Source: Thermotogae bacterium
Lineage (GTDB): Bacteria > Thermotogota > Thermotogae > Mesoaciditogales > Mesoaciditogaceae
Assembly (NCBI GenBank): GCA_026988035.1
Contig: JALSLY010000045.1
Location: 1-53,625 of the forward strand
Length of the DNA stretch: 53,625 bases
Direction: 5' to 3'
The position numbers and the translations under genes were made by a program. The notes under the pieces were generated by a model. That model was not told the DNA's origin, did not search any database, and saw only the letters and a list, made by a program, of their open reading frames with translations. Shown in pieces: positions 1-53,625 of the stretch (its first letter is position 1; every line of letters starts with the position of its first letter).

Positions 1-105
1 GTTGTGATTGAAGGAAAGATTCGAACGCAGATCGCCAATGTCAACGAGATACAGACGAAGATATTGAGGCTTTTGGGAGACAAATATGAAAAATATTATT
101 TTTGA
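1..105 (+). CDS. C-terminal fragment of an unidentified protein (5' end outside window)
   Basis: An open frame enters from the left edge and runs 34 codons to a TGA at 103-105, ending in a charged then aromatic tail (KYEKYYF). No domain can be recognised in so short a piece. The next gene on the same strand begins 26 bases downstream, so the two could be co-transcribed. Alternative frames here lack a ribosome site and look like shadows. Confidence 0.45.
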   Translation, partial: VVIEGKIRTQIANVNEIQTKILRLLGDKYEKYYF

Positions 106-131
106 TTTGGCACGTGCGGAAGGTGCGCCAC

Positions 132-683
132 ATGGAGAAGAGAGTTTTTTCAAAGTGGAGAAAGATGGTTTGGGAAATGGTTCAACCGGATTCCAAGGTG
201 TTAGAAGTTGGAATAGGAACTGGAAAGAACATCCCTTATTATCCAGAGTATATCGAGATTGTTGGAGTGGATTTCAGTCAAGGAATGCTGGACAAGGCTC
301 TTCAACGATCGAATAAATATCAGAATAAGAAAATGAGATTTATCAAGATGGATGTGACCCACCTGATTTTTCCAAAAGATCATTTCGATTTTGTAATCTC
401 GACGTTTGTTTTTTGCACCGTCCCCTATCCAATTGCCGGCCTTAAAGAAGTGAAGAGAGTGCTTAAGCCAGGTGGCCAGGCTATTTTTCTTGAACACATG
501 AGAAGCTCCAAATGGTTTAACAACGTGCCACTTTACATGATGAATCCAGTGATCAAAGCACTTGTTGGAACCAGTGTGATAAGAAAAACGAAAGAGAATA
601 TTTTAGAAGCGGGATTTCATATTGTAAAAGAGGAAAATCTTTTTTCAGATATAGTGAAATTGTTGGTTTGCAGGAAAAATTAA
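132..683 (+). CDS. class I SAM-dependent methyltransferase
   Basis: A 183-residue methyltransferase of the Methyltransf_11 (UbiE/phospholipid N-methyltransferase-like) type. The SAM-binding motif I is VLEVGIGTGKN at about residues 28-38, followed by an acidic end of beta-2 (VGVDFSQGML), a motif with DVTHLIFP, and the late motif VLKPGGQAIFLEHM. It probably transfers a methyl group to a small molecule or lipid; the substrate cannot be read from sequence. The frame is open from a TTG at 102, but ATG 132 has GGAAGGT seven bases upstream and is preferred. The DoxX-like gene follows after 15 bases, so the two are probably one transcript. Confidence 0.85.
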   Translation: MEKRVFSKWRKMVWEMVQPDSKVLEVGIGTGKNIPYYPEYIEIVGVDFSQGMLDKALQRSNKYQNKKMRFIKMDVTHLIFPKDHFDFVISTFVFCTVPYPIAGLKEVKRVLKPGGQAIFLEHMRSSKWFNNVPLYMMNPVIKALVGTSVIRKTKENILEAGFHIVKEENLFSDIVKLLVCRKN

Positions 684-698
684 GAAAGGGTGGTAAAA

Positions 699-1223
699 AT
701 GTCAACTTCTACTGAAACTATAAAAGGAGTTAAACACACTCAATTGTTTAATATCGTAAGAATTACTTTTGGCATAATGTGGGCCATTGATGCCGCTTTT
801 AAATGGCAACCGGCTTTCCTTTCGACATTTGTTTCTGACGTAAAAGATGCTGCTGTTGGACAACCAGGGATTCTTAAATCGTGGATTTTGTTTTGGGCTT
901 CTGTGATTTCTATTAACACCGTGTTCTTTGCTGGTACTGTGGCTGTGATTGAAACATTACTTGCTATAGCTCTTATTTTGGGCATTTGGCAGAAGATCAC
1001 TTATATTTTAGGAGCTATATTTTCGCTCGTAATATGGAGCACAGCAGAAGGTTTTGGTGGTCCTTACACATCAAACAGTACAGATATAGGAACCTCCATC
1101 ATATATGCTCTTGTCTTTGTCAGCCTTCTTGTTATGTTGTATTTTCTTGGAACAGGTAAGTACAGCGTTGACAACTCCATGGGCAAGAAATTTCATTTTT
1201 GGAAAAAGCTGTCTGAATTTTAA
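699..1223 (+). CDS. DoxX/DoxD-like integral membrane protein
   Basis: A 174-residue hydrophobic protein with about four predicted membrane spans: one near the N-terminus (IVRITFGIMWAIDA), two in the middle and one near residues 135-155 (IIYALVFVSLLVMLYFLG), ending in a basic tail. The RITFGIMWAIDAAFKW segment and overall size fit the DoxX/DoxD family, whose archaeal members include a subunit of thiosulfate:quinone oxidoreductase, while bacterial members are often of unknown function. ATG 699 has an AAAGGG site; a GTG at 690 is an alternative. The next gene encodes a secreted cupredoxin, so a membrane-bound redox role is a reasonable inference but unproven. Confidence 0.75.
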   Translation: MSTSTETIKGVKHTQLFNIVRITFGIMWAIDAAFKWQPAFLSTFVSDVKDAAVGQPGILKSWILFWASVISINTVFFAGTVAVIETLLAIALILGIWQKITYILGAIFSLVIWSTAEGFGGPYTSNSTDIGTSIIYALVFVSLLVMLYFLGTGKYSVDNSMGKKFHFWKKLSEF

Positions 1224-1277
1224 GTGAAGAAGCAAAACAAGCAAGAAAGGAAAGATAAATTAAAGGAGGTCTTACGA

Positions 1278-1886
1278 ATGAAGAAATTCAAGTTTTTTCT
1301 GATCGTTGTAGCGATGATGAGTCTTAGTGCAATTCCAATAATAGCGGCAACTTCTATATCTGCTACTCCTTATCGAATAACACTTGTAGAAGCTATGGAC
1401 GTACTTTATAACAATGCTATAGGGGCACAGCCTAAATTCTATGTTGTTGGAAATAATGGCGATTTGGAGTCATCAGCAAATATAACCCTTCCAGTGCATA
1501 GGCGTATAATACTTACCATCATATCATACGATGGAGGCAACGCTCCTGTAGCGGGGCGCTATGCAAAGGTCAGCGGTACTGTAAATAACGAAATCACCAT
1601 CATCAACGGAACTATTGCATCGGGATCAAATACGAAACAGGCGTGGCTAAAAAAGGTCTCTTCAGTGCCGGTTTCTCAGATAATCCATACATTCACCATT
1701 CCAGCATTAAACATCAATATCCCGGTGATCGCTGGAACGACAGAAATTGCGAGTCTATACATAAACACTACCGGCTCATACATTTGGCGCTGTGAAACAG
1801 CTTGTGGCAGTGCACCTGATGGATGGGGAGGCGCAATGGCTGCTTCTGGCTGGATGATGGGGAATGTGAATGTTGTTCAAAAGTGA
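1278..1886 (+). CDS. secreted cupredoxin-domain protein
   Basis: A 202-residue exported protein. Residues 1-24 are a signal peptide or N-terminal anchor (KKFKFF then a hydrophobic run ending near IIAATS). The C-terminal half looks like a cupredoxin: a possible copper ligand H137 in IIHTFTIP, then WRCETACG with C172 and C176, and a methionine-rich end (GGAMAASGWMMG; M187, M193, M194). A C-x3-C spacing followed by Met recalls CuA or sulfocyanin-like domains, but the histidine expected between the cysteines and the last Met in a classic type 1 site is absent. The start has AAAGGAGG at 1263-1270. It follows the DoxX-like gene and probably works with it on the outer face of the membrane. The electron partner is unknown. 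Confidence 0.7.
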   Translation: MKKFKFFLIVVAMMSLSAIPIIAATSISATPYRITLVEAMDVLYNNAIGAQPKFYVVGNNGDLESSANITLPVHRRIILTIISYDGGNAPVAGRYAKVSGTVNNEITIINGTIASGSNTKQAWLKKVSSVPVSQIIHTFTIPALNINIPVIAGTTEIASLYINTTGSYIWRCETACGSAPDGWGGAMAASGWMMGNVNVVQK

Positions 1887-1923
1887 ATTATCTTTCAAGA
1901 GAAATGTGTTGGATTAACTCATC

Positions 1924-2380
1924 CTGTGCGTCAATGTTACAACCTATGAGTATTTATCAAATAAACATCGCTTTTCAAGCGATAAAAGAATTTTTTTCGA
2001 AGATGTCATCCCGGACCTGATCCGGGATCTCATCCTTAGATTCCGGCTCGTAGGCCGGAATGACATTATGGTCAAGGACTCTGTTATGATTGTCAAGCCC
2101 GGAATGACGTTATGGTCAAAGACTCTACAGAAAATCGTGAGGCACGCTCAGACACTCATCCGTGAGTGCTTCGCTTTCTCGACACGTCCATGTATCTTCT
2201 TCGCAGCTACCGCTTTGGTCGTAAAAGCGAGAAAACATTGCACACAGTGCAATCTCGCTCCTCATATCTTGTGAACTTGGCGATGGCGAGCTCATATGTC
2301 TTGATGAAAACTTCGAGGGGAGATGTGAAAAACCTCTTTCTTTACGGATTTTGGATCGTCTTGTAATGTTCGTGCACAAT
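1924..2380. repeat. copy 1 of a ~450-bp dispersed intergenic repeat
   Basis: This non-coding stretch is clearly related to 34515-34956. Both copies hold, in order, a TGTGC(A/G)TCAAT start, the TTTATCAAAT(A/G)AACATCGCTT block with a small GCGATAAA hairpin, a GTCATCCCGG unit, a CAGCTACCGCTT block, CGAGCTCATATGTCTTGA, and an end with GTGCACAAT. Short ORFs inside it are not conserved in frame between the copies, so it does not appear to be coding. The outer ends carry an imperfect inverted TTGTGCA-like motif, which would suit a decayed MITE. Confidence 0.8.
2005..2064. repeat. 60-nt palindromic unit bounded by GTCAT/ATGAC (copy 1)
   Basis: A 60-base unit within the larger repeat, differing at only two positions from 34653-34712. 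It contains two stem-loops: CCCGGA/TCCGGG around a CCTGA loop, and CCGGC/GCCGG around a TCGTAG loop. The ends GTCATcCCGG and CCGGaATGAC are themselves inverted. This looks like a REP-type element. It is better conserved than the surrounding repeat, suggesting structure-dependent spread or constraint. Confidence 0.75.
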
Positions 2381-2414
2381 CTGAGGGATTAAGTAAGAAA
2401 TATAATAAAAAAAA

Positions 2415-2437
2415 GCCACTTTTCAGTGGCTTTTTTT
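2415..2437. terminator. intrinsic (bidirectional) terminator
   Basis: GCCACT (2415-2420) pairs with AGTGGC (2425-2430) around a four-base loop, flanked by runs of A on the left and seven T on the right. It lies just beyond the stop of trxB on the minus strand and downstream of the cupredoxin on the plus strand, so it can terminate from either side. Confidence 0.85.
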
Positions 2438-2442
2438 ACATC

Positions 2443-3393
2443 TCAATCAAAGTACTTGATAAGGTCTACAGCGGCAATTGCCCCGTCTGCCGCCGCGGTT
2501 ACCACCTGCCTTAAAACAGTTTTTCGCACATCACCAACAGCATAGACCCCTTTAACATTAGTTTCCATGTGCTCATTGGTCAAAATGAAACCATGCTCAT
2601 CTGTTTTAACAACATCTTTAACGAGTTCTGAATTTGGTACGAGTCCGACATATATGAAAACACCAGATGTTGAGTATTTTGTTAATTCACCAGTTTTCAC
2701 GTTTTTTAGCGTAACATATTCTACAGAATTGTTTCCACCTATCTCACTTACAACTGAGTTCCAAATAAATTTTATATTAGGAATTTTAAAAGCTCTTTCT
2801 TGAACTATTTTCTGGGCTCGTAGCTTGTCTCTTCGATGTACAACAGTGACTCTTGAAGCGATCTTCGAGAGGTATATCGCTTCTTCAACAGCACTATCTC
2901 CACCTCCAACGACGACAAGTGGTTTATCCTTAAAAAACGAACCGTCACACACTGCGCAATAAGAAACGCCTTTGTTTGCAAACTCGTCTTCACCTTGAAC
3001 ACCGAGCTTTTTTGGATTGCTGCCTGTAGAGATTATTACAACTTTAGATGTGTACTCATTGCCTAAATCAGTTTTTACTCTTTTCACTTCTCCCGTTAAA
3101 TCCATTTCCACAACTTCTTCGTTGGCGAAGTTTGTGCCGAACTCACGTGCATGTTCAACAAATTTATCGGCCAATTCTTGCCCGGTGATTAGGACGAACC
3201 CGGGATAATCCTCAACAGTATTGGTCAACGTGATCTGACCACCTTCGGTCGCTCTTTCCAAAATGAGAGTTTTCAAACGTGCTCGTGCTGCATAAAGTGC
3301 TGCCGATAATCCTCCCGGTCCTGCCCCGACAATTATAACGTCATACACATTATCCTTTGGTTTGGACATACCAGAAAGGTTAAACATTGCCAT
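2443..3393 (-). CDS. trxB: thioredoxin reductase
   Basis: A 316-residue NAD(P)H- and FAD-dependent reductase that passes electrons to thioredoxin-like partners. The FAD motif GAGPGG is near residues 23-28, the redox centre CAVC at C146/C149 and the second dinucleotide motif VVGGGDSAVEEA near 162-173; the final GDV motif (YAVGDVR) is present. Length is normal. ATG 3393 gives an N-terminus (MAMFNL) like that of other members and has GAGG nine bases upstream; the frame is open to a GTG at 3408 that overlaps the PDO stop. Translational coupling to the PDO gene upstream indicates that PDO is its substrate, as known for thermophiles. Confidence 0.95.
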   Translation of the reverse strand: MAMFNLSGMSKPKDNVYDVIIVGAGPGGLSAALYAARARLKTLILERATEGGQITLTNTVEDYPGFVLITGQELADKFVEHAREFGTNFANEEVVEMDLTGEVKRVKTDLGNEYTSKVVIISTGSNPKKLGVQGEDEFANKGVSYCAVCDGSFFKDKPLVVVGGGDSAVEEAIYLSKIASRVTVVHRRDKLRAQKIVQERAFKIPNIKFIWNSVVSEIGGNNSVEYVTLKNVKTGELTKYSTSGVFIYVGLVPNSELVKDVVKTDEHGFILTNEHMETNVKGVYAVGDVRKTVLRQVVTAAADGAIAAVDLIKYFD

Positions 3394-3404
3394 ATTCGGT
3401 TTCC

Positions 3405-4085
3405 TCACACTCCTTTTACAACGCTCATTATCTGTTCAACAAACGCATCTTCTGGGAGAGCACCTACAAATTCACCTTCGCCTTCGTTAATTATTATGTG
3501 TGGAACAGACGAAACGTTATATTTCATGGAAAGTTCTGGAAATTCGTTAGCTTCTACCATCTCGCCTTGAACGAAAGGAGATTTCATAGCAAGCTTTTGA
3601 GCCATAGATACTGCTTTAGGGCAATACGGGCAAGTAGGTGTGACGAAAACTTGGAGCTTTATGGGCCTATCAAGGTTTTTAAGAGTTTCTAACGTTGTAG
3701 GAGATAATTCCACTTCTCCACCCTTAGAAGTGGCTATGACATCTTCTATAAGTGTAGAGAATTCATATCCAGATGGCACACCATAAAATCTAATTCGCAT
3801 GTCATTACCTTGAGCATCCAGCATCACAATTGCCGGCATCATCTCAAGTTTGTACTTTTCAACGAGCTCTCTTTCTTCGTTGAAATCGTGAATCTCAACA
3901 CTTATCTTTTCATTCACTTCTGCAAGTTCTTCAAGTATTTGTTGAGTCACACCACAATATTGACATTCATCTTTGTTATCACTTTTAAATAGAAGAATTT
4001 TGACTTCAGACTTTAGTTCCTTATGGAACAAATCTATTAAATACTTTCTATCTTCTTCTGAAAGAAGAGCTGCCATTTTTTTCAC
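3405..4085 (-). CDS. protein disulfide oxidoreductase (glutaredoxin-like, two thioredoxin folds)
   Basis: A 226-residue cytosolic protein with two thioredoxin-fold halves, each with a CXXC centre: CQYC (C41/C44) and CPYC (C152/C155). cis-Pro segments (MMPAIV, SVPHII) follow each. This is the PDO family of thermophilic archaea and bacteria, which makes and isomerises disulfides in the cytoplasm and is reduced by thioredoxin reductase. Here the C-terminal CPYC is probably the catalytic one. The stop TGA overlaps the first possible start of trxB, so the two form one operon. A palindrome upstream may control it. Confidence 0.93.
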   Translation of the reverse strand: MKKMAALLSEEDRKYLIDLFHKELKSEVKILLFKSDNKDECQYCGVTQQILEELAEVNEKISVEIHDFNEERELVEKYKLEMMPAIVMLDAQGNDMRIRFYGVPSGYEFSTLIEDVIATSKGGEVELSPTTLETLKNLDRPIKLQVFVTPTCPYCPKAVSMAQKLAMKSPFVQGEMVEANEFPELSMKYNVSSVPHIIINEGEGEFVGALPEDAFVEQIMSVVKGV

Positions 4086-4094
4086 CTCCGCAAT

Positions 4095-4111
4095 ATACCC
4101 TGTGTGGGTAT
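4095..4111. promoter_or_regulatory. palindromic operator upstream of PDO-trxB
   Basis: ATACCC (4095-4100) and GGGTAT (4106-4111) form a perfect inverted repeat with a five-base spacer, 10-26 bases before the PDO start. It resembles operators of the CsoR/CstR repressor family (ATACCC...GGGTAT type). On the minus strand a TTGACA -35 box lies at 4129-4134, and a -10 at a 17-base spacing would fall on the palindrome, so a bound protein would block transcription. Confidence 0.5.
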
Positions 4112-4128
4112 TTAAATAATACCATATT

Positions 4129-4134
4129 TGTCAA
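4129..4134 (-). promoter_or_regulatory. -35 box of the PDO-trxB promoter
   Basis: A consensus TTGACA on the minus strand, about 45 bases before the PDO start codon. The matching -10 is unclear: ATACCC at 4106-4111 has the best spacing (17), while TATATT at 4092-4097 looks better by sequence but is too far away. Confidence 0.45.
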
Positions 4135-4144
4135 GTATAAAAGT

Positions 4145-5335
4145 TTACGCGAGTTTAACTCTATGTGATTTTATAATATCCAAAATATTTTGAGCAATGT
4201 AAGATTTTTTGTTTCGTTCTATATGGATCACATCATTGTTTCCACAAAGGATCGTTACTTCATTGTAACTCGAATCAAATCCAACGTTTGAGTGCGAAAC
4301 GTCGTTGGCAACTATCATATCAAGTTTCTTCGATTCCATCTTGTATCGAGCATTTTCTAAAAGATTTTCTGTCTCAGCTGCAAAGCCCACAACAAACTGA
4401 TTCGGCTTTCGTATCCTCGAAACTTCCTCCAAAATATCTTTAGTCTTTACCAAATGTATGTCCATCTCATCGACACGTTTTTTTATCTTTTGGTTTAAGA
4501 CTGCGGAGGGTTTGTAATCAGCAACAGCGGCAGCCATTATTATAATATCCGCCCAATTCATTCGCTCCAAGACGGCATTCCTCATTTCTTCAGCAGTTTG
4601 AACATTTTGTCTTTCCACACCATAAGGTACGGAAAGCGCTGCTGGTCCGGAGATTAAAATCACATTGGCACCACGAATTTTTGCGGCTTTGGCAATTTCA
4701 TATCCCATTTTTCCAGAGGATCTGTTGGTTATGTATCTCACTGGATCGATCGGCTCTCTAGTTGGGCCTGCGGTAACAAGTACATTCACATCTTTATAGT
4801 CATTTGGTCCAAGTAGTCTGTCAATCTCAAAGAGAATTTGTTCGTTATCGGGATATCTTCCCTTTCCGTATTCGCCATCGGCAAGGTGTCCAGTTGCTGG
4901 TTCAAGAATATGCCAGCCAGATTTGGAGAGCTTCAAAAGATTTTCAACGGTGATCGGGTTTTCGTACATTCTTACATTCATTGAAGGGACACCTATCTTA
5001 GGTCCCTTAAATGCTAAAGCAGCCATGGTGACGAGATTGTCAGCGATACCATTAGCTATTTTAGCTGCTGTATTAGCGGTCATGGGAGCTACGACCAAAA
5101 TGTTTCCCCATAAAGAAAGTGTGGTATGTAGAATCATACCATTGTTTACGTCAAAAGCATCTGTGTACACAGGGAAAGCTCCTACAGATGAAAAGCTTAT
5201 AGGTGAAACAAAACGGGTGGCAGATTCTGTCATCAAGATGCGAACTTCGTCGCCACGCTTTCTCATAGAACTGACAAGATCAATCACTTTGTAAGCTGCA
5301 ATTCCACCTGTGACGCAAAGAAGAATTTTAGGCAC
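4145..5335 (-). CDS. coaBC: phosphopantothenoylcysteine decarboxylase / phosphopantothenate-cysteine ligase
   Basis: A 396-residue bifunctional enzyme of coenzyme A synthesis. The N-terminal flavoprotein half (CoaC) begins LLCVTGGIAAYK and carries APMTANTAAKIANGIADN and the PSMNVRMYENP motif (PxMNxxMW type). The C-terminal half (CoaB) has VTAGPTREPIDPVR, SSGKMGYEIA, AAAVADYKP and the lysine-rich KIKK motif, used for CTP-dependent ligation of cysteine to 4'-phosphopantothenate followed by decarboxylation. Length is normal. Its start overlaps the end of rpoZ by eight bases, placing it last in the yicC-remA-gmk-rpoZ-coaBC operon. Confidence 0.96.
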   Translation of the reverse strand: MPKILLCVTGGIAAYKVIDLVSSMRKRGDEVRILMTESATRFVSPISFSSVGAFPVYTDAFDVNNGMILHTTLSLWGNILVVAPMTANTAAKIANGIADNLVTMAALAFKGPKIGVPSMNVRMYENPITVENLLKLSKSGWHILEPATGHLADGEYGKGRYPDNEQILFEIDRLLGPNDYKDVNVLVTAGPTREPIDPVRYITNRSSGKMGYEIAKAAKIRGANVILISGPAALSVPYGVERQNVQTAEEMRNAVLERMNWADIIIMAAAVADYKPSAVLNQKIKKRVDEMDIHLVKTKDILEEVSRIRKPNQFVVGFAAETENLLENARYKMESKKLDMIVANDVSHSNVGFDSSYNEVTILCGNNDVIHIERNKKSYIAQNILDIIKSHRVKLA

Positions 5336-5582
5336 TTTCCCCTCCTATGCGCTTGGAATATTTCACGTTAGCGGACAATACTTTGAGCATTTCAGAATTT
5401 TTTATTTCAACATAACCCTCTGCCATTTCCTCAAATGCGATCGAAATGAGATTGGTTTCATTTGATTTTATCAGTGGTCTGGAGAGTTCGTTGAGATTCT
5501 CAGCCCTTTTCGCGGCAGCCATCGTAATCGCAAATTTGTTACCATATTTGTTTATCAAAGTTTCATACACGTTCCTTTTCAT
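5328..5582 (-). CDS. rpoZ: DNA-directed RNA polymerase omega subunit
   Basis: An 84-residue protein with the omega signature NKYGNKFAITMAAAKRAENL near residues 11-30 and the RPLIKSNETNLISIAFEEMAEGYV segment that packs against the beta' subunit. Omega helps assemble RNA polymerase. It sits between gmk (two bases upstream) and coaBC (overlapping), the arrangement seen in many bacteria. Confidence 0.93.
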   Translation of the reverse strand: MKRNVYETLINKYGNKFAITMAAAKRAENLNELSRPLIKSNETNLISIAFEEMAEGYVEIKNSEMLKVLSANVKYSKRIGGESA

Positions 5583-5584
5583 AT

Positions 5585-6196
5585 TTATGCCTCCTTGTAA
5601 AATTTGTATTTCCCAACGAATTCACTTCTCCTTGAAACTTTAAGCTGCTCAGCTATGATTATGGATTCTAATTGTTTTATAGAAATTTGAACATCATGAT
5701 TAACAATAAGATAGTCAAATTTTGATATCTGTGATAACTCGTAACGTGCATCTTCTAATCGCTTTTTGAAATTCTTCTGGTTTTCTGTATGTCGCTTTAT
5801 GAGTCTTTCTTTCAATTCTTGGAAAGAAGGCGGAGCAACGAAAATGAGAACAGAATCCTTTATCTGGCGTTTAACACTTCTTGCCCCCTTTACATCTATG
5901 TCGAGAAGGACATTTGCTCCTTTGTTCATCTGAGATTCTACATAACTTTTCGAAGTGCCATAAAGATGGCCATGCACCTCTTGCCATTCCAAAAAGTCCT
6001 TTTTCTTGATCAAATCTTTAAAGGTCGACTCATCAACGAAGAAATAATCCTTTCCTTCTTCTTCTCCTTTACGTTTTGGACGCGTTGTGTAAGAGATGGA
6101 GAACGCCAAATCTTCTAAATTTTTCAGAACGCCTTTAACTATAGTAGTTTTTCCGGCTCCTGATGGGCCGCTCATAATAAAGAGAATGCCTTTCAT
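5585..6196 (-). CDS. gmk: guanylate kinase
   Basis: A 203-residue kinase that converts GMP and ATP to GDP and ADP. Walker [10 protein letters not shown] is at residues 9-17, the GMP-binding region has [20 protein letters not shown] near 35-54, and the [15 protein letters not shown] motif follows. Length is typical. The start codon overlaps the stop of the RemA-like gene, and rpoZ follows after two bases. Confidence 0.96.
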
Positions 6197-6492
6197 GTTT
6201 TGTGATTTTTCACTTTAGATTCCACAACCTGCAAAGCTTCTTCTATTTGTGTGAAAGATTCCTTAAATCTTTGAGCGATCGTTTCTGGTTGTATCGCACT
6301 TAGAATCACGTGATTGCTGTCGGTAATGAGGATCGATCTGGTTTTGCGTCCATATGTTGCGTCTATAAGCTTGCCATCATCTTTTGCACCATCTTTCAGT
6401 CTTTTAAGTGGTGCAGATTCTGGATTTACGATCACTATTACTCTATCACCTATGACTACATTTCCGAACCCAATATTGATCAGTCCATACAT
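6193..6492 (-). CDS. remA: RemA-like regulatory protein (DUF370)
   Basis: A 99-residue protein of the DUF370/RemA family: [28 protein letters not shown] near the start, then [33 protein letters not shown]. In Bacillus, RemA is a DNA-binding activator of matrix genes; in most other phyla the role is unknown, but the gene is commonly found between yicC and gmk, as here. It overlaps the gmk start. The function in this organism is inferred only from the family. Confidence 0.9.
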
Positions 6493-6510
6493 ACCTATCC
6501 CTCCAAACGT

Positions 6511-7383
6511 TCATTCAGTGTTTTGGACTTGTTCCCTAAGCTTTTTGATAATACTTTTGGCCTTGACGACCGGACTTAAAACTTCAGGTATTTTTGACTT
6601 GTTTGAAAGAGTATTCATTTCACGACCAAGCTCTTGAAAAACAAAATCAAGTTCACTTCCCACAGCTTCGTCAGTTTGTATTAATTCGCGTGCGCGAGAG
6701 ATATGACCTTTCAATCTTGAAAGCTCTTCTCCTATGTCTGACCTCTGAATCATAAGAATTATTTCCTGTTCAAGTCTTTGCTCATCCACCTTGATATCTG
6801 AAAACTCTCTAATCCTTTCAAGTATTATTTCTCTGTAGCGTTCTCGATTGGCATTTTCATAGGAATGCATTTTTTTAACCGTTTCTTCAAGAACATCGAG
6901 ATAATTCAATAAGTATTCTTCGAGTTTTTTCCCTTCTATTTCACGTGAATGATTATAGGAATCAAGAGCTTTCCTTAGCACTATCTCAAAGCCGTTCCAA
7001 ATATCTTTTTCGACCTCCGGTTTTAATTCCGTCTTAAAAAGTTCCTGGACTCCGATTATATCGCTGATGCTTACTCCGGAAGAGTCAAGATTTAATTCTC
7101 TTTTTATATTGACTATTGCTTTATAATAAGCTTTGGCAAGAGCAATATCCGGTTGCACAAGTTCAGACTCGAAATCTCCACGAATATCTGCTTTCACAAA
7201 GACACTTCCACGTTTGACGTATTCACGTATCACAGGCAAAGATTTGATTTCAAAGGAGGAAAAGAGTGAAGGCAAAGAGAAAGAGACGTTTAAATATTTG
7301 TGATTAACACTTTTGATCTCCAAAGAATACGTAATACCATTTACACTTTCTACAACTCTCGAATAACCTGTCATGCTCTTCAA
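6511..7383 (-). CDS. yicC: YicC-family endoribonuclease
   Basis: A 290-residue protein of the YicC family, reported as endoribonucleases in Escherichia coli. The N-terminal motif is SMTGYSR, followed by SLEIKSVNHKYLNVSFSLP, with the DUF1732-type C-terminus (EIILMIQRSDIGEELSRLKGH and GRELNTL-like GREMNTLSNKSKIPEV). A TTG at 7383 with an AAGGTGAT site is chosen because it yields the usual MKSMTG start; a GTG at 7392 extends it by three residues. First gene of the operon leading to coaBC. Confidence 0.9.
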   Translation of the reverse strand: MKSMTGYSRVVESVNGITYSLEIKSVNHKYLNVSFSLPSLFSSFEIKSLPVIREYVKRGSVFVKADIRGDFESELVQPDIALAKAYYKAIVNIKRELNLDSSGVSISDIIGVQELFKTELKPEVEKDIWNGFEIVLRKALDSYNHSREIEGKKLEEYLLNYLDVLEETVKKMHSYENANRERYREIILERIREFSDIKVDEQRLEQEIILMIQRSDIGEELSRLKGHISRARELIQTDEAVGSELDFVFQELGREMNTLSNKSKIPEVLSPVVKAKSIIKKLREQVQNTE

Positions 7384-7419
7384 GAAAATCACCTTGTATA
7401 CTAAATTGCAATGCGCACT

Positions 7420-7425
7420 ATTATA
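7420..7425 (-). promoter_or_regulatory. putative -10 box for yicC operon
   Basis: A consensus TATAAT on the minus strand 37 bases before the chosen yicC start. No convincing -35 is visible at 16-18 bases. The remaining 7426-7538 is AT-rich and shows no gene or clear hairpin. Confidence 0.35.
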
Positions 7426-7538
7426 TTATGCCACAAATCAGAGGAATTTTAAAGAAACAGCTGAAAAAAAACGGAAAGTAAATATAAAGCCCATTTTTCG
7501 ATAAATTTCACCAAATTTGGCATGTTAGTATCATTAAT

Positions 7539-8366
7539 TTACCAGAGAGATTGCTCACTGAAAATATGAGGTCTAAAATTTTCCATCAAAAGGGAAGTCA
7601 AACCACCAGGTTCATTTTCAAATAAAACTCTATTCTCTATTCTTCTTACGGGAATTATTTCAGCACTTGTTCGTGTCAAAAAAATCTCGGAGCAATTAAA
7701 AAGTTCGTCCACATTAATTGTTCGTTCTTCAACCATTATTCCAAGTGATTTCGCGAGTTCTATTACGACACTCCTTGTGATCCCATCAAGTATTCCCGTT
7801 TCAAGAGAAGGAGTCACAACGATTCCGTTTTCCACTAAAAAAATGTTACTCATGCTTCCCTCGGCAACAAAGCCCTCATGACTTAAAAAGATAACCTCGT
7901 AGAATCCCTCTTTTTCTTGTCGCGCTAATCTTAAATGAGCTTGAGAATTAGTCTTAAGAGTTGGAGGAAGAGAAATTCGCGGGATTTTGCGATATTTAGA
8001 TATTCCGACATTCACACCATAGGTGTAAAGATCCTCATCAGGTGCTTGAAGCTCCATGATATACACAAACAAATTGGGATTTTTCCCATCTCCTGCTGTA
8101 AGCATTATTCTGATGGTACAATCTTGCTCAAGACCTTTTATTCCCTCATAAAGAATGTTTTGGAATTTCTCGAAGCTTAAATGAAAGGGTAATCGCATAA
8201 TTTCGGCAGATCGCTTAAATCGTTCATAATGCTGGTGTGGGGCAAAGATTCTCTTGGTGTATGTTCTTAAACTTTCATACACACCCTCTCCATACATGAA
8301 TCCACGATCGGTAATACTTATACGCACATCTCCATCAACCCATTGACCGTTGACATATACTCTCAC
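7539..8366 (-). CDS. class IV PLP-dependent aminotransferase / lyase
   Basis: A 275-residue fold-type IV PLP enzyme (branched-chain or D-amino acid aminotransferase, or aminodeoxychorismate lyase). It opens with YVNGQWVDGDVRISITDRGFMYGEGVYES, has R near the GEGVYESLRTY start, the Schiff-base lysine in PPTLKTNSQAH (about K145), and the cofactor segment GFVAEGSMSNIFLVENG with its glutamate, then GILDGITRSVVIELA. The substrate cannot be told among the three activities, but D-alanine or branched-chain transamination are both reasonable. The start overlaps the mtaB stop by four bases. Confidence 0.85.
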   Translation of the reverse strand: MRVYVNGQWVDGDVRISITDRGFMYGEGVYESLRTYTKRIFAPHQHYERFKRSAEIMRLPFHLSFEKFQNILYEGIKGLEQDCTIRIMLTAGDGKNPNLFVYIMELQAPDEDLYTYGVNVGISKYRKIPRISLPPTLKTNSQAHLRLARQEKEGFYEVIFLSHEGFVAEGSMSNIFLVENGIVVTPSLETGILDGITRSVVIELAKSLGIMVEERTINVDELFNCSEIFLTRTSAEIIPVRRIENRVLFENEPGGLTSLLMENFRPHIFSEQSLW

Positions 8367-9583
8367 GAATACACCCCCTCAATCTTGCATTCTACAAAGT
8401 CACCCACTTTACCATCACAATTTATTGTGTGGTGAACATAATACTGATCCAAGCCTTCAATTAAATTGTTTTCAACATGCTCTACAAGTATACGTTGTGT
8501 TGTGCCTTCAAGTTTTTTAAAGTACCCTTTTGAAAGTTCTTGAGCCAGTGTTTTTAAGACTTTCACCCTTTTTCTTTTGACTTTATCTTTTACTTGATTT
8601 TCCATGGATGAAGCTAAAGTATGAGGTCGTGCAGAGAATGGGAAAACATGTATTCTCGAAGCGTTGATCTCTTTAAGAAGTTCGTAGGTTTGTTGAAACT
8701 CATTTTCGGTTTCGCCAGGAAAACCAACGATCACATCAACGGAAAACGCAAAAAGATCATCTATACTCTGAAAACTCTTCACCGCGTTCAGGATATCTTG
8801 AGAAGTATATCGACGTTTCATTCTATTCAACACCGCATCTGATCCACTTTGCAAGGAAAGGTGAATGTGATGACAAAGCCTCAAGTTTTCTTCAAAGAGA
8901 TCTAGCAAACTCATCGCATTTAGAGGATCAATTGAGCCAAGTCTGAGACGAAAGTCACCTTCTATTTCTAATATAAGTTTCACGAGATCATGCAAATTTA
9001 CATTTCTATCGTTGTATAAGGCAATATTTATTCCCGTGATTACTATTTCTTTAACACCAGAATCGATCATTTCACGTATTTCTTTTATAACAGATTCATG
9101 CGGTTTGGAGCGTATACGTGTACCTCGAAAATGTGGTATAGCACAATAAGCGCATCCCCAATTACATCCATTTTCTATGCTTAAAAAAGCACGCGTGTGA
9201 TTTGGTATTCTTTTTATTGTACCATTCAAAGTGTCTCCGAGATAATAAGTTGAATCAAAGAATGTGCCCGCTTTCTCAATTAGCTCTGATATTCGAAACT
9301 TTTCACCATTTCCAAGGATTAAATCAAATCCATCTATCTTTCGATCGTGGACTACACATCCAGTAAATACTATCTTTGAACGTGGATTGTTCCTTTGAAA
9401 GTGTCTTGCTATCTGCAGAGATTTTCTAGTAGCTTCTCCTGTTACAGCACAGCTATTGATTACAATAATATCTGCGTCTTCTGCATTGCTTCTAACATGT
9501 CCCGAATGTCTCAAAATCTCATCAATCTGAGCACTTTCATATTGGTTAAATTTGCAGCCAAGCGTGTGTATATGATATTTCAC
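8363..9583 (-). CDS. mtaB: tRNA threonylcarbamoyladenosine methylthiotransferase MtaB
   Basis: A 406-residue radical-SAM methylthiotransferase. The N-terminal UPF0004 domain has C10, C45 and C76 for one iron-sulfur cluster, and the radical-SAM motif is C140-x3-C144-x2-C147 (NGCNWGCAYCAIPHFRG). The sequence TLGCKFNQYES at the start is typical of MtaB, rather than RimO or MiaB, and it would convert t6A37 to ms2t6A37 in ANN-decoding tRNAs. The second family member in this window, rimO, is distinct. Coupled to the CBS gene and the aminotransferase by four-base overlaps. Confidence 0.92.
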   Translation of the reverse strand: MKYHIHTLGCKFNQYESAQIDEILRHSGHVRSNAEDADIIVINSCAVTGEATRKSLQIARHFQRNNPRSKIVFTGCVVHDRKIDGFDLILGNGEKFRISELIEKAGTFFDSTYYLGDTLNGTIKRIPNHTRAFLSIENGCNWGCAYCAIPHFRGTRIRSKPHESVIKEIREMIDSGVKEIVITGINIALYNDRNVNLHDLVKLILEIEGDFRLRLGSIDPLNAMSLLDLFEENLRLCHHIHLSLQSGSDAVLNRMKRRYTSQDILNAVKSFQSIDDLFAFSVDVIVGFPGETENEFQQTYELLKEINASRIHVFPFSARPHTLASSMENQVKDKVKRKRVKVLKTLAQELSKGYFKKLEGTTQRILVEHVENNLIEGLDQYYVHHTINCDGKVGDFVECKIEGVYS

Positions 9584-10017
9584 TTCAAGAGAGCCTCCAA
9601 AAGACTAGCTCGTGTCGCAACACCAACTAAGTGTTCTTCTTCATCGATCACAGGCACAAACCTGTACCCACGCTTGATTATCAAAGTAGCAGCACTTAAG
9701 AGAGTATCCGAGGTTTTTAAGACATCCACTTTTCTGTTCATGTACTCGGATATGGGCTTGTTTTTTATATCCTCCAAGCGCTTTTTCACAAGATTAGTGT
9801 CAGGAATAAATGAAGTTGAATGAAGCATTTCCATGTAACTGGGAACAACGGCATGAATTATGTCGCTCTCTGTTACCACCCCAATCACGTACATTTCACT
9901 GTCCACGACCGGCATACCAGAACGAAATTGACGAACACAGGCATGAATGAACTCTTCAACGGTCTCATCGATGAATATGGCACTAACATCCTTTTCCATA
10001 AAATCAATAACTTTCAT
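9580..10017 (-). CDS. CBS-domain pair protein
   Basis: A 145-residue protein consisting of two tandem CBS motifs: one near residues 1-60 (MEKDVSAIFIDETVEEF ... GMPVVDSEMYVIGVVTESDIIHAV) and one near 85-145 (YMNRKVDVLKTSDTLLSAATLI ... FVPVIDEEEHLVGVATRASLLEAL). CBS pairs bind adenosine nucleotides and act as energy sensors, but no output domain is attached. Overlaps both neighbours by four bases, between the PfkB kinase and mtaB. Confidence 0.88.
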   Translation of the reverse strand: MKVIDFMEKDVSAIFIDETVEEFIHACVRQFRSGMPVVDSEMYVIGVVTESDIIHAVVPSYMEMLHSTSFIPDTNLVKKRLEDIKNKPISEYMNRKVDVLKTSDTLLSAATLIIKRGYRFVPVIDEEEHLVGVATRASLLEALLK

Positions 10018-10970
10018 ATCGAGACACGCTCCATTTCTATGAGCTTTAGTCCCTTGTTCATTCCTTCTATGCCACCAATATCCTTTTCTTTTGTCAATTC
10101 ATCCGCAACTGCCGCAGCCATGCCGTAACGAGCACTTTCAAAGAGATCTTTACCTTCAAGTATGCCATATATCAAGCCTGCAATGTACGCATCTCCAACT
10201 CCTAAAAGATTCTCACTTTTTAATTCTGTTTTCATCTTAAAAAGATACGCCCAGTCGGATGTTACCACAAGATCGTTTTTGACTTCAAAAGAATATATGA
10301 CCATCTTTGTGCCCATGTTTACTATTTCTTTTGCAGATTCAACATAATCTTTAAGAGTTTCTAAGCTTTTTCCCATAACAACTTTTGAACCCCGTATGTC
10401 TGGTTTTACTATGGTAGGTTTAGCTTTTATCGCATGTGTCAAAGATTCACCATGCACGTTAACTATCGTCATAATACCAGCTTTTTTAGCTTCTTCGATC
10501 ATTCCTTGGTACACGTCAAGTGGAACTCCAGTTGGAACTGTTCCACCTATCACACAGACTTTAACTCTAGAAAGCAAAGCGGTGTATTTTTTCATAAAAA
10601 GGTTTAGATGTTTCTCGTCGACTTTGGGGCCTGGCAAGTTGAGTTCGGTTATCGTGTTACTCTTTTTGTCTGCAACGGTCATATTTTCACGGGTTTCATC
10701 TTCTACATATAAAAAACTGGTGGTGATTCCGTTGTGATCTCTTTTCAATTTCATATGAAACATTCTTCCTGTAAGACCGCCAAGTATACCAAGTGCTACG
10801 GACTTGATACCCAATTGATCTAAGTATATGGAAACATTTATACCTTTTCCACCTGGCGAAACATGAACCTTTGTAGGATCAAAAACGCGACGGATATTTC
10901 CCACTTGAAAATCGTCAACTTCTATCACCCTATCAAGGGCGGGATTAAGGGTAACGGTGAGCACATCCAA
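10014..10970 (-). CDS. PfkB-family kinase, 1-phosphofructokinase type
   Basis: A 318-residue ribokinase-family kinase. Substrate-side motifs are TVTLNPALDRVIEVDDF at the start and VSPGGKGINVSIYLDQLG near residues 37-54, typical of the 1-phosphofructokinase/tagatose-6-phosphate kinase branch. The catalytic-base motif is GVGDAYIAGLIYG near 257-269, where GAGDS is usual; the aspartate is kept. It probably phosphorylates a sugar phosphate, and fructose 1-phosphate is the best guess. No PTS or fru genes lie nearby, so the physiological substrate is uncertain. Confidence 0.85.
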   Translation of the reverse strand: MDVLTVTLNPALDRVIEVDDFQVGNIRRVFDPTKVHVSPGGKGINVSIYLDQLGIKSVALGILGGLTGRMFHMKLKRDHNGITTSFLYVEDETRENMTVADKKSNTITELNLPGPKVDEKHLNLFMKKYTALLSRVKVCVIGGTVPTGVPLDVYQGMIEEAKKAGIMTIVNVHGESLTHAIKAKPTIVKPDIRGSKVVMGKSLETLKDYVESAKEIVNMGTKMVIYSFEVKNDLVVTSDWAYLFKMKTELKSENLLGVGDAYIAGLIYGILEGKDLFESARYGMAAAVADELTKEKDIGGIEGMNKGLKLIEMERVSI

Positions 10971-10973
10971 TTT

Positions 10974-11699
10974 TTACTCCTCCTTGGAGAACCCCAAGAT
11001 CATCTCTTTTTTGCTGCCATCGAATTGAATTTTTCCATTTCGCAGGACAACTATCCAATCTGATATCGCAAGGAAGTTTGGCAATCTTCTTGTGGCAAGG
11101 ATCAAGGTGTACTTTTCCTTCAATGATAACACAATATTTTGCACTTTCAAAGCTGCTTCATCATCTAAGTGATCAACAATACAATCGAGTGCTATGATCT
11201 CTGGTTCTCTCAGCAAAGCCATGAAAAGCAGAAATAGTACCCTGACATTCCCGTGAAGTTCCCTCACACGTGTGTACAATCCTTTTTCAAGTAAGTCAAT
11301 AATCCCCAACTTCTTAAGGAGGTCTATCATGTAATCGGAATAAAGATCAACACCGTTTCCTTTTACAAGCTTTATTATCTGATTTACAGTCAAAGAAGAA
11401 AGACTTTCTATAAAAGATGTGTCTATGTAAGCGATTTTCTCTCTTAATTTTTTACGGTCTAATTCTTTGATATTCTTTCCATGAAAGAGGACATTTCCAC
11501 TGTCTTGAATGGTCTCGAAAAGTTCTTCATTCAAGTGAACCATACTTCTAAGTACAGCAGACTTCCCTGAATCCCGTGGGCCGTAGAGAAGAATAACACT
11601 TCCCTTTTTTACCTTTAAGGAAAAATTGTCAACAAATTTTTTTTTCCCTATCCATAGAGAAAAATTCTTAAACTCAAGTAATGGAGCATCGATATCCAT
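10974..11699 (-). CDS. degenerate ABC-type ATPase domain protein
   Basis: A 241-residue protein with the full length and fold markers of an ABC nucleotide-binding domain (closest in feel to PstB). Walker A is intact (GPRDSGKS, residues 40-47). Other functional positions are altered: D93 stands where the Q-loop glutamine is expected, LHGNV (148-152) replaces LSGGQ, the Walker B end is ALDC with C173 instead of the catalytic glutamate, and R204 replaces the H-loop histidine. It may bind ATP without the normal hydrolysis cycle. No permease or binding protein is adjacent. It follows a 50-residue ORF and precedes the PfkB gene by three bases. Confidence 0.85.
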   Translation of the reverse strand: MDIDAPLLEFKNFSLWIGKKKFVDNFSLKVKKGSVILLYGPRDSGKSAVLRSMVHLNEELFETIQDSGNVLFHGKNIKELDRKKLREKIAYIDTSFIESLSSLTVNQIIKLVKGNGVDLYSDYMIDLLKKLGIIDLLEKGLYTRVRELHGNVRVLFLLFMALLREPEIIALDCIVDHLDDEAALKVQNIVLSLKEKYTLILATRRLPNFLAISDWIVVLRNGKIQFDGSKKEMILGFSKEE

Positions 11700-11709
11700 A
11701 ATTATCCGC

Positions 11710-11862
11710 TCACTCTTTGGATTTCTTCTTCACTCCGTAACCTTCAAGAGAGCGTCTGACAAATTCAACGTTTGCCTCCTTCTTATTCATCCTCATCATT
11801 TTTAACAATTCAAACTGTGATATAATCCTTGGATTATCCAACACCCTCTTGAACTTTCCCAT
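11710..11862 (-). CDS. small basic protein of unknown function (50 aa)
   Basis: A 50-codon ORF beginning at ATG 11862 with GGAAGGTG five bases upstream, ending with TGA at 11710-11712, ten bases before the degenerate ABC gene. The peptide is strongly basic (MGKFKRVLDN start, KMMRMNKKEA middle, YGVKKKSKE end) and probably helical, without a signal peptide. Its ribosome site and position at the head of the operon support translation. The family is not recognised. Confidence 0.65.
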   Translation of the reverse strand: MGKFKRVLDNPRIISQFELLKMMRMNKKEANVEFVRRSLEGYGVKKKSKE

Positions 11863-11896
11863 CTAAACACCTTCCCTTCGAATTGATTTCACATTT

Positions 11897-11902
11897 AGTA
11901 TA
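11897..11902 (-). promoter_or_regulatory. putative -10 box for the small ORF/ABC/PfkB operon
   Basis: TATACT on the minus strand 35 bases before the 50-aa ORF start. The -35 region is weak. It is the only sensible -10 candidate between glpP and this operon. Confidence 0.35.
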
Positions 11903-11981
11903 CAAAGAAGGTTTTTCTTTAGTTTATACCGACCTTGAAGAGATGATTAAGATTGAGATCACATAACGAGTTTCCTTAAAG

Positions 11982-12527
11982 TCAGAAATGAAATTCTTTC
12001 CAGACTTTCTTAAGTTCTCCGCCAATTGACACGGCATCCACATCACTCTCAAAAAGCTTTCTAACTTCATGAGCTGACGAAATAAGCCCGGCAGCTATAA
12101 CAAATAGATTGGGATTTATACTTTTAAGTGTTGGAACAATTTTTGGAAGTACTGCGGCAGGTAACACCTCGATGTTCTTTATATGTAAAAGATGGTGAAG
12201 ACCGTTTCTTACAGCATGAGAGTCGAGAGCAAAAAATCTTAAAATCGTTGGCATGCCTACTCGTTCACATTCTTTAACGAGTGAAAGTTTTGTTGTTATA
12301 ATGCCGTAAGCACCTTTATCCCTTAAAAATTTAATGGCAGCTTTGTTTTTCTCAAGGCCTTCTACAAAGTCCACGTCCACCCATACTTTTTTAGACGAAA
12401 AAAGGCGCACACGATCTCCTACGTTGGAAATCGTTGCACCCAATAAAAAAATCGTTTCACATTCATCAGGAATATCTCGAATGCAAGTATCAGGCCAAAC
12501 AGCTGCTATGATCTCTTTTTTTCTCAT
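11982..12527 (-). CDS. glpP: GlpP-like glycerol-3-phosphate responsive antiterminator
   Basis: A 181-residue protein matching the GlpP family: IFLLGATISNVGDRVRLFSSKKVWVDVDFVEGLEKNKAAIKFLRDKGAYGIITTK, then RFFALDSHAVRNGLHHL, EVLPAAVLPKIVP and FVIAAGLISSAHEVRKL. In Bacillus, GlpP with glycerol 3-phosphate binds the leader of glp mRNA and prevents termination. No glp gene is in the window; the gene sits at the end of the rny operon, its start overlapping the rny stop by four bases. Its regulatory targets here are unknown. Confidence 0.85.
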   Translation of the reverse strand: MRKKEIIAAVWPDTCIRDIPDECETIFLLGATISNVGDRVRLFSSKKVWVDVDFVEGLEKNKAAIKFLRDKGAYGIITTKLSLVKECERVGMPTILRFFALDSHAVRNGLHHLLHIKNIEVLPAAVLPKIVPTLKSINPNLFVIAAGLISSAHEVRKLFESDVDAVSIGGELKKVWKEFHF

Positions 12528-14068
12528 TTTGCGTACTCGATGCTTCTCTTCTCTCGAATTACCACTACTTTAAGTTGTCCGGGATACTCCATCGTTTCTT
12601 CAATCTTACGTGCTATATCATATGCCATTTTGTCAGCCAATTCGTCATCTATCTTATCAGGTTCAACTATAACCCTGACCTCGCGTCCAGCTTGTATGGC
12701 GTAAGCTTTTGTGACGTACTTGTGACTTGTTGCTATTTCTTCAAGCCTTTGAAGTCTCTTTATATAAATATCAAGACTTTCTCGGCGTGCTCCTGGCCTT
12801 GCAGCGCTTATGGCATCGGCCGCTGCAACAAGTACAGCTTCTGGGCTTTGAAACGGGACTTCTTCGTGGTGAGCTTGAATCATATTGACAACCATGTCCT
12901 TTTCATGATAACGTCTTGCAAGTTCTCCACCGATCAGTGCATGGGTTCCCTGTACTTCATGATCCACAGCTTTTCCTATATCATGCAATAGGGCTCCACG
13001 TTTGACTTTTTCAACATTTAATCCTATTTCTTCCGCCATCATGGCAGCCATTTGGGCAACTTCTATTGAATGTACAAGTACGTTTTGTCCAAAACTTGTT
13101 CTGAATTTTAGTCTTCCAAGTAATTTAAGCAATTCTGGATGCATGCTCGAGATACCAACAGTCAATATAGCCTTTTTCCCTTCATCACGCACGACTTTTT
13201 CGATTTCCTTTTTAGCTTTTTCATAGATTTCTTCAATCATAGCGGGATGTATCCTCCCGTCGTCTATCAATCTTTCAAGTGTTATTCGTGCTATTTCACG
13301 CCTTAGTGGATTGAAAGAAGAAAGTACTACCGTTTCGGGTGTGTCATCGATAATAAGATCAACACCAGTAAGATTCTCAAACGCTCGAATATTTCTGCCT
13401 TCACGGCCTATAATTCTTCCCTTCATGTCATCGTTCGGAAGTTCAACGGACGAAACTGTTATCTCATTCATATAACTGCTTGCGTAGCGTTGAATTGCTG
13501 TTGACATAATCCACTTAGCATTGTCTTCAGCTTCTTCTTCATACTTACTTTTTATCTCCACATACATTTGTGCAAGGGTTCTTTCCATTTCATCTTTAGT
13601 CATGTCTATCACTACCTGTCGTGCTTCTTCTGGACTAAGACCTGCAATTTCATGAAGCTTCTTTTTTTGTGCATTTAAAGTTTCTTCAACTTCCATTTTT
13701 TTTCTATTTGTTACTTCTTTTAACTCTTCAAGCTTTTCTTCTTTCCTTGTTAATGCTTCTTCTCTTTTTGCTAAGATGTCCTCACGTTTGGTGATACGTT
13801 CTTCAAATTGCTTCAACTCTGCTTTTTGCTTCTTCATTTCTCTGTTAAAATTGTTCCTCAAAGAGGCAATGTCTTGTTTTGCTTCAACTATCATTTCTTT
13901 CTTTAGTTTCTGTGCCTCTTGTTCAGCATTTTTGATTATTTCGTTCGCACTTTCTTTTGCTCTTTTTTGCTCGTTAAGCTCTTTCGTCTTGCCCATCTGA
14001 TAGCCCATTATTACCGCGAGTATGACTACGGGAACGAATATCAGTACGAGCATCATTTCTTGATTCAT
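12524..14068 (-). CDS. rny: ribonuclease Y
   Basis: A 514-residue membrane-anchored endoribonuclease that initiates mRNA decay. It has an N-terminal membrane span ([21 protein letters not shown]), a long coiled coil with repeated KREE/EKL segments to about residue 180, a KH domain with GRIIGREGRNIRAFENLTGVDLIIDDTPETV, and an HD domain with HDIGKAVDHE and HHEEVPFQS. ATG 14068 is selected from GGAGGT placed seven bases upstream; the open frame extends 20 codons further but without a ribosome site. The 5' end overlaps recX by 95 bases. Confidence 0.96.
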   Translation of the reverse strand: MNQEMMLVLIFVPVVILAVIMGYQMGKTKELNEQKRAKESANEIIKNAEQEAQKLKKEMIVEAKQDIASLRNNFNREMKKQKAELKQFEERITKREDILAKREEALTRKEEKLEELKEVTNRKKMEVEETLNAQKKKLHEIAGLSPEEARQVVIDMTKDEMERTLAQMYVEIKSKYEEEAEDNAKWIMSTAIQRYASSYMNEITVSSVELPNDDMKGRIIGREGRNIRAFENLTGVDLIIDDTPETVVLSSFNPLRREIARITLERLIDDGRIHPAMIEEIYEKAKKEIEKVVRDEGKKAILTVGISSMHPELLKLLGRLKFRTSFGQNVLVHSIEVAQMAAMMAEEIGLNVEKVKRGALLHDIGKAVDHEVQGTHALIGGELARRYHEKDMVVNMIQAHHEEVPFQSPEAVLVAAADAISAARPGARRESLDIYIKRLQRLEEIATSHKYVTKAYAIQAGREVRVIVEPDKIDDELADKMAYDIARKIEETMEYPGQLKVVVIREKRSIEYAK

Positions 14069-14528
14069 CATCGCACCTCCAATCATCGAAGATCTCGAGC
14101 AGCGTTTCGTGCACCGTATGTGAATCAAATCCTCTTCTTATTAGTCCTTCAACGATCTTGTCTCGTGATTTTGCAGAACGAGATCGCACAAAGCGCGCGA
14201 ACACTTCTTTCAGATCTACTTCTTCCATCACTTCGTCTAAAGTCTGTGAAATCAGTTCATCGTTCACTCCAAACATTTTCAACTTGTACTTTATATATCT
14301 TGGCCCTTTGCATCTCAGTTCAATTTCGTCCAATGCAAAAAGCCTTGCAAATCTTTGATCGTTCAGTAACCCGACTCTCTTCAGGTCAGAAGCGATCTTC
14401 TCTGACACTTCTTTGGAATAACCTTTTCTTTTCATTCGTTCTACGAGTTCGCGTTCCGAACGAATCCTTGCTTTCAAGAGTCTGAGTGCGTATGAACGAG
14501 CCTTTTCAAAATTAAGATTTTGATCCAT
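13974..14528 (-). CDS. recX: RecX regulatory protein
   Basis: A 184-residue RecX homologue that modulates RecA filaments. Tandem three-helix repeats are visible: [56 protein letters not shown], then [19 protein letters not shown] and a third near [20 protein letters not shown]. The last 30 residues are hydrophilic and low-complexity, run into the rny reading frame, and are longer than usual for the family, which suggests loss of an earlier stop. It overlaps recA by 17 bases at its start. Confidence 0.88.
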
Positions 14529-15597
14529 CTTCAGAGATCTTTTCTTTGTTTCCTTCGTCTTCGTCTTTCAAAAGCCCGTATGCCTTTCTTATTCTCTTTT
14601 CAAGTTCTTCAGAAATTTCTGGATTTTCTTTCAGGAATTGTACTGCCTTATTTTTACCTTGTCCGAGACTGATCTCCTCACCGTTTGGCGCATTATAGCT
14701 TAACCACGAACCTCTCTTTGAAACAAATTCTTCGTTTATACCCAGTTCAATGAGTTCATTTTCTCTGACAATTCCTTTGCCGTATATGATATCAAACCGA
14801 GCTTCACGAAAGGGTGGTGCTACTTTATTTTTTACGACCTTAACATATGTCTCATTTCCGATGATCTTGTCTCCCTCTTTTATAGGACTTCTTCTTCTTA
14901 TATCAAGACGTATAGTTGCATAGAATTTCAATGCGTTACCGCCACTGGTAGTTTCTGGGCTTCCAAACATGACACCTATTTTCATTCTAATTTGGTTTGT
15001 AAAGATCACGATAGTTTTTGACTTACTGACATTTGCAGTTAATTTCCTCAAAGCTTGTGACATAAGGCGGGCTTGTAATCCCATTTGCGCATCTCCCATG
15101 GCTCCTTCGATCTCTGCACGGGGGACCAACGCGGCCACAGAATCGACAACTATCATGTCCACTGCATTTGATCTTACCAGAGTATCAACGATTTCCAATG
15201 CTTGTTCTCCACTATCAGGTTGAGATATGAGAAGATGGTTTATATCTACTCCCAAATTTTTTGCATAAACTGGATCGAGTGCGTGTTCAACATCTACAAA
15301 AGCGGCTACTCCTCCCAGCTTTTGAATCTCAGAAAGTGCATGAAGTGTCAAAGTTGTCTTGCCGCTTGATTCTGGTCCGTATATCTCTATAACTCTCCCT
15401 CTGGGGTAACCTCCAACGCCAAGAGCCACATCGAGTGCAAGAGAACCTGTGGAAACTGTTTCTAAGTTCTTCACAATTTGACCCTCTCCAAGAACCATTA
15501 TAGAACCTTTTCCGAAATCTTTCTCTATTTGCTTTATAGCATTTTCAAGAGCTTTTTCTTTGTTGATATCTTTTTCTTCTTTTTTTACATTTTTCAT
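14512..15597 (-). CDS. recA: recombinase RecA
   Basis: A 361-residue strand-exchange ATPase. Walker [10 protein letters not shown] is at residues 74-82, DVEHALDP follows, the Walker B region is [10 protein letters not shown], the loop-2 region is [22 protein letters not shown], and the C-terminus is acidic as usual. The N-terminus begins [10 protein letters not shown]. Upstream neighbour thpR overlaps by four bases. No SOS box was evident near this gene, which is internal to an operon. Confidence 0.98.
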
Positions 15598-16145
15598 ATT
15601 TTCAAACCTCCCAATTTGCTCTTGTGAATTGTGGTATATATTGAGCCATGTGGAGTCAATTTGGATGAAATCAAATCTATACTGTTACACATAAAACTCA
15701 CAGGTTCATACTCCACATCTGATATCTTTTTCCGCCAATTTTTCGGAACACCTTTAATTCTTCCAACTGTTATATGTGGTATGAATTCATTTCCGAAATT
15801 GAAGCCTCTTTCTTTCAGGAAATCATTCAATGTTTTGTACAAAAACTGCATTTTTTCTCCATCACAACCAAGCCATACAACTCTTGGTAAGCCTTTTAAA
15901 GGAAAAACACCTGTGCCATAAGCCGTCAATTTGAACTCTTTGATTCTTGCTGCGGTTTTATCCATGATCTTAGCAATGTTTTTGACTTTCACCTTGTCAA
16001 TTTCTCCAAAAAAGAAAAGTGTTAAGTGTACGTTGTGAGCTATAGGCCAGTTTCCATAAAAGCCAGCTTCTTTTAGCCTTTCTTGAACATAGACTACTTT
16101 ATCCGAGATTTCTTGAGGAGTTTCTATGGCCATGAAAGTTCTCAT
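15594..16145 (-). CDS. thpR: RNA 2',3'-cyclic phosphodiesterase
   Basis: A 183-residue member of the 2H phosphoesterase (LigT/ThpR) family. The two catalytic H-x-T/V motifs are HLTLFFFGE near residues 42-50 and HITVGRIKG near 125-133. It opens 2',3'-cyclic phosphate ends of RNA to 2'-phosphomonoesters. Its position between pgsA and recA is typical in Thermotoga-like genomes. It overlaps both neighbours by four bases. Confidence 0.9.
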
Positions 16146-16681
16146 TCTTTGAAAACCTCCAAATTCTTGAGAAAATAATCAATTCCGGACCACACCGTCA
16201 TGGCGAATGTGATCCACATAAGTACAAGGTTTAAACCCCATCCCAAGACAGGAGTTACATGATAAAACAGAACAGCTATTACAAAGACCATTTGGGATAC
16301 CGTTTTCAATTTTCCCCACCAATTTGCAGCAATTACCTTAGAATTGCTTGCTGCTACCATTCTGAGACCACTTACAGCTATATCTCGAACTATGATGATA
16401 ATCACAAACCAGCTCCCGATTTCTCCATGTTGAAGAAAAACCAAGAGTGCCGCATCTATCAACACCTTATCAGCGAGCTGATCGGCAAATTTGCCCACAG
16501 TTGTAACTTCGCGCATGGTTCTGGCTATTTTGCCGTCGAGATAGTCTGTAAAAGATGCTACTATGAACAAAAAGAGGGCTACACCAGCCATAAGCTTGCC
16601 ATTGTTCAAAGCTGCGTACATGAATGGGATCACTAAAAACACACGGACAAGAGTTAGTCTTGTAGCTAACGTGATTTTCAA
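16142..16681 (-). CDS. pgsA: CDP-diacylglycerol-glycerol-3-phosphate 3-phosphatidyltransferase
   Basis: A 179-residue integral membrane enzyme forming phosphatidylglycerol phosphate. The CDP-alcohol phosphotransferase motif D-x2-DG-x2-AR-x8-G-x3-D-x3-D is complete: DYLDGKIARTMREVTTVGKF then ADQLADK. About five membrane spans. Overlaps rimO by four bases upstream and thpR downstream. Confidence 0.95.
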   Translation of the reverse strand: MKITLATRLTLVRVFLVIPFMYAALNNGKLMAGVALFLFIVASFTDYLDGKIARTMREVTTVGKFADQLADKVLIDAALLVFLQHGEIGSWFVIIIIVRDIAVSGLRMVAASNSKVIAANWWGKLKTVSQMVFVIAVLFYHVTPVLGWGLNLVLMWITFAMTVWSGIDYFLKNLEVFKE

Positions 16682-17961
16682 AGTGCAACACCCTCAAGAT
16701 CGTGGAATTCGTAGTCTTCGATCTTCACTCTTGCGATATCTCCGCTTTTCAGAGATTTTGAAGATGTAAAATGCACATATCCATCTATTTCAGGAGCATC
16801 CATGTAAGTTCTTCCAATATATATCCCATCTTTTCCGCTTTCCACGATAACGTTCAAGACCTTTCCGATACGATTTTTGTTCTTACTAAGGCTTATTTTT
16901 TCTTGTATCCTCATAATTCGATCGTAACGTTTTTTTGCTATGATTTTTGGAACTTTTGATTTGATTGAGTAAGCATCTGTATCTTCTTCATCTGAGTAAA
17001 TAAAAGCTCCGAGTCTATCAAATTCTATCTCACGCATAAAATTTACCAATTTTTCGAAGTCTTCATCGGTTTCTCCTGGGAAGCCAACCATCACTGTTGT
17101 ACGAAGAATTGCGTCTTCAATCGACTCTTTGATCTTCAAAAATTTGGCCTTTAAACCTTTCACATCTGGATTACGGTGCATTTTTTCGAGTATTTTAGGT
17201 GACGCATGCTGAATGGGAATGTCAAAGTAGTGCAAAAAATGACGCGAATGCTTTACGAATTCTATTAATTCGTTTGTAACACCGTCAGGGTAGAGATATA
17301 GTAATCTAACCCAAAAATCGCCATTTATTTCATCGATCGCATGCGTTAAATGAACAAGGTTCTTGTACTCATCATGATATTGAGTTAGATCTTGAGAGAC
17401 AAGTATGATTTCGCGCTTCCCACTTTTAACCAAAAATTTTGCCTCCTTGACAATATCGCCGATTGATCTGTTCTTTAGAGGTCCTTTAATGTGTGGTATA
17501 GCACAAAAAGCACAGTGTCTGCTACAGCCATCTCCGACTTTCACATAAGCATAAGGTTTATCATCGATTTTCCTTCCGGAGAATTCATAAGTGGGCTGAG
17601 GAGTTCCCACAAAATCATATGATTTCTCAACAGCTTCAACTATCTTTTTAGGACTTACAACACCCAAATAAGCATCCACTTCTGGTATTCCACTGCGCAA
17701 TTCGTGCATGTACCTTTGAACAAGGCAACCGTGGACGATCAATCTGACAGGCTTCTTTTGCTTACACTTTACCACATGAAATATTTCGTTGATGGATTCT
17801 TCCTTTGCCGCTGCTATAAAACCACAAGTATTAACGATCGCGACATCTGCATTTTCCAGATCGTCGACGATCTCGTAACCACTATGAGTTAAAAGTTCTG
17901 CAATAACTAAAGAATCCGCCTCATTTTTTGGGCAGCCAAGTACATCGATCCAAACTTTCAC
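16678..17961 (-). CDS. rimO: ribosomal protein S12 methylthiotransferase RimO
   Basis: A 427-residue radical-SAM enzyme that methylthiolates Asp88 of ribosomal protein S12. It has VLGCPKNEADS with C10, then C46 and C79 for the N-terminal cluster, and C146-x3-C150-x2-C153 (GDGCSRHCAFCAIPHIKG) for the radical-SAM cluster; a TRAM domain ends the protein. LGCPKNxADS distinguishes RimO from MiaB and MtaB. Overlaps DUF4416 and pgsA by four bases each. Confidence 0.95.
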   Translation of the reverse strand: MKVWIDVLGCPKNEADSLVIAELLTHSGYEIVDDLENADVAIVNTCGFIAAAKEESINEIFHVVKCKQKKPVRLIVHGCLVQRYMHELRSGIPEVDAYLGVVSPKKIVEAVEKSYDFVGTPQPTYEFSGRKIDDKPYAYVKVGDGCSRHCAFCAIPHIKGPLKNRSIGDIVKEAKFLVKSGKREIILVSQDLTQYHDEYKNLVHLTHAIDEINGDFWVRLLYLYPDGVTNELIEFVKHSRHFLHYFDIPIQHASPKILEKMHRNPDVKGLKAKFLKIKESIEDAILRTTVMVGFPGETDEDFEKLVNFMREIEFDRLGAFIYSDEEDTDAYSIKSKVPKIIAKKRYDRIMRIQEKISLSKNKNRIGKVLNVIVESGKDGIYIGRTYMDAPEIDGYVHFTSSKSLKSGDIARVKIEDYEFHDLEGVAL

Positions 17962-18497
17962 TTTTTTGAATTCCTTCTTTTTTTCATATAGAGTGCTCTG
18001 ATTTTTTCAAGCTCTTCTATGTACTCTGGTGTCCTATAGTTGGGGTAGGTCATTTCCCACGGACGAAAGTGCCCTCCAAGGAAAAGCAGCGTGATCTCAG
18101 CATATATACCGTGTTTGAGATATATTCTGTTACCCCACTGTTTGGTGGAAGCAAGCACAAATTGACTGTGGTGGATGTAACCAGCATCTATGTTAACGAT
18201 CCTGTTTTTATTTACAGCGAGTTTCATCTCCACAGAATTTGTAAAGCTTTTGGCATCTGCAAGCTCAAACGGATGTATTAAAGGCTTAAAGCTCACTATT
18301 CTGCTTTCAAGCCCTTCGCCCATTTCTTTGTTGTAATAGGAAGTGAAAGTAGAAAAATCCAAAGGCTTCGAAACGAAATCAATCTCCCCAAATTTAGGGA
18401 TAAGGAGATCTAAGACGTCCTTAAACCTATATTGTAAACCACTTCCAAAGATTACACATACTAAATTTACCAAATCAGGGAGCTTAACCTGTCCCAA
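17958..18497 (-). CDS. DUF4416 family protein
   Basis: A 179-residue protein matching the DUF4416 family: FGEIDFVSKPLDFSTFTSYYNKEMG, LADAKSFTNSVE, RIVNIDAGYIHHSQFVLASTK and HFRPWEMTYPNYRTPEYIE. The function is unknown, although members are sometimes annotated as GTP-binding without a clear P-loop, and none is visible here. The start is TTG 18497 with GGTGAT five bases upstream. It is the first gene of the rimO-pgsA-thpR-recA operon. Confidence 0.85.
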   Translation of the reverse strand: MGQVKLPDLVNLVCVIFGSGLQYRFKDVLDLLIPKFGEIDFVSKPLDFSTFTSYYNKEMGEGLESRIVSFKPLIHPFELADAKSFTNSVEMKLAVNKNRIVNIDAGYIHHSQFVLASTKQWGNRIYLKHGIYAEITLLFLGGHFRPWEMTYPNYRTPEYIEELEKIRALYMKKRRNSKK

Positions 18498-18514
18498 CCA
18501 TGATCACCAATAAA

Positions 18515-18523
18515 ATTATAACA
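18515..18523 (-). promoter_or_regulatory. extended -10 promoter of the DUF4416-rimO-recA operon
   Basis: TGTTATAAT on the minus strand is a perfect extended -10 (TGnTATAAT) 18 bases before the DUF4416 start. The -35 region would lie inside the permease gene and is weak, which suits an extended -10 promoter. Confidence 0.6.
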
Positions 18524-18526
18524 TAC

Positions 18527-19198
18527 TCAAACTCCCGGAATCTTAACTTTTTTCTCCAAGTTAGAAAAGAGCCAAGTTATAACAAGTATAACTGAGAGAT
18601 AAATTAAGGCAACCCCAGAGAAAACGTTCATAAATTCAAAATTTCTACTTGCTACAAATTCTCCTTGTGCCGTGAGCTCTGGAACACCCACGAGGTAAGC
18701 CAAAGAAGTGTACTTTATTAGGTAAACAAACTCGTTTGTCCAAGATGGTATAACTTTTCTGAGAGCTTGTGGCATTATCACAAGGCGAATTGACTGCCAT
18801 TTCGTCATTCCGATGGAAAATGCGGCCTTCATTTGTCCTCTTTCTACCGATTGGATCGCACCACGTATGTACTCAGCTTGGTAAGCACCACTGTTTAAGG
18901 AGAAACTTATTATAGATGCTACGAGCGGAGAAAGGTGTATACCGATCTGTGGAAGAGAAAAATACAAAATGAAAAGTTGGACTAAAAGAGGAGTTCCGCG
19001 TATAAGTTCCACATAAGCGGTGGAAAGTGTGTAAGAAAATTTTCCACCATATACTCTAAGAATAGCAATGAGCATTCCAATACCCAATCCAAATATTATA
19101 GAGATGATCGCAAGTTCCATTGTGAATTTCAATCCATCCATGAGCAAAGGAAGAGCTTGAAAAAACACTTCAATGAAATGTGTCATTTTTCTCTCCAA
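18527..19198 (-). CDS. polar amino-acid ABC transporter permease
   Basis: A 223-residue permease of the His/Glu/Gln/Arg/opine type, with five membrane spans and the EAA loop ([37 protein letters not shown]) near residues 125-161. It pairs with the second permease (19923-20594) to form the membrane channel. The start overlaps the end of the ATPase gene by 16 bases. Confidence 0.92.
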
Positions 19199-19926
19199 AA
19201 TTTAGTGAATTGATTGAGAAATTGATGAGTACGCTCTTTTTCGGGAGCATTGAATATCTTTTCTGGGGTACCGCTTTCCACAATTTCACCATTTTCCATG
19301 AAGATGATCCTATCAGCTATCTCACGAACGAATCCCATTTCGTGTGTCACGATCAGCATAGTCATCCCGTCTAAAGCGAGTTTTCTCATAACTTCCAGCA
19401 CTTCACCGATCAGTTCGGGGTCAAGCGCTGAGGTTGGCTCATCAAACATTATTAAATCTGGTTCCATAGCAAGAGCACGCGCAATACCTACCCTTTGTTT
19501 TTGGCCTCCTGAAAGTTGAGCAGGATATGACTTTGCTTCAGAAGCAAGCCCTACTTTTCTAAGATTTTCCATTGCTAACTCTGTCGCTACACTTTTCTGA
19601 AGTTTTTTCACCTTTAGAGGTCCTATTCTGACATTGTCTAAGACGGTCAGATGGTTGAAAAGATTGAATTCTTGAAAAACCATGCCAATGCGTTGCCTTA
19701 TTTTTTCGATTCTCCGAGCTTTTATCACGTCTTGACCATTGAGCAGTATTTGACCACCGTCAGGTTCAACAAGTCTGTTTATACACTTCAGCATTGTTGA
19801 TTTTCCTGTACCAGATGGGCCGATTACCACAAGAGTTTCTGTCTTATCCATATCAAAAGAGATGTCCTTTAGAACTTCTTTGTTTTTATAGCGTTTTTTT
19901 AAGTTCTTAACTTCGAGAAGCTTCAT
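19183..19926 (-). CDS. polar amino-acid ABC transporter ATP-binding protein (GlnQ-like)
   Basis: A 247-residue ATPase with all motifs: Walker [10 protein letters not shown] (36-44), Q-loop MVFQEFNLF, signature [15 protein letters not shown], Walker [13 protein letters not shown] and H-loop LIVTHEM. It powers uptake through the two flanking permeases. Starts at the end of the upstream permease (four-base overlap). Confidence 0.95.
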
Positions 19927-20594
19927 CCTCTTTCCACCCCTCTAACTTCGTATCCTGGAATGGCAAATCCCTTTTCCATAATGGAAACAAACTTGTTAGT
20001 TCCAAATGTTATGACGAAATATATCGCCGCGCACATCGAATAAATGAGAAGTGGCTCATAAGTAGTTGAAACGATATAAGTTCCCTCTCTCAAAAGTTCA
20101 GTTACTCCCAATGCGTACGCGATCGATGTATCTTTGAGGACAATTGTAAATTCATTTGTCATTGGAGCTATTGAGAATCTCACAGCTTGTGGGAAGCTTA
20201 TGTGAAAGAATGTTTGTACTCCTGTCATTCCTAACGAACGAGCGGCCATTATTTGTCCTTCTGAAACCGCGAGCAAAGCTCCACGGAAGATTTGAGATTG
20301 ATAGGCAGAACTCCTCAAGCCAAGTGAGATAACCGCGGCTATGAATGGGTCGAAACGGATACCGAAAGTTGGAAGCCCAAAGAAGATCATAAACATTATG
20401 ATCAATATTGGAATACTGCGGAGTACTCGTTCATAAGCGGTTGCAATAAAATTTAACCACCATTTGCCATAAACTTGGGCAAGCGCAACGAAAACTGCTA
20501 TTATGGCTCCAAGAAAGAGAGAGGTAACAGTCAGCTTGACCGTTACCCCAGTTCCTCTTAAAATCACACTCATAGAACTTAAAAAGAATTCCAT
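19923..20594 (-). CDS. polar amino-acid ABC transporter permease
   Basis: A 223-residue permease related to the one at 18527-19198. Its EAA loop is [37 protein letters not shown]. Two different permeases in one cluster indicate a heterodimeric channel. It lies 28 bases downstream of the binding-protein gene. Confidence 0.92.
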
Positions 20595-20622
20595 CTTTTC
20601 ATCTTCTTAACTTTTTAACTTT

Positions 20623-21357
20623 CTATTTTCCAAAATACTTATCTATCAATTTGGACATCTTTCCAGAGCTTTTCACTTTTTTCAATCCGTCATTCAACTT
20701 GTTAAGAAGAGCTGTGTTTCCCTTTCTAACAGCGATTCCGTATGACTCTCCGGTGATCAGGATTGCGACTACCTTTACAGGTTTTACCTGTGCAAATCTT
20801 TCAGCTACAGGGCTGTCCAAAACAACCGCGTCAATTGCACCATTAAGTAACGCTTGAAGAGCGTATATGAAACTTTGATATCTTTTCACACCAGTTTCTT
20901 TTAATATTCCAGCTTTCACCAGATTATTCGTTACCCACAAGTCTCCAGTGGTTCCGGTTTGAACACCTATTTTGTGATTTCCGAAAAGTACTGTAACAGT
21001 GTATTTGGAGTTTTTGCCAACAATTACGTCTTGGTCGGCAAACCAGTAAGGGTTGGAGAAATCAACTACTTTTTGTCTTTCCTTGGTGATTGTCATTCCG
21101 GCAATTGCAATATCTATAACCCCGGCTTTTAATGCGGGAATAAGAGAATCAAAGGCCATATCTCTGATTTGTACATTGAAACCTTCCGTTTTTGCTATTG
21201 CGTTTATGAGATCCATATCAAACCCAACGTATTTTCCGTTTTGAACGTACTCAAAGGGTGGAAAATCAGCAGATGTTCCAACCACATAGGTTGTGGCCAA
21301 ACCCATTGAGAAAATCACACTTAATACGATTAAAAATACCAAAAAATTTCTTTTCAC
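20623..21357 (-). CDS. polar amino-acid ABC transporter substrate-binding protein
   Basis: A 244-residue exported protein. Residues 1-22 form a signal peptide (MKRNFLVFLIVLSVIFSMGLA). The mature part begins YVVGTSADFPPFEY and contains YVGFDMDLINAIAK and the IAGMTITKERQKVVDFSNPYW signature of SBP_bac_3. Because there is no cysteine after the signal, it is probably periplasmic rather than a lipoprotein. Substrate likely a polar or basic amino acid; not decided by sequence. First gene of the importer operon. Confidence 0.93.
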   Translation of the reverse strand: MKRNFLVFLIVLSVIFSMGLATTYVVGTSADFPPFEYVQNGKYVGFDMDLINAIAKTEGFNVQIRDMAFDSLIPALKAGVIDIAIAGMTITKERQKVVDFSNPYWFADQDVIVGKNSKYTVTVLFGNHKIGVQTGTTGDLWVTNNLVKAGILKETGVKRYQSFIYALQALLNGAIDAVVLDSPVAERFAQVKPVKVVAILITGESYGIAVRKGNTALLNKLNDGLKKVKSSGKMSKLIDKYFGK

Positions 21358-21386
21358 AAAAACACCCCCTTGTTAAATGTAACAGA

Positions 21387-21395
21387 ATTATACCA
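21387..21395 (-). promoter_or_regulatory. extended -10 promoter of the amino-acid importer operon
   Basis: TGGTATAAT on the minus strand is a perfect extended -10, 30 bases before the binding-protein start. The inverted repeat at 21403-21415 lies just upstream of it, in the -35 area. Confidence 0.55.
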
Positions 21396-21402
21396 TAACA
21401 TG

Positions 21403-21415
21403 AAGCAAATTGCTT
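21403..21415. promoter_or_regulatory. inverted repeat, putative operator of the amino-acid importer
   Basis: AAGCAA (21403-21408) and TTGCTT (21410-21415) are separated by one base. Its place at the -35 of the importer promoter suggests a repressor or activator site. No regulator gene is adjacent. Confidence 0.4.
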
Positions 21416-21431
21416 TGAGACCATTTAACAC

Positions 21432-21452
21432 GCACGTTGAGTTTTAACGTGC
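21432..21452. promoter_or_regulatory. inverted repeat, putative operator of thrS
   Basis: GCACGTT (21432-21438) and AACGTGC (21446-21452) are perfect 7-base arms with a 7-base spacer, directly upstream of the thrS extended -10. It could be a protein site or the start of an RNA hairpin, but it lies before the expected transcription start, so a protein site is preferred. Confidence 0.4.
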
Positions 21453-21458
21453 ACAAAA

Positions 21459-21467
21459 TGATATAAT
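21459..21467 (+). promoter_or_regulatory. extended -10 promoter of thrS
   Basis: TGATATAAT is a perfect extended -10 element. Transcription would begin near 21474, about 21 bases before the start codon; this leaves no room for a T-box leader. Confidence 0.6.
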
Positions 21468-21494
21468 ATCCAAAGTTGATTTGAAAGGAAGGAT

Positions 21495-23420
21495 GTGAGC
21501 CACTTGATCAAATTAATTTTCAATGGAAAGGAATACGAAGTCTCAAGTGGGGTTTTAAAAAATGTTGTAAAAGAATTGGGAATGAATTCAAAGATTGTAG
21601 GAGGAAAGATCGAAAACAAGATTGTCGATCTCTTCTACGAATCAAATGATGGAGAGCAAATAGAACTTTTCACGATCGATTCTCCCCAAGCCATGGAGCT
21701 TTACAGACACACTATGGCACACATTATGGCACAAGCAATACAAAGATTGTACAAAGATGCAAAGTTTGCGATAGGTCCAACAATAGAAAATGGATTTTAT
21801 TACGATATAGATCTTCCGGAGAAGATTAATGAAGATGAACTCATGCGTATAGAAAAGGAAATGAGAAAAATAATTGAAGAAGACATACCTTTGGAACATT
21901 TCGTTATGAAAAGTGAAGAGGCTATCCGATTTTTTGAGGAAAAAGGACAACCCTACAAGGTTGAACTAATAAAAGATCTTGGCACGGATACGATGAGTAT
22001 TTACAGACAAGGAGATTTCACTGATCTTTGTCGTGGACCTCATGTTCCGTCAACGGGTCTTGTAAAAAACTTTAAATTACTTAGTGTTTCAGGAGCCTAT
22101 TGGAGAGGCGACGAGCGCAACAAGATGCTCCAGAGAATATACGGAACGGCATTTTATAGGAGAGAAGACCTCGATGCGTACCTGAAAATGTTAGAAGAGG
22201 CTGAAAAGCGTGATCACAGAAAAATAGGACCCCAACTTGATCTCTTCTCCTTACATCCAGATGTAGCTCCTGGCATGATATTTTTTCATCCGAAAGGAGC
22301 TGTTGTCCGAAGAGAACTTGAGAAATTCTGGAGAGAAGAACACATCAAAGCTGGTTATGTAGAGGTCATAACACCTATGGTAATGAATGAAAATTTGTGG
22401 AGGCGGTCAGGACATTGGGATCATTACCGTGATAACATGTATTTTACTGAAAAAGAAGGACAAGCGTATGCGATAAAACCAATGAATTGTCCAGGTCATA
22501 TAATGATATATAAGACGAGTTCCCACAGCTATAGAGACTTGCCTTTGAGAATGTGTGAGCTTGGAACCGTTCACAGATATGAGCGCAGTGGAGTCGTACA
22601 TGGGCTTTTTAGAGCACGTGCGTTTACTCAAGATGATGCCCATATTTTTTGTACCCAAGAACAAATTGAGTCCGAGATCGTGGGAGTTATCAAACTTATA
22701 GACAAAACTTACAAACTTTTTGGATTTCCTTACAAAGTTGAACTTTCCACAAAGCCTGATGATGCCATGGGTTCTGATGAAATTTGGGAAGTTTCGACCT
22801 CAGCTCTTAAATCAGCTTTAGAGCATCTCGGAATGGAATATCAAGTAAATGAAGGAGACGGTGCATTTTATGGCCCCAAAATAGACTTTCACGTAAGAGA
22901 TTCCATAGGTAGAACGTGGCAATGTGCCACAATTCAGCTTGACTTTCTCATGCCAGAAAGATTTGATCTCAATTACACCGGATCAGATAACGTTGAGCAT
23001 AAGCCTGTTATGATTCACAGAGTCATATATGGTTCCCTTGAACGATTTATAGGTATATTGATAGAACACTATGCAGGTGCTTTTCCTACATGGATAGCAC
23101 CAGTTCAGACGATCGTTCTTCCGATATCAGAAAAGCATGTAAAATACGCGCAAAAGATTAAAAAGCAATTTGAAGATTTTGGGATACGCACAGAGGTTGA
23201 TGGAAGATCCCAAAAGATCAGTTATAAGATCAGAGAAGCGCAGCTAAAAAAGATTCCGTACATGTTGATTGTTGGAAGTAGAGAAATGGAAGCCAATTCG
23301 ATTGCTGTAAGAATAAGAAGTGGAAAAGATCTTGGAAGTATGAAAACACATGAATTTATTGAAAGAATTTCAGAAGAAATAAAAAACAGATATCAGAAAT
23401 CCATTTTTGAGGTGAAATAA
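21495..23420 (+). CDS. thrS: threonyl-tRNA synthetase
   Basis: A 641-residue class II synthetase. Residues 1-63 are a TGS domain ([15 protein letters not shown]), then the editing domain with [15 protein letters not shown] and later [14 protein letters not shown], then the catalytic core with MNCPGH, the motif 2 segment [12 protein letters not shown] and motif 3 near [16 protein letters not shown], and the anticodon-binding domain ([22 protein letters not shown]). GTG 21495 has AAAGGA five bases upstream; a TTG at 21504 would give the conventional MIKL start. It overlaps the kal start. Confidence 0.97.
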
Positions 23421-23830
23421 TGGCTTACAAAGATTGGAATGGTTTACCGTCCATACGTGTTAGAATTTCTGAATCAGATGTTCATTACGCTGGAGGTCTC
23501 GTGGATGGAGCAAAAACTTTACAATTTTTCGGCGATGTGGCCACGGAACTTCTAATAAGGAACGATGGAGACGAAGGGTTATTCCGTGCATACGATATGG
23601 TTGAATTCCTTTCTCCAATTCATGCTGGTGATTATATAGAAGTATATGGTAAAATTGTTGAGTCTGGTAGGACATCTCGACGGATGTACTTTGAAGCTTT
23701 CAAAGTTATATCTCCCATTGGAGAGAATTCATCAGCGTGTGATGTTCTAAAAGAGCCAATTCTTGTCGCGAAGGCTTCTGGTGTTTGTGTAGTACCAATT
23801 GCTAAGCAACGTCATTCCAGCAAAGGATGA
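23420..23830 (+). CDS. kal: 3-aminobutyryl-CoA ammonia-lyase
   Basis: A 136-residue hotdog-fold protein with the Kal signature [51 protein letters not shown]. In lysine fermentation Kal releases ammonia from 3-aminobutyryl-CoA to give crotonyl-CoA. It begins at the very end of thrS (one-base overlap) and the next gene, kce, encodes the enzyme acting one step earlier in the same pathway. Confidence 0.88.
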
Positions 23831-23835
23831 GTGAT

Positions 23836-24654
23836 ATGAGAAAACTTATCATAACTGCGGCTGTTTGTGGGGCTGAGGTTACAAGAAAACACACTCCTTA
23901 TATTCCGTTAACACCCGAAGAGATTTCAGAAGAAGCTTGTGCAGCCCGGGAAGCAGGAGCATCCATTGTTCATATTCATGTCAGAGACGAAAGGGGTAAT
24001 CCCACACAGAATGTAAAAGTCTTTAAGCGTACTATTGATCTCATACGCGCAAAGTGTCCTGATGTTATAATTCAGGTTTCAACTGGTGGAGCTGTTGGTA
24101 TGAGTGCAGAGGAAAGGCTTCAATCGATTTATGCCGATCCGGAAATGGCCACTTTGGATGTTGGAACAACAAATTTTGGAAATGATGTTTTTGTTAACGA
24201 TATGCCTTTGATAAGGCATTTTGCCAAGAAAATGAATGAAATGCACATTATGCCAGAATTTGAATGCTTTGAAATAGGACACATTTACAATGCCTTGAGA
24301 GTAGTCAAAGAAGGGCTCATAAAGAGGCATCTTCATTTCGATTTTGTGCTGGGTGTTCCAGGAGCATGCCCCGCGGATATACGAAATCTCGTTCGTATGG
24401 TTGAGAGCATTCCTCCGGAGGCTACATGGACTGTTGCCGGAATCGGAAAACATGAATTTGAAATGGCAGCGCATGCAATCGCCATGGGTGGAAATGTTAG
24501 AGTAGGGCTTGAAGATAACATTTATCTTTCTAAGGGTGTTCTTGCTAAATCCAATGCCGATCTTGTTGAAAAAGTTGTCAGGATGTCAAAAGAAATAGGA
24601 CGTGAAATTGCAACACCGCAGGAAGCACGAATTTTGCTTGAAATCAAAAACTGA
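23836..24654 (+). CDS. kce: 3-keto-5-aminohexanoate cleavage enzyme
   Basis: A 272-residue DUF849/BKACE-family protein. It opens RKLIITAAVCGAEVTRKHTPYIPLTPEEI and has the zinc-binding segment IVHIHVRDERGNP, TGGAVGMSAEERL, EFECFEIGHI and NVRVGLEDNIYLSKG. In lysine fermentation Kce reacts 3-keto-5-aminohexanoate with acetyl-CoA to acetoacetate and 3-aminobutyryl-CoA. Its partner kal is directly upstream. ATG 23836 is preferred to ATG 23827, which has no properly spaced ribosome site. Other lysine-pathway genes are not in the window. A different BKACE substrate remains possible. Confidence 0.85.
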   Translation: MRKLIITAAVCGAEVTRKHTPYIPLTPEEISEEACAAREAGASIVHIHVRDERGNPTQNVKVFKRTIDLIRAKCPDVIIQVSTGGAVGMSAEERLQSIYADPEMATLDVGTTNFGNDVFVNDMPLIRHFAKKMNEMHIMPEFECFEIGHIYNALRVVKEGLIKRHLHFDFVLGVPGACPADIRNLVRMVESIPPEATWTVAGIGKHEFEMAAHAIAMGGNVRVGLEDNIYLSKGVLAKSNADLVEKVVRMSKEIGREIATPQEARILLEIKN

Positions 24655-24683
24655 AATTATCGCAGAAAATAAAAACTCTTAAG

Positions 24684-24718
24684 AAGGAGGTGAGCCGTCT
24701 CGCAAGACGGACATAATG
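24684..24718 (+). promoter_or_regulatory. Shine-Dalgarno / hairpin / start codon arrangement of yajC
   Basis: AAGGAGGTGA (24684-24693) lies 22 bases before ATG 24716. Between them CCGTCT (24695-24700) and AGACGG (24705-24710) can form a 6-bp hairpin with loop CGCA, leaving ACATA before the ATG. Folding brings the ribosome site to an effective distance of about six bases. There is no other in-frame start nearby. A nine-codon mini-ORF (GTG 24690 to TAA 24714-24716) also overlaps the ATG. Confidence 0.65.
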
Positions 24719-25123
24719 TTTGAAAATTTTGTAGCATTTGCGGATGCCTCCGCACAAAAGGCAGCACCTACCACTCCATCTGGTGATGGAGGATTGGCTT
24801 CATCTGGTACTTTAACAATGCTCATATGGATAATCGCTTTGGGAGCCATTTTCTATTTCATGCTTATTTACCCGCAGAAAAAGCGAACAAAGAGCTTCAA
24901 CCAGATGATGAGTAATCTTAAAAGAGGTGACACCGTTATCACGATTGGTGGAATTGTTGGTAAGGTAACGGATATCAAAAAAAACACCATCAAGATCAGA
25001 ACTGCTGGAAATGATCTTGAAATCACTAAACGCTCTGTATCATCGATCGTGAAGGGAGAAGCAGTTTCAAATGATAACAATGGGAAGTCCAAGAACGATT
25101 CAAAATCCGATCTCATAAAATAA
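24716..25123 (+). CDS. yajC: preprotein translocase subunit YajC
   Basis: A 135-residue protein with one membrane span near residues 34-54 (TLTMLIWIIALGAIFYFMLIYPQKKR), the hallmark YPQKKRTKSFNQMMSNLKRGDTVITIGGIVGKV and a charged, disordered tail. YajC associates with SecDF during protein export, and secD and secF follow directly. The N-terminal 30 residues are rich in Ala, Pro and Gly. The translation start relies on a hairpin-separated ribosome site. Confidence 0.93.
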   Translation: MFENFVAFADASAQKAAPTTPSGDGGLASSGTLTMLIWIIALGAIFYFMLIYPQKKRTKSFNQMMSNLKRGDTVITIGGIVGKVTDIKKNTIKIRTAGNDLEITKRSVSSIVKGEAVSNDNNGKSKNDSKSDLIK

Positions 25124-25136
25124 CGAATCAGGGGGT

Positions 25137-26555
25137 GTGAAAGGGTTTACCCTTTCTGAAAAAATGAGAACAGACAAAGTAAGATTGATCTTTATACTTT
25201 TGGTGTTGTTTGTTTCTGTGACCTTTATGCTATATCCGCCAGCGCCATCAGCAAAAGGTTTTTGGGGTCATCTGTTCGGCAATATTAGGCTTGGCCTCGA
25301 TATAAAAGGCGGTTCCAGGTTGGACTATCTTATGGTTGGAAAGCAACCGACCCCAGAACTCACTAGTCAGGTAATTACCGTTTTGAGACGGAGACTTGAT
25401 GATGCAAATTTCACAGAAGCAATCGTTTCGGCAGTTGGGAAAGACGGAATTCGAGTTGAGATTCCAGGGATAGATAATCCCAAAAGAGCGGAAAAACTTA
25501 TAGGTCAAAAAGCCCAGCTATACTTTGCACAAGTTCTTGATCAGGTTAGATCGTCAGTCAAGCCTGCACCCAAAATAGGGCTTAGTTATGCTGGTGCTGA
25601 GTGGCTTCAATCAAAAAAGTCCACGGATGTTTGGTACCTTGTTAATAAATACATCCAAGTTGGAGCAGGAAGGCTCCAATTGTCGGGAAATTACGTCAGT
25701 AATGCCAGAGCATCTGTTGATACTCAACGTGGAGGATGGAAGATAGACTTAACGTTTAACTCAAAAGGAGCAAACATTTTCTTTCAGATTACGCAGGCAC
25801 TTGTTGGAAAACCTTTAGCAATTGTTATGGACAATTACGTTCTTAGTGCTCCTGTGGTGCAAACCGCTATACAAGGTGGCAGCGCTGAGATCACAGGTAA
25901 TTTTACATACGATCAAGCTCAGGAGTTGGCAGCACTCATACGAAGTGGCAACCTTCCTATAAGTCTCAAGTTGTCGGAAGAGCAAACACTTGGACCCACA
26001 CTTGGTGCAGATGTTATAAGGAGAAGCTTAATCGTAGGACTAATAGGTGTGCTGCTCGTGATAATTTACATGTTGATCTATTATATGGGTGCGATGGGAG
26101 TAGTAGCCGTTATAGCTCTCTTTTACAACGCATTCTTTGTGTTTGGTATGCTTGCCCTTACACATGGAATACTCACTCTGCCCGGAATTGCTGGTATTAT
26201 ACTGACTGTTGGCACAACTGTTGATGGGAACGTCATAATCTTTGAAAGAGTAAAAGAAGAAATGCGCACTGGCAAAACCATGAGGGCATCTATATCCGCT
26301 GGGTTCAACAAATCCTTAGCTGTTATACTCGATGCAAACATCACAACTTTGATCACGGCGTTTGTACTTTACTACTTTGGAACAGGTTCGATCAAAGGAT
26401 TTGCTGTCACCTTGACAATTGGTATTCTGGGTACGATATTCACCTCATTGGTGGTCTCCAGATACATTTTGGATTTGATGGCTCCATTCATTAAAAACAA
26501 ATATGCTACTATTTTAGAACAGCCAGAGAGCATTAAAGGAGGAAGGAGTCGATGA
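25137..26555 (+). CDS. secD: protein translocase subunit SecD
   Basis: A 472-residue RND-family export motor subunit. One N-terminal membrane span (IFILLVLFVSVTFMLYPP), the RLGLDIKGGSRLDY motif, a large extracytoplasmic domain, then five spans starting with LIVGLIGVLLVIIYMLIYY and including the VGTTVDGNVIIFERVKEEM motif with the conserved aspartate. GTG 25137 is used; the SD is poorly placed and ATG 25164 is an alternative. Its stop overlaps the start of secF (ATGA). Confidence 0.95.
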   Translation: MKGFTLSEKMRTDKVRLIFILLVLFVSVTFMLYPPAPSAKGFWGHLFGNIRLGLDIKGGSRLDYLMVGKQPTPELTSQVITVLRRRLDDANFTEAIVSAVGKDGIRVEIPGIDNPKRAEKLIGQKAQLYFAQVLDQVRSSVKPAPKIGLSYAGAEWLQSKKSTDVWYLVNKYIQVGAGRLQLSGNYVSNARASVDTQRGGWKIDLTFNSKGANIFFQITQALVGKPLAIVMDNYVLSAPVVQTAIQGGSAEITGNFTYDQAQELAALIRSGNLPISLKLSEEQTLGPTLGADVIRRSLIVGLIGVLLVIIYMLIYYMGAMGVVAVIALFYNAFFVFGMLALTHGILTLPGIAGIILTVGTTVDGNVIIFERVKEEMRTGKTMRASISAGFNKSLAVILDANITTLITAFVLYYFGTGSIKGFAVTLTIGILGTIFTSLVVSRYILDLMAPFIKNKYATILEQPESIKGGRSR

Positions 26556-27481
26556 AGAATATAAATTTTGTGGGACCACGATACATATTTTTAGCTATAT
26601 CGCTCACCATGATCACCATTTCGATCGTTTTCTTCTTCGTGCGAGGATTCAATCTTGGTGTTGATTTCTCTGGTGGAACAACTATGAGTGTTTCTTTTAA
26701 CAGTATGAAACTGACTCCTGCAGATGTTAGAGCAATCTTTTCAGGTGCCGATCCTATTTTTAAAAATGCGAGCATATCTCAACTTCACAGTCTTACCACA
26801 ACTGGTACACAGACAAAACGCTCACTTTTTAGTATAACGATTGGAAAATTTTACAATGTTGATCAGAAAGATAAACTTGTTAAGAATGTGCAAGAGATAG
26901 CAAAGGAGCACGGAGTGAACGCGAGATTCGAGTCCTTTCAGACTGTTAGTGGATACGCTGCGGCTGGGCTGAGACAATCAGCGATGTGGGCATCGATCGT
27001 GGCTGGCATAGCTCTTTTGATATACATGGCTTTTCGTTTTCAATTCATATTCGGAGTTGGTGCGGTCTCGGCTTTAATCCATGATTTAACCATTACGGCT
27101 GGATTATATTCAATCTTTTGGATACGCTTCGATAGTACAGTCGTTGCTTCATTGCTGACATTACTTGGATATTCGTTGAATGATACTGTTGTTGTTTATT
27201 CTAGAATACGCGAGAATCTCAAAAAAATGCGTGGAAAGCCAATGGCTGAGATCGTAAATGTGTCCATAAATCAAACACTTTCAAGAACTATAAACACCTC
27301 TTTTACCACATTTATAGTTGTATTTGTCCTGTTTTTGTTCTCAGGAACTGTTTTACGCCCATTTGCTTTTGGTATGAGCTTTGGTGTCATAACAGGAACG
27401 TATTCTTCCATATACATTGCTAGCCCTATTTTGATCGGCTGGCTCGAGAAAAGAAGAAAGAAAGTTGCACTAAGACGATAA
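26552..27481 (+). CDS. secF: protein translocase subunit SecF
   Basis: A 309-residue partner of SecD. The first span is followed by GFNLGVDFSGGTTMSV, and the C-terminal membrane domain contains LLTLLGYSLNDTVVVYSRIRENLKKM and QTLSRTINTSFTTFIVVFVLF. It forms the SecDF complex that uses the proton or sodium gradient to complete translocation. A strong terminator follows. Confidence 0.95.
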   Translation: MKNINFVGPRYIFLAISLTMITISIVFFFVRGFNLGVDFSGGTTMSVSFNSMKLTPADVRAIFSGADPIFKNASISQLHSLTTTGTQTKRSLFSITIGKFYNVDQKDKLVKNVQEIAKEHGVNARFESFQTVSGYAAAGLRQSAMWASIVAGIALLIYMAFRFQFIFGVGAVSALIHDLTITAGLYSIFWIRFDSTVVASLLTLLGYSLNDTVVVYSRIRENLKKMRGKPMAEIVNVSINQTLSRTINTSFTTFIVVFVLFLFSGTVLRPFAFGMSFGVITGTYSSIYIASPILIGWLEKRRKKVALRR

Positions 27482-27502
27482 TGTTATTTCTTAGGTAAAA
27501 AC

Positions 27503-27532
27503 GACCCCGTAAATAACGGGGTCTTCTTGTTA
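27503..27532 (+). terminator. intrinsic terminator after secF
   Basis: GACCCCGT (27503-27510) pairs with ACGGGGTC (27516-27523) around AAATA, followed by the T-rich TTCTTGTTAT. This closes the yajC-secD-secF transcript. Confidence 0.85.
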
Positions 27533-27569
27533 TTGGTTAACATAGATGTTTTTCTCGATGTCTGCCATT

Positions 27570-27597
27570 TTGCCAGAAGTTTGCACTATGCTATGAT
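27570..27597 (+). promoter_or_regulatory. promoter of the DDAH-like gene
   Basis: TTGCCA (27570-27575) and TATGAT (27592-27597) are each one base from the sigma-70 consensus, with a 16-base spacer. They lie 50 bases before the start codon, after the secF terminator. Confidence 0.5.
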
Positions 27598-27646
27598 GAA
27601 TATGTTTTATGTGTGTATGCAAATCACAAAGATGAGGGGGATTTCA

Positions 27647-28456
27647 ATGTTGAAAAATGAGGGAGATAAGTTGTCACGCGTTGTACTCTGCACACCCCGA
27701 TTTGAATACTTTCGCGTTAAAGATAATAAAGCACACAACATTACACGAGTTGCAGATCAAACTAAGGCAATACAACAACATGACAAGTTAAAATCTGTAC
27801 TTGCAGAGTTTGGATGCGAAGTGATCGATATTCCCGAGCTTAAAGGTCACCCAAACTCGGTTTTTACGCGTGATACGGCTCTTTGCACTCCTAAGGGATA
27901 CGTTAAATTGAGAATGGGATTGCCTACCAGGCGAGGTGAAGAAAGTTGGATGGCACAGATAATGGACTCCCTTGGAGAGCCGTTGGTTGGAAGTGTCGAA
28001 GAACCTGGCACTGTGGAAGGTGGGGATGTCATATTGGCAGGTTCGATTGCTTTTGTTGGTCATTCTCAGAGGACAAACGAAAGTGGCATAAAGCAGGTTT
28101 CGAGGTTGCTAAATACCATGGGTTATGAGGTAAGAACGGCAATTGTACCTCCACCTTATTTACATATAGGTGGAGCTATGAGTATTATTGGACCCAAGCG
28201 CGTGCTTTATTGCCATGGAGTCTTTCCTGACGATTTTTTTGATGGATTTGACGTGGTCGAAGTCCACAACAGTACATTCATCAGTGGAAACGTAATATGT
28301 TTGAGTGATAATGAGGTTATTGCGGATGCCGCAAATTATGAAACTATTGGGAAATTAAGAAAAGCAGGAGTTATAGTTCATGTTATCGATCTGTCAGAAT
28401 TTGTAAAGGGAACAGGAGGACCAAGTTGTCTCATCATGCCTGTTGAGCGGAAGTGA
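27647..28456 (+). CDS. dimethylarginine dimethylaminohydrolase-like amidinohydrolase
   Basis: A 269-residue amidinotransferase-fold enzyme (DDAH/arginine deiminase superfamily). Key features are VFTRDTALCTPKG near residues 70-82, the acidic EEPGTVEGGDVILAG, the catalytic histidine H173 in YLHIGGAMSII, and the nucleophile C261 in TGGPSCLIMP. It would hydrolyse a guanidino compound (arginine derivative) to citrulline and an amine. ATG 27647 has GAGGGGG six bases upstream; the longer open frame lacks such a site. Confidence 0.85.
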   Translation: MLKNEGDKLSRVVLCTPRFEYFRVKDNKAHNITRVADQTKAIQQHDKLKSVLAEFGCEVIDIPELKGHPNSVFTRDTALCTPKGYVKLRMGLPTRRGEESWMAQIMDSLGEPLVGSVEEPGTVEGGDVILAGSIAFVGHSQRTNESGIKQVSRLLNTMGYEVRTAIVPPPYLHIGGAMSIIGPKRVLYCHGVFPDDFFDGFDVVEVHNSTFISGNVICLSDNEVIADAANYETIGKLRKAGVIVHVIDLSEFVKGTGGPSCLIMPVERK

Positions 28457-28540
28457 GAGTTCGATAGATATTTAATTTAGTGGGTTTTCAATGAAAAGAG
28501 GTACTTGTATGGAAAACATGAGAGGAGTGCTGAGATTAAG

Positions 28541-29059
28541 ATGCTTGAGAAATTCCATCCTCGGGGTGCTTTTAGAGAAAAAATAAAAGGCCCTCTTTTA
28601 GAAATGATGAAATTAACATCGAGTGACATTGTAATTGACGTGGGGTCTGGTGATGGTTTCTATTCAAATGAATTTTCAAAAGTGTGCAAGCAAGTTTTTT
28701 CGATCGATGAATACTGCAAAAATTTTGAAAGTGGTTTTTATTCGAGTTCAAATATAACTACAATATGCATCGATGCTTGTCAAGGCATAGATATACCAAA
28801 AGCAACACATGCTTTTTTCTTGAATTCCTTTCACGATATGAAATGCCAGGATCAATTGTTGAGTTTCCTATCTTCCATTTTAAAAGATGAAGGGAAACTT
28901 ACACTCGTCGAATTCAAACTTGATGCGCCGTTTGGCCCTCCCAAAGCGATAAGATTTTCTGAAGATGAGTTGGTAGAGAAAATCGAGTCTCGGGGATTCA
29001 AAAAAATAGATCGTAGAGAATTTGAGTATCACTATGCAGTGTCTTTCGTGAAAAAGTAA
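28541..29059 (+). CDS. class I SAM-dependent methyltransferase
   Basis: A 172-residue methyltransferase with motif I VIDVGSGDGFYSNEF, followed by VFSIDEYCKNFESG and the later DEGKLTLVEFKLD. The start MLEKFHPRGAFREKIKGP fits the family; a TTG at 28505 would extend it by 12 residues. The substrate is unknown. It lies 84 bases after the DDAH-like gene and may share its transcript. Confidence 0.75.
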   Translation: MLEKFHPRGAFREKIKGPLLEMMKLTSSDIVIDVGSGDGFYSNEFSKVCKQVFSIDEYCKNFESGFYSSSNITTICIDACQGIDIPKATHAFFLNSFHDMKCQDQLLSFLSSILKDEGKLTLVEFKLDAPFGPPKAIRFSEDELVEKIESRGFKKIDRREFEYHYAVSFVKK

Positions 29060-29092
29060 ATGCACAGTTTTTCGTTAACAATGTACAAGAAA

Positions 29093-29111
29093 CGGCGGGT
29101 ATGTCCCGCCG
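29093..29111. terminator. convergent stem-loop between methyltransferase and nrdJ
   Basis: CGGCGGG (29093-29099) and CCCGCCG (29105-29111) pair around TATGT. On the minus strand TTTCTTGT follows, so it should act as a terminator for nrdJ; on the plus strand the following T content is weak. Confidence 0.7.
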
Positions 29112-29117
29112 CTGTGT

Positions 29118-31637
29118 TTATCCTACTGTGCACTTGGACCAATTGCAATTCATGCAAGTGACACATCCTTCTTGATTTACCAGTGAATTTTTTGAAAGGC
29201 ATACAGGGCAGTACGTATTTCCATCATCATCAACATAATAATCGTTGTACCACTTAAGATCGTTGGCAACCACAAACTTCTCTATCTCTTCAGGTGTCCT
29301 TTTACTACCATCCACGTGGATGATTTCATCTCTGGCTTCCTCGTACGTAGATGTCCAAAGTTCGGAGAAATCATCTATCGCTTTTTTGATCTCTTTGGCC
29401 ACACCTTTTGAGTAATCACCTTTAACTTTCTGAAGTTGTTCAAGGATCTCTTCTATTGAAACTCCTGATCTGAGTGCTACGGAAGAAAGCCTTCCTATTA
29501 TTTCTGCAGTTTCTCCTCCATTAGATACGAAAACTTCGATAGCCTCTCCAGAATCGTCAAAACTGACAGTTATGTAAGTCGTCCCAGAACCACATCTGTA
29601 TTTTCTGGTGACAGATCTTAGCGTATTTTTTCTTGGCCTGGCTCTTAATCTGTGATGATCGTCAAGTATGAAGAACTTAACTCTTGGTGCGTCTTTCGTT
29701 TTGATTTTCTTGTTGGAATTGAGAACCTGCATCTGAAGAGATCCATCACGATATATGGTAACTCCTCTAACATTGGATTTCAAAGCTTTTATATATATAT
29801 CCAACACGTCTTCAATAGTTGCAGAATTCGGTAAGTTAATGGTTTTGGATATGTTGTTGTCGACGTAATTTTGAAATGCTTCTTGCATGAGCAAATGGTC
29901 ATCTGGCAATATGTCATGACTTACGACAAAAATTCTCTTGATCTCCTCAGGAATATCTTCTATATTTTTAAGAGTACCGTCTTTTATGATCTTTTCTTTT
30001 ATGTCTTCACTTAATTTGTTCCCAAGTCGTTTTACAAGCACGTGATTCACATAGACAAGTGGTTCTTTCGAACCATCGGATTTGTTCATATATCGGGTAT
30101 ATGCAAGCAAGAAATTTGGTTCAAGTCCGGAAGAAGTATCCGCAATGTTGGATATCGATCCAGTTGGAGCAACGGTGAGAAGAGCAACATTTCTGTGAGC
30201 CTTTGAGATTTCGCCAAATTTTTTTCTTATCTCCTCATCAAATTTTGAGGATCCCATTGCAAAAGGAATGAATCCGTGTTCTGTTGCATAACGGCTTTGA
30301 TCGTAAAGAGGGAAATTTCCCTTTTCAAGTCCTAATTCGTATGAGGCTTGATGCGCTTCAAGCGCTAATTCTGCCATGAGATCGGATGCAAATTTTCTAC
30401 CTTCTTCGGAATTGTATGGAATACCCATCATATACAAAAGATCTGCGAACCCCATGATACCAAGACCAAGGCGTCTGGAATTTTTCACGGCTTTGTCTAT
30501 TTCCGGTAAAGGAAAAACACTCACATCGATAACGTCATCCAAAAATCTCGTAGCTATTTTGCACATTTCCTTGAGCGCCTCATGATCAAACTCTCCGTTG
30601 TTGTAAAATTTTGCCACGTCTATGGAGCCGAGATTGCAAGCTTCAAAAGGGGGAAGACCAATTTCACCGCAAGGATTGGTAGACTCTATTATTCTCAGAG
30701 GATAAAGGGCATTGTATTTGTTCATTTCATCAAGAATAGCCAAACCTGGATCACCGGTTTTCCACGCATTTTCGGCTATCTTTTTAAGAAGTTCTCTGAT
30801 CTTGACAATCTTCTTTTCGTTTCCTTTGGGATGAGAAAGTTCGATTTCTCCATCCTCTTCATAGGCTTTTAAGATCTCAACTTTGTTTTTTATCGCGACG
30901 GATATGTTGAAGAACTTAAGAACGGAGTCACCCGTGTTGTGTTTTTTTGCATCTATGAATTCTTCTATGTCAGGATGTGTAATATCGAGTATTCCCATAA
31001 GTGCTCCACGACGTTTGTAACCTTGCTCTACCACTCCTGTGGCGGAATTAAAAACGTGCATGAAACTCACAGGTCCGGAAGAACGGCCAGAAGTTCCAGC
31101 AACGAATGCACCTTTTGGCCTCAGACTAGAAAAATTAGATCCAACGCCTCCTCCCGCTTTAGTGATCAAAGCATAATTTTTAACTGCATTGAATATTCCC
31201 TCTATACTGTCTTCAACAGGTACAACAAAACAGGCACTCAGCATGTGAAGATAATTTCGATTAGAGTAAATAGTTTCGTAATCTTTAAGTGTCATTTCAT
31301 CCAAATTTTTATGCAAGAGATTGATGTTTATCCCACTACCCGCATTGAAAAGTGTTGGGCTGTTGGGAATGAAAAGACGTGCCTTTAAAATTTCGAAGAA
31401 GGTTTTTTCCCATTTTTTTATGTCCTCAAGCTTCTCTTCAGCAGATTTTTCTTTCATTTTTGGGTTCAGAAGTTCTGCCGTTGCAATGACTCGCGCCACT
31501 CTTCTTGATACGTCGTCCCATTTTGTTTCCATGAACTCACCATTTTGTCTTTTCCAGAAATACCTCTCTTTTAGGATTCTCATGGAGTTTTGACTTGGGT
31601 GAGCATCGAGAAATCTCTTTATTACTTGAGATAACAT
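29118..31637 (-). CDS. nrdJ: adenosylcobalamin-dependent (class II) ribonucleotide reductase
   Basis: An 839-residue class II reductase that converts ribonucleotides to deoxyribonucleotides using vitamin B12. The active-site segment ESTNPCGEIGLPPFEACNLGS carries N-x-C-x-E, and VAPTGSISNIADTSSGLEPNF and STNLPNSATIEDV-like segments follow. The C-terminus has a zinc-ribbon and redox cysteines (YCPVC, then CVTCMNCNWSKC) for reduction by a thioredoxin-type donor such as PDO. No separate radical-generating subunit gene lies beside it. No N-terminal ATP-cone is obvious. The start is ATG 31637 after GGGAGGG. Confidence 0.95.
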   Translation of the reverse strand: MLSQVIKRFLDAHPSQNSMRILKERYFWKRQNGEFMETKWDDVSRRVARVIATAELLNPKMKEKSAEEKLEDIKKWEKTFFEILKARLFIPNSPTLFNAGSGININLLHKNLDEMTLKDYETIYSNRNYLHMLSACFVVPVEDSIEGIFNAVKNYALITKAGGGVGSNFSSLRPKGAFVAGTSGRSSGPVSFMHVFNSATGVVEQGYKRRGALMGILDITHPDIEEFIDAKKHNTGDSVLKFFNISVAIKNKVEILKAYEEDGEIELSHPKGNEKKIVKIRELLKKIAENAWKTGDPGLAILDEMNKYNALYPLRIIESTNPCGEIGLPPFEACNLGSIDVAKFYNNGEFDHEALKEMCKIATRFLDDVIDVSVFPLPEIDKAVKNSRRLGLGIMGFADLLYMMGIPYNSEEGRKFASDLMAELALEAHQASYELGLEKGNFPLYDQSRYATEHGFIPFAMGSSKFDEEIRKKFGEISKAHRNVALLTVAPTGSISNIADTSSGLEPNFLLAYTRYMNKSDGSKEPLVYVNHVLVKRLGNKLSEDIKEKIIKDGTLKNIEDIPEEIKRIFVVSHDILPDDHLLMQEAFQNYVDNNISKTINLPNSATIEDVLDIYIKALKSNVRGVTIYRDGSLQMQVLNSNKKIKTKDAPRVKFFILDDHHRLRARPRKNTLRSVTRKYRCGSGTTYITVSFDDSGEAIEVFVSNGGETAEIIGRLSSVALRSGVSIEEILEQLQKVKGDYSKGVAKEIKKAIDDFSELWTSTYEEARDEIIHVDGSKRTPEEIEKFVVANDLKWYNDYYVDDDGNTYCPVCLSKNSLVNQEGCVTCMNCNWSKCTVG

Positions 31638-31658
31638 TTATAAATCCCTCCCTAAAAA

Positions 31659-31674
31659 ACGCTACATATAGTAT
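31659..31674. promoter_or_regulatory. NrdR box 1
   Basis: ACGCTACATATAGTAT, centred on CTACATATAG, resembles the 16-bp NrdR box found before ribonucleotide reductase genes. It is the exact reverse complement of box 2, and the centre-to-centre distance is 30 bp, close to three helical turns. Confidence 0.75.
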
Positions 31675-31688
31675 AACATTTTGTTATA

Positions 31689-31704
31689 ATACTATATGTA
31701 GCGT
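31689..31704. promoter_or_regulatory. NrdR box 2
   Basis: ATACTATATGTAGCGT pairs with box 1 as a perfect inverted copy. The likely -10 (TATACT on the minus strand, 31670-31675) overlaps box 1, so binding of NrdR with dATP would repress nrdJ. Confidence 0.75.
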
Positions 31705-31731
31705 TATTATTTCGATTTTGGGAAAAATGGA

Positions 31732-33402
31732 TCAGTAATGGAAATAACTTCCTCCTATGAACTCTCTAATTATAGATGTTGATGGAATAACATCGAAGTC
31801 AACAATTGGTAAAAAGTAATCAAGAAACCTTATAAGTCTTCGGGCTTGACTGTACATAGAAGTGGAATTATCCACCTGGAGGAGCAGAGGGATAACAAAG
31901 TTTTTCAAAATAGCAAGTTCGTAAGGAAGCGAAGAATTAAACATTACGTTTGCATTCTCTTGATAGGGAAATATGTTGCGTTCTTCCCCCATTCTAACAG
32001 ATGGCCACATTTGCAAAGTTTTTAAAGCGCTGTGACCACGGAAATTGTAATCTCTAACCATGCGTCTGAGTATTCTGACGTCAGTTGTCGGTATTCTATT
32101 ATCATCGTCCAAATTCATTTGTGTAAGAGCACTCACGTATATACGATATTTCAAAGAATCGTCAACTTCGCTCGTGAGATCCGGATTAAGACCATGAATT
32201 CCTTCAACGATGAGTATCGTTTTGTCGGTTGCTTTCACCACATTTCCTTTATACTCGCGTTTTCCGGTTTTGAAGTTAAATTTTGGTGTTTCAACCTCTT
32301 TGCCTTCGAACACAGAATTCAAAACGTAGTTAAACAGTTCTAAATCGAGAGCCCTCAAAGACTCAAAATCGGGTTTTCCGTCTGGACCTACAGGCGTTTT
32401 ATCTCTTTCAACGAAATAATCGTCAAGTGACATAGGGTACGGTTCAAAGCCATTTACTCTCAATTGAAGTGCAAGTCTCTTAGAAAAAGTGGTTTTTCCT
32501 GATGAAGACGGTCCGGAAATAAGCACCAGCTTTACATTACTGCGAGATGTTATATCGTCAGCGATGCGTGAAATTTCTTTTTCGTGGAGTAATTCGCACA
32601 TCATGATCAATTCTCTTGCTCTACCACTTGAAACGAGTTTGTTCAGATCTCCGACATTTTCCATATCGACGATTCTCGCCCATCGCTCACGGTCTTCATA
32701 AGCTTTTGCCATCTTTGGTTGGGGTATGTATTTAGGCAGAGCATTTGGAGATGTTATATCAGGATGCACCAAAACAAATCCACTGTTAATTTTGACCAAA
32801 TCGAAAAGCTTAATGTACGAGGTGGATGGAACCATATGACCATAATAGTAATTGAAATACTTACCACACCAATAAACGTTTATTGTTGATTTTGTTCTGT
32901 ATTTCAAAAGTTCTATTTTATCGTACATACCATATTTTTTAAAAAGTTCGAGTGCATCGAACTTGTAAAGCTCCTCTTTGACAAACGGTATGCCTTCATC
33001 GACAAGATCACGCATTCTTTCTTTTATTTTGTTGATATCTTCTTTTGACGGCACCCAACCGTCGAATTCGCAATAAAGTCCTTTTCCAAGTGAATGACGC
33101 ACTTTTAAAACTTTATCGGGAAAAACTTCTAATGAGGCGATGTAGGTTAAAAACATCAGCCCCCTTTGATAGATCCTTATACCATCTTCATCTGTAAGAT
33201 CGATAAAATCAATTTCGGAATCCTTCTCCAAAGTTTTGAAGAGTTCTCTGATATCATTATTAACTCGAGCGGCAACTATTTCGGAATCATATAATTGTTG
33301 GTGTTCTTTTGCAATCGCTTCAAGAGTAATTCCTCTTGGATATTCAAGTATTTCGCCAGTTTTAAGTAACTTGACTTTTAAAATATCAGGCACACTATTC
33401 AC
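31732..33402 (-). CDS. TGS-domain nucleoside (uridine) kinase family protein
   Basis: A 556-residue protein with an N-terminal TGS domain (residues 8-70: KLLKTGEILEYPRGITLEAIAKE), a middle domain related to the threonyl-tRNA synthetase additional domain, and a C-terminal uridine kinase/phosphoribulokinase domain with Walker A GPSSSGKTTFSKRL near 296-309 and the SLDDYFVERDKTPVGPDGKPDFESL lid. Thermotoga homologues are known nucleoside kinases. The overlap of four bases with the phosphosugar transferase upstream is clear. Confidence 0.85.
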   Translation of the reverse strand: MNSVPDILKVKLLKTGEILEYPRGITLEAIAKEHQQLYDSEIVAARVNNDIRELFKTLEKDSEIDFIDLTDEDGIRIYQRGLMFLTYIASLEVFPDKVLKVRHSLGKGLYCEFDGWVPSKEDINKIKERMRDLVDEGIPFVKEELYKFDALELFKKYGMYDKIELLKYRTKSTINVYWCGKYFNYYYGHMVPSTSYIKLFDLVKINSGFVLVHPDITSPNALPKYIPQPKMAKAYEDRERWARIVDMENVGDLNKLVSSGRARELIMMCELLHEKEISRIADDITSRSNVKLVLISGPSSSGKTTFSKRLALQLRVNGFEPYPMSLDDYFVERDKTPVGPDGKPDFESLRALDLELFNYVLNSVFEGKEVETPKFNFKTGKREYKGNVVKATDKTILIVEGIHGLNPDLTSEVDDSLKYRIYVSALTQMNLDDDNRIPTTDVRILRRMVRDYNFRGHSALKTLQMWPSVRMGEERNIFPYQENANVMFNSSLPYELAILKNFVIPLLLQVDNSTSMYSQARRLIRFLDYFLPIVDFDVIPSTSIIREFIGGSYFHY

Positions 33403-34421
33403 CCCCTATTTTTATTTTTATCGCGCATAACTTTCAAGAAAGCGAGGAGCCCTATCGCTATAAGTGCATAAAAAGCGAAGAAGGTTAATTCGTGTTTTCC
33501 CCTAAAAGTCATTGCAATTAAGGCAAGTGCGAAACTAATCGCGTATATGAATATTACTGCTCCAACGTGAGAGAAACCTATGCTCAAAAGTTGGTGATGG
33601 ATGTGCATCTTGTCAGGCAAAAAGGGATTCCCTCCTTTGATCATTCTTCGGATAAACGCGTATGTGGTGTCCAAAATTGGAATTCCTATAGCAAGCATCG
33701 GAACAGCCAATGAAAGAGTAGAAGCGGAAAGTGAAGATCCTTTTATGGAAATCACTGCGAGAGCAAATCCAAGCAGTTGACTTCCCGTATCTCCCATAAA
33801 TGTTTTGGCTGGATGAAAATTGTACCTCAAGAAGGCAACAGCTGATGCAAAAACACTTACAGCAATAAGAGCTGTTGTAATATCTACTCTTGCCGAAGTA
33901 ACTGCCAATGCCAATGCTGCTATTGCGCTTATTCCGGCCGCAAGTCCGTCAAGGCCATCTGAAAGGTTTATCGCGTTGGTTATTCCAACCATCCAGATTA
34001 CGGCGATCACAGGACCAAAGACTCCGAAATCTATTTTGGAGTGACCTAATGGATTGGCGACATATGGTACATTTGCTCCAACAAGAAACACTGCAAGAAT
34101 TGAAGCCAATATTTGAACGATGAATTTTGTTTTGAAAGACAGTCCCCTTACGTCATCAACAAAACCCATTATTGAGATCAATGAAAAAGGTACAAGAAGA
34201 AAAAAAGGCCATGTTTGATCACTCAAAAATCCGGTTAATACTATTCCTACAACAATTCCGGCAAATATCCCCAAACCGCCAACTCTTGGCATTGGAACTT
34301 TATGGACTTTCCTTTCATTCGGAAGGTCCACCCACCCCTTTAACTTTGCAAAAAAAATCGCAACAGGAGTTGTTGTCAAGGTTGTAAGAAACGCCACAAT
34401 GGCTACAATGAACTTATCCAA
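33399..34421 (-). CDS. undecaprenyl-phosphate sugar-1-phosphate transferase (WecA/TagO-like)
   Basis: A 340-residue polytopic enzyme, about 10-11 membrane spans. Catalytic motifs are DDVRGLSFKTK, NAINLSDGLDGLAAG and MGDTGSQLLGFALA; the KMHIHHQLLSIGFSH (HIHH) segment is that of WecA/TagO rather than MraY. It would load a sugar 1-phosphate (often GlcNAc) onto undecaprenyl phosphate to start a cell-surface polymer. Gene partners for such a polymer are not in the window. Confidence 0.9.
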   Translation of the reverse strand: MDKFIVAIVAFLTTLTTTPVAIFFAKLKGWVDLPNERKVHKVPMPRVGGLGIFAGIVVGIVLTGFLSDQTWPFFLLVPFSLISIMGFVDDVRGLSFKTKFIVQILASILAVFLVGANVPYVANPLGHSKIDFGVFGPVIAVIWMVGITNAINLSDGLDGLAAGISAIAALALAVTSARVDITTALIAVSVFASAVAFLRYNFHPAKTFMGDTGSQLLGFALAVISIKGSSLSASTLSLAVPMLAIGIPILDTTYAFIRRMIKGGNPFLPDKMHIHHQLLSIGFSHVGAVIFIYAISFALALIAMTFRGKHELTFFAFYALIAIGLLAFLKVMRDKNKNRG

Positions 34422-34464
34422 AACTTATCCCTTTCAACAAATTTTGTCTATGAACAGCGCGTAA

Positions 34465-34473
34465 ATTATATCA
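34465..34473 (-). promoter_or_regulatory. extended -10 promoter of the WecA/TagO-like gene
   Basis: TGATATAAT on the minus strand, 44 bases before the start codon, is identical to the thrS and valS -10 elements. No good -35 is visible. Confidence 0.55.
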
Positions 34474-34514
34474 TGAATTAGAAAAGATGCTTGTCAGAGA
34501 TCAGAATTTCTTAA

Positions 34515-34956
34515 GTTGTGCATCAATCTACAAGCGTTTATCAAATGAACATCGCTTGAAAAGCGATAAAGGAATTTTTTGAAGTCTTATCAAGTCCGAC
34601 TCTTTAACGTCATCCTGAACTTGATACATCTGATAGAGTCTTAAACCGACATGTCATCCCGGACCTGATCCGGGATCTCATCCTCAGATTCCGGCTCGTA
34701 GGCCGGTATGACATTATGGCCAAAGAGTCTGTGTAAAGCACGCTACATACTTAACACCTTCCACCGCTATGCGGTCCCCCTCTCAGCTACCGCTTCGGTC
34801 ATGAAAGCAGAAGAACATTGCACACCGCACAATCCCACTTCTCACATCTTGTGAACTTTCAAATAGCGAGCTCATATGTCTTGACGAAAACTTCGAGTAA
34901 GATGTGAAATCTCTTCTTTACGGACTTTGAATTGCCTTGTAATCTTTGTGCACAAT
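34515..34956. repeat. copy 2 of the ~450-bp dispersed intergenic repeat
   Basis: Homologous over its length to 1924-2380, with several indels and an extra GTCATCCTGAACTTGAT half-unit at about 34609. The left end TTGTGCATC and right end GTGCACAAT form a short imperfect inverted repeat. The rest of 34422-35122 (apart from the promoter at 34465) shows no gene. Confidence 0.8.
34653..34712. repeat. 60-nt palindromic unit bounded by GTCAT/ATGAC (copy 2)
   Basis: Matches 2005-2064 in 58 of 60 bases, including both internal stem-loops, whereas the flanking repeat sequence is much less similar. Confidence 0.75.
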
Positions 34957-35122
34957 TTGAAAGAAGTTCATGTATCTCAAATTCAAACATGTTCGTAATA
35001 TGTCCTGCCTTTTCAACATTTAAATACATCTTAAGATAGAATACTTCATTAATCTTTAACTCTCAAGAATTACAACGTTAATACTTTTAGTGTAAAGTAA
35101 TTTTAACAGGAGGTGAATACGT

Positions 35123-35215
35123 ATGAAAACCACGATGAATATAAGATTGCTTGCGGGTGTTATGACATTCGTGGGATTGGTATGCCGTGTTCACCGCTCT
35201 ATTATTCCAATTTGA
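35123..35215 (+). CDS. leader peptide (30 aa) of the ABC-2 exporter operon
   Basis: ATG 35123 follows a strong AGGAGGTGA (35109-35117) and opens 30 codons ending TGA 35213-35215. The peptide begins MKTTMNIRLLAG, is hydrophobic in the middle and ends RVHRSIIPI. There is no homopolymeric run of codons that would indicate one amino acid as signal. Codons 22-24 (CGT GTT CAC, 35186-35194) are complementary to the terminator arm that follows. It is followed 27 bases later by the terminator and then the exporter genes. The best analogy is the BmrB leader of the Bacillus bmrCD exporter. Confidence 0.6.
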   Translation: MKTTMNIRLLAGVMTFVGLVCRVHRSIIPI

Positions 35216-35241
35216 TTTTACTCGGAGATAGTGGGACCTCG

Positions 35242-35272
35242 AAGGGCTGTGAACATGTTCACAGCCCTTTTT
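35242..35272 (+). terminator. attenuator (28-nt perfect palindrome plus T-tract)
   Basis: AAGGGCTGTGAA (35242-35253) pairs with TTCACAGCCCTT (35258-35269) around CATG, followed by TTT. GTGAACATG (35249-35257) in its left arm and loop can instead pair with CGTGTTCAC (35186-35194) inside the leader ORF, nine consecutive pairs including one G-U. The two structures exclude each other, so ribosome position can decide between termination and read-through. Confidence 0.75.
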
Positions 35273-35301
35273 CATTTGTTGCCAAGGAGGGAGGAAAAAA
35301 G

Positions 35302-36072
35302 ATGAACTCCGCAGTTAAAGTGTACAACGTCAAAAAGTATTTTAAAAAAACGGGAAAATTAATTGAAGCTTTGAAAGGTGTATCTTTTGAAATCAAGCGT
35401 GGAGAAATTTATGGATTGCTTGGTCCAAACGGTTCTGGAAAATCTACTTTAATTAGATTAATGTCAACTCTTCTATATCCAGATTGTGGAAGAATCGAGA
35501 TTTTTAGCCATGATGTGTTCGAAGATGAAAATATCGTGAAAAGAATGATAAATCGTGTTTCAGTTGAAGCAAGTTTTTTTATGAAACTTTCTGCAATTGA
35601 AAATCTGAGATACGCGTGTGGGATATATGGCCTCCCCTTTGGAAAGTCTAAGGAACACATTTCAAATATGCTTGAACAAGTTGGGATTCCTAAAAACAGA
35701 TTCAACGATCCTTTGGAAAATTTCTCGAGAGGCATGCAACAGAAAGTTGCCATCTCGCGTGCTTTTCTTACAGCTCCGGTTCTCATGCTTTTGGATGAAC
35801 CAACAACCGGTTTAGATCCGAAAGCAAAGCGAGAAGTGCAGAGTATGGTGAAAGATATCGTAAGAGAGCATGATGCCACTGTTTTGCTGACCACGCATGA
35901 TATGGAAGAAGCTGAGAAATTGTGTGACAGGATTTCAATAATTCATCATGGAAAGATAGTTGCTGAAGGTACTCCCGAGAATTTGAAAGAAAGATACTCA
36001 GCTCAAACACTTGAGGATGTGTTTTTAGAAGCTATCGGTGTCAAATTTGAGGAGGCTGATGAAGATGAATAA
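35302..36072 (+). CDS. ABC-2 type transporter ATP-binding protein
   Basis: A 256-residue DrrA-like ATPase with all motifs: Walker A GPNGSGKST near residues 41-49, a signature FSRGMQQKVAISRAF (S-R-G-M-Q in place of LSGGQ, common in this subfamily), Walker B LMLLDEPTTGLD and H-loop LLTTHDM; the C-terminal LEDVFLEA is typical of exporters. AAGGAGGG lies ahead of ATG 35302. It pairs with the permease that starts inside its last codons. Substrate unknown; drugs, antibiotics or surface polymers are usual. Confidence 0.92.
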   Translation: MNSAVKVYNVKKYFKKTGKLIEALKGVSFEIKRGEIYGLLGPNGSGKSTLIRLMSTLLYPDCGRIEIFSHDVFEDENIVKRMINRVSVEASFFMKLSAIENLRYACGIYGLPFGKSKEHISNMLEQVGIPKNRFNDPLENFSRGMQQKVAISRAFLTAPVLMLLDEPTTGLDPKAKREVQSMVKDIVREHDATVLLTTHDMEEAEKLCDRISIIHHGKIVAEGTPENLKERYSAQTLEDVFLEAIGVKFEEADEDE

Positions 36073-36874
36073 AGGTGATATCCTAAAAGAGTTTTATGCA
36101 GGTTTGGCAGTTGTGATAAGAAATTTTGACCTTGTAAAGAGATATTGGAAGTGGGAAATTGTATTTTTCGCTTACACAATTGCTAATACCGTCACAATGG
36201 GATTTGTTGGGAAGTCCATGGGAGGTGGAAACAGAACCATACTTTACATGATAATTGGGGCAACGATGTGGAGCTATCTTTCCGTGCTTTTTGAAGTTTT
36301 GGCCGAAACCGTAGCATGGGAAAGATGGGAAGGTACTATAGAGTACACATTCATGTCTCCAATGAAAAGGATAACGCACTTGCTTGGTACCTGTGGCTTT
36401 GCAATTGTTTACGGAATGCTTAGAACTTTTTTGCTGTTCATCATCGTAGCACCACTTTTTGGCATAAATCTTGGTAGTATGAATGTATCGGCCACTCTTA
36501 TGGTATTAGCAATTGCCAGCATCTCATTTACAGGATTTGGAATGATGGGAGCAGTATTACCTCTAATTTCTCCAGAAAAGGGCGTTCAGGTGGTTCATAT
36601 ATTTCAAGCATTCATTTTGATGATTTCAGGTGTCTATTACAGTGTTAATGTTATGCCAAAATGGATGGAAACTCTTTCTTACTTTTCGCCTGCAACATAT
36701 GCCCTTGAGGCGATGAGAAAGACAGTGCTTAATGGTGAAGGTATATGGTCCATCATGGACAAACTTGCCCCAATGGCATTGATGGGAATGCTCTTTCTTC
36801 CGCTTGGACTTTTCATATTTAAGTGGGGAGAAAGATTTTCTAAACGGAAAGGTTTCTTAAAAAGAAATGGTTGA
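36065..36874 (+). CDS. ABC-2 type transporter permease
   Basis: A 269-residue membrane protein with six spans and an ABC-2 profile: WEIVFFAYTIANTVTMGFVG, the LAETVAWERWEGTIEYTFMSPMKRITHLLG segment, and LEAMRKTVLNGEG near the end. It forms the exporter with the ATPase. ATG 36065 overlaps the ATPase stop by eight bases and has GAGGAGG nine bases upstream. A strong terminator follows. Confidence 0.9.
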   Translation: MNKGDILKEFYAGLAVVIRNFDLVKRYWKWEIVFFAYTIANTVTMGFVGKSMGGGNRTILYMIIGATMWSYLSVLFEVLAETVAWERWEGTIEYTFMSPMKRITHLLGTCGFAIVYGMLRTFLLFIIVAPLFGINLGSMNVSATLMVLAIASISFTGFGMMGAVLPLISPEKGVQVVHIFQAFILMISGVYYSVNVMPKWMETLSYFSPATYALEAMRKTVLNGEGIWSIMDKLAPMALMGMLFLPLGLFIFKWGERFSKRKGFLKRNG

Positions 36875-36887
36875 TCCGCTAAATTTC

Positions 36888-36924
36888 AAAGTGGGATCTT
36901 TAAAGTAAAGATCCCACTTTTGAT
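36888..36924. terminator. bidirectional intrinsic terminator
   Basis: AAAGTGGGATCTTT (36888-36901) pairs perfectly with AAAGATCCCACTTT (36907-36920) around AAAGT; T-rich on one side and A-rich on the other. It separates the exporter from the convergent aminotransferase operon. Confidence 0.85.
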
Positions 36925-36944
36925 TATGTGCTACTACTTTTACA

Positions 36945-38093
36945 TCAATTCAAGTAATTCGATAATCTTTCAATTCCCTTTCTTATTTGGTTTTGAGATG
37001 TTGCAAAAGAAATCCTAACAAAACCTGGTAACCCAAATCCATCGCCAGGTATCATGGCAACTCCGGCTTTTTCCATCAATTCTATGCAAAGATCTTCAGT
37101 TGTTTTACCGTTCAGAAAAGCCCTCACGTCTATCATAACGTAAAATGCTCCTTTAGGTTTGAAAAACTTGAATTTTGCTTTGTGAAGTAAATCAACGATT
37201 AGATCTCTTCTTTTCCTATATTCTACAACCATATCTGATGTATCTACATCTAAAGCTTTAAGCGCGGCCATCTGAGCAATGGAATTTATATTTGATGTCG
37301 TGTGAGACTGAATTTTCGCGATCTCTTTTGAAATTTCAAAAGGAGCAACTGAATATCCCACGCGCCATCCCGTCATAGCGTGACTTTTCGAAAATCCGTT
37401 GATGATCAAAGTGCGATTGCGCATTCCGTTTATGGAAGCAATAGATACGTGCTCGAGGTCGTAGACTATTTTTTCATAAACCTCATCTGCAACCACATAA
37501 AGATCGTGTGTCTTTGCAAAGTCAGCTATCATTTCCAGAGTTTTTCTGTCATATACTGTACCGGTTGGATTGTTTGGAGAATTCAGGAGTATGGCTTTTG
37601 TTCGATCGGTTAAAGCGGATTCGAGTGATTCACGTTTTGGCAAATATTCCTCTTCAGCCGATGTCGAAACTGCCACGGCTTTGGCCTTCCACATTGCAAC
37701 TTGAGGAGCATAACTTACCCATGCAGGTGTGAAGATTATCACCTCGTCATTTGGATTTAAAATTGCCCCAAATATGTTAAAAAGCGCCTGTTTGCCACCA
37801 TTGGAAACAACAATTTCGTCTGGTGAATAGTCGAGATCGTTGTCATCTTTCAACTTTTGACATATCTTTTCTCGCAATTCGATGATGCCACTTGATTTCG
37901 TGTATTTGGTAAAATTCGCATTTATTGCATCTATAGCAGCGTTTTTTATTTCATCCGGTGTTGCAAAGTCAGGTTCTCCTGCCGTAAAGAGAACAACGTC
38001 CTTTCCGGATTTTTTCAGCGCTTTGGCTTTTGAATTTATCCTCAAGGTTACGGACGATTTCACAGATTCGACAGCTTTGGAAAGTCCGCGCAT
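36945..38093 (-). CDS. aspartate/aromatic aminotransferase family protein
   Basis: A 382-residue fold-type I PLP transaminase. It has FTAGEPDFATPDEIKNAA, the SNGGKQALFN cofactor segment, NSPNNPTGTVYDRKTLE, VADEVYEKIVYD and the Schiff-base lysine in INGFSKSHAMTGWRVGY. AspC-type activity (aspartate:2-oxoglutarate) is the likeliest, with broad specificity possible. ATG 38093 has AAGGTGAT six bases upstream; a GTG at 38096 is an alternative. Four bases from the end of the gene upstream. Confidence 0.9.
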   Translation of the reverse strand: MRGLSKAVESVKSSVTLRINSKAKALKKSGKDVVLFTAGEPDFATPDEIKNAAIDAINANFTKYTKSSGIIELREKICQKLKDDNDLDYSPDEIVVSNGGKQALFNIFGAILNPNDEVIIFTPAWVSYAPQVAMWKAKAVAVSTSAEEEYLPKRESLESALTDRTKAILLNSPNNPTGTVYDRKTLEMIADFAKTHDLYVVADEVYEKIVYDLEHVSIASINGMRNRTLIINGFSKSHAMTGWRVGYSVAPFEISKEIAKIQSHTTSNINSIAQMAALKALDVDTSDMVVEYRKRRDLIVDLLHKAKFKFFKPKGAFYVMIDVRAFLNGKTTEDLCIELMEKAGVAMIPGDGFGLPGFVRISFATSQNQIRKGIERLSNYLN

Positions 38094-38100
38094 CACAAAA

Positions 38101-39477
38101 TCACCTTAATATTAATTGCCATACGAAATCAGCGTTGCTATCAATTTTTGCTTGGAAAAGTATGCCGGATTTGAGGGAATATTGAAGTGCGTTTTCTATT
38201 ATTTTCCCAATGTCCATATATCCAATTATGAATGCATTATTCCAGACCTGATTCGAAAAATTCGAATAATTTCCCATATTTTCAGCTTTAGTAGGAAGTT
38301 TCAAATATTTTGAAACATCGTCAGGAGGCATGTTGGAAAAAATGATTTTGTCTGGATAAAAAATAGTGTAATCGGATACTGTCCTTGTTCCTTCAATCGT
38401 ATCGTCGCGAAGCACTGTGTGTCCTTGCCATTTGAAAGTAGCAGATGCTGTTTTTGACATTTCAGGTATATATTTTGACATGTCCTTGGAAAGGTAGATC
38501 GATGCAACGTATTCTTCCGATTTACTTGAAACGGCATTCACATTCATGAAAATCTTGCCGCTCATATGACTAACCAGTTCAAGTGCTTCTTTCTCGGTTA
38601 ATTTGCGACTTTTCCATTCTTTTACATAGCTTTTCACAATTTTATAGAGTTCAACCGGATCAGCGACATCTGCTGCAGCCCAAAAAGCACCTGTTGCGGG
38701 ATTAGTCTCGAGCGACTTTGCATCTGGCTTGAAAGAAAGTATTTTCGATTTGAGATTTTTATTCCTGTATTCAAATTCAGATACACCCGTTATAGACAGA
38801 GAGTTTCCTTCTATTTCTCCATAAGCAACCATATCTTTCGGGACAACATCGCTTGTAGAATCTTTTGAAAATCCCCCTCTAAGGTAAATTGAGAACCAAG
38901 AATTTTTCGGAACATTTCCAAATGGTTTGAAAGATAAGATTTTTCCATCGTAGGAATTTACAGAGTCGATTATTAGGTTCGAAGAGTTTGATAATAAGAC
39001 ATATCCGTCATGATCTAAAGCGTAGAGGGTTACATTGTCTGTCTTAAATGTTTTAAAGGTAACGTTGTTGATCTTCTGAGAGCCAACGTTCCCTCCAACA
39101 AATGCAGAAAGCAAATTCATAATCATACTGGAATTGCTTTTAAACACAGCAGCAACACTAAACTCAGAACTTGAAGCTATGTCCCCTTTTCCAAATATGA
39201 CAAAATCATTTTGAATTGCTTTCCATATTTGAGAAGTTTTAACATTAATAGAGAGCGCAGTTTGACTGACTGAGGATTTGATCAAGCTCTCTATTCCAAG
39301 ATCGTCAAGTAAAAACGAAAATAATGGCACCTTTTTTAAAGCACTGTAATTTTGTTCGTTGTTTTTGAAAGTAGCCACAAAGTTGGCACTTGCAGGTGCA
39401 AAACTCATGATTCCTTGTGCTAAAGCTATAGTTGAAATGACTAAGATCAGAAGGATTAAAGAAAATCTTTTCAACAT
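38101..39477 (-). CDS. exported protein of unknown function (DUF3352-like)
   Basis: A 458-residue protein with a clear signal peptide (MLKRFSLILLILVISTIALA, cut near AQG). The mature part starts MSFAPASANFVATFKNNEQNYSAL and is rich in Ser, Asn and beta-prone stretches. Phrases such as APASANFVATF and KVPLFSFLLDDLG recall DUF3352-type surface proteins, but the match is loose. No catalytic motif is seen. It lies between the ferritin-like gene and the aminotransferase. Confidence 0.7.
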   Translation of the reverse strand: MLKRFSLILLILVISTIALAQGIMSFAPASANFVATFKNNEQNYSALKKVPLFSFLLDDLGIESLIKSSVSQTALSINVKTSQIWKAIQNDFVIFGKGDIASSSEFSVAAVFKSNSSMIMNLLSAFVGGNVGSQKINNVTFKTFKTDNVTLYALDHDGYVLLSNSSNLIIDSVNSYDGKILSFKPFGNVPKNSWFSIYLRGGFSKDSTSDVVPKDMVAYGEIEGNSLSITGVSEFEYRNKNLKSKILSFKPDAKSLETNPATGAFWAAADVADPVELYKIVKSYVKEWKSRKLTEKEALELVSHMSGKIFMNVNAVSSKSEEYVASIYLSKDMSKYIPEMSKTASATFKWQGHTVLRDDTIEGTRTVSDYTIFYPDKIIFSNMPPDDVSKYLKLPTKAENMGNYSNFSNQVWNNAFIIGYMDIGKIIENALQYSLKSGILFQAKIDSNADFVWQLILR

Positions 39478-39519
39478 GTGAACCCTCTCCTTTCATTTGC
39501 ATTGCTTATCGCAGAGCAC

Positions 39520-39556
39520 AAGCGGGAAAGATATTCTCCGCCGGAGAATCCCGCTT
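39520..39556. other. long stem-loop between ferritin-like and exported-protein genes
   Basis: AGCGGGA (39521-39527) and TCCCGCT (39549-39555) enclose the inner stem ATTCTCC/GGAGAAT. A strong hairpin with no T-tract on either strand. It may slow or process the mRNA in the 82-base gap between the genes rather than terminate it. Confidence 0.45.
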
Positions 39557-39559
39557 CCT

Positions 39560-40030
39560 TCACTCCTTTAACGCCGAAAGTTTCCTTACATGACTTATTT
39601 CTTCGCGTATTATTTTTGAAAGAATTTCTTTCGATTTTTCTGCACGAGCAAGATCGAACAATTCTTCATAGAAAATCGCAGTCTCCTTTTCTATTTTAAT
39701 TGTCGAGTTTAGTATTTGATCGAAATTCATTTTTTTCGATTTTTCTATCATATCTTCAGCACTTGGAAATATTCTTTCTTCTACTATACTCCGAACGTAT
39801 TTCGATGCCTCATCCCAGAATTCCGGTTCAGTATCGTTAAGGAGAGCAGAAGAAACCGCTTTGAAGTCCTTGATGTGCTGTTCCTCTTGGGAAGCGAGGT
39901 ACGAAAACAATTCCTTTCTTCTTGGATCTTCAGAATTTCTTGATAGATAAGAATAAAAAGTTACTCCATCTTCTTCAATCTTCAAAGCCATTTCAAGTAG
40001 CTCGTTTGGAGAGTAAATGTAATCTCTCAT
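39560..40030 (-). CDS. ferritin-like / rubrerythrin-type diiron protein
   Basis: A 156-residue four-helix protein with diiron-ligand pairs: ALKIEEDGVTFY (E19/E20), ASQEEQH (E49, H52), KIEKETAIFYEELF and REEISHVRKL (EExxH near 146). Length and motif spacing match the rubrerythrin-like domain without a rubredoxin tail. It probably oxidises iron or detoxifies peroxide. The FAD-dependent oxidoreductase directly upstream (17 bases) may supply its electrons, directly or through a rubredoxin encoded elsewhere. Confidence 0.85.
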   Translation of the reverse strand: MRDYIYSPNELLEMALKIEEDGVTFYSYLSRNSEDPRRKELFSYLASQEEQHIKDFKAVSSALLNDTEPEFWDEASKYVRSIVEERIFPSAEDMIEKSKKMNFDQILNSTIKIEKETAIFYEELFDLARAEKSKEILSKIIREEISHVRKLSALKE

Positions 40031-40047
40031 GATTGTTCTCCTTCCTC

Positions 40048-41238
40048 TTAAAATTTGACATACTCTAAGATCATAGAATCTATTGAAGCGCCAGAGTCAA
40101 CAAGCTTTTTCACTTTTAAGGCATTTGTTTTTTTTATACCTATGGTGATTGCACCAACCAATTTGCTTTCCTCGGTGAGAACTTTTTTGTAAAGACCTTT
40201 ATTCATATCTCCATTAGAGGCAAAAGTATAATCTCCGCTGTCAGGATCGATCACTCCGATGGAAAGCAAATCTATTCCTGCAACTTTGAGCATGTTCGCC
40301 ATAACGCTTCCTTGGTATCTTTTATCGTTCGAGCTCAAGACATTTGCGAGAGTCCGAGCTTGCTCAACTGATGGTGGAACTGTACCATAAAGTTTTTTTC
40401 GGTGCTGTGCAACATCCCCTATCGCATAAATATCTTTCACGTTCGTTTGTAAGTGGTCATCCACTACCACTCCCTTTTCAACATCTACCCCGGCTTCTCT
40501 GGCAATCGAAATTCGCGGTCGTACACCAGTTGAAAACAAAACAACATCTGCTTCAATAGAACTCTTGTCCGAGAATACGACTTTTTCTACTTTTTCATTT
40601 CCCTTTAACTCAGATGTAGTCTTTCCGAGCAAGAATTTGATCTGATATTTCTTTTCTAAAGATGCCTTCAGAATTGTAGCTCCGGGTTTGTCAAGTTGGC
40701 GTGGAAGAAGATATGGGAAATACTCAACAATTGTAACGTTCCTTTCACCTGCTCGATTTAAAGCGGCGGCTACTTCTATTCCAAGTATACCACCCCCAAT
40801 GATTACGAATTTTTTTGAAGTACCATAGTGTTTTTTGATTTCAATGACATCTTCGTATGTTCTTATAGAATAAACATTTTTGAGTTCTTTTCCTGGAATT
40901 GGTAAAACAAAAGGCTTGCATCCATTGGCAAATACAAAGACATCGTATTTTACTTCTAAGCCTGATTTTGAGACTAATTTCTTTTCATTAGGGTTCACTT
41001 TCACCACAGGATCTGAAAGATGGAGTTTCACATTATGATCTGCATACCATTTTTTATCATAAGGTGTTATTCTATCTATAGAAGCCTCGTTTGCCAGAAT
41101 TTCAATAAGCCTTGGCCTCCAGTAAAATGGTCTTGGCTCATCGGTAAAAATTTCAATATTAGCGTTATTTGATAATTTTTTCAATTCTTTGACTAAAGTT
41201 ATGGAGCTCACACCGTTACCAGCTATAATCACTTTCAC
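40048..41238 (-). CDS. NAD(P)/FAD-dependent oxidoreductase (NROR/nitrite reductase-like)
   Basis: A 396-residue flavoprotein with two Rossmann folds: VKVIIAGNGVSSITLVKEL at the start, FVIIGGGILGIEVAAALNRAG in the middle, then GVRPRISIAREAGVDVEKGVVVDDHLQTNVKDIYAIGDVAQH. The FYWRPRLIEILA segment is typical of NADH:rubredoxin oxidoreductase-like enzymes. GTG 41238 is chosen because AGGAGGGG lies seven bases upstream; the open frame continues 20 codons further without one. Next to a ferritin-like protein, it probably belongs to an oxygen or peroxide defence operon. Confidence 0.88.
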   Translation of the reverse strand: MKVIIAGNGVSSITLVKELKKLSNNANIEIFTDEPRPFYWRPRLIEILANEASIDRITPYDKKWYADHNVKLHLSDPVVKVNPNEKKLVSKSGLEVKYDVFVFANGCKPFVLPIPGKELKNVYSIRTYEDVIEIKKHYGTSKKFVIIGGGILGIEVAAALNRAGERNVTIVEYFPYLLPRQLDKPGATILKASLEKKYQIKFLLGKTTSELKGNEKVEKVVFSDKSSIEADVVLFSTGVRPRISIAREAGVDVEKGVVVDDHLQTNVKDIYAIGDVAQHRKKLYGTVPPSVEQARTLANVLSSNDKRYQGSVMANMLKVAGIDLLSIGVIDPDSGDYTFASNGDMNKGLYKKVLTEESKLVGAITIGIKKTNALKVKKLVDSGASIDSMILEYVKF

Positions 41239-41322
41239 GTAGCTCCCCTCCTCTTTGCTTTTGCTCAAATTTTTTAAAAACCCATGAAAACTTACCATTA
41301 ATGCCCTTAAAGTATTTTACCA

Positions 41323-41661
41323 TCAAAATAGTTTTCTTTTTGCATTCTTTTTTTTATCGACTTTCACAAAGAGCGGAGCGAGCGAGATGAAGAATCCACC
41401 AAAGAGCTCTAACCCTTTTATGTAGGAACATTGTTTGAAGTAAAAATATGTGTTCAACATGGCCAAGATTCCTATCACGAACAGAAAATAGGAAAAAATC
41501 TTTTGATATTTTAAAGATGCGATCAAGAAAATCGTGGCCATTATAAAGATCGCTAAGTCGCTCCAATTGAATGGAATGAAAATTGAATGTGGTTGATAGA
41601 GAAGTGAAAGCAATCCAAAGGATATGCCGACCGATACTACAACAATATAGAAAACTTTCAA
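41323..41661 (-). CDS. small membrane protein of unknown function
   Basis: A 112-residue protein with about four membrane spans (VFYIVVVSVGISFGLLSLLY; DLAIFIMATIFLIASL; IFSYFLFVIGILAMLNTYFYF; LFGGFFISLAPLFV) and a very basic tail (KVDKKKNAKRKLF). It starts at TTG 41661 after AAGGGATGG. Family unrecognised. It lies 84 bases before the oxidoreductase and may share its promoter. Confidence 0.65.
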   Translation of the reverse strand: MKVFYIVVVSVGISFGLLSLLYQPHSIFIPFNWSDLAIFIMATIFLIASLKYQKIFSYFLFVIGILAMLNTYFYFKQCSYIKGLELFGGFFISLAPLFVKVDKKKNAKRKLF

Positions 41662-41714
41662 TTTACCATCCCTTCTTTCTCCTTCTTTTATGGTATCAAA
41701 ATCAGGTACATCTG

Positions 41715-41730
41715 AGAAATTATAATTTCT
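41715..41730. promoter_or_regulatory. 16-nt perfect palindrome in the valS divergent region
   Basis: AGAAATTATAATTTCT is its own reverse complement and contains TATAAT on the minus strand, 54 bases before the small membrane protein. The layout recalls PerR or Fur-type sites in AT-rich genomes, and the downstream genes include a ferritin-like protein and an NROR-type oxidoreductase. Confidence 0.4.
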
Positions 41731-41771
41731 TTACAGAAAATTTTGAGGCTACGGTGAGTGATACTGTCATG

Positions 41772-41780
41772 TGATATAAT
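41772..41780 (+). promoter_or_regulatory. extended -10 promoter of valS
   Basis: TGATATAAT, the same extended -10 as before thrS and the WecA/TagO-like gene. Transcription would start near 41787, just past the first possible GTG (41786), which supports the downstream TTG start. Confidence 0.6.
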
Positions 41781-41821
41781 TCAACGTGAATATTTTATGC
41801 AGAAAGGGGAAAAAACACATC

Positions 41822-44404
41822 TTGGATAAGTCTTATTCTCCAAAAAGTGTTGAACAGAAATGGTACAGAGCGTGGAAATTGTCTGGTATCTTTTCACCAA
41901 AAAGTGGAAACGGAAAGTTTTCCATGGTTATACCTCCTCCCAACATTACCGGTAAGTTACATATGGGTCATGCATTGAATATGGTTATTCAGGATATTGT
42001 GACTCGATATAACAGAATGAAAGGGAAAGAAACACTGTGGCTTCCAGGAGAGGATCACGCCGGGATCGCTACTCAAAATGTTGTAGTGAAAGAGTTAGCA
42101 AAAGAGGGAAAAAGTAAGGAAGATGTTGGAAGGAAGGAATTTATCAAGATCGCCTGGAAATGGGCCGACGAATATCGTGGAAGGATCCGTGAACAAATAG
42201 AAAGTATGGGAGCGTCGTGCGACTGGACACGGGAGCGTTTCACACTTGATGAAGGCTTAAGCAAGGCAGTTAGAAAGGTTTTCGTTTCCTTATACAAAAG
42301 AGGGCTCATTTATCGTGGAAAATATATGGTGAACTGGTGTCCAAAGTGTGGAACGGTTCTTTCAAACGAAGAAATAGAATATGAAGACGATGAAGGAAAG
42401 CTTTATCATATTAGGTATCCTATTGAAGAAGGTGGAGAGATTGTAATCGCTACAACGCGACCTGAGACAATGCTGGGTGATACAGCAATAGCGGTCAATC
42501 CTAAAGATGAAAGATACGAGAATATCATTGGGAAACATGCCATTTTACCCCTTGTTGGAAGACATATTCCGATCATAGCAGATGAATATGTTGATGTGAC
42601 ATTTGGAACTGGTGCTTTGAAAATTACGCCTGCACATGATCCAAACGATTTTGAAATTGGAAAGAAACATTCACTCGAAATGGTAGATATCTTTGATGAT
42701 AAAGCACGCGTAAAATTTAGTTCCCCATATAAAGGTATGGAGAGAGAAAAAGCTCGTGAAGCCATAGTGGCAGATCTCAAGAAAAAGGGTTATCTTTTTA
42801 AGGTTGAGGATTATACGCATTCTGTTGGACATTGTTATAGATGCCATACCGCAGTTGAGCCAAAACTTTCGGATCAATGGTTTGTCAAGATGAAACCTTT
42901 GGCCAAGCGTGCAATAGAGGTTGTGAAAAACGGGCAGGTGAATTTTCATCCAGATCGCTGGAAGAAAGTTTATTTGAACTGGATGGAAAATGTGCGAGAT
43001 TGGTGCATATCCCGTCAACTATGGTGGGGGCATAGAATACCTGTATGGTATTGTAAAGATTGTGGGTACTTAACCGTTTCGGAAGAAGATCCTAAAGAAT
43101 GTAAGGCGTGCGGATCCACAAATATTGTCCAAGATCCAGACGTGCTTGACACGTGGTTTTCGTCTGCGCTTTGGCCTTTTTCTACATTAGGATGGCCCGA
43201 AGAAACTGAGGATCTGAAAAGGTACTATCCAACTGATTTACTCGTAACTGGTTTCGACATAATATTCTTTTGGGTTGCACGAATGATCGTTATGGGATTG
43301 GAGTTCATGGGTGATATCCCCTTTCATGATGTTTACATTCATCAACTGGTTTGTGATAAATATGGACGGAAGATGTCAAAGTCGCTTGGAAATGGCATAG
43401 ATCCTCTTGACGTCGTTGAAAAATATGGAGCAGACGCAATGCGCATAACCTTATCTATGCTGGCAGCCCAAGGACGTGACATAAATCTGGACGAGCGGGT
43501 TTTTGAATCTTCTATGCATTTTTCGAACAAAATATGGAATGCAAGTCGTTTTGTCAAAATGAACACCGGGGATACTGTCCCTTCAAAACCAAAAGGCTTG
43601 ACAGTAGCTGATAGATGGATACTTTCGAGAATGAATGAAACGATAGACAAAGTCACAAATGCGATAGAATCTTACGATTTCAATCAAGCTTCACATCATG
43701 CGTACGATTTCTTCTGGGGTACTTTTTGTGATTGGTATATCGAAATATCAAAAGTTCAATTGAATGTTGATAAACTTCGTGAGAATACCAAGCAGGTTCT
43801 TTTGACTGTGCTGAAAAACAGCATGAAATTGCTTCATCCTTTTATGCCCTTCATAACAGAAGAAGTATGGGCTAATTTCTTCGATGGTTTTGTTGCAAGT
43901 TCTAAGTGGCCAAAAAAAGATGAAGAATTTGATTACGAAGATGAGGGTTTCGACTTCATAACAGAAACAATAAAGGGGATAAGAAGAATCAAGGCTGATC
44001 TCGAACTTACCCCGTCCACAAAAATCAAGGTTGCATTTGTTGGGGAAAATGAACTGCTAAAGGATGCAATAGTGAATAAGTACTTGGCAAAACTTGCAAG
44101 TGCATCGGAAGTTAAATGCTTGGCCTCAAAGCCAAAACATTCCATGTCGGCGGCGGTTAGTTCGAATACGGAAGTATTCGTCATAATAGACGAGAATTTT
44201 GATCTTGAGTTGGAATTGAAGCGTCTCGATTCAAAAGCATTGAAGATCGAAAAAGAGATGGAAAAATTGGCTTCAAAACTTTCAAATGAGGAATTTCTAA
44301 AGAAGGCTCCTGAGAAAATTGTGAACAAAGTGAAAAATGAGAGTAAGGAATTGAAAAAGATGTTCGAAAGGCTCTCTGAAACAATGAAAGCACTTAGGGA
44401 TTGA
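41822..44404 (+). CDS. valS: valyl-tRNA synthetase
   Basis: An 860-residue class I synthetase. The HIGH-type motif is PPPNITGKLHMGHALN, the editing domain contains TTRPETMLGDTAIAVNP and TPAHDPNDFEIG, zinc-type cysteines are seen in WCPKCG and YCKDCG, the KMSKS motif is GRKMSKSLGN, and a coiled coil forms the last 60 residues. TTG 41822 follows AAAGGGGA. A GTG at 41786 is a less likely start because it lies at the transcription start. Confidence 0.96.
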   Translation: MDKSYSPKSVEQKWYRAWKLSGIFSPKSGNGKFSMVIPPPNITGKLHMGHALNMVIQDIVTRYNRMKGKETLWLPGEDHAGIATQNVVVKELAKEGKSKEDVGRKEFIKIAWKWADEYRGRIREQIESMGASCDWTRERFTLDEGLSKAVRKVFVSLYKRGLIYRGKYMVNWCPKCGTVLSNEEIEYEDDEGKLYHIRYPIEEGGEIVIATTRPETMLGDTAIAVNPKDERYENIIGKHAILPLVGRHIPIIADEYVDVTFGTGALKITPAHDPNDFEIGKKHSLEMVDIFDDKARVKFSSPYKGMEREKAREAIVADLKKKGYLFKVEDYTHSVGHCYRCHTAVEPKLSDQWFVKMKPLAKRAIEVVKNGQVNFHPDRWKKVYLNWMENVRDWCISRQLWWGHRIPVWYCKDCGYLTVSEEDPKECKACGSTNIVQDPDVLDTWFSSALWPFSTLGWPEETEDLKRYYPTDLLVTGFDIIFFWVARMIVMGLEFMGDIPFHDVYIHQLVCDKYGRKMSKSLGNGIDPLDVVEKYGADAMRITLSMLAAQGRDINLDERVFESSMHFSNKIWNASRFVKMNTGDTVPSKPKGLTVADRWILSRMNETIDKVTNAIESYDFNQASHHAYDFFWGTFCDWYIEISKVQLNVDKLRENTKQVLLTVLKNSMKLLHPFMPFITEEVWANFFDGFVASSKWPKKDEEFDYEDEGFDFITETIKGIRRIKADLELTPSTKIKVAFVGENELLKDAIVNKYLAKLASASEVKCLASKPKHSMSAAVSSNTEVFVIIDENFDLELELKRLDSKALKIEKEMEKLASKLSNEEFLKKAPEKIVNKVKNESKELKKMFERLSETMKALRD

Positions 44405-44410
44405 TCTGGT

Positions 44411-45730
44411 ATGAGATATGACGAAATGTTAAGAATGCTTTATTCAGTTCACCCTGAGGCTAAGATAAGGTTAGGGCTTGTTAGGATAAAAGAATTGCTT
44501 AAAAGGTTGGGAAACCCGCAAGATTCTTTCGAGTACATACATGTCGCTGGAACCAACGGAAAAGGTACTGTTACAAGAACAATTGGGAAAATCCTCAGTG
44601 TACATGGTCTCAAAGTTGGTACTTATTTTTCTCCCCATCTTGAAACATTTAGAGAACGTATTCGGGTGAATGATACTTATATATCCAAAGAAGACGCTGT
44701 TAAAACATTTGAAGTGGTTTCAAAAGAAGCGATTGCTATGGCAAGATCTCCGGATATGGCCCCAACATTTTTTGAAATAGTTACAGCTATGGCCTTTTTG
44801 TACTTTAAATTCGAGAACGTTGATGTTGTAATCTCAGAAGTGGGACTTGGGGGACGTTTCGATGCTACCAATGTCATCGAAAAACCTCTTTGTTCTGTTA
44901 TAACTTCTGTGGATTACGATCACATGGAAACTCTTGGCTCGTCTCTTTCTCAAATAGCCTTTGAAAAAGCAGGAATAATCAAGCCAAATGTTCCGCTTGT
45001 AGTTGGAGAAATCGAAGCAGAACCAATGAAGGTAATTATCTCGAAAGCAAGGGAAATGAACTGCGATGTGAAACTTTTGGGCAAAGATTTCAGGTATAGG
45101 ATAAACAGAACCGAATTAGGGAAAAATGCTTTTAATTTTACGGGCGAACGTTGGAATCTCCCCCTTGAAACGCGGATGAATGGTTTGCATGCTATGAAAA
45201 ATTTATCCATTTCGCTTGCAACTCTTGAAACTCTTGAAAAATTAGGAATGTTCAAATTTGACGAGAAAAAGTTGTACGACACAATTTTTACGATAGCGTG
45301 GGAAGGTAGATTTGAGTGGCTTCCATCCGATGTCATGATAATATTGGATGTCGCTCATAACACCCCTGCCATGAAGATGCTGAACAAGAATTTGAATACA
45401 TATTTTCCAAAGAGAAAAATCAATGCGATAATCGGTATTTTAAACGACAAGGATTACAAGGGAATGATAAGCTCAATAGCTCCAAGTATTGAGAGACTTT
45501 ACGTAACAACGCCACACAGTCCACGTGCGGCCAATCCTTTTGAAATATACTCCTGGGCAGCGCAAAAATATAACAACGTCGGTTTCATGAAAAACATAGA
45601 AGATGCAGTGAGTTCTTGTCTTGACATGTGTAAAAGGGAAAATTCTGTTATGGTAGTGAGTGGCTCGTTTTACACTGTAGGCGTGGCTCGCACTTTCCTC
45701 ACAGGCAATGTTGACGCTGATAAGGAGTAA
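44411..45730 (+). CDS. folC: folylpolyglutamate synthase / dihydrofolate synthase
   Basis: A 439-residue Mur-ligase-type enzyme that adds glutamate to folates. The P-loop is HVAGTNGKGTVTR near residues 46-58; SPHLETFRERIRVND, VISEVGLGGRFDATNV and SVDYDHMETLGSSLSQIAFEKAGIIK follow. It lies six bases after valS, a common pairing in this group. Confidence 0.93.
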   Translation: MRYDEMLRMLYSVHPEAKIRLGLVRIKELLKRLGNPQDSFEYIHVAGTNGKGTVTRTIGKILSVHGLKVGTYFSPHLETFRERIRVNDTYISKEDAVKTFEVVSKEAIAMARSPDMAPTFFEIVTAMAFLYFKFENVDVVISEVGLGGRFDATNVIEKPLCSVITSVDYDHMETLGSSLSQIAFEKAGIIKPNVPLVVGEIEAEPMKVIISKAREMNCDVKLLGKDFRYRINRTELGKNAFNFTGERWNLPLETRMNGLHAMKNLSISLATLETLEKLGMFKFDEKKLYDTIFTIAWEGRFEWLPSDVMIILDVAHNTPAMKMLNKNLNTYFPKRKINAIIGILNDKDYKGMISSIAPSIERLYVTTPHSPRAANPFEIYSWAAQKYNNVGFMKNIEDAVSSCLDMCKRENSVMVVSGSFYTVGVARTFLTGNVDADKE

Positions 45731-45738
45731 AATAAAAA

Positions 45739-46305
45739 GTGATCTGGGGACTAAAAGGCATTTTGCATTCTAAGACAGAGAATTCCATTATTCTGGAAAT
45801 TAATGGCGTGTTTTTCGAAATACTAATTTGCACCAAACATTCTGCGCGTTTCCATACTGGTGAAGAAGTCTTTCTTTACATTCGTGAAACAGTTCGAGAA
45901 AACAGTCCGCTTGAACTGATTGGATTTGTAAATGAAGATGAACGTGCTCTCTACGATGCATTGATAAGAATAAATGGAATTGGTCCAAGGAATGCACTGA
46001 AGATCTTGGATGTAACCGACCTTAACAGTTTTGTAAACGCTGTAGATTCGAAAGATACCCTTTTTCTTAGATCTCTTCCTGGTATAGGGGCCAAAATGGC
46101 AGAGCGTATTATTTTGGAACTTTCTGGAAAGCTCCATTCTGCTATTAATGCAAATGATCACATTGGAGAAGCGTTGGAAACGATGATGGCTTTAGGCTTT
46201 TCTCGCAGTGAAGCTTTTGAAGCAATTAAAAGGGCCACAGGAAGTGGTGCCAAGGAACTGGAAGAGATTATCAAGTCTGCGCTCTCTTCCATAAAAAAGA
46301 ATTAA
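45739..46305 (+). CDS. ruvA: Holliday junction DNA helicase RuvA
   Basis: A 188-residue protein with the OB-fold start (IWGLKGILHSKTENSIILEINGVFFEI), two helix-hairpin-helix motifs (LIRINGIGPRNALKIL and LRSLPGIGAKMAERIILEL) and the C-terminal RuvB-contacting domain (EALETMMALGFSRSEAFEAIKRA). It binds four-way junctions with RuvB. Start GTG 45739. Confidence 0.93.
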   Translation: MIWGLKGILHSKTENSIILEINGVFFEILICTKHSARFHTGEEVFLYIRETVRENSPLELIGFVNEDERALYDALIRINGIGPRNALKILDVTDLNSFVNAVDSKDTLFLRSLPGIGAKMAERIILELSGKLHSAINANDHIGEALETMMALGFSRSEAFEAIKRATGSGAKELEEIIKSALSSIKKN

Positions 46306-46327
46306 TCATTTGTTGAGAAAATTCGTG

Positions 46328-46333
46328 TATAAT
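46328..46333 (+). promoter_or_regulatory. -10 box of glmU
   Basis: TATAAT 18 bases before glmU. The -35 is not clear. It separates the valS-folC-ruvA set from the glmU operon. Confidence 0.4.
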
Positions 46334-46350
46334 TCCAAAGGTGATGAAAG

Positions 46351-47703
46351 ATGAAAAGAGCTTTGATTCTCGCTGGTGGTCTTGGAAAAAGGATGCATTC
46401 ACCAAGACCAAAGGTTATTCATGAAATACTTGGAAAGCCCGTTGTCAAGTGGGTGATTGATGCGGCAAGGAGAGCAGGTATTAACGATGTTGGTGTGGTT
46501 GTGGGGCACGGTGGTAAAACTGTAAAGAATGTGCTCGACGAAGATGTGAAAGTTTATTTTCAACCCGAACAACTTGGGACCGCTGACGCTGTAAAATCCG
46601 CCATGGAATTTTTAGACGGACGCATTGTGATACTTTATGGTGACGTACCACTTGTTAGGCCCTCCACTATAAAGAAGCTTTTGGAAAATGGAGCAGATAT
46701 GACCGTGCTCACAGCCAATACAGAAAAACCGGATGGATATGGCAGAATAGTGAGAAAAAATGGTGAAATTTTCAAAATAGTCGAAGATGCCGATGCCACT
46801 GCAGAGGAACTGAAGATACACGAAATAAATAGTGGAATGTATGCCTTTAACGCTGATGCCTTAAAACTTGCATTGAAACGTATTACTCCTAACAACCAAA
46901 AAGGTGAATATTATTTGACCGATGCTGTAGACATTCTTTTGAAAGAAGGCAGAACTGTTGACACAGTTAAAATAGAAAACGAACTGGAAATATTGGGTGC
47001 AAATACACAAAAAGAGTTATCACTGCTTTTTAGAATTGCCCGCGAGGAAATACTTGTTTCTTTAATGAACTCTGGGATTACTATAGAGGATCCAGCGAGT
47101 ACATTTGTTGGTCCAGATGTCCATATTGAGCGAGGTGCTGTTTTGAAACCATTCACTTTTATTTATGGAAATAGTTTTATCGCATCTGAGGCAGTAATAG
47201 GACCCGCAACGACACTCGTCAATACGATCGTTGGTGAAAGAAGTTCTATATGTAGATCAGAATGCGACGAAGCAAAAGTTGGGAAAAACTGTTCAGTAGG
47301 CCCTTTTTCGCGTCTGCGCCCCGGTACAGTTTTGGAAGATAATGTTAAGATCGGCAATTATGTTGAGGTTAAGAATTCTCATCTTTTTGAGAATGTAAAA
47401 GCTCAACATCTTACTTATCTTGGAGATGCCACAGTTGGTGCAGGAACAAATGTGGGAGCTGGTACAATAACGTGTAATTATGATGGGGTAAAAAAGAACA
47501 AAACGACTATTGGGAAACACGTTTTTATAGGATCAAATAGTGCCTTAGTTGCACCTGTTAAGATCAGCGATAATGCAATGATTGGAGCAGGATCGGTTAT
47601 CACAGAGGATGTCCCAGCTTATGCGCTTGCACTTGGAAGGGCAAGGCAAATAAATAAGGAAGGCTGGGTGCTCAAGAAAATGGAGGCAAACGATGAGAAA
47701 TGA
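46351..47703 (+). CDS. glmU: bifunctional GlcN-1-P acetyltransferase / GlcNAc-1-P uridyltransferase
   Basis: A 450-residue enzyme making UDP-GlcNAc. The N-terminal uridyltransferase has LILAGGLGKRMHSPRPKVIHEI and YGDVPLV; the C-terminal left-handed beta-helix shows hexapeptide repeats from about residue 250 (VFIGSNSALVAPVKI and others) and the acetyltransferase motif with LTYLGDATVGAGTNVGAGTITCNYDG. Its stop overlaps the start of prs by 11 bases. Confidence 0.96.
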   Translation: MKRALILAGGLGKRMHSPRPKVIHEILGKPVVKWVIDAARRAGINDVGVVVGHGGKTVKNVLDEDVKVYFQPEQLGTADAVKSAMEFLDGRIVILYGDVPLVRPSTIKKLLENGADMTVLTANTEKPDGYGRIVRKNGEIFKIVEDADATAEELKIHEINSGMYAFNADALKLALKRITPNNQKGEYYLTDAVDILLKEGRTVDTVKIENELEILGANTQKELSLLFRIAREEILVSLMNSGITIEDPASTFVGPDVHIERGAVLKPFTFIYGNSFIASEAVIGPATTLVNTIVGERSSICRSECDEAKVGKNCSVGPFSRLRPGTVLEDNVKIGNYVEVKNSHLFENVKAQHLTYLGDATVGAGTNVGAGTITCNYDGVKKNKTTIGKHVFIGSNSALVAPVKISDNAMIGAGSVITEDVPAYALALGRARQINKEGWVLKKMEANDEK

Positions 47704-48634
47704 ATTGAAAATTCTCGGAGGATCATCCAATCGCCAACTTCTCGAAAGAATATGCGCTTATGTAAATGTGCCGCCGGCGTCTATAGAAATTTCAAGATTT
47801 TCCGATGGTGAAATAAGTCTTAGAATAGCAGAAACGGTCCGTGGTCATGATGTTTTTCTCGTTCAGTCCACATCTACTCCTGTCAATGAAAATCTTATGG
47901 AACTATTGATCATTATAGATGCCCTCAAACGAGCTTCGGCTAATAGTATAACTATTGTCATGCCATACTATGGTTACGCTCGGCAAGATAGAAAGGCAAA
48001 AGGGCGAGATCCCATCACAGCAAAATTGGTAGCCAATCTTCTCACAGTGGCTGGTGCTACGAGGGTTCTTACTGTTGATCTCCATGCAGAGCAAATACAG
48101 GGATTCTTTGACATACCAGTGGATAATTTGCAGTCATTTCCAGTGTTTGTTGAAGCGCTCAAGAAATATGAGATTCTCGACAACGAAAAAACAGTCATAG
48201 TTTCACCGGACGTGGGGGCTGTAAAAAGAGCGAGAAAGATTGCTGAAAAACTCAGAATGCCTTTGGCCATCCTTGATAAAAGACGTCCTAAAGACAATGT
48301 TGCCGAAGTTCTTAATGTGATAGGAGAAGTTGATGGTATGACAGCTATCATGTTTGATGATATAATTGACACTGCTCGTACTTTAGTAGCTGGAGTGCAA
48401 ACTTTGAAAGAGCATGGTGCAAAAAAAGTAATAGCATGCGCGACACATGCAGTTTTCTCGGGTAAAGCACTGGATATTATAGATAGGTCACCCATTGATC
48501 GTGTATACGTGACAGATACTATTTCACACGAAGAAATGCCTGATAAGATAAAAGTAGTGTCTATAGCTCCTCTTTTGGGAGAAGCGATAATGAGGATCAG
48601 AAAAAATCTTTCCGTGAGTATATTGTTTAGATAA
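47693..48634 (+). CDS. prs: ribose-phosphate pyrophosphokinase
   Basis: A 313-residue PRPP synthetase. It opens LKILGGSSNRQLLERICAYV, and has the FSDGEISLRIAETVRG and DRKAKGRDPITAKLVANLL catalytic segments, DLHAEQIQGFFDIPVDNL and the PRPP loop FDDIIDTARTL. Provides PRPP for nucleotide and amino acid synthesis. glmU-prs-rplY-pth is a widespread gene order. Confidence 0.96.
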   Translation: MRNELKILGGSSNRQLLERICAYVNVPPASIEISRFSDGEISLRIAETVRGHDVFLVQSTSTPVNENLMELLIIIDALKRASANSITIVMPYYGYARQDRKAKGRDPITAKLVANLLTVAGATRVLTVDLHAEQIQGFFDIPVDNLQSFPVFVEALKKYEILDNEKTVIVSPDVGAVKRARKIAEKLRMPLAILDKRRPKDNVAEVLNVIGEVDGMTAIMFDDIIDTARTLVAGVQTLKEHGAKKVIACATHAVFSGKALDIIDRSPIDRVYVTDTISHEEMPDKIKVVSIAPLLGEAIMRIRKNLSVSILFR

Positions 48635-48649
48635 AAAGGAGGAATTTCA

Positions 48650-49291
48650 ATGGCTTTGAACTTAGAAACAACTGTTAGAGAAAGAGATAAAGCCAAGAGA
48701 TTGTTGAAAAGGAAACTCGTGCCGGGGATAGTGTATGGGCCAGGTCATGAGAATGTAAAGGTTCAGATTCCAGAAAGTGAAATTGTCTCGGTGTTACACA
48801 AAGCAAAGGAAACTACGCCGATTCATCTTGTTATTAGGGGAGAAGACGGTGAGATTGAGAAAGATGTCTTTATAAAAAGTATTCAGCTTCACAAACTGAC
48901 TGACAAAATCATTCACGTGGATTTTTACGAACCGGAACCCGGAAAGGTTATGCATTTCAAAATTCCGCTTAAGTTTGTTGGAGAACCAGTTGGCGTTAAA
49001 GCAGGTGGAATACTTGAAGAGATTATAAGAGAACTTGAAATCGAAGTTCTTCCGAAGGATTTGATCGAGGAGATTGTTGTGGATACGTCAAATCTCCAAG
49101 TTGGAGAAGCTATTAGGATTAAAGATATTGACATTCCAGAAACAATGAAAGTCCTTGAGGATCCAGATGAAGTTCTCGTAGCTGTCAAAGCACCAAGGGC
49201 TGAAGAAGTTGTGACACCAACTGTAGAGGAAGAAGAAGTAGAACCAGAAGCTATAAAGGAAAAATCAGAGGAAGAGTCTAAAGAGGAATAA
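48650..49291 (+). CDS. rplY: 50S ribosomal protein L25 (CTC type)
   Basis: A 213-residue L25 with the N-terminal 5S rRNA-binding domain (NLETTVRERDKAKRLLKRKLVPGIVYGPG) and a C-terminal CTC-type domain (EVLPKDLIEEIVVDTSNLQVGEAIRIKDIDIPE) plus an acidic tail rich in Glu. The longer CTC form binds 5S rRNA and is linked to stress in some bacteria. AAAGGAGG precedes the ATG. Confidence 0.94.
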   Translation: MALNLETTVRERDKAKRLLKRKLVPGIVYGPGHENVKVQIPESEIVSVLHKAKETTPIHLVIRGEDGEIEKDVFIKSIQLHKLTDKIIHVDFYEPEPGKVMHFKIPLKFVGEPVGVKAGGILEEIIRELEIEVLPKDLIEEIVVDTSNLQVGEAIRIKDIDIPETMKVLEDPDEVLVAVKAPRAEEVVTPTVEEEEVEPEAIKEKSEEESKEE

Positions 49292-49293
49292 TA

Positions 49294-49857
49294 GTGAGTA
49301 AGTTTGTCGTTGTAGGGTTGGGGAACCCCGGTTCGCGGTATGCTCTTACTCGACATAACATTGGTTTTCTTTTTCTTGATGAATTTTTGAGAAAATATCA
49401 CTCAGCTCAAACCACAAAAAAAGGGAATTACATTTCTTATATTGTTCAAGTCGAAGGCTTGGTTTTTAACTTGATCAGACCGCTCACTTTTATGAATTTG
49501 AGCGGTCAGATTTTTCGCATTCTTCAGACACAGACGCCTCCTTTGATAGTTCACGATGACCTCGATCTCCCTTTGGGGAAAATTAGAATAAGGCCTGATG
49601 GTTCTTCTGGGGGGCATAAAGGTGTAAAATCTATTATAGAATCTCTTGGAACAGATAAAGTACCGCGAATTCGGATTGGAATTGGACCAAAAGTGGGAGA
49701 TGCTGTTAACTTTGTGTTAGGAGAGTTCACAAACGACGAACTGGATATCGTAAAGAAAGTTGTAAATGTATGCGTTGAAGCAACAATTACCATAGCCAAA
49801 GATGGGATAAAAGTGGCGATGAATAAATATAATTCAAATTCTATGAAGGTGATTTGA
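49294..49857 (+). CDS. pth: peptidyl-tRNA hydrolase
   Basis: A 187-residue enzyme that frees peptides from dropped peptidyl-tRNA. GLGNPGSRYALTRHNIGFLFLD shows the catalytic N10 and H20; LTFMNLSGQ and DDLDLPLGKIRIRPDGSSGGHKG follow. GTG start two bases after rplY. Joined to the next gene as TGAATG. Confidence 0.95.
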   Translation: MSKFVVVGLGNPGSRYALTRHNIGFLFLDEFLRKYHSAQTTKKGNYISYIVQVEGLVFNLIRPLTFMNLSGQIFRILQTQTPPLIVHDDLDLPLGKIRIRPDGSSGGHKGVKSIIESLGTDKVPRIRIGIGPKVGDAVNFVLGEFTNDELDIVKKVVNVCVEATITIAKDGIKVAMNKYNSNSMKVI

Positions 49858-50268
49858 ATGGGTGAAAAGTGTTCTGTATGCGGACGAGAAGCGAGTTTGA
49901 TAATTGATGTACACTCACTTGGGTTTACAAAGCAAGTGGTATATTGTAAAAATTGTCTGAGAAGTGCGATTCGAAATTCTGGAAAGAGAAAGCTTCATTC
50001 AGATATTGATACGTGGACGCTGTTCAATTCAAAACCAAAATTGCAGATGAGCGTGGATTTTTCAGAGATAGATTCCTTCAATTTGTTAAACGACAGTCTT
50101 AAAAGGACTTTTGGTAGAGAACTTGGCAACGAAGAACGCATAAGGTATAAGTTGTCTCGTTTAAGGGGGAAGATGAAAAAGGCAATTCAAAATGAAAATT
50201 ACGAACTGGCTGGTATATTAAAAAGAGAAATAGACCAGCTGGAGTCTAATTTCAGAAAAACCAGATGA
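49858..50268 (+). CDS. UvrB/UvrC-motif (McsA-like) zinc protein
   Basis: A 136-residue protein with an N-terminal zinc knuckle (CSVCGREA and YCKNCLR: C5, C8, C32, C35) and a C-terminal UVR motif (YKLSRLRGKMKKAIQNENYELAGILKREIDQLES). The pattern resembles McsA but with only one CxxC pair of pairs; the role is unknown here, possibly a stress or protein-interaction adaptor. Starts immediately after pth and overlaps yigZ by four bases. Confidence 0.82.
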   Translation: MGEKCSVCGREASLIIDVHSLGFTKQVVYCKNCLRSAIRNSGKRKLHSDIDTWTLFNSKPKLQMSVDFSEIDSFNLLNDSLKRTFGRELGNEERIRYKLSRLRGKMKKAIQNENYELAGILKREIDQLESNFRKTR

Positions 50269-50870
50269 ATTTCAAAACTTTCATTTCCATTTCGAGTGAT
50301 GTGCGAAGGCGTGTGAAAATTAAGCGCTCTGAATTTATAGTTAGCGCTCAAAGGGTACATTCGGAAATAGAAGTCAAGAATTTTTTAACGAAAGTAGCCA
50401 AAGAATTTAGAGATGCCTCTCACAATTGCTGGGCATATAAAATAGGTTTTCTCGAATCTTCGTCCGATGCGGGCGAACCCAGTGGTACGGCTGGAGTTCC
50501 AATTTTAGGTAGTATCAAATCGTCAAGGTTAGATAGAATAGCTGTGGTTGTCACAAGGTATTTTGGAGGCATAAAATTGGGAATTAGAGGTCTCATAGAT
50601 GCGTATTCTCGGGTTGCAGCTCTTGCATTGGACAGCGCAAAGAAGGTGAGATTCCTGATTGGGAAGAAAATCGTGGTTGAAGTTGGCTATCCGGATTTGG
50701 AGAAAATGATGTATAAATTTAGGAAAGCCGGATATTTTTACGCAGAACCCCCGCAGTTCACCGAAAAAATAAGATTAGAGTTATTCATCCCTCAGAATGC
50801 AGAAATTGATATTCCTCATAAAGAATTAGGAATATGTGAGCTCTCAGAAGAAAAACTCATACATATTTGA
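50265..50870 (+). CDS. yigZ: YigZ/IMPACT family protein
   Basis: A 201-residue UPF0029 protein: RRRVKIKRSEFIVSAQRVHSEIEVKNFL, then DASHNCWAYKIG, SSDAGEPSGTAGVPIL and VVVTRYFGGIKLGIRGLIDAYS. The C-terminal domain (LIGKKIVVEVGYPDLEKMMY) is the DUF1949 type. Related to eukaryotic IMPACT, which modulates translation control; bacterial function is unclear. Last gene of the glmU operon. Confidence 0.9.
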   Translation: MNFKTFISISSDVRRRVKIKRSEFIVSAQRVHSEIEVKNFLTKVAKEFRDASHNCWAYKIGFLESSSDAGEPSGTAGVPILGSIKSSRLDRIAVVVTRYFGGIKLGIRGLIDAYSRVAALALDSAKKVRFLIGKKIVVEVGYPDLEKMMYKFRKAGYFYAEPPQFTEKIRLELFIPQNAEIDIPHKELGICELSEEKLIHI

Positions 50871-50912
50871 TTGTCAAAATAATCGCGTAAAATTTGTGTA
50901 TTGTAATTCGAC

Positions 50913-50935
50913 TACCATCCAGATTTTGGATGGTA
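50913..50935. promoter_or_regulatory. upstream activator site 1 (inverted repeat)
   Basis: TACCATCCA (50913-50921) and TGGATGGTA (50927-50935) are perfect 9-base arms with a 5-base spacer, centred 76 bases before the -12 element of the following sigma-54 type promoter. The same repeat recurs before fabF. It would suit a dimeric enhancer-binding protein. No binding-protein gene is in the window. Confidence 0.65.
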
Positions 50936-50984
50936 AGCGTTGTTATAAATGCATAAAGATCGTAAAAGTAAGGGCTTTTATATC

Positions 50985-51001
50985 TTGGCACAAATTTTGC
51001 T
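50985..51001 (+). promoter_or_regulatory. sigma-54 (-24/-12) promoter of the HprK/PEPCK-like gene
   Basis: TTGGCACAAATTTTGCT matches the sigma-54 consensus TTGGCACGnnnnTTGCT at all defined positions except one (A for G). GG and GC are exactly 12 bases apart. Transcription would start near 51012, so the leader is only about 16 bases long, including the AAGGGAAG ribosome site. No sigma-70 promoter of comparable quality was seen. Confidence 0.7.
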
Positions 51002-51027
51002 AACATTTTTAAGGAAAAAGGGAAGTG

Positions 51028-52728
51028 ATGAAATTGTCAAGAACAATCATAATAAACGGTTCCATTGTTGATAATTATGCCCAGGTTATGTCTAATCCTA
51101 TTTTTGAAAGAATTGTAAGAGAATACATCAAAATGCTTGAACTTAACCATTCTTCGGCATTAAACGCGATTTCTGAGTTCAGAGAGAATAAGTTTTGCTA
51201 TAAAAAGGTTGCCGAATTCTTGTATTCTTTGACGTTCAAGCCCATTGGCAAAACAGGGTATAAAGTGAAACAAAGCTATCTTCAGGAGTTTGTTGAAGGT
51301 CTTTACGATTTTTGGAGGGGAAAACACAGATTCATAATCAAGCATGAAAGATATCTCAAGGATTTCGGCTCGAGAAACAACGCAATAAAATCTGCTGAGT
51401 TCGTTGGAGAGGTCTTTGAGAAGACGGCAAGAGGCATTTATCGGGCGCTGGAAAACAATATTTCTTCAAATACGGAGAAAATTTTACGGCAGGTTCCAAG
51501 TGGTGCTCAAGTTATTTTTATTGTTGATAAATCGAGAATTCAACGAGAAGAAAGGATGAAATACAATTGGATGTACTCTGTTCCTTTTGTTTGGAACGTT
51601 ATATATGAACCACCAGTGATTTTCTATACAAAATCCAACAAAAGAAAGGGTGTATTTCCAGTAATTAATGAAAGAATCCTGGACAGGATCGATCTTGATA
51701 AAAAGTGGTACGCATTACCGCTGCATGTTGGGAATCTCATGATTTATGTATATGTCAATTCTGAATATCTTTGTCATGCCGCTGGTCTTGCCAATCTTTT
51801 TGAGATAGCTACTCCCAATGAACTAAGAACACCCGATGGAGTTGTTGTATTTGGTCTTCCGCTTGAAGTTGTAGGTAAAGATTATGTTAATGGAGTCGTG
51901 TTTAAAGATACACTCTACGCAGGTGTCATACCCAAAATAATAGAGAATGATTATTTTGGATATGCTAAAAAAATAGTCCTTACGGTTCACAATCTGATCA
52001 TGATTGACAGATCAAAGCTTCCAATTCATGGCTCTCTTGCAACTATAAAACTCAAGAACGGAAAGAGCGCAACTGCCATGTTTGTTGGAGATAGTGGCGC
52101 TGGGAAATCTGAAACGCTTGACGCTTTAGGAAGGCTTTCGGAAGTGTCAGAACTTGAAGTCATAATAGATGATATGGGTTCACTAAGCATTGAAGATGAA
52201 AAGGTTGTGGCATATGGAACCGAAACGGGAGCATTTGTGAGACTCGATGATCTTCCACCTGGATACGCTTACGCAAACATAGACAGAAGTCTTCTTATGA
52301 ATCCAGATCAGAACAATGCGAGGGTTATAGTACCTTATGGAAATTTTGACAAAATTATTCAGCCTACTCATATTGATTTCTTTTTTTATGCTGACAATTA
52401 CACAAAAGTCAATTCAAATGAAGAAAGAGTATGCTTTTTTAACGATCCTGATGATGCACTTGAAATCTTTTCAAAGGGTGCTAGAATGGCCAAAGGAACG
52501 ACCTCGGAAAAGGGAATGTCCTATTCGTACTTTGCCAATCCTTTCGGTGCAATTCAAAGAAGAGAAATTCACGAGAAAATAGCGAGGACTTATATGTATA
52601 AAATGTTTGAAACGGGTGTAAAAGTGGGAGAAATAAGAACTATGCTCGGAATAGAGGGATATGAAAAAGACGGACCTCATTTAGCTGCTCAGGCTCTTTT
52701 GAAAGTAATTTCAAAATTCAAAGCTTGA
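51028..52728 (+). CDS. P-loop protein of the HPr kinase / PEP carboxykinase superfamily
   Basis: A 566-residue soluble protein. The first half is helical and unrecognised; a beta-rich domain with GVVVFGLPLEVVGKDYVN follows. The nucleotide site is GDSGAGKSETLDALGRL with the P-loop G354-S361, and EVIIDDMGSLSIED (D381, D382) follows 20 residues later, as in HPr kinase (GxSGxGKSE ... ADD). It lacks the PEPCK substrate motifs. It could be a kinase of an unknown protein or metabolite. Its gene has a sigma-54-like promoter shared in pattern with fabF. Confidence 0.72.
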   Translation: MKLSRTIIINGSIVDNYAQVMSNPIFERIVREYIKMLELNHSSALNAISEFRENKFCYKKVAEFLYSLTFKPIGKTGYKVKQSYLQEFVEGLYDFWRGKHRFIIKHERYLKDFGSRNNAIKSAEFVGEVFEKTARGIYRALENNISSNTEKILRQVPSGAQVIFIVDKSRIQREERMKYNWMYSVPFVWNVIYEPPVIFYTKSNKRKGVFPVINERILDRIDLDKKWYALPLHVGNLMIYVYVNSEYLCHAAGLANLFEIATPNELRTPDGVVVFGLPLEVVGKDYVNGVVFKDTLYAGVIPKIIENDYFGYAKKIVLTVHNLIMIDRSKLPIHGSLATIKLKNGKSATAMFVGDSGAGKSETLDALGRLSEVSELEVIIDDMGSLSIEDEKVVAYGTETGAFVRLDDLPPGYAYANIDRSLLMNPDQNNARVIVPYGNFDKIIQPTHIDFFFYADNYTKVNSNEERVCFFNDPDDALEIFSKGARMAKGTTSEKGMSYSYFANPFGAIQRREIHEKIARTYMYKMFETGVKVGEIRTMLGIEGYEKDGPHLAAQALLKVISKFKA

Positions 52729-52758
52729 CCACGCAAATCTTGTATATCAAATCTTGAT

Positions 52759-52781
52759 TACTATCCAAAATGTGGATGGTA
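52759..52781. promoter_or_regulatory. upstream activator site 2 (inverted repeat)
   Basis: TACTATCCA (52759-52767) and TGGATGGTA (52773-52781), with a 5-base spacer and one mismatch. The right arm is identical to that of site 1. Its centre is 74 bases before the -12 element, close to the 76 of site 1. Confidence 0.65.
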
Positions 52782-52828
52782 ATCGTTTGTTGCAAATGTA
52801 AAAGCCTTGGAAATAGGCGATTCTAATT

Positions 52829-52845
52829 TTGGCACGAGTTTTGCT
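52829..52845 (+). promoter_or_regulatory. sigma-54 (-24/-12) promoter of fabF
   Basis: TTGGCACGAGTTTTGCT is a complete match to the sigma-54 consensus. After it comes AACAT, as after the first site. Transcription would start near 52856, about 50 bases before the fabF start. Confidence 0.72.
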
Positions 52846-52904
52846 AACATAATAGGAATTATTTTGGAATTTTTTATTTAATTGAGAAGAAAGGGTGAAA
52901 GAGC

Positions 52905-53625
52905 TTGAAAAATGATAAAAGAGTTGTCGTAACGGGAATAGGAGTTGTTGCTCCAAGTGGAGTTGGGAAAGAAGCCTTTTGGAGCGGATTGCTTTCAGCT
53001 AAGAGTTTTGCATCACGTATAACATCTTTCGATCCTGAAGGATATAGAACTCAAATAGCAGCCGAGGTAAAAGATTTTGATCCATCCAAATATATGAGTC
53101 CTAAGAGCGCAAGACGATATGATCGATACACTCAACTTGGAGTAGCAGCCGCTAATGAAGCAATTAATGATTCTGGTCTCTCAAAAGAACTTCTTGAAAG
53201 AGCAGGAGTGATCGTTGCATCGGGAGTTGGTGGAATAGTATCTCTTGAAAGAGAAATAGAAGTTTTGAACTCTAAAGGGCCTTCTTGGGTAAGTCCTCTT
53301 TTGGTTCCAGGATCAGTAGTTAATGCACTTTCAGGAACAATAGCCACCTTGCATGGTGCAAAGGGGCCAAATTTTGGAACAGTGAGCGCATGTGCTTCAA
53401 GTGCACATGCCATGATAATGGCTTGCAATTTGATAAAAAACGAAGGAGTAGATGTAGTAATAACTGGTGGTGCTGAAGCGCCAATTTCCCCTATAGCCGT
53501 TGCTGCCTTTGGAAACATGAAAGCGCTCTCAACACGCAATGACGAGCCCGAAAAGGCTTCTCGTCCATTTGACAAAGATCGTGATGGCTTTGTAATGGGC
53601 GAGGGTGCCGGTGTTCTTGTCTTCG
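52905..53625 (+). CDS. fabF: beta-ketoacyl-ACP synthase II (5' part; runs off the window)
   Basis: The first 240 codons of a KAS II. It starts RVVVTGIGVVAPSGVGKEAFWSGLLSAKS, has FDPSKYMSPKSARRYDRYTQLGVAAANEAI, and the active-site cysteine C163 in VSACASSAHA, the same position as in E. coli FabF; ITGGAEAPISPIAVAAFGNMKALST and FDKDRDGFVMGEGAGVL follow. It elongates acyl-ACP in fatty-acid synthesis. TTG 52905 has AAGGGTGA six bases upstream. The catalytic histidines lie beyond the window's end. Its sigma-54-like promoter is unusual for a core lipid gene. Confidence 0.93.
   Translation, partial: MKNDKRVVVTGIGVVAPSGVGKEAFWSGLLSAKSFASRITSFDPEGYRTQIAAEVKDFDPSKYMSPKSARRYDRYTQLGVAAANEAINDSGLSKELLERAGVIVASGVGGIVSLEREIEVLNSKGPSWVSPLLVPGSVVNALSGTIATLHGAKGPNFGTVSACASSAHAMIMACNLIKNEGVDVVITGGAEAPISPIAVAAFGNMKALSTRNDEPEKASRPFDKDRDGFVMGEGAGVLVF

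Follow-up and report, generated by a model that had tools for sequence, protein, structure and literature searches.

In the DNA described here, sigma-54 promoters with a dedicated dyad probably drive both the FAS-II operon for fatty acid synthesis and a gene for a protein with the fold of phosphoenolpyruvate carboxykinase (PEPCK), with the NtrC-type regulator EBP41 as the most likely activator. The DNA is a stretch of 53,625 nucleotides, called the window, which is contig C45 of a genome of 2.04 Mb in 86 contigs (G000). The genome belongs to family f1, which its named relatives place as Mesoaciditogaceae.

The proposed mechanism works as follows. Both sites would be RpoN promoters, each with an activator dyad about 75 bp before its -12 element. 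The first would transcribe the gene for the PEPCK-fold protein and the second the genes fabF-degV-fabZ-fabH-fabK-fabD-acpP. When a partner histidine kinase is stimulated, where membrane or lipid state as the stimulus is a guess, the regulator would become phosphorylated, and phosphorylated EBP41 on the dyad would then make contact with the sigma-54 holoenzyme through DNA looping and use ATP to open the promoter. The features of the window that enter the scheme are the following.

50913..50935, no strand: putative activator-site dyad 5' of the PEPCK-like gene, TACCATCCA-GATTT-TGGATGGTA; the same site is found in G012 and G013
50985..51001, plus strand: sigma-54-type -24/-12 promoter of the PEPCK-like gene, TTGGCACAAATTTTGCT; predicted start near 51012
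51028..52728, plus strand: PEPCK-fold protein, 566 aa; the start may be TTG at 51034, from orthologue comparison
52759..52781, no strand: putative activator-site dyad 5' of fabF, TACTATCCA-AAATG-TGGATGGTA; position kept in f1 and f4
52829..52845, plus strand: sigma-54-type -24/-12 promoter of the fab operon, TTGGCACGAGTTTTGCT; predicted start near 52856
52905..53625, plus strand: fabF (beta-ketoacyl-ACP synthase II), at the head of the FAS-II operon; truncated by the contig edge

The original prediction was that two sites share TTGGCAC-N5-TTGCT with correct spacing and that each has an inverted repeat 74-76 bp before its -12 element, and sequences and coordinates were both found as claimed. 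At both sites the GG and GC elements are correctly spaced and match the -24/-12 consensus, and both promoters agree with the RpoN consensus of G. sulfurreducens, TTGGCACGGTTTTTGCT (PMC2725144). Counted to the C of the -12 GC, the centre of the dyad is 76 bp away at the PEPCK-like gene and 74 bp away at fabF, and the fabF dyad departs from symmetry at a single position. A scan for sigma-70-like promoters on the plus strand gave none in either of these two intergenic regions.

The machinery that such promoters need is present in the genome. It has rpoN, the absence of which had been named beforehand as refuting, and the 424-residue product contains the activator-interacting, core-binding and DNA-binding domains together with the RpoN box SRRVVTKYREELMIPSSKRRR. 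Six enhancer-binding proteins were found, and five of them carry the GAFTGA motif that had been proposed as a search target. The rpoN search gave no match to the RpoN DNA-binding domain in the T. maritima control, in line with the earlier statement that rpoN is not standard in Thermotoga; the window comes from another family. One enhancer-binding protein (L073:7384-8748, contig C76) lacks a GAFTGA match and is encoded near secretion- or pilus-like genes.

The fabF promoter is conserved in two families. A sigma-54 promoter is located 5' of fabF in all ten sampled f1 genomes, with scores of 24-25.5 of 25.5, and in both genomes of f4, a second Thermotogota family, with scores of 23.5 and 24.5. 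When the upstream sequences were shuffled, none of 200 shuffles reached the observed score in any of 11 loci (nine from f1 and two from f4). In the promoter alignment the TTGGCA and TGC/GC columns are invariant, while the spacers have low information. Among the fab clusters sampled from f3 and f5-f11, where several loci lacked a recognisable fabF start motif and were left unscored, none had a sigma-54 promoter in front of fabF, and many of these families are rpoN-positive. G064 has a weak sigma-54 site (22.5), 262 bp 5' of fabF.

Consider now the position of the dyad in relation to the promoter. Its centre and the C of the -12 element are 73-76 bp apart at both the PEPCK-like gene and the fab operon in G000 and G012, at the PEPCK-like gene in G013, and at the fab operon in G014 and G015. 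The fab dyad of G013 is at the same distance by motif match, and here both arms are altered together, GTCCA/TGGAC. Genus g2 has a weak dyad at -73 to -79, with a more distinct one near -107 in G008 and G009; in G016 the dyad is weak, with mainly one arm kept. The f4 dyad reads differently, roughly TTGGAAT-N3-ATTCCAA, and is centred at -75 and -74. Judged from sequence, a fixed position combined with a changing sequence is as would be expected of the site of a looping activator, and a terminator would not need it. Both f4 genomes (L154 and L156) have, in addition, a second dyad (AACTGC...ATGG...) some 31 bp 5' of the fabF -12 element, which is possibly the site of a second regulator.

The candidate activator is encoded on contig C41, where fabG precedes the genes of a histidine kinase and, after it, of EBP41, a protein with a receiver domain, an AAA+ domain with GAFTGA and a Fis-type helix-turn-helix (HTH). 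The kinase has two membrane helices, the loop between them being about 8 residues long, and then a PAS domain. Such an architecture leaves no room for an outside sensor and fits sensing of the membrane or the cytoplasm. The order fabG-kinase-EBP41 is common to genera g1, g3 and g4 and to f4, and the f4 genome G003 has fabG, kinase, regulator and fabF side by side; g2 has the kinase-regulator pair with fabG not adjoining. In the tree, f1 EBP41 and the f4 regulator form sister groups (93/96), with the C59 regulator apart, and the identity of EBP41 is 51% to the f4 regulator as against 42% to the C59 regulator. EBP41 hardly varies in its recognition-helix region within f1, and f4 has a different sequence there, in parallel with the dyads. 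Gene order, phylogeny and the co-variation of site and helix thus make EBP41 probably the best candidate for the activator.

A different enhancer-binding protein, for instance the PAS-domain protein of contig C31, could bind the dyad at promoters that are sigma-54 dependent all the same, with EBP41 regulating something else. There are six such proteins in the genome to choose from, the C31 type is also present in f4 and more widely, and in f1 separate contigs carry EBP41 and the fab operon. The gene order of EBP41 is, however, the only one tied to fab genes (to fabG in f1, to fabG and fabF in f4), and it is the HTH of EBP41 that co-varies with the dyad, so that we consider binding by another activator rather unlikely. 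Still less probable, with a few chances in a hundred, is that the dyad binds a repressor or a lipid-responsive factor and that sigma-54 is activated from solution or via another site. It is true that FapR and FabT, which regulate fatty acid synthesis globally, are repressors (PMC5052256), but the dyad is about 50 bp 5' of the promoter, does not overlap it and keeps the constant place expected of an activator site.

The palindromes might also have nothing to do with the promoters and instead belong to the genes before them, yigZ and the PEPCK-like gene, as terminators or as hairpins in the RNA. They are found 31-43 bp 3' of the preceding stop codon, the hairpins predicted at both of them are strong (z of -4.3 and -5.3), and of the two dyads a terminator scan gives the fabF one, where the T-run is interrupted, and not the other. 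The dyad of the PEPCK-like gene, on the other hand, is without a proper T-run, the position of the dyads is tied to the promoter rather than to the upstream gene, as seen also from the different f4 sequence in the same place, and it is the sequence that is kept and not pairing alone. Termination as the main role of the palindromes was rejected, and we hold the reading as a whole to be very unlikely. Finally, the likeness of the two promoters and palindromes could be due to chance, or merely reflect that one intergenic region was recently duplicated. Aligned over their length, the two regions in the window have a mean column identity of 77%, and one may therefore have been copied from the other. 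Against this as the explanation stand the conservation upstream of fabF in two families, at a level that shuffling never reached, and the invariant promoter elements amid spacers of low information. We find this explanation hardly credible: the pattern of conservation already contradicts it, and the resemblance goes beyond chance.

The preferred reading, sigma-54 promoters with EBP41 as activator, describes a small regulon. The pattern TGGCAC-N5-TTGCW has seven matches in the whole 2.04 Mb genome, and the five besides the window sites were rejected as further promoters, all of them being within coding frames. When the palindrome was searched for in the genome with at most three mismatches, the two window sites and three matches with three mismatches were obtained, and the backwards control gave three; above control level the palindrome belongs to these two promoters only. 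A composite pattern (TCCA-N5-TGGA, 48-78 bases, TGGCA-N6-TNGC) was then scanned over 103 Thermotogota genomes. Seven of its matches, spread over four Mesoaciditogaceae genomes, were 5' of fabF or of the PEPCK-like gene, and five other, scattered matches were at control level (backwards control, seven). No dyad or sigma-54 site was found 5' of the EBP41 operon, and autoregulation of this operon, or control of rpoN or of a second PEPCK-like copy by the same dyad and promoter, was rejected, as no sites were found.

In all f1 genomes examined the operon has the order fabF-degV-fabZ-fabH-fabK-fabD-acpP. In the window's genome a contig break falls within fabF, and C67 (L212) resumes at about residue 254, with the same genes after it. 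Every f1 genome has a single fabF (E <= 1e-80). With fabF at the head of a FAS-II operon and its promoter conserved in two families, the idea of an enhancer-dependent lipid regulon in the original prediction gains support. The protein encoded between fabF and fabZ in all f1 genomes has a weak similarity to the DegV C-terminal region (L062:13259-13999 and counterparts; 24.2 bits, below the cut-off), and the degV-like member is the least conserved of the operon. DegV/FakB proteins are fatty acid binders.

Sigma-54 promoters need an activator to be transcribed at all and usually serve conditional functions, such as nitrogen metabolism, motility and the cell exterior. A core housekeeping pathway under a sigma-54 promoter would be unusual, and a sigma-54 two-component regulon aimed at core fatty acid synthesis would be the new aspect of the present system, which is compact, with two promoters and one candidate regulator. 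A stronger proposition, to which we give somewhat less than an even chance, is that in the Mesoaciditogaceae and f4 the sole FAS-II operon is transcribed by sigma-54 only, gated by an NtrC-type system that senses membrane state and by ATP hydrolysis, and that rpoN would be essential for growth. The cultured Athalassotoga saccharophila has both the fab promoter and the regulator, which makes direct testing possible.

The arrangement resembles NtrC/AtoC-type systems such as AtoS-AtoC of E. coli in its membrane histidine kinase, its receiver-AAA+-Fis regulator, its distant dyad and its -24/-12 promoter. AtoC has a role in short-chain fatty acid catabolism (PMC3162934), while the target here is de novo synthesis, the dyad is different and the regulator genes are linked to fabG. 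DesR, the regulator of DesK-DesR in Bacillus subtilis, is of the NarL type and has a sigma-A-dependent desaturase promoter as its target; here the regulator is NtrC-type, the sigma factor is sigma-54 and the target is a whole FAS-II operon. What the two systems have in common is that membrane lipids are adjusted by two components (PMC5052256). The likeness to FapR and FabT is the global control of fab genes, and the difference is that these act as repressors whereas the promoter here would depend on an activator. A review describes six regulators of fatty acid synthesis, FadR, DesR, FabR, DesT, FapR and FabT, none of them as sigma-54 dependent (PMC5052256). As far as their accessible text goes, papers on sigma-54 regulons name lipid A and beta-oxidation targets and no fab operon (PMC3162934, PMC12316311, PMC4641369, PMC2725144). 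Loss of the sigma-54 factor RpoN1 alters branched-chain fatty acid composition in X. campestris, and in the accessible part of that study a sigma-54 promoter on a fab operon is not shown (PMC7280030). No published fab operon with sigma-54 wiring was found in a search that covered the subscription literature thinly, and this absence is not proof.

The protein encoded between the two promoters had been predicted as HprK/PEPCK-like and as part of the regulon. Its modelled structure (pLDDT 89.3) matches ATP-dependent PEPCK in Foldseek with an E value of 2e-18 and a TM-score of about 0.45, and the best 50 matches listed are all PEPCK. The motifs YFGYAKK, LPIHGS, GDSGAGKSET, IIDDMGS and NARVIVP are present, which we take to correspond to PEPCK active-site residues. 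The model thus points to an ATP-PEPCK fold, with the P-loop and neighbouring motifs kept; compared with ATP-PEPCK itself, identity is only about 15-20% and the N-terminal part is different. The protein does not reach curated PEPCK cut-offs (24.8 against 26.5 bits for PF01293, and far below for NCBIfam). Membership of the HprK family is not supported, with no family match in profile searches and no HprK among the 50 structure matches listed. Of the prediction there remain the PEPCK fold and the promoter, with the gene as a secondary target.

The PEPCK-like protein occurs in 81 of the 103 Thermotogota genomes and, at about 36% identity, in some Bacilli/Tenericutes MAGs. The sigma-54 promoter on its gene is found only in g1 (G000) and g3; G014 and G015 lack the gene, and in G016 (L161 around 5687-6052) remnants of it remain between its own promoter and fabF, so that the promoter now reads towards fabF. 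Because the promoter is limited to two genera and the gene is missing or decayed in three genomes, the PEPCK-like gene appears from these comparisons to be a secondary, often lost target of the regulon.

Three minor observations may be added. In families f8 and f9 of the phylum scan, the RpoN frames are mostly short, about 297-335 aa, with matches to the DNA-binding domain, and parts of their N-terminal regions may therefore be missing or diverged. The second PEPCK-like copy in the window's genome (L060:1470-3188, contig C31), 60% identical, shows no sigma-54 site and is followed by ABC-2 type transporter genes. In g3, a perfect inverted repeat, AAAATGCCGT/ACGGCATTTT, lies shortly 5' of the -24 element in the promoters of the PEPCK-like gene (L063:10873 and L062:9430 regions).
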